In this document: one piece after another, positions 1 through 21,781 of the stretch
Position numbering within the stretch: the stretch's first letter is position 1
Layout of the letters: each line of letters starts with the position of its first letter
IMG/VR virus record: IMGVR_UViG_3300037042_001781
Coordinates: 1-21,781 of that record
Length of the DNA: 21,781 bases
DNA from: a virus
Strand: one strand, 5' to 3'
The notes under the pieces: generated by a model
Databases searched by the model: none
Told to the model about the DNA's origin: nothing
The model's input: the letters and a program-made list of their open reading frames with translations, nothing else
Position numbers and translations under genes: made by a program

Positions 1-3000
1 CTGCTTTCCCTATTGAACTTCTTGAATACACTATAAAAAATAATCCTTTTAAAACTCCAAAGACTATTACACAAAAAGATAGCTCTTTAGTAATCGCAAA
101 CATAAAAGGATCTAGTATAAGTGTTCAGGATTTATTAGAAGTTCCTGATACTTTTGATGCACGTACTGCAAGATATCTTAATGATGGTACAAGTTTGCCT
201 CACCCACTTGTAGGTACACCAGAGCAAATAGAAGAAAACAAATTAAAGAATGCTTTTAATTCTAGCGTTGACCCTATTACTTATCCTATACGACCAACAG
301 TTGGATTTAACCAAGATGCTCACTGGGATGATGATTGGCAAAACAATAAGCAGTTTAAATATAAATCAGATGGAGCTACTTTAGGAGGAGAGGGCCCAAA
401 TATTAGTTATAAATTTCATTTAGAACCATTTACTTTAGATGGAGATAACCCTACAGTAGGATTTGCAAATGTAAGCAATACTCCTGATTTTGTTTATACC
501 CATAATTTTAATGATGGATATGGCACTTATGAAAATACTACTTATCCAAACTTTGCGTCGCCTTTTTTATCAGGTTTAATGCGTGGATATAAACGCGGAG
601 AAACTTATCGATTTGGAATAATTTTTTATACTTTAAAAGGCGAAGCTACTTTTGTAGAATATATTGGAGATATTAAATTTCCTGATATTTCTGAAGAAGA
701 CTCTAGCGACAATAATTCCGAAAGTCGTTATTGGCCTATGCATAGAATAGGCAATGAACTCACAGGAGGTATTACTAGAAATACTGTAGGTTTTAATTTA
801 GGAATAGAATTTACTATTGATTTAAGCTCATGTCCTAGTTTATTAAATCAAATTACAGGATATCAAATAGTAAGAGTACAAAGAGAAGAGCAAGATAGGA
901 GAAGATATGCTCAAGGATTTGTAAAAGGATTTTGGTTTGCTCCTATAGCAGGAAAAGAATTTGATTTTGATTTAAGAGGTCCTGGAGAATCTGATCAAGT
1001 TTTACATTTATATCCATATTATCCTAGTGGAACAGGGGGAGCTAGTACTTTATATACAAACGCTTCTTTTGGAACATTACAAGACAATCAATTAGATCCG
1101 TCTCCTTATGTACCTATAACACAAGACTCTGGAGAAGATCCTTTAGATTATCTTTTAAAAGGACAGCATCTAGGATTTTATTCTCCAGAAATATCTTTTT
1201 CTTACGAAGGAGCAAGAACTGTTATGCCTAGTTTAGCAAGCAATCCTTGTTTGTTAATTACAGGAGCATATTTTGGAGAAGAGGCTGATGATGGTAGTGC
1301 TACTCCTTACGATCTAAGCACTGACGGTTTAGGATCTTTTTGTCTTGATAGAAGATCTATTTTTAGACGTAGTTTACCCGTTACTTTTAACAATAAAGAG
1401 AACATTAAAAAATGGTCTGATTTAAGTTTACAAGTAATGCCAGATGATAGTGATTATACTCAAAAAATTACTAGCAATTTTGCAGGGTTTTATATGCGTA
1501 ATTATTATGCAATAGATGATTACACTGAAGCTTATAATAGTCCTGGACCTGATTTAAATGATCCACAAGGAGATCCTCTTACAGGTACTAGTGATATTCC
1601 TCAAATAATAAAAGCAGGTACAAGTATTATAGGAAAACTAGGAAAAATTACTCAAGATTTTTTTACACAAGATACTATCAGTTCCTCTGCTTATGATTGG
1701 TTTAGAGCTCCTGACTTAGTAAGACCTACAGACTGGTTTGGAGTTCCTTTTGATATAATAACAGAAAGAGATGAAATAATTACTACTTATCCAATAGTAG
1801 ATTACGTATTACCTAAAAGTGAAACATACGGAGGTTTTACTAAAGATGCTCTTGAAAATAATATTTTCATTATAGCTTCCCCAGTAATTAGCAAAGATAA
1901 TCTAGTAGCAAACACGCATACTTTTAAAGTATTTGGCGGAGATATCTTTATCAATATGTTTACTGCGCAAACAAAAACTATAGAATTTAATACTGACTTT
2001 TTTGATAATAATAAATACCATCAAACTAATAGTGAGACTCAGTTATTTCCTGTAGAATCTATAATGAATTTAGAGTTAGCTTACGGGGCTACTTTAAGAA
2101 CTGAAGTAACCTATAACTTCGGAACTCAAACTTTAACAATTCTACGCCAAGAAAATGACAATGCTTCTACAACTTACGGAAAGACCGCAGCTAAAATGTA
2201 TGCATATAATCCAGTAAACAGTAGAGAGAATCGAGATGTTACTTTCTTTACGGAACCAGTTAATGCTAAAAACTGTGTAGTAAATGATATTAGAGCTTAC
2301 TTATCTAATGTCAAATTTAATGACGAAACTATAGACTCTTGGACAAAATTTGGAGTAAACAATTTCTATGATGTCGATGATTACGGACCGATTAATAAAA
2401 TACTTAACTACAAAGACTACGTCTATTTTGTCCAAGACAGAGCTTTTGGGGTCTATGCAATCAACAGGGCAGCTATCACAACTACTGCTGACGGAGTGCC
2501 GACAGCTTTGGGAACTGGACAAGGTTTTGGTAAGCACCAGTATCATTCAAAAACTCATGGTTCTATTCACCAATGGGGTGTAAAAAGTACTGATACAGGT
2601 ATATACATATTTGATGCTATAGCAAGAAAAATATTTATGTTTGCTGCTTCAGCTTATCAAGCACAAAATTCTCCTTTATCAGAAATGACAGGAATTCACT
2701 CTTGGTTACAAGCCTTACCAAATGCTGTATTCTACAGAAAAGAAAATAATGGCGATAATCCTGTACTTAAAAAAGGAATGACTATTGCTAGAGATGTTAA
2801 TAATGATGAAGTTATTTTCACTTTCTTAGGATCAGGAGATTACGAACTGCTTACTATTAATACCGAGTATACTCAAGGAACAGTTGTATATATACCAGAA
2901 ACTGATACTTACTATTTAGTAACAGATACTTTTACTACAGGAAATGATCCTAAAAATTTATTCTTTGAACTAGCTGCCAATGCAGATGTTAAAACTCCAG

Positions 3001-3551
3001 AAGAATTAAACTTAGAAGATGACACTATAGTATATGATGAGTTGATGCAGAAATTTTCCTCAAGATATTCTGCTACTCCTAAAATATGGATAGAGAACTC
3101 TGATATATTAATGAGCGCTGATCCTAGTAATCCTGATATAGTTTATACTCACAACATAGGAAATTGGGGAGAATTTTACGGTAACACAGAAGAATGTTCT
3201 ATAAGCTTAGTGATTAATCCACAAGCAGATATGAATAAAGTACTTAGAACTATAGAATTTAATAGTATAGTTAGAGATGATAATAAAGTTATAGACAGAA
3301 CTAAAACTATTACTGCGTTTAAAATTCAGACTCAATATCAAGATACACTTAAGACACCTTTCTCTTCAGGAAGAATCATGCGTAAGTTTGACAAATGGAG
3401 AGTTAAAATTCCTAGAGATCAACTAAGCGTATCTAAACAAGGACGTTTGCGTAGTACATATTTTATTTTAACTTTATACTTCGACAATTCTGATAACAAA
3501 GAGTTGATCACAAATCGTTTGATGTCTTACTTTGATTACCAAATGTTCTAA
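1..3551 (+). CDS. Tail muzzle / P22 gp10-like stabilization protein of crAss-like phage (5' partial)
   Basis: The frame is open from the left edge (in-frame from base 3), giving about 1182 visible residues. The first possible internal start, TTG at 195, is not the real start because coding sequence continues upstream. Visible landmarks are an early aromatic/acidic stretch (HWDDDW, about 322-340), RGYKRGETYRFGIIFY followed by YIGDIKFP (about 586-690), a beta-rich middle, a propeller-like stretch (DYVYFVQDRAFGVYAINRA, about 2415-2470), and a C-terminus with WRVKIPRDQL, STYFILTLYFDN and a terminal aromatic. I recognise this pattern from crAss-like proteins annotated as 'stabilization protein' and seen as the tail 'muzzle' in virion structures. 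It would sit at the distal tail and retain the packaged DNA and proteins. Its place directly upstream of cargo-type genes fits. Assignment is by recollection of the family; length and composition are seen directly. Stop TAA overlaps the next ATG. Confidence 0.8.
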   Translation, partial: AFPIELLEYTIKNNPFKTPKTITQKDSSLVIANIKGSSISVQDLLEVPDTFDARTARYLNDGTSLPHPLVGTPEQIEENKLKNAFNSSVDPITYPIRPTVGFNQDAHWDDDWQNNKQFKYKSDGATLGGEGPNISYKFHLEPFTLDGDNPTVGFANVSNTPDFVYTHNFNDGYGTYENTTYPNFASPFLSGLMRGYKRGETYRFGIIFYTLKGEATFVEYIGDIKFPDISEEDSSDNNSESRYWPMHRIGNELTGGITRNTVGFNLGIEFTIDLSSCPSLLNQITGYQIVRVQREEQDRRRYAQGFVKGFWFAPIAGKEFDFDLRGPGESDQVLHLYPYYPSGTGGASTLYTNASFGTLQDNQLDPSPYVPITQDSGEDPLDYLLKGQHLGFYSPEISFSYEGARTVMPSLASNPCLLITGAYFGEEADDGSATPYDLSTDGLGSFCLDRRSIFRRSLPVTFNNKENIKKWSDLSLQVMPDDSDYTQKITSNFAGFYMRNYYAIDDYTEAYNSPGPDLNDPQGDPLTGTSDIPQIIKAGTSIIGKLGKITQDFFTQDTISSSAYDWFRAPDLVRPTDWFGVPFDIITERDEIITTYPIVDYVLPKSETYGGFTKDALENNIFIIASPVISKDNLVANTHTFKVFGGDIFINMFTAQTKTIEFNTDFFDNNKYHQTNSETQLFPVESIMNLELAYGATLRTEVTYNFGTQTLTILRQENDNASTTYGKTAAKMYAYNPVNSRENRDVTFFTEPVNAKNCVVNDIRAYLSNVKFNDETIDSWTKFGVNNFYDVDDYGPINKILNYKDYVYFVQDRAFGVYAINRAAITTTADGVPTALGTGQGFGKHQYHSKTHGSIHQWGVKSTDTGIYIFDAIARKIFMFAASAYQAQNSPLSEMTGIHSWLQALPNAVFYRKENNGDNPVLKKGMTIARDVNNDEVIFTFLGSGDYELLTINTEYTQGTVVYIPETDTYYLVTDTFTTGNDPKNLFFELAANADVKTPEELNLEDDTIVYDELMQKFSSRYSATPKIWIENSDILMSADPSNPDIVYTHNIGNWGEFYGNTEECSISLVINPQADMNKVLRTIEFNSIVRDDNKVIDRTKTITAFKIQTQYQDTLKTPFSSGRIMRKFDKWRVKIPRDQLSVSKQGRLRSTYFILTLYFDNSDNKELITNRLMSYFDYQMF

Positions 3552-6500
3552 TGAAAAAGCCTAAAAAATTACCAAGCCCTTATAAGTTTGCAGACGGAGG
3601 TCCTCTTCATGATAGAGATATCAACGGTAAATTATTACAAAGTACTTATGCATCTGCATTAGGAAATATGTTTAGAGAAGGTGGACCATTTGGAGAAGAC
3701 CAAGGAGTATTTGATTATGCTACAAGTATCTACGCTTCTCAACCAGGTAATTATTATAGAACAGGTGGGCAATTTCCAAGACCATATAGTTTACCTGAAG
3801 ATAGTTTCAAACAAGGAGGAACTAATCTGCACAACAGTGTTTATGCATCATCCTCTGCACCTTATCCTGGTATATATGCAACTGGAGGAGTTTTAGGAGG
3901 TCCTGGTGATCCTCCAATTAAAGAACAAAATGCACAATCTCTACCTATCACAGCACAAGATTATATAGATGTATATAATAATTCAATTGCGCTTCAAAAC
4001 TATATGAAGTCGAGACCTGAGTATACACTTAGAGATCCATCGCATATAAGTAATAAGTATCTAAAGGAAAAATATCCTACATCAGAAAAGATATATAGTG
4101 GATTAGATGATGCTAATAAAACTTTCAATTCATTCACTTTAAAAAATAATCCTGAAGGTCAAAGAACAGTCATTAAAGATGGTAAGACAATGTTTGTTTT
4201 ACCAAATGAAATTTCTTCAAACGATTACTTTCAAAAAATTGATGAAAATAAATTTAAACAAAGAGAGTTATCAAGTGGAATTATAAATGTAGATATTCCT
4301 TTTGCTTACTATGATAAGCGAATACCACTATCAGCCGTAGAAAGTTATATTAATCAACAAACAAATGATGCTGTTCAAATACCAATATATGATCCAGCTT
4401 ATTTAAAAGAGGAGATGTACAAACTTAATCCTAATATTCAATTTAATGAGGATGGCTCTGCATTTATACCTGAAAACTTAATAAATATTTTAAAACAAAG
4501 GCCTACACAACAACTTACTCGTGAAGAATTTTTAATAAATCAACCAGTTGTACCAGAACCCACTTCTTCAAAAAGATATGATTCTAATACAGGAAAGTGG
4601 GTAGTAGAACCATCTATTGAAAAAAATAAAATAGAAGATACTTATAATAAAGCACGTTGGGAATGGGCTCAAAAAAATAAACCTCCTTTACAGCAACTTG
4701 ATTTAAAAGGGGAAACATTTGCAGACGGAGGACCTATTATTCCTGCTATTGCAACTTATAATCCAACACTGCCTTCTAATTATGCAAAAGATTATGCAGC
4801 AAGATTAAAAGATATTAAATCAAATCCTATAGATCCTAAAACAGGAGCTCCTTATCAAGGATCAGGTGGTACAGATGCTGGTTCTACTGGAACTGGAGGA
4901 AATTACAGAGCTATTAACCCACAAGAAAAAGCTGCTAAAATTGCTGAATTAGAATCTCTTAATATTAATCAGCTAAGACCTGATTTACTAGAACAATATC
5001 TTAATCTTAAAAACAACAAACCTTATTTCGTAGCAGCAGAAAGATCTGATAAAATTATGTCTATGCCTTATGATTTAAGGAAGTACACCCCTATGAATGC
5101 TGCACAACTTGCAATTGCATATCCAGAACCAGAACCGCCTAAACCTACAATAGGATATGCAACTGATCCTTATACAGGCAAAATAGTTCCAGGAGTTTCT
5201 AATGTACAAAACGATGCTACTTTCCAAGTTAATCGTCAGATGAGTCAATTTGCAGAAGCTGCATATAATACTCCTGAAGCAAGTGCTAAGAGAGCTGCAA
5301 TAGACTCAGAAAGACTTAACAATATAGAGTTATTAAAAACTATGACTCCAGAGCAAAAAGCTGCTATGAGAGCAGCAGGTTTAACTCCTGCTCAATATTT
5401 AGCTAATCCTTTTGCAATGGGTGGAAAATTAGTAGTAGCTGGGGGAGAGAAACATAGAATCTATGAAAAAACTTCTCCTACAGGAAATGGAGAAGGCGTG
5501 GAAGGTCACATAATGGTTAATCATCCTACTGAAGATAAAGGTCAGTGGGATACAATAGACCTTACTACTAAAGCAGGAGCAAAGACAGTAGCAGAAGGGA
5601 TAGCTGCAACTAAGCAGTGGCATGCTGAACATCCTAATCAATATGCAGAAGGAGGAAGTATTTTATCTATGTCTAATACTCCTCAGTTAGAAGGAGAAGG
5701 TAAAGATTTAACTTATCCTGATGGTGCATATGTTTATAATTACGGAGGAAAATTATTTGCCCCAGGAGGACCTATCTATCCTACTAATCAACAACTTGCA
5801 CAATTCTTAAATCCTGAATACCAAAGAGTAACTCAGGGACAAGAAGTAACTGTACGTCCTAGTTCTGCACAACTTTTATTAAGTAATGCTAATAAAAGAG
5901 CAGAAGAGGTAGCAAAGAAAAATAAAAAATATACCTACACAGATCCTGTTTCTACTCAAAAAATAGAATTTGATTCAGAACAAGATTTTATAGATAAACA
6001 AAAACGCAATCTGTCTATAGGTAAAACCACAGTAAATAAATCAGACAAAATCGTACAAGGATTAGGAAATGTACTGGAATATACTGGCGTTCCTGGAGGA
6101 CTTAGGACATTAGATAGATTAAAAGATGACCCCTTAAAATTTGCAGAAAACGTAGGCATAACGGCTAGAGATTTATATAATCTTCCGCAGAATTTAGCAT
6201 ACCAAGGAGTAAATTATTTATGGGGTGATGGAAAGTTTAATCTTCCAGTAAATACAGAAGCTTTAGGTGTAACCTTAGATGCTGCAGGTATGTTACCTTT
6301 TATTCCTAAAGGAACATCTCGTGCAGTAAAGCAAGGTGTTAAAATGATTGGCGATGATATAGGTAGAGGATATAATTACCTTACTACACAAACTCCTTTA
6401 AGAAATGCATATAACTACAATCCTCTTGCAAATAGAACAGTTCCTATGAATAGATTATTTCATGGAACAGATAATCCTAATTTATTACTAGATGATATAA

Positions 6501-7270
6501 AATTTACAGACCCTAATCCAAATGTAGGTTCAAGACCTGGTACATTTAAACAAAGAGCAGCTGCATCAGGAGATCCTCTTGAAATGCCTGGAGGATTTTA
6601 CACTAATGACCGTTCTGTACCTGGTTTTATGGGAAATAATAATTATAGATACAGTATGGATGTTCCTGCTAATGCTAAAGTATTTAAGTGGGAAACTGGT
6701 CCTAGTGATAATATCTCTGTAAAAAGATTACAAGAACTAAAAAATGAAGGTTATGATATAATTCAAGGAAAAAATATAATAGGAGAAATTGAATATATAC
6801 CACTAAAGAAAGATTTAATTAGCAATTGGAAATTACATCAAAAAGGAGATCCTGAGTTAAAATTATTAAAAGATTTAAAATTTAAAACAGAACAACCACA
6901 TTGGTTAAAAGGATATAAAGAAGCTCTTATAGAATCACCAGGTTTACCTAATACATTTACTAAATCTGGTTTAGGAGGTATGGATATGTCAAACCATGTA
7001 ATTAAAAATGTTGACTACTATACACAACTTCTAAATACATATAACAGTAAAGCTCTTCCTGCAGCAAATAGAAAATTCTATAAAGATTTAATTGCTAATG
7101 TAAAAAAACAAGATGGCTTAGTAACAGAGAGACAACTTAATGAATTAAAAAGATTAGCAACAGGCAATTTTAATTTTGGCAAAAAAGCTTATAATATGGG
7201 AGGCCAAACAACAGTTTTAAAGTATCCTAATAATTCGTATATTTACCGATTAGGAGGATACTACAAATAA
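3551..7270 (+). CDS. Large GG-motif virion (cargo-type) protein with C-terminal ADP-ribosyltransferase-like domain
   Basis: 1239 residues; the ATG overlaps the upstream stop (TAATG), suggesting translational coupling. The N-terminus has FADGGPL (13-19) and three copies of a YAS...GG unit (from residues 31, 59 and 96). More GG-pair motifs follow (FADGG near 391, FAMGG 621-625, YAEGG, YGGKLFAPGG, and YNMGG and YRLGG at the C-terminus). A Gly/Ser/Thr linker lies at about 437-450. The segment around 651-700 (EGHIMVNHPTEDKGQWDTID) is one I associate with crAss-like virion proteins. Residues about 965-1095 look like an ART fold: FHGT (H971), GGFYTND (Y1017) and EYIPLKKDLI (E1081), the H-Y-E order of the PARP/diphtheria-toxin class. 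I infer a protein packaged in the capsid or tail and ejected with DNA, with the ART-like part possibly modifying a host target. The virion role rests on context and motifs; the ART call is a motif reading and needs a profile search. Confidence 0.8.
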   Translation: MKKPKKLPSPYKFADGGPLHDRDINGKLLQSTYASALGNMFREGGPFGEDQGVFDYATSIYASQPGNYYRTGGQFPRPYSLPEDSFKQGGTNLHNSVYASSSAPYPGIYATGGVLGGPGDPPIKEQNAQSLPITAQDYIDVYNNSIALQNYMKSRPEYTLRDPSHISNKYLKEKYPTSEKIYSGLDDANKTFNSFTLKNNPEGQRTVIKDGKTMFVLPNEISSNDYFQKIDENKFKQRELSSGIINVDIPFAYYDKRIPLSAVESYINQQTNDAVQIPIYDPAYLKEEMYKLNPNIQFNEDGSAFIPENLINILKQRPTQQLTREEFLINQPVVPEPTSSKRYDSNTGKWVVEPSIEKNKIEDTYNKARWEWAQKNKPPLQQLDLKGETFADGGPIIPAIATYNPTLPSNYAKDYAARLKDIKSNPIDPKTGAPYQGSGGTDAGSTGTGGNYRAINPQEKAAKIAELESLNINQLRPDLLEQYLNLKNNKPYFVAAERSDKIMSMPYDLRKYTPMNAAQLAIAYPEPEPPKPTIGYATDPYTGKIVPGVSNVQNDATFQVNRQMSQFAEAAYNTPEASAKRAAIDSERLNNIELLKTMTPEQKAAMRAAGLTPAQYLANPFAMGGKLVVAGGEKHRIYEKTSPTGNGEGVEGHIMVNHPTEDKGQWDTIDLTTKAGAKTVAEGIAATKQWHAEHPNQYAEGGSILSMSNTPQLEGEGKDLTYPDGAYVYNYGGKLFAPGGPIYPTNQQLAQFLNPEYQRVTQGQEVTVRPSSAQLLLSNANKRAEEVAKKNKKYTYTDPVSTQKIEFDSEQDFIDKQKRNLSIGKTTVNKSDKIVQGLGNVLEYTGVPGGLRTLDRLKDDPLKFAENVGITARDLYNLPQNLAYQGVNYLWGDGKFNLPVNTEALGVTLDAAGMLPFIPKGTSRAVKQGVKMIGDDIGRGYNYLTTQTPLRNAYNYNPLANRTVPMNRLFHGTDNPNLLLDDIKFTDPNPNVGSRPGTFKQRAAASGDPLEMPGGFYTNDRSVPGFMGNNNYRYSMDVPANAKVFKWETGPSDNISVKRLQELKNEGYDIIQGKNIIGEIEYIPLKKDLISNWKLHQKGDPELKLLKDLKFKTEQPHWLKGYKEALIESPGLPNTFTKSGLGGMDMSNHVIKNVDYYTQLLNTYNSKALPAANRKFYKDLIANVKKQDGLVTERQLNELKRLATGNFNFGKKAYNMGGQTTVLKYPNNSYIYRLGGYYK
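3641..3901 (+). repeat. Three degenerate protein repeats (YAS...GG) at the N-terminus of the cargo-type protein
   Basis: Three diverged units begin at residues 31 (STYASALGNMFREGGPFG), 59 (SIYASQPGNYYRTGGQFP) and 96 (SVYASSSAPYPGIYATGG), spaced 28 and 37 residues apart. Each pairs a (S/T)xYAS element with a downstream aromatic and a GG pair. DNA identity between copies is low, so this is an old protein-level repeat and not a recent tandem duplication. Confidence 0.7.
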
Positions 7271-7272
7271 TT

Positions 7273-7277
7273 TAAAA
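7273..7277 (+). promoter_or_regulatory. TAAAA translation-initiation motif before the second GG-motif gene
   Basis: TAAAA ends 9 nt before the ATG at 7287, in a 16-nt gap with no purine-rich Shine-Dalgarno site. The same motif at 9-10 nt precedes the starts at 9480, 12078 and 20501, and TAAAA-type sites are described for flavobacteria. The constant spacing supports these start choices. Confidence 0.5.
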
Positions 7278-7286
7278 GTCTATAAT

Positions 7287-9461
7287 ATGAACTTTAAATC
7301 AAATGCCGCATACAAAGCATGGTTAGGATACGGACATGCTTCAGGAGAATTTGCAAAAACTCCTGGAAATCAACCTGTTAGTATTGCAGGAAAAACACAT
7401 GATGTACAACATGCAATGGGAGGAAATCTTTATGCTGCTGGAGGTAGTTTTAATAACTCTGGATTTCAATCATTGCCCCCTGCTATACAAGAAAAAATTC
7501 GTAATAGTGCAGGATACGGCGGACAGTTATTTGCAGGAGGAGGTCCTATGAGTCAAATTACTGAATTTAAAGCAGGAGGCTCTCATGAAGAAAATCCTCT
7601 TGGCGGTATTCCTCAAGGTATGAGTCCTGATGGTAGATTAAATCTTACAGAACAAAACGAAGTAAAAAGAAATAGGACTGACGATGGTGAAGGAGACTAC
7701 GTATACTCTGATAGAATTAATGTAGAAAAAGATATCGCTGAACTATATGGTCTTCCTAAAACATTTATAGGAAAAACTTTTGCAGCAGCATCTAAGTTAG
7801 CTAATCGTCCTAACTCTCGTAGAGAAAATGATACTATCGAAGAACAAGATATTAAAAGAAAACTTACTCAAGTAGAACAAGCACAAGAAGCTCAAAAAGC
7901 AGAAATGGATAAGAAAGAAAAGGCTGAGCAATTAGCAGCTAATCCTGCATTACTAGATGCGTTAACGCAACAACTTGCAGCTAATCAATCTGTACAACCA
8001 ATGGGAATGCCTCAAGGGCAACCTATGGATCCTAACCAAATGGACCCAGCAATGTTAGCACAAATGGAAGGAGCTGCACAAGGTCAACCTATTATGGCTT
8101 ATGGTGGACACATGTATATGTGCGGAGGAAAGATGTATGACTTTGGTGGATTTGTAGATAATAATTCTGCAGGTTTAGCTGGAGCTGGAACTGGTGCTTT
8201 GTCTGGTGCTAGTACTGGAGCAATGATAGGATCAGCTGTTCCAGGAATTGGAACTGTAATTGGAGCAGGTGTAGGTGCTGTAGTAGGAGGAACTGCTGGA
8301 TTCTTTAAAGGACATAAACAAGATAAAGCTGAAGAAGAAGCTAGACAAACTGCACAACAACAGCAATTAGCTCAAAGCAATCAGATGAATTATGCTCCTC
8401 AAAGTCCTTATGTAACACCTGCAGCTACTAATACAGTAGGGGGATTACCTACTTATTCTGCTGCACAAGGAGGTCCTTTGTATCATGAGTTTCCTCAGAT
8501 TAATCCTGATTGGAAAAATCATGCAGGTCCAATGGGACAAGGATTAACTAATACACAGATTTATAAATACGGTGGCTCTTTTCAAATGCCTCGTCAACAA
8601 ATGTACATGCCTCTTGATAATGTAGAAGCATTTGGAGGAAATATGTTTACTAGAGAGTTAGGTGACGGAGATTATAGAGAACCTCAGCCTCAAAATTGGA
8701 ATAATACAGATGATAATGCTAATGGTATTCCTGATTATTTAGAATTAGAAAGTCTACAAAAATCCCTTGTAGAAGCAGAAAGTAATGAAGAATATGATGC
8801 TTTAATGGAAAAATATAAATCTGCTCTAGAAAGATTAAATACTGGAATGACAGATCAGAATTTAGATCTTACTATTAAAGCTAATCCTCTAGAAGCAGCT
8901 GCTATGGCATTGCCTGCAGCTTATAATATTGGACAAGGATTATTTGGAAAAGTATCACAGCTTAATGCAGAAGATTATACTAACACTGCTAATATCGAAC
9001 CTTATCAATATAATATCAATCCTCAATTAAGAGAAGCTCAATATACTTATGCTCAAGCACAAGATGCTATAAAAAATGCAGGAATAAGTGGCGGTAATTA
9101 TGCTTCTAATATGCAACAACTTGCTAATACTAGAAATGAAGATATTAACAAATTGTATACAGAAAAACAAAATCTTGATGCACAAAGCGCTATGCAAGCT
9201 CAGTTAGCTAACAGCCAAATAAATGCTCAAAATCAAGATTTAAAAATGAAGGTTGATGATTATAATGCTAGAGCTAGAGCTGCTAAACAACAATCACTTA
9301 ATACAGGATTAAGTCAAGTAGCTAGTATTGGAGACGCTTTCTTAAATATGAAGAAAGATGCTACACTTGCTAAAGCAATGGCGCCTGATTTTTCCGAGAC
9401 TTTAAAATTAATTTTAGGAACAAAAAACACTGGAACTTCAGGAAATACTTCTAAAGGATAA
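7287..9461 (+). CDS. Second GG-motif virion protein with glycine zipper and coiled C-terminus (crAss-like cargo type)
   Basis: 724 residues. The N-terminus (FKSNAAYKAWLGYGHASGEF, then KTPGNQPVSIAGKTHDVQHA) resembles one I recall from crAss-like virion proteins. GG pairs follow: MGGNLYAAGG, YGGQLFAGGG, GGHMYMCGGKMYDFGG. Residues 97-142 carry SHEENPLGGIPQG and then DYVYSDRI, another recurrent element. A Gln/Met/Pro-rich stretch lies near 229-268. Residues 295-342 form a 48-residue Gly/Ala-rich glycine zipper with GxxxG spacing, ending FFKG, which could insert into or span a membrane. DDNANGIPDYLE (475-486) matches a calcium loop (DxNxNGxxDxxE). The C-terminal ~170 residues are Ala/Gln/Asn-rich and probably helical. 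It may be a paralogue of the preceding protein, with the GG motifs as docking or assembly tags. Inference: an ejected or internal virion protein, possibly helping DNA cross the envelope. No enzymatic domain recognised. Confidence 0.8.
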   Translation: MNFKSNAAYKAWLGYGHASGEFAKTPGNQPVSIAGKTHDVQHAMGGNLYAAGGSFNNSGFQSLPPAIQEKIRNSAGYGGQLFAGGGPMSQITEFKAGGSHEENPLGGIPQGMSPDGRLNLTEQNEVKRNRTDDGEGDYVYSDRINVEKDIAELYGLPKTFIGKTFAAASKLANRPNSRRENDTIEEQDIKRKLTQVEQAQEAQKAEMDKKEKAEQLAANPALLDALTQQLAANQSVQPMGMPQGQPMDPNQMDPAMLAQMEGAAQGQPIMAYGGHMYMCGGKMYDFGGFVDNNSAGLAGAGTGALSGASTGAMIGSAVPGIGTVIGAGVGAVVGGTAGFFKGHKQDKAEEEARQTAQQQQLAQSNQMNYAPQSPYVTPAATNTVGGLPTYSAAQGGPLYHEFPQINPDWKNHAGPMGQGLTNTQIYKYGGSFQMPRQQMYMPLDNVEAFGGNMFTRELGDGDYREPQPQNWNNTDDNANGIPDYLELESLQKSLVEAESNEEYDALMEKYKSALERLNTGMTDQNLDLTIKANPLEAAAMALPAAYNIGQGLFGKVSQLNAEDYTNTANIEPYQYNINPQLREAQYTYAQAQDAIKNAGISGGNYASNMQQLANTRNEDINKLYTEKQNLDAQSAMQAQLANSQINAQNQDLKMKVDDYNARARAAKQQSLNTGLSQVASIGDAFLNMKKDATLAKAMAPDFSETLKLILGTKNTGTSGNTSKG
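8169..8312 (+). other. Glycine-zipper segment (protein residues 295-342)
   Basis: A Gly/Ala/Ser/Thr/Val/Ile run of about 48 residues with repeated GxxxG spacing (e.g. GAGTGALSG, GIGTVIGAGVGAVVGG) and no charged residue until FFKG. Such segments pack as membrane helices or oligomeric pores in other proteins. In an ejected phage protein this suggests an envelope-crossing element; function is inferred. Confidence 0.6.
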
Positions 9462-9464
9462 TAG

Positions 9465-9469
9465 TAAAA
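9465..9469 (+). promoter_or_regulatory. TAAAA translation-initiation motif before the 855-residue gene
   Basis: TAAAA lies 10 nt before the ATG at 9480 in an 18-nt gap. No Shine-Dalgarno site is visible. It matches the spacing at the other starts in the block and supports this ATG. Confidence 0.5.
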
Positions 9470-9479
9470 ATTAATAGTT

Positions 9480-12047
9480 ATGCCGATTACTCCATATACT
9501 ACTCCCGTACAGTTTGAATATAAGCCGCTTAACCTAGCGGCTTTCGCCGTTCCATTAGCTAAGATGCAGGAGCAATTTGATTTGACTCAAGCAACAATAT
9601 CAAACACTGATTTTGATATAAGCAATTTGCCTTACGGAACTGATCCAGAAAGAGCAAAAGAATTAGTAGCTTTAGGTAGAGCAAAGCGAGATGAATTAGC
9701 TACTAACTTGTTACAAACTAAAAACTATCGTCAAGCTGCTATTAAATTAAATCAGCTAAATAAAGAATGGAATAAAGATCCAGAAAGATTAGCACTTGAA
9801 GGAGAGGCTAAAAGATTTGAAAAAAGAAAAGCAGAAGAAATAGCTCGTATTGATAATGGCAAAGCTGATCAAATTAGTCAAAAAGATTATGATCAATGGC
9901 TTCGAGATGAGATTAGAAAGTATGAAACTAGAGGAGGAGCAAGTTTTAAAGCTACTTATGAAGATCCTGAAGGAACTTGGAATAAGTTTGAATCAGGTCG
10001 AGGAGTAGGAAGACTTTCTAATCAAGAAGAAGAACTAGATAAATTAGTACTAGAGGTAGCAAGTAAATTACATTCTGATAGTTGGGAAAGTAGTCTTAGA
10101 GAAATTGGAATGGATCAAGAAACTATGGATAAGCATTTTCAAAAATCTACATTTGAAAGTTTACCTGCTTCAAAAGTTTCCGAAGCTGTTAGAGGATTCT
10201 TACTTAGTGCTCCTAATTCTAGATTTAAAGAATGGGGTAAACAAACTGCTCACTATAATTTCTTAGATATGTATAATTCTGGAGACTTTGATAAGTATGC
10301 AGAAGATATTGTAGGAAATGCTTTAGAAGGTAGAGGTAAATATTTAGATAAAGTAAAAGGAAATAAAGCAGAAGATGAAAGCTACCAAATGCTTTCTGAA
10401 ATGAAAAAAACTGGAGAATATGATTCAGCAGTAGTAGAACAATTATATACTAATAAACATCTTAATGACCTATTTGACATGAGTTCAGTAGGTAACGTGT
10501 TTGAGTATAACAAAAGAGGAACAGTTGATACTTGGAGAGATGTGCCTATAGACGATGGTAGTGGCAATGGAAGTTTATTAAATGCTGGTAAAGATGCTAT
10601 CATTACTCCTAATAAATTTGAAAACTTCTCTGTAAATAGTTTAAATAAAACTGTAATTGATAACACAGGTAAAATGTTACCTGAATTACAAAAAGTAGGA
10701 AACATTGCAGGAGGAGCAGCTAGAACAATTTTCTTAGGACAAAAGGGAAGTCAAACTAGAGATTACAATAGTAAAAATATGGGAGCTTATCGAGATAGAA
10801 TTGAGAGAGGCTTAAGTATTTTTACAGAGTTAAAAAACAAAGGAGCAACTAATCACGTTGAATTTTACAAAGCTCTTAATAGAGCAGGTATTACTGCTAC
10901 TCAAACTGATGCTAAACAACTTTGGAATGATTTATCTGCAGAAGGAAGTGGCTCTTTAACATTAATGCAAAAGGCTTTAAACAATACTGCCCAAGCAGCT
11001 TATGATTTACAAGATGCTAAAGACATTCAAACTAATGTATTAGAAGGAATTAAAAAAAGTACTGAAGTAAAAACTATTTTAGATAGAGAAGCTAATAATC
11101 AATATAGTATTACTGGAGCACTTACAGTTCCTCAACTTAAAAAATTAGAAAAATTAGGTGGAGAAGTTTTTCAAGATGTTGAAGGAAGAACAGTAGTTAA
11201 AGCTACTTTAAACCAAATGGCGCAATTAAATGGCTATAGAAATGCTAAAGAAGCTGCAGAAAAAGGATTTAATTTTTATGGTAGTAAAGTATTCAACGGT
11301 AAAAATACTAATGAATACATGCAAGAAATGCTAAATAAAGAGCTTACTAAAAAAGAATTATCAAAACGTCTTACAGGTAATAAAGAAATTGATGCTTATG
11401 TAAATAATCAGTTTTTAAATGTAAGCGACTTAGGTACATTTAAAAGTGCATTTGGCCATTTAGATCCTGAAGTATTTGATGAAAAAGGTAATGTTCGTCC
11501 AGGAGTTACTCTTGATGTAGGAGGAACCAGAAGTGCTAAAATGAATTTTCATGGTAATAGTATATACTATGAAACTCCTGTAAAGATTAAAACTGAAAAT
11601 GGAGTAGTAGAAAAGATGGCTTATCTAACTCCTAAAACAGGATCGCAAGCTTTTAATCAAAGAGCTTTAACTTTTGCTACAAAGATTACAGAAGGAAAAG
11701 TAGATGAACTGCAAAAACAGACTAACGATGTTGCTCATACTTATAGTTTTAATAATAGATTTAAAAATACTTTAAGCCCACAAACATTTGAAAGTACAGA
11801 AGTAAGTAAAGGAGGAAGTATTCCTTTACTAACACTTCCTAATGTAGCACCAGGAGCTAACTTAGTAGTTAAAAAAGAATATCCTTCTTGGAAAAGTGGA
11901 GGTACTACTCATTATGGCCAAGATCCTGTTATGCATATTTATATAAACGGAGAAATATTAGATGATCCTAATACAGGTAAACCTTTTTATTCTACTAATA
12001 CAAATGCTGTAAAGGCTTTTTTAGATAAAGGAATTTCAATAGAATAA
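9480..12047 (+). CDS. Large uncharacterised internal virion-type protein
   Basis: 855 residues, ATG start 18 nt after the preceding stop. I do not recognise an enzymatic domain. The N-terminus (FEYKPLNLAAFAVPLAKMQE) is followed by a long, charged, helix-rich region (about 50-350) dense in Glu, Lys, Asp and Arg. The remainder is mixed helical/strand, with a more beta-like C-terminal third containing VTLDVGGTRSAKMNFHG. There are no GG-pair repeats like those of the two upstream genes and no obvious signal peptide or membrane helix. Its place between the GG-motif proteins and the giant polymerase-associated gene suggests another internal or cargo protein co-ejected with DNA. DFDI at residues 44-47 resembles the polymerase catalytic loop by chance only. 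The reading frame is secure; the function is open. Confidence 0.75.
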   Translation: MPITPYTTPVQFEYKPLNLAAFAVPLAKMQEQFDLTQATISNTDFDISNLPYGTDPERAKELVALGRAKRDELATNLLQTKNYRQAAIKLNQLNKEWNKDPERLALEGEAKRFEKRKAEEIARIDNGKADQISQKDYDQWLRDEIRKYETRGGASFKATYEDPEGTWNKFESGRGVGRLSNQEEELDKLVLEVASKLHSDSWESSLREIGMDQETMDKHFQKSTFESLPASKVSEAVRGFLLSAPNSRFKEWGKQTAHYNFLDMYNSGDFDKYAEDIVGNALEGRGKYLDKVKGNKAEDESYQMLSEMKKTGEYDSAVVEQLYTNKHLNDLFDMSSVGNVFEYNKRGTVDTWRDVPIDDGSGNGSLLNAGKDAIITPNKFENFSVNSLNKTVIDNTGKMLPELQKVGNIAGGAARTIFLGQKGSQTRDYNSKNMGAYRDRIERGLSIFTELKNKGATNHVEFYKALNRAGITATQTDAKQLWNDLSAEGSGSLTLMQKALNNTAQAAYDLQDAKDIQTNVLEGIKKSTEVKTILDREANNQYSITGALTVPQLKKLEKLGGEVFQDVEGRTVVKATLNQMAQLNGYRNAKEAAEKGFNFYGSKVFNGKNTNEYMQEMLNKELTKKELSKRLTGNKEIDAYVNNQFLNVSDLGTFKSAFGHLDPEVFDEKGNVRPGVTLDVGGTRSAKMNFHGNSIYYETPVKIKTENGVVEKMAYLTPKTGSQAFNQRALTFATKITEGKVDELQKQTNDVAHTYSFNNRFKNTLSPQTFESTEVSKGGSIPLLTLPNVAPGANLVVKKEYPSWKSGGTTHYGQDPVMHIYINGEILDDPNTGKPFYSTNTNAVKAFLDKGISIE
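9522..9543 (+). other. GC-rich perfect hairpin inside the 5' coding region
   Basis: AAGCCGC and GCGGCTT are perfect reverse complements (7 bp) around an 8-nt loop, starting 42 nt after the ATG of the 855-residue gene. It is markedly GC-richer than its surroundings and is followed by TTC, not a U tract, so it does not look like a finished terminator. It could be an mRNA processing, pausing or translation-tuning element, or chance. Confidence 0.4.
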
Positions 12048-12062
12048 AAGTTTTATTTTTGA

Positions 12063-12067
12063 TAAAA
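12063..12067 (+). promoter_or_regulatory. TAAAA translation-initiation motif before the giant gene
   Basis: TAAAA stands 10 nt before the ATG at 12078, in the largest intergenic gap of the window (30 nt, entirely AT-rich). No Shine-Dalgarno site. The gap also holds a short AT-only inverted repeat (12055-12069) too weak to call a terminator. Confidence 0.5.
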
Positions 12068-12077
12068 ATTATTTCAA

Positions 12078-15000
12078 ATGGGTAAAAAGCAAAAAACGGA
12101 AAATCTAATTACTCCTAAAAGTACAGAGGAAGGATTTATAACCAAGATAGCTAAAGAACAATCTAAAGAAAAAATAGCTAGTGGAGAATACTTTGATCCT
12201 GAATATATTAAAGAACATGGACAAGGAGCAGAAGCTGATTACCAAGGAATAGATACTTTTTATGGGCAGCTTAATAAAGATGCTTTTGATAAATATGCAG
12301 ATTATATTGGTGAAGAAACTCTGAAAGGGGGCCAATATGATTTCAATGAGTTAAATAAAATGCGAGCAGAAAACCAATCTAATTGGGAACAAGCTGGAAA
12401 TGCAATAGGAAGAATTGCTACTAATATCTTACCACAAACTGTAGCAGGATTTGCTTCTATGTTAGATATCCCTGGATATTTTAGTGCAGAAGAAGCAGCT
12501 AATAACTCTATAGTCAACTGGGCTATGGATGCTAAAAAAACTGTAGATGAAGACTGGTTTCCAATCTATGAAGAATCTCCAGGTACTTCTATGAATATTT
12601 CTGATCCTGCATGGTGGATGTCCAGAGGATCAGGACTTGTTGAATCTATTGGATCTTTCTTACTTCAAGGAGCAGGAATGGGTAAAATAGTTTCAGGAGG
12701 ATTAAAAGCTATAGGAGCAGCAACTAATAGTCAAAAACTTGCTAGTGCCATAGTAGGAGCAGAAAGATCTAAAATGGCGGGACAAGGATTAGCAGGTTTA
12801 ACTAACGCTGTAGCCTTAAATCAATCAGAAGCTGTATTAGAAGCTACTCAAGTATTTAGAGATACTTATGATGAGCAGTTAGAAAAGAATGGAGGAGATA
12901 TAGCAAAAGCAAAACAAGCTGCCTCTGTTGCAGCTTCTACTACTATGAATCTTAATAAGATGAATATCTTATTAAACCTTTCTTCTGCTTCCGCTTTTAT
13001 TACTCCTTTAAAGTATACAAGAAAATTACTTGATGCCCCATCTCTTTCTAAAAATTTAATGCATTTAGGAATAGAAGGAGGGCAAGAAGCTGCCGAAGAA
13101 CTAATAAACCATGTTGCTTCTAAAGCAGGTATGGCTAAAGGAAGAGGCGAAGAATACGATATTAAAAATGCTTTTGATGATATGGGAACAATGGAAGGCT
13201 TTGAAGCAGCTTTCCTTGGAGCTATTGGAGGTATAGGACAAACAGGAGGTACTAATTTATATAATAAAACTAAGTACTCAGGAGGTCGAGACGAAAACGG
13301 TAATCGTGTTAGTGTCTATGAAACTGAGAAAAATAGATACGACCAACAACAAAAAGTAATTCAAGAACTAAGAGATAAAGGAGTTAATACTACAGATGTA
13401 TTAAAATCTTATAAAGATCAATTAGTATTCCAAGATAAGTTAACTAAAGCTCATGAAAAAGCTAAGACTACAGGAGATTATTCTGAAGTAGAAGCTTTAA
13501 AAACTGAGATGTTTGAGAACCAAGCTATTAAAGCTTTTCAATCTGGAACAACTCAAGTATTAGAAGATCTATATAAAGCTGAAGCAGCTAGACCTGTTGA
13601 AGAAGTTGGTCAAGAATATGTAGACAATGCTAATAATGCTATTAAGCAATTAAAACAGCTCGAAGGAATTTATAATAACTTCGAAAACTATTCTAATGTA
13701 GATGAGATATTCTATAATAGAGCTAATAAAAATCGCATTGAGCGAAGAGCTAATGATATAGAAAATGCTAAGAAAACTACTGATTTAGATTTACATAAAC
13801 AAGTAGCAGAAATAGCTAAAAAATATGAGTTTACTAATGAACAAGAAGTTCTTCTTAAAAAAGAAGGACAAGTAGTAGGAACAGAAAAGAAAACTTCTAC
13901 GGGCCCACTTACTTATTCTCTTAGTGATATTCAAACAAACCAAGGAAACACTGAAGAGAATCAAAAAGTATACGACAAGTTTCTTGCTGAAGTAGAAAAA
14001 CTACCTGCTTACCAAAAAGCAGATCAGTATAATAAGCAGTCAGAGGCTATTAATAAAACTCTTATTGAAAATGAAAAAGAGTTTCAAGATATTACTAGTG
14101 AGAAACATCAAGAAAAAGTAGCTCAACAAAAAGCTAATGCAGTTAAATTAGAGCAACTTAAAAAAGATTTAGAAGGTGCTAAAACTAAATCTCAAATAGA
14201 AAATTTAAAAAGTGCTACTAACGATGAAGCATTTAGAAAAGCGGCTGATGCTAAAATAGCTGATATAGAACTTAACAATGTAAAGACAGCTAAAGCAAAA
14301 GAAATTCAAGTAACTATAGATAATCTAAATAATAAGATTACCAACTCTACTTTAGAGGATATAGAAGATGTTAGAAAAGAAGTAGACAGTGCGCAACTAT
14401 CTCAAAAAGACAAGCAAAATCTTTATGATAATTTAAACATCCAAGCTAAAAAATTAAATGGAGAGCCAGTGCCTGAACCAGGTGACGAAGGCGGCCTTTC
14501 TGCTTTTGGCTTTACTGCCACTAATCCAGAAGAAGACGGAGGAGTTGTTGTAGATACTAAAAAGAATGAAGATGATCTAAAGAATAATCAAGCAAACTTT
14601 GAAACTTCTATTCCTTCAGACTATGTCAATCCTAACACTGAGAAGGAATCTATCGAAGAAGGTGTAGCAAATGCAGCTACTTCTTTATTGAATACTGATA
14701 AAACTATGGTAGTCGGAGAAGATGAAAACGGCAACTTAGTTTATAATTATTCTCGTAGTGAAGAAGGTTTTAACCGTGCTGCTTATCTTTCTAGAGAGAT
14801 GAATCAAACTGAAGAAGTATCATCAGTAGATAGAGAAGAGTTTACAAACGAAATAGAAAATGCTAAAGTATTAGATCCTGACTTCTTAACTCCAGGTACT
14901 GAGTTAGTAATGGAGGTTGATACTGAATACTCAGGTGAGAAATATGACCCGACTTCTAATACAAGAGAAACCATTGCTTGGAATCTAAGATTAGAAGAAC

Positions 15001-18000
15001 TTCAGAAAATGGCTGATGAAAAAGGAGTTCCTTTAAATGAACTTGATGAGTACATCGATGAAGTGCCTATTAAAGTAACTACTAAAGACGGCGAGACTGT
15101 TTTCTACGTACATGATAATGCTTGGTATAGAGAAGAGAATCTAGACAATACTATTGAAGCTATTGGTTTAGATAAAGCTAAGAACCATGAGATAAGAAAA
15201 GAAATTATTAAATCAGGAAAGGTTAAATCAAAAGTTACCTATAAAAGTATGGGTAGATTATTTAAGACTTATGATAATAAATCTATTCCTGTATCAGAGG
15301 CTATGCCTGACGGTAATCTTATTTTGGCAATTGGCCGAAGTGATAGTTTTGAAGTAGATCTTAACGGCGCTACTTTATTACCTTCTACTCCTCAAAATGG
15401 TAGACTTTATGCAGTTGTACCAGTGGGTAAAGATACTTACTTACCTATCCCGTTAGAAAGACAACCACTTACAGAAGAATCTATTGACTCTATAGTATTT
15501 GCTATAGAAGGGTACTTGTCTCAAGACAGAGAAAATCCTGTAGTAAAAGCTATAAGAGAATCTAGTTTAGGTTTAGATATTACCGAACTTGCTCAGTTAG
15601 GTAAATACATAAGTCAATTTGTAGGTTTATTTTCTACAGAAGGAACACAAGGGCTAGAGCCATTTTTAATTTACGGAGGAACAAATAGTTCTCTTAAAGC
15701 TAATCATCCTATTATTGCAGTTACCGCAACAGGTATTGAATTTGGTCGACCTGGAATAGAGAATGGTAGCTACATGCAAAACGGCAAAAAAGTAGTTAGA
15801 TTTACAGCAACTATTGCTGCTAACTTTAAGGATAAGAATGCCATGTATCGCAACAAAGAAACTTTAGATAAGAAGTTGCGACCTATGTTAAAAGCAATGA
15901 TGTCCAATGCAGATCGTAGAACTCTTGCTATGGACGGAGATGCTGTTATCATTCTTAACTCTCAAGGAGAAACTAGTACTAAAAAATATACTGAGTTCTT
16001 AAAAGAAACTCACAAGACTAATATCTTATCTGTTAACACAGGCACTGAGGAAAATCCTAAATGGGCTTATACTATTCAGCCTACTATTCTTTTTGATACT
16101 GCCTTTGCTGATCTGTCTAAAATCAAACCAGCAGCAGTTGCTAAAGGTGTGCCTAAAGCAGCTCCTGCTATGCCTACAGTAACTCCTAGTCTTTCAAATG
16201 CTGAAGTAATAAAACAAGCTGATGAAATTATTAGTTCTGAATTAAAGTTTCTTCAAGATTTATTAAACAATGCAGATAAAGAAAATGATAAAGCAATAGA
16301 ATTTCTTACTAAACAAATAAAATCTTTACAAGAAAATCCTATTGAATATTTTAAAGATCTAACAAAATCAAGTGGAGATCCTGCATATACAGAAAAAGCT
16401 GAAACAATTTTAAAAGCTGAAAAACTTAAAAATAAACCAGCCGCTCCAGCAGCAGATTCTATAGAAGCTAAGAAAGCTGACATAGAAAAAAGGAGAATGG
16501 CTGATATTAAAGAGTATTATAAGCAAGATTTTACTGGAAAAACTAAATCTATTCAAGAATTAGAAAAAGAATTACAAGACATCAATGCTAAATATGATGC
16601 AGAACTAGCTGCTTCGGAACAACCTACTACTCAAGAACCAGTTACTCCAGAAACAGAAGTAGAAACTTTAACAGGTGATGCGCTTATAGAAAAACATGCT
16701 GAAGAAATTCTAAAAAGTGTTGGAGATAGCAAAGAAGCTTTTGGTCAGTTAGAAGAAAATTTAGAAGGGCTTAAAAACATTAAAGAGGCTATAGCTTCTA
16801 ACGAAGTATCTTTTGACCAAATACTTCCAGATTTACAAGCAAATGGATTTGAATCTTTAGAAGATGCTATTGCTTCTTTGCAAAAAGCTGTTGAGCTTTT
16901 TAATAGCCGAGCAGAGAACAAAGATACTTTTGTTTTACCTGACGGTACTATTGTAGAGCTAGATGATAATACACAAGATGCTAGTGATATAGATGATGAC
17001 ACTGTAGATGAAATGATCTCTCCTATGGATGCTACACAGATAGACGCTGTGAGAACTGAAGTAGAAGATATGATTATTCGAGGATTAGATCCTGCTACAC
17101 AAGCATCTTTAATATCTTACATTGCTTCGGATATTATTTCCAGAGCAATGGAAGCAAAAGACAAAGGCAAAAAAGATGGAGTTAAAACTGCTCCTATTTT
17201 TGCTGAGCATAAAAAGTCTTTAGAGAGTCTTGAGAAACTTTACAAGTCTAAAAACTTAGTAAACAAAGCAGCTAGGATTCGTGCAGTACTTGATCAATTT
17301 GACAAAGTAAATAAGCTTGTAGAACAGAGAATAAGATTACTTACTACAGGAACAGTACAAGAAGATATTACTTTAGATGATAGTGAAGAAGCAATGGGTC
17401 TAGAAAAAGTTGTCTACACTGATGACTGGGCATTCACCGTTAATTCCAAATCTACTGCTTCTGCAGATCTTAAAAAGTTCTTTGTAGGTATTAGAGCAGT
17501 AGACGAAAATGGTAAGCCTCTAAGCAATATTTTAGGCCTACCTGAGATCATGTCTTTTGATACAGTTTATAATACTCTTCATGAGTTATTAGCAAACCGT
17601 CCTGCTGATTATGACCATATGATTGAAACTCTTGGATTGTATCAAGAAAAGTTTCCTTGGATTCAAGCAGTAGTAGATAAACTAGAGAAAGCTCCTGAAA
17701 AAATCCAAAATGAATTTGTATCTGATATGGCTAAGCATCATATCGATATGAAGTTCCTTATGTGGAGTAAAGACAGAAATGGCAATTACTCTTTACAAAG
17801 ATGGTCAAGTAACTCTTCTTCTATAGAACAAAGATTACGTAATGTTTGGCAATCTAACCTTAAAGGAGTAGGTACACAAAGTAATTTAGTTACTCTAAAT
17901 GAAAACAATGAATATGTCTTCAACGAAGATGTAGTTGATAGTCTTATTCAGCAAGCTCAAGTTTTTAAACAAGACCCTACTAAAGTAACCAATGAAGACT

Positions 18001-20501
18001 TAGCTAACTGGCTAGGACAGTTTGGTATCGTAATTACTGATGATACTTATAGAGATTTACGTAAAGGAGATTTTAAAAATAAAGGAAAGAAAAGCTGGGC
18101 CCAATTATTTACTAATGATGCAGGTTTAGTTTTTGCTCTTGCTAAGCAATTAGGAAAGCAAAAATTCATGCTTTTAGATGATGCTAAGATTTTAAATGAT
18201 TCTGTAGTAAAAGCACTTGCTAAGTTAGATGCACTGAATAACATGAACACATTCAGTAACTCTTTCCAAGCAGGAGGTAAAACGGTTTATTCTTATGGTA
18301 ATAATAATTACCTAGTAAACCGTATGCGAGATCTTACAGCATATGATCATAGCACTAAGAAATTTGTAAATCAAAAACTTATAGATGACCTAAAACAAAT
18401 ATCTTTTACTAAGGATAGTTTGTGGCTAAATGATCTTACTAGTGAAGGCACTATAGGCGACATGACAAGAAGTACTTTAGATATAGGATACTTGTCATTA
18501 GAAGCTTTGAAAAAATTATTCACAGAATCTAAAGATAATAGAAAACTAAATAATCTTTCTACGGCAGAACACGAGCTTACTAAAATAGGATTCTTCCAAA
18601 GAGTTTCTGGAGAAATTGTAAAGGATCATGAAACAGGAGTTTCTGAGCAACGTCGTTCTGTAGACTTCTTCTATCCTACTATGTCTGATAAGACTACTAT
18701 GTTACTTATCAGTGGTCTAACTCGACAGTTAAAACTAAATGCTGAAGGAAATATTTCAGATGAAAACATTAAGTTATTATACAAAGCATTAGTAACTCCT
18801 GAGATTAATCGTATTAGATCTAAACAATCTAAAAACATTAAAGGATACGAACCAAACTATTTTTATTTCTTGCCTAGTTTAAATACTTTAGAAGTAGAAG
18901 TAGATGGTCAAACAAGAACTTTCCTAGATATAGTTAAGGACGGTAATGATTCTATGAATGAATACCAAGTAGAGAAAGCAGTACTAGATGAGATTCGATC
19001 TGTCTTTGATGGACTACTTGAAACAAAGTTAGCAGATTGGAAAAAACTAGGTATAGGTCAAGAAGTTAAAGATGATAAAGGCAAAGTAATAGAGAAGTAC
19101 TCTTTTATGGATAAAGCCTATATGACAGACGTAGCAAAAGAAGGCAAAGGAACTAATAGAGTTAAATACGCCGCTATGGATTATGTATTTAATTACTTAA
19201 TTGCTAACTCTGAAGCCTTTAAACTATTTGCTGGAGACCCTGCTTTGTATGGTAAGTTTAGTGAAAACAAAACTTTGCAAGAAAATTTAGAAGAAACTTT
19301 TGTCAACATAGGTAAACGTCTTGCAGGAGATATCGCTCCAGGTATAGAGCTAGCTAATAGTGCTAACAATAAATACTACCAAGTATTCTTCCAAGATAAA
19401 AAACTAAATAGTAATAACGTAAAAGACTCAATTCAAAAAGAATTCTTTGAAAAGGTTATTACTAATTACGCAAAAAACTATTCAGGTATTGAAGGGTCCG
19501 ATGCACAAGAATATACTACTTGGCAAGAGCATCTATATGTGATGAAGCAATTAGGCCGTATCACAGATGCACAATATAATACCTTTAAAACTAAGTTAGA
19601 AGCGCAGAGTGAAGGAATCTTTAAAAGATCTACGCAACTTACTTTTGATGAGTTAGGTATCATTATGCAGCCTATGAAGCCTGTATATGTAGGTAACATC
19701 TCTTCTACAGAAGACAATGCAGACAGAAGAGTTTATATTAAATCTTCTAGTTTCCCACTTATTCCTGAGCTTACAAGAGGTTTACAGATCGATAAGATTC
19801 GTCAGTCTATTGAAAAGTTTGAAACAGAAGAAGGTACAAAAGTTACTTCTGATGGTAATCCTGCATTTGTTAGAGCTTCCTTTGGTACTGCTAACAAAGT
19901 TGGAGCAGTAGCTAATGCTGTAGAAGTGTTTGACAATGACGGCAATGTGCTTGATAACATGGAAGTTAAACTTGAAAATAGCCTATTGCTATCTAGAGAA
20001 AACTTCAGAATCCAACAGGATGTACCTTACAAACGTGATAAATCAGAAACTAACATTGGTACTCAGGAACGTACTCTACTATTTGCAGACTTACTTGATC
20101 TTAAAATAGATGGAGAGATTACTGGAGCAGAGTTAATGGAAATGTACAATAAACAGTACGAAGAACTATTTGCTTACGCTAACGAGAAACTTTCTAAAAG
20201 ACTTGGCTTGATTCAAACAGTTACTACTGAAAGCAATATAGAAAGCCTTCTTATAATACCTACAGGAGATATGTTTACTAAAGCAGAAGAGTTATCTGAG
20301 AAATTAGATAAAGCTTCTCCTATAGAGAAAGTTAAGCTTCAACAAAATTTTGCAGATGAAGTAGGGGAAGATACCCTAGAAAGAGTTAACTTTATAAACA
20401 AAAACTTCGACAAGATCGTAGAACAACTAGCTAAAGCTAAGATGAACTTCTTCTTTGACGAGACTCAAAAAGAAAATGAAGAATTTAAAAAATGTGATTA
20501 A
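12078..20501 (+). CDS. Giant virion protein containing the N-terminal part of the crAss-like RNA polymerase module
   Basis: 2807 residues. The N-terminus has amphipathic or hydrophobic stretches: NWEQAGNAIGRIATNILP from 102, WWMSRGSGLVESIGSFLLQG near 180-200, MNILLNLSSASAFITPL 295-311, EGGQEAAEEL 333-342 and FEAAFLGAIGGIGQTGG 375-391. I associate these with giant crAss-like ejected proteins. Residues about 415-800 are charged and coiled-coil-like, then come Pro/Gly/Ala-rich linkers at 797-820, 1351-1372 and about 1454-1540. The C-terminal ~600 residues carry family landmarks: YPTMSDKTTM (about 2199-2208), GDPALYGK (2386-2393), PMKPVYVG (2532-2539), KSSSFPLIPELTRG (2555-2568) and FVRASFGTANKVG (2597-2609, K2607). 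By memory these precede the DFDID half in the one-chain polymerase of Cellulophaga phage phi14:2. I infer the N-terminus aids ejection and the C-terminus contributes one DPBB; it lacks the catalytic aspartates. Stop TAA overlaps the ferritin ATG. The ORF is certain; the polymerase link is probable. Confidence 0.75.
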   Translation: MGKKQKTENLITPKSTEEGFITKIAKEQSKEKIASGEYFDPEYIKEHGQGAEADYQGIDTFYGQLNKDAFDKYADYIGEETLKGGQYDFNELNKMRAENQSNWEQAGNAIGRIATNILPQTVAGFASMLDIPGYFSAEEAANNSIVNWAMDAKKTVDEDWFPIYEESPGTSMNISDPAWWMSRGSGLVESIGSFLLQGAGMGKIVSGGLKAIGAATNSQKLASAIVGAERSKMAGQGLAGLTNAVALNQSEAVLEATQVFRDTYDEQLEKNGGDIAKAKQAASVAASTTMNLNKMNILLNLSSASAFITPLKYTRKLLDAPSLSKNLMHLGIEGGQEAAEELINHVASKAGMAKGRGEEYDIKNAFDDMGTMEGFEAAFLGAIGGIGQTGGTNLYNKTKYSGGRDENGNRVSVYETEKNRYDQQQKVIQELRDKGVNTTDVLKSYKDQLVFQDKLTKAHEKAKTTGDYSEVEALKTEMFENQAIKAFQSGTTQVLEDLYKAEAARPVEEVGQEYVDNANNAIKQLKQLEGIYNNFENYSNVDEIFYNRANKNRIERRANDIENAKKTTDLDLHKQVAEIAKKYEFTNEQEVLLKKEGQVVGTEKKTSTGPLTYSLSDIQTNQGNTEENQKVYDKFLAEVEKLPAYQKADQYNKQSEAINKTLIENEKEFQDITSEKHQEKVAQQKANAVKLEQLKKDLEGAKTKSQIENLKSATNDEAFRKAADAKIADIELNNVKTAKAKEIQVTIDNLNNKITNSTLEDIEDVRKEVDSAQLSQKDKQNLYDNLNIQAKKLNGEPVPEPGDEGGLSAFGFTATNPEEDGGVVVDTKKNEDDLKNNQANFETSIPSDYVNPNTEKESIEEGVANAATSLLNTDKTMVVGEDENGNLVYNYSRSEEGFNRAAYLSREMNQTEEVSSVDREEFTNEIENAKVLDPDFLTPGTELVMEVDTEYSGEKYDPTSNTRETIAWNLRLEELQKMADEKGVPLNELDEYIDEVPIKVTTKDGETVFYVHDNAWYREENLDNTIEAIGLDKAKNHEIRKEIIKSGKVKSKVTYKSMGRLFKTYDNKSIPVSEAMPDGNLILAIGRSDSFEVDLNGATLLPSTPQNGRLYAVVPVGKDTYLPIPLERQPLTEESIDSIVFAIEGYLSQDRENPVVKAIRESSLGLDITELAQLGKYISQFVGLFSTEGTQGLEPFLIYGGTNSSLKANHPIIAVTATGIEFGRPGIENGSYMQNGKKVVRFTATIAANFKDKNAMYRNKETLDKKLRPMLKAMMSNADRRTLAMDGDAVIILNSQGETSTKKYTEFLKETHKTNILSVNTGTEENPKWAYTIQPTILFDTAFADLSKIKPAAVAKGVPKAAPAMPTVTPSLSNAEVIKQADEIISSELKFLQDLLNNADKENDKAIEFLTKQIKSLQENPIEYFKDLTKSSGDPAYTEKAETILKAEKLKNKPAAPAADSIEAKKADIEKRRMADIKEYYKQDFTGKTKSIQELEKELQDINAKYDAELAASEQPTTQEPVTPETEVETLTGDALIEKHAEEILKSVGDSKEAFGQLEENLEGLKNIKEAIASNEVSFDQILPDLQANGFESLEDAIASLQKAVELFNSRAENKDTFVLPDGTIVELDDNTQDASDIDDDTVDEMISPMDATQIDAVRTEVEDMIIRGLDPATQASLISYIASDIISRAMEAKDKGKKDGVKTAPIFAEHKKSLESLEKLYKSKNLVNKAARIRAVLDQFDKVNKLVEQRIRLLTTGTVQEDITLDDSEEAMGLEKVVYTDDWAFTVNSKSTASADLKKFFVGIRAVDENGKPLSNILGLPEIMSFDTVYNTLHELLANRPADYDHMIETLGLYQEKFPWIQAVVDKLEKAPEKIQNEFVSDMAKHHIDMKFLMWSKDRNGNYSLQRWSSNSSSIEQRLRNVWQSNLKGVGTQSNLVTLNENNEYVFNEDVVDSLIQQAQVFKQDPTKVTNEDLANWLGQFGIVITDDTYRDLRKGDFKNKGKKSWAQLFTNDAGLVFALAKQLGKQKFMLLDDAKILNDSVVKALAKLDALNNMNTFSNSFQAGGKTVYSYGNNNYLVNRMRDLTAYDHSTKKFVNQKLIDDLKQISFTKDSLWLNDLTSEGTIGDMTRSTLDIGYLSLEALKKLFTESKDNRKLNNLSTAEHELTKIGFFQRVSGEIVKDHETGVSEQRRSVDFFYPTMSDKTTMLLISGLTRQLKLNAEGNISDENIKLLYKALVTPEINRIRSKQSKNIKGYEPNYFYFLPSLNTLEVEVDGQTRTFLDIVKDGNDSMNEYQVEKAVLDEIRSVFDGLLETKLADWKKLGIGQEVKDDKGKVIEKYSFMDKAYMTDVAKEGKGTNRVKYAAMDYVFNYLIANSEAFKLFAGDPALYGKFSENKTLQENLEETFVNIGKRLAGDIAPGIELANSANNKYYQVFFQDKKLNSNNVKDSIQKEFFEKVITNYAKNYSGIEGSDAQEYTTWQEHLYVMKQLGRITDAQYNTFKTKLEAQSEGIFKRSTQLTFDELGIIMQPMKPVYVGNISSTEDNADRRVYIKSSSFPLIPELTRGLQIDKIRQSIEKFETEEGTKVTSDGNPAFVRASFGTANKVGAVANAVEVFDNDGNVLDNMEVKLENSLLLSRENFRIQQDVPYKRDKSETNIGTQERTLLFADLLDLKIDGEITGAELMEMYNKQYEELFAYANEKLSKRLGLIQTVTTESNIESLLIIPTGDMFTKAEELSEKLDKASPIEKVKLQQNFADEVGEDTLERVNFINKNFDKIVEQLAKAKMNFFFDETQKENEEFKKCD
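20486..20490 (+). promoter_or_regulatory. TAAAA translation-initiation motif before the ferritin gene
   Basis: TAAAA lies inside the last codons of the giant gene, 10 nt before the ferritin ATG at 20501, which itself overlaps the giant gene's stop (TAATG). Both the spacing and the overlap support this start and suggest coupled translation. Confidence 0.5.
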
Positions 20502-20986
20502 TGGAACAGTTCAAAGATGTTATACTAAGTGATGCAGAATTAAAAGAGCTTAATAAGTTTGGAACTTTTGAGCTAACTGCTTCTCATACTTATTTAAAAC
20601 TTTCTAACAAAATGAAATCTTTGGGCTATTTTGGCGCAGAGAAATTCTTTGTATCAGAATCAAATAGTGAGCGAGAACACTATCTTAAACTCGAAGCATT
20701 TGCTAATGATCTAGGAGCTGAATTAGATGTTCCTGCTATACAGTCAGTGCAATGTGATTGTTCTGATATCAGAGGAGCACTTATGATGGCTTACGAAATG
20801 GAGAAAGATCTTATGATGTCATACGAAGAGTCTGCACAAAAAATGGATTTATCTTTAAAAGTAAGATTATTACTTCAAGATTTTACTACACATCAAGTAG
20901 GAGCTGTAGGTGAATACGGAGATTTATTAGCAAGAATAGCTCTAACAGATAACATGTTATTGTTTGACCAGGAACTAGGTAAATAA
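20501..20986 (+). CDS. Non-heme ferritin (FtnA-like), phage-encoded
   Basis: 161 residues, close to bacterial FtnA (165). Comparing from memory with E. coli FtnA gives a constant offset of 7: E24 (for E17), Y31 (Y24), E57 (E50), H60 (H53, within SEREH) and E101 (E94). Q132 in THQ matches the FtnA glutamine at 127, and the C-terminus NMLLFDQELGK resembles the FtnA tail (LYFIDKELS). So the di-iron ferroxidase centre looks intact. FtnA E129/E130 are replaced by G134/A135, so the third iron site is probably altered. The QxxA pattern, not ExxH, argues against bacterioferritin; it is longer and differently arranged than rubrerythrin-only domains. C85 and C87 in the loop between helices are unusual. 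Expected role: a 24-mer shell oxidising Fe(II) and storing iron. It sits between the two polymerase-module genes, overlapping the first by one base, 7 nt before the second, and shares their transcript. Possible roles are iron sequestration, oxidative-stress protection, or a virion part (inference). Confidence 0.9.
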   Translation: MEQFKDVILSDAELKELNKFGTFELTASHTYLKLSNKMKSLGYFGAEKFFVSESNSEREHYLKLEAFANDLGAELDVPAIQSVQCDCSDIRGALMMAYEMEKDLMMSYEESAQKMDLSLKVRLLLQDFTTHQVGAVGEYGDLLARIALTDNMLLFDQELGK

Positions 20987-20993
20987 ATATTAG

Positions 20994-21781
20994 ATGGCTT
21001 GTTTATATTTTGTAAATGAAAACTGGATTTCTGAAAATCAGTTTAAAGAACTATTGAACAATGGTTTATTAGATAATCTAATTTCTAATAAAACAGTTGA
21101 TTTAAAAGGTTTTAAAATAGATAAAAGTAAAATATTATCTAAAGAGACAAAAGAAATTCGCAGAGCCACTATTCCTGCAAGGAAACTAGCTGATATTCTT
21201 GCACATGAAGTTAGGAATCGTCAAGGTTATCCAGCAAATATGTTGTCCGCCTTAGAACTCAACATTGTAAAGAATGAAGATGGAACTATAAATGAAGAGC
21301 TTACTGATTTTAAAATTCCTCTTTGGGCTTCTCCTTATGCAAATAAGTTTGAAAGCTTGCTTACATCTGTAGTCAGCAACAAAGTAGTTAAACAAAAACT
21401 ACCAGGTAACTCTTTTGTACTAGGTTCTGAAGAAGGATTTAGAGTTAAAGAAGGCGATGAAGCAACAGGAGAACTTGAAAATTCTAATATAGTTTTTACA
21501 GAAGGCTTTGACCCAGTTAAAGGATTGCAACCACTACGTTGGGATCCTGAGACAAAGACAATGCTTCCTGCACAAATTATGATACCGTTTAAATTCAGAG
21601 ATGAATCAGGCGAGATCCTCGAATTGAAAAATTTTATCAAGCGAGGTGAAGACGGCAGAATGATGCTCGATCATGATAAAGTCCCTAAGAAACTAATGCA
21701 GCTTTTTGGTTTCCGTATCCCTACTCAGAAGCAAAACTCAATGGCAGCTGTAGAAATAGTAGGGTTCTTACCTGAAGCATC
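20994..21781 (+). CDS. crAss-like virion RNA polymerase, catalytic DPBB-containing part (3' partial)
   Basis: ATG at 20994, 7 nt after the ferritin stop; 262 complete codons are visible with no stop and the frame runs off the right edge. TAAAT lies 9 nt upstream. Landmarks: CLYFVNENWISENQFKELL (3-21), IPARKLADILAHEVRNRQG (about 60-78), KFESLLTSVVSNKVVKQKLP (118-137), LRWDPETKTMLPAQIMIPF (181-199) and FGFRIPTQKQNSM from 239, then VEIVGFLPEA to the end. FGFRIPTQ parallels the 'RAPTLHR' arginine segment before the DFDGD loop of cellular beta' subunits. In crAss-like polymerases I recall the same segment followed, about 20-30 residues after FLPE, by a 'SDFDIDK'-like catalytic loop; that part lies beyond the window. 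Role: DNA-dependent RNA polymerase packaged in the virion and injected for early transcription. The catalytic aspartates are not visible, so activity is inferred from the family. R241 is the proposed active-site arginine. Confidence 0.8.
   Translation, partial: MACLYFVNENWISENQFKELLNNGLLDNLISNKTVDLKGFKIDKSKILSKETKEIRRATIPARKLADILAHEVRNRQGYPANMLSALELNIVKNEDGTINEELTDFKIPLWASPYANKFESLLTSVVSNKVVKQKLPGNSFVLGSEEGFRVKEGDEATGELENSNIVFTEGFDPVKGLQPLRWDPETKTMLPAQIMIPFKFRDESGEILELKNFIKRGEDGRMMLDHDKVPKKLMQLFGFRIPTQKQNSMAAVEIVGFLPEA

Follow-up and report, generated by a model that had tools for sequence, protein, structure and literature searches.

A ferritin gene between two giant virion proteins of a crAss-like phage as part of a candidate portable cassette with facing terminal cysteines

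Classical 24-mer ferritins, such as FtnA and H-ferritin (Pfam PF00210), form cages of about 12 nm, and share their fold, length, short fifth helix and diiron ligands with the phage protein described here. Contrary to them, the phage clade forms a deep, phage-only branch in our tree, bears the signature AVGEYGDL, is encoded in virion blocks and is known from sequence. Two further systems offer an analogy only: the docking domains of split megasynthases, where a matching tail and head are found on consecutive giant chains, and the encapsulin-ferritin cargo, where a ferritin is encoded beside capsid-interior proteins. Phages are also known to encode members of the ferritin superfamily, such as the Dps and ferritin-like genes of gut phages (PMC8008677) or a protein of an uncultured marine phage annotated as non-heme ferritin (BFVD A0A8D9C9X5), which is only 25% identical to the phage ferritin studied here; for these known genes, we found no report of a position between split giants. 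The genes flanking our ferritin belong to the same family as the virion RNA polymerase (RNAP) cargo of crAss001 (gp47, gp50 and gp49) and phi14:2 (g065-g067). In crAss001, three RNAP-associated proteins are virion cargo, disulfides are known between virion proteins, and the crAss tail has constrictions under 5 nm (PMC10172136). The terminal-cysteine rule described below also holds in both phages, although, unlike our locus, both lack a ferritin between the giants as well as clear tail and head motifs. Finally, the polyvalent proteins of phages and plasmids (PMC5512222, where neither ferritin nor terminal cysteines are mentioned) resemble the giants of our non-crAss loci, which carry ART-PolyVal, RelA/SpoT-like, ParB or nuclease matches. 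Precedents exist for ferritin, for ferritin-like genes in phages, for the crAss cargo and for polyvalent proteins (PMC8008677, PMC10172136, PMC5512222); the cassette appears to be undescribed, and may be more than a variant of a known gene type.

What we call here the window is the whole stretch analysed, a virus fragment of 21.8 kb, with all the features given below on its plus strand. It encodes, in this order, a crAss muzzle protein, a second large ORF, cargo protein 1, an ORF of 855 aa, a giant of 2807 aa, the ferritin, and a truncated giant. Because of the partial muzzle protein at 3-3551 (Pfam crAss_MUZ, E 5e-86), the window is assigned to a crAss-like phage, and the module order of Crassvirales virions (muzzle, cargo 1, RNAP chain) is found in it. 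Cargo protein 1, whose counterpart in crAss001 is a portal-bound ejection protein, lies at 7287-9461 (Pfam crAss_CARG1, E 6e-24; 33% identity to gp45). The upstream giant (12078-20501) aligns by hhalign with residues 723-1702 and 1868-2884 of FpV4 gp32 and with the L006-type RNAP chain, and comprises, as read from these alignments, the beginning of the virion cargo chain together with the N-terminal half of the RNAP chain. The ferritin gene follows at 20501-20986, its ATG overlapping the last base of the giant's TAA (20499-20501), and only 7 nt separate its stop from the next ATG at 20994, as the initial annotation had described. The downstream giant runs from 20994 to 21779, for 262 codons up to the window end. 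It matches PHROG 16227 (virion structural protein, E 1e-25) and residues 1309-1490 of gp50, and is 78% identical to the ORF of a related contig (L002, 2393 aa) with DFDVD at residue 280; in the homologue from L008 this motif is at residue 270. Since the window cuts the gene before the motif, its earlier designation as the catalytic polymerase gene is right by homology only, as the start of the catalytic half, with the catalytic motif itself absent from the window. The described placement of the ferritin, inside the late virion block and with parts of a crAss-like virion RNAP module on both sides, is supported; it had also been set apart from typical auxiliary metabolic genes, and it does not lie outside the core virion genes.

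The ferritin ORF, of 161 codons without internal stops, is intact and not decayed, in agreement with its first description. Its product matches PF00210 with 48.9 bits (E 8e-13), against a curated cut-off of 24.5, and its AF2 model (pLDDT 95.5, pTM 0.89) keeps the four-helix bundle, plus a short fifth helix at 152-159, so that neither a missing family match nor a disrupted fold was seen. The best PDB matches of Foldseek are 24-mer ferritins, with TM of about 0.86-0.90. The ferroxidase ligands E24, Y31, E57, H60, E101 and Q132 are where they had been claimed, and all six positions are invariant in an alignment of 18 close relatives; across 98 full-length phage relatives, E24, E57, H60, E101 and Q132 do not vary, with position 31 being Y in 59 and W in 39. 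Pairwise dN/dS is 0.02-0.10 in 12 close pairs (0.056 against the ferritin of L002), and the gene is therefore kept for its protein. Judged by its sequence and predicted structure, the window protein is a genuine ferritin of the ferroxidase type, belonging to a clade specific to phages. No cysteine is conserved in the alignment of its relatives, and a third link at the junction through a cysteine of the ferritin itself was rejected on this ground.

Relatives were collected from IMG/VR with the window protein and alignments of its relatives; these searches chose by ferritin sequence, not by neighbours, and their reach is this ferritin clade only. They yielded 102 distinct relatives in phage contigs, none clearly cellular, with one copy per ferritin-bearing virus record (records searched whole). 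Around 75 of these 102, from several phage groups without relation to one another, have a giant virion ORF on either side, and the remaining ones are found after a portal gene (PHROG 6547, E 3e-64), after an unsplit giant, or near a Mu-like portal, so that nearly all adjoin giant virion ORFs or portal/head genes. The window junction recurs in a contig of 90% identity as well as dozens of others, which answers the objection of an assembly artefact and rejects both a chimera and a single-genome oddity. No close relative was found in cellular genomes, where the scan matched only two phage-like MAG fragments: in a Rhodoferax contig the ferritin follows a giant ORF whose single cysteine is near-terminal, and in a Zoogloea contig a ferritin fragment follows an ORF that ends in cysteine. 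The 150 genomes sampled from one phylum gave only distant cellular ferritins, Bacteroidota not being sampled separately, and in the tree a long branch separates all the phage ferritins from only three cellular rows, two of them identical. No cultured phage carrying this ferritin was found by tblastn against INPHARED: the window and L055 ferritins had no match there, and the L065 ferritin had a single 25.6% match in an unannotated 4.9-kb record. A scan with the start of the RNAP in the window returned one contig, already known.

The survey of other crAss-like genomes that had been suggested found the ferritin, together with its coding surroundings, at two places in crAss proteins. These two architectures, the window type and the L006 type, are split at different points according to hhalign. 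In profile alignments, the RNAP chain is continuous in the L006 type, crAss001 gp50 and FpV4. Columns 934-1831 of the L006 type correspond to the final part of the upstream giant of the window type (probability 99.1), and columns 1833-2518 to the start of its downstream giant (probability 99.6); in FpV4, the next matching part after residue 2884 begins at 2900. At that point, the chain of window-type phages runs into a C-tail of around 90 aa and a stop; the ferritin comes next, followed by an N-head of around 64 aa, and C-tail, ferritin and N-head are all absent from the unsplit chain of FpV4. In the window, the C-tail spans approximately 20226-20498, as the hhalign match to FpV4 stops at profile column 2762 of about 2853; it carries the helix motif NFDKIVEQL and ends in FKKCD, with its sole cysteine at 20493-20495. 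The N-head (20994-21185, MACLYFVNENWISENQFKELLNNGLLD) has the sole cysteine of the truncated ORF as codon 3 (21000-21002); delimited by alignment, it is homologous between both crAss architectures (probability 98, E 1e-13) and recognised across lineages. In the L006 type, the ferritin and a matching N-head are flanked by parts equivalent to the two halves of gp47, the first and the second. Between the two architectures, the profile match of the C-tail is weak (E 0.0012, probability 19%), but the likeness is clear by eye in several members. The anatomy of the cassette, with C-tail, ferritin and N-head splitting one giant into two ORFs, is near certain, and suggests a portable unit; by these alignments, what it interrupts in window-type phages is the crAss-type virion RNAP chain. 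A search for a scar of the junction in unsplit giants gave no convincing match. Both architectures are interleaved on the ferritin tree (6 and 5 changes), and the cassette has therefore moved or been swapped.

The flanking giants, of about 0.4-3.3 kaa, usually have one cysteine in all, C-terminal in the upstream protein and N-terminal in the downstream one. In the window giant of 2807 aa it is the second-last residue. Exactly one cysteine, C-terminal, is present in 60 of 68 upstream giants, which together have 8 interior cysteines in 113,636 residues, and all 71 downstream giants have a cysteine within their first 10 residues; related sequences inflate these counts, yet groups with unrelated bodies each repeat the pattern. 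Along a chain, the first protein has a C-terminal cysteine, the middle one has cysteines at both ends, and the last one an N-terminal cysteine. The ferritin-free crAss001, phi14:2 and FpV4 follow suit, with outer ends devoid of cysteine and middle proteins having both, and so do other named Crassvirales, with extra interior cysteines in some gut phages. In crAss001 the facing residues are Cys2339 of gp47 and Cys5 of gp50, then Cys2404 of gp50 and Cys5 of gp49, the masses of gp47, gp50 and gp49 being 262.5, 276.9 and 154.5 kDa. In crAss002 gp33 the annotation puts the cysteine at position 35; an internal Met-Ser immediately precedes it, suggesting that the start was set wrongly. The unsplit RNAP chain of FpV4 has only the outer C-terminal cysteine, and four unsplit giants (2088-3073 aa) of ferritin-bearing head-module phages have none, while the other long ORFs in these genomes mostly have 3-41. 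Cysteines are thus at facing ends only, apart from a downstream giant with 6 (L090), gut crAss P2 proteins with 3-7, and one extra break without cysteine in L045 (split or frameshift). The simplest reading is that cysteine pairs appear at chain breaks, replacing the lost peptide bond; against a disulfide, low cysteine content may be general in ejected proteins. The ferritin is not required for the pair, since ferritin-free junctions keep it (L091/L093-L095, L101, L102, crAss001 and phi14:2), and the two larger of the ferritin-free contigs, of 83.6 and 88 kb, have no ferritin anywhere. Nor does a separate ferritin accompany the second crAss junction (P2/P3).

Upstream tails share the helix motif [NSK]-F-x-x-I-[IVL]-x-x-L ahead of the cysteine, and downstream heads have in common a Cys-x-[YF] that leads into a helix with [EA]-[FL]-K-x-[YL]-L. 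With the stretches from Met to Cys and from Cys to the end trimmed, and a threshold at the top 0.1% of 10,000 interior background windows, the profiles of one group find other groups in many cases; for example, the KIC head profile finds 23 of 23 crAss heads and 18 of 18 INCD heads. A likeness due to Met and Cys alone is thereby rejected, as it persists after trimming both. Some directions fail, with the Bact_other profile finding 0 of 18 INCD heads. The only BLASTP matches of non-crAss to crAss giants were the N-head, for L048 and L111, and one shared domain, for L062/L063; the bodies of the non-crAss giants, with the matches named above and others of polyvalent type, otherwise show no similarity to crAss proteins. 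The ends are thus common and the bodies are not. RNAP profiles found nothing in 161 long ORFs of the non-crAss loci, and a ferritin specific to RNA polymerase was rejected: the link drawn at first annotation holds in the window phage and is too narrow in general, with the ferritin also lying between unrelated giants. The conserved terminal cysteines and docking-like motifs at the junction had gone unnoticed in that annotation.

We propose that the C-tail of the first giant docks on the N-head of the second, and that the sole cysteines of the docked ends form a disulfide. Split giants would in this way behave as one chain, ejected in order, and would separate in the reducing cytoplasm. The ferritin would be made late, in step with the first giant through the start-stop overlap, and be co-assembled with the giants or packaged beside them inside the head, its ferroxidase removing Fe2+ and peroxide and sparing cargo, thiols and genome during assembly and storage. 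Docking is fairly likely, and for the disulfide we see slightly better than even chances. The late, co-assembled and protective role is less certain, and packaging itself is somewhat below an even chance. Such a head-associated role is favoured because the neighbours share the head interior (portal, ejected giants and head genes), and, of the roles first contemplated, a structural or cargo one fits the gene context best. Counting against it, a 24-mer cage of about 12 nm could not pass tail constrictions under 5 nm. As a whole, the combination of cassette, disulfide-linked docking and protective ferroxidase co-assembled with cargo falls a little short of an even chance, and we are doubtful of the bolder form, in which the cassette would be inserted by its own coding ends at various sites, with the chains re-joined by a single disulfide and the ferritin in the particle.

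The main rival to a protective, co-assembled ferroxidase is an unpackaged late role in iron and ROS, where an ordinary auxiliary gene would encode a soluble ferritin that stores iron and lowers Fenton damage, the junction being simply a highly transcribed gap. The complete ferroxidase site under purifying selection would fit this, as would the dispensability of the ferritin in some relatives and the interpretation of ferritin-like and Dps genes of other phages as oxidative-stress functions (PMC8008677). However, nearly all of the 102 relatives are in the virion block beside head-interior genes, in several lineages and at two split positions, whereas an auxiliary gene free of such ties should also turn up in other blocks; we regard this rival as rather unlikely. 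An enzyme dedicated to the junction, whose ferroxidase peroxide beside the paired thiols would drive the disulfide between giants, could explain why the ferritin is encoded exactly between thiol-bearing ends in about 75 distinct relatives. This improbable role as a thiol oxidase was demoted, since the ferritin coexists with unsplit, Cys-free giants, Cys pairs persist without it, and the P2/P3 junction lacks its own; the same observations make us prefer the protective co-assembled ferroxidase. More improbable still is a hitchhiker, inherited with the docking tail and head as recombination moves the whole cassette, in a role unlinked to the giants: the interleaved architectures and the ferritin-free junctions would allow it, but the low dN/dS, the invariant catalytic residues and the fact that phages with unsplit giants have the gene elsewhere, next to portal genes, argue otherwise. 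Least probable is a shared Zn or Fe-S site with the terminal cysteines as ligands and the ferritin supplying or buffering iron, as near-unique paired cysteines at every junction and an iron protein encoded between them might suggest, given that one cysteine per end is few for a metal site unless the ends oligomerise, no other conserved ligands were seen in tails and heads, and the pairs occur without ferritin.

Preferring, then, the protective ferroxidase co-assembled with disulfide-linked giants, we found in the open-access literature no description of a ferritin in crAss-like phages or in a split-giant position, and no function for one in this gene position, as had been noted before; neither the terminal-cysteine rule of ejected proteins nor the shared tail and head was found described there. 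How giant proteins leave the phage head in order through a narrow tail is an open problem, and the cysteine rule, by marking the facing ends, provides a wiring diagram that can be tested, for example, in cultured crAss001 particles. In several phage lineages, most of them known through metagenomes, the cassette connects iron chemistry with the virion cargo, and it would give the question of iron in phage particles a concrete form. If the bolder form of the proposal is true, no ferritin would, to our knowledge, have been placed within a phage particle before this one, and the cassette would represent a new means of breaking up a train of proteins and joining it again.

The same kind of junction between the two giant virion proteins, with the shared C-terminal motif of the upstream giant and the N-terminal motif of the downstream one, occurs without an intervening ferritin in the crAss-like contigs L091, L093-L095, L101 and L102, and in L095 and L102 ferritin is absent from the entire contig (83.6 and 88 kb, respectively).

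The downstream giants of contigs L003, L004, L005, L007 and L008 have the same ends and yet range in size from 1509 to 2478 aa; the SF1 helicase part (Dda/RecD-like) at residues 1938-2397 of the L008 protein seems to be optional. The downstream giant at the ferritin junction of L165 (6487-11535) is likely an injected polyvalent protein, given its matches to ART-PolyVal and, weakly, to RelA/SpoT and ASCH. In L045 (2-5998), two ORFs of 909 and 1087 aa replace the single upstream giant, the Cys-less break being either a true split or a frameshift. As for the ferritins themselves, 39 of the 98 from phages (noted for L038 to L184) carry Trp at the position equivalent to the ferroxidase tyrosine Y31, a substitution that may alter their chemistry.

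Named Crassvirales that are cultured and ferritin-free, crAss001, phi14:2 and FpV4 among them (L022-L024, L221-L227), also keep the terminal-cysteine rule, with a Cys near each of the facing ends of consecutive virion RNAP cargo proteins. The true start of crAss002 gp33 (L223) is probably some 32 codons downstream of the annotated one, and this Met-Ser-Cys start would bring the protein back under the rule. One stop codon is probably reassigned in cr114_1 (L227), since its virion genes hold numerous in-frame stops under table 11.
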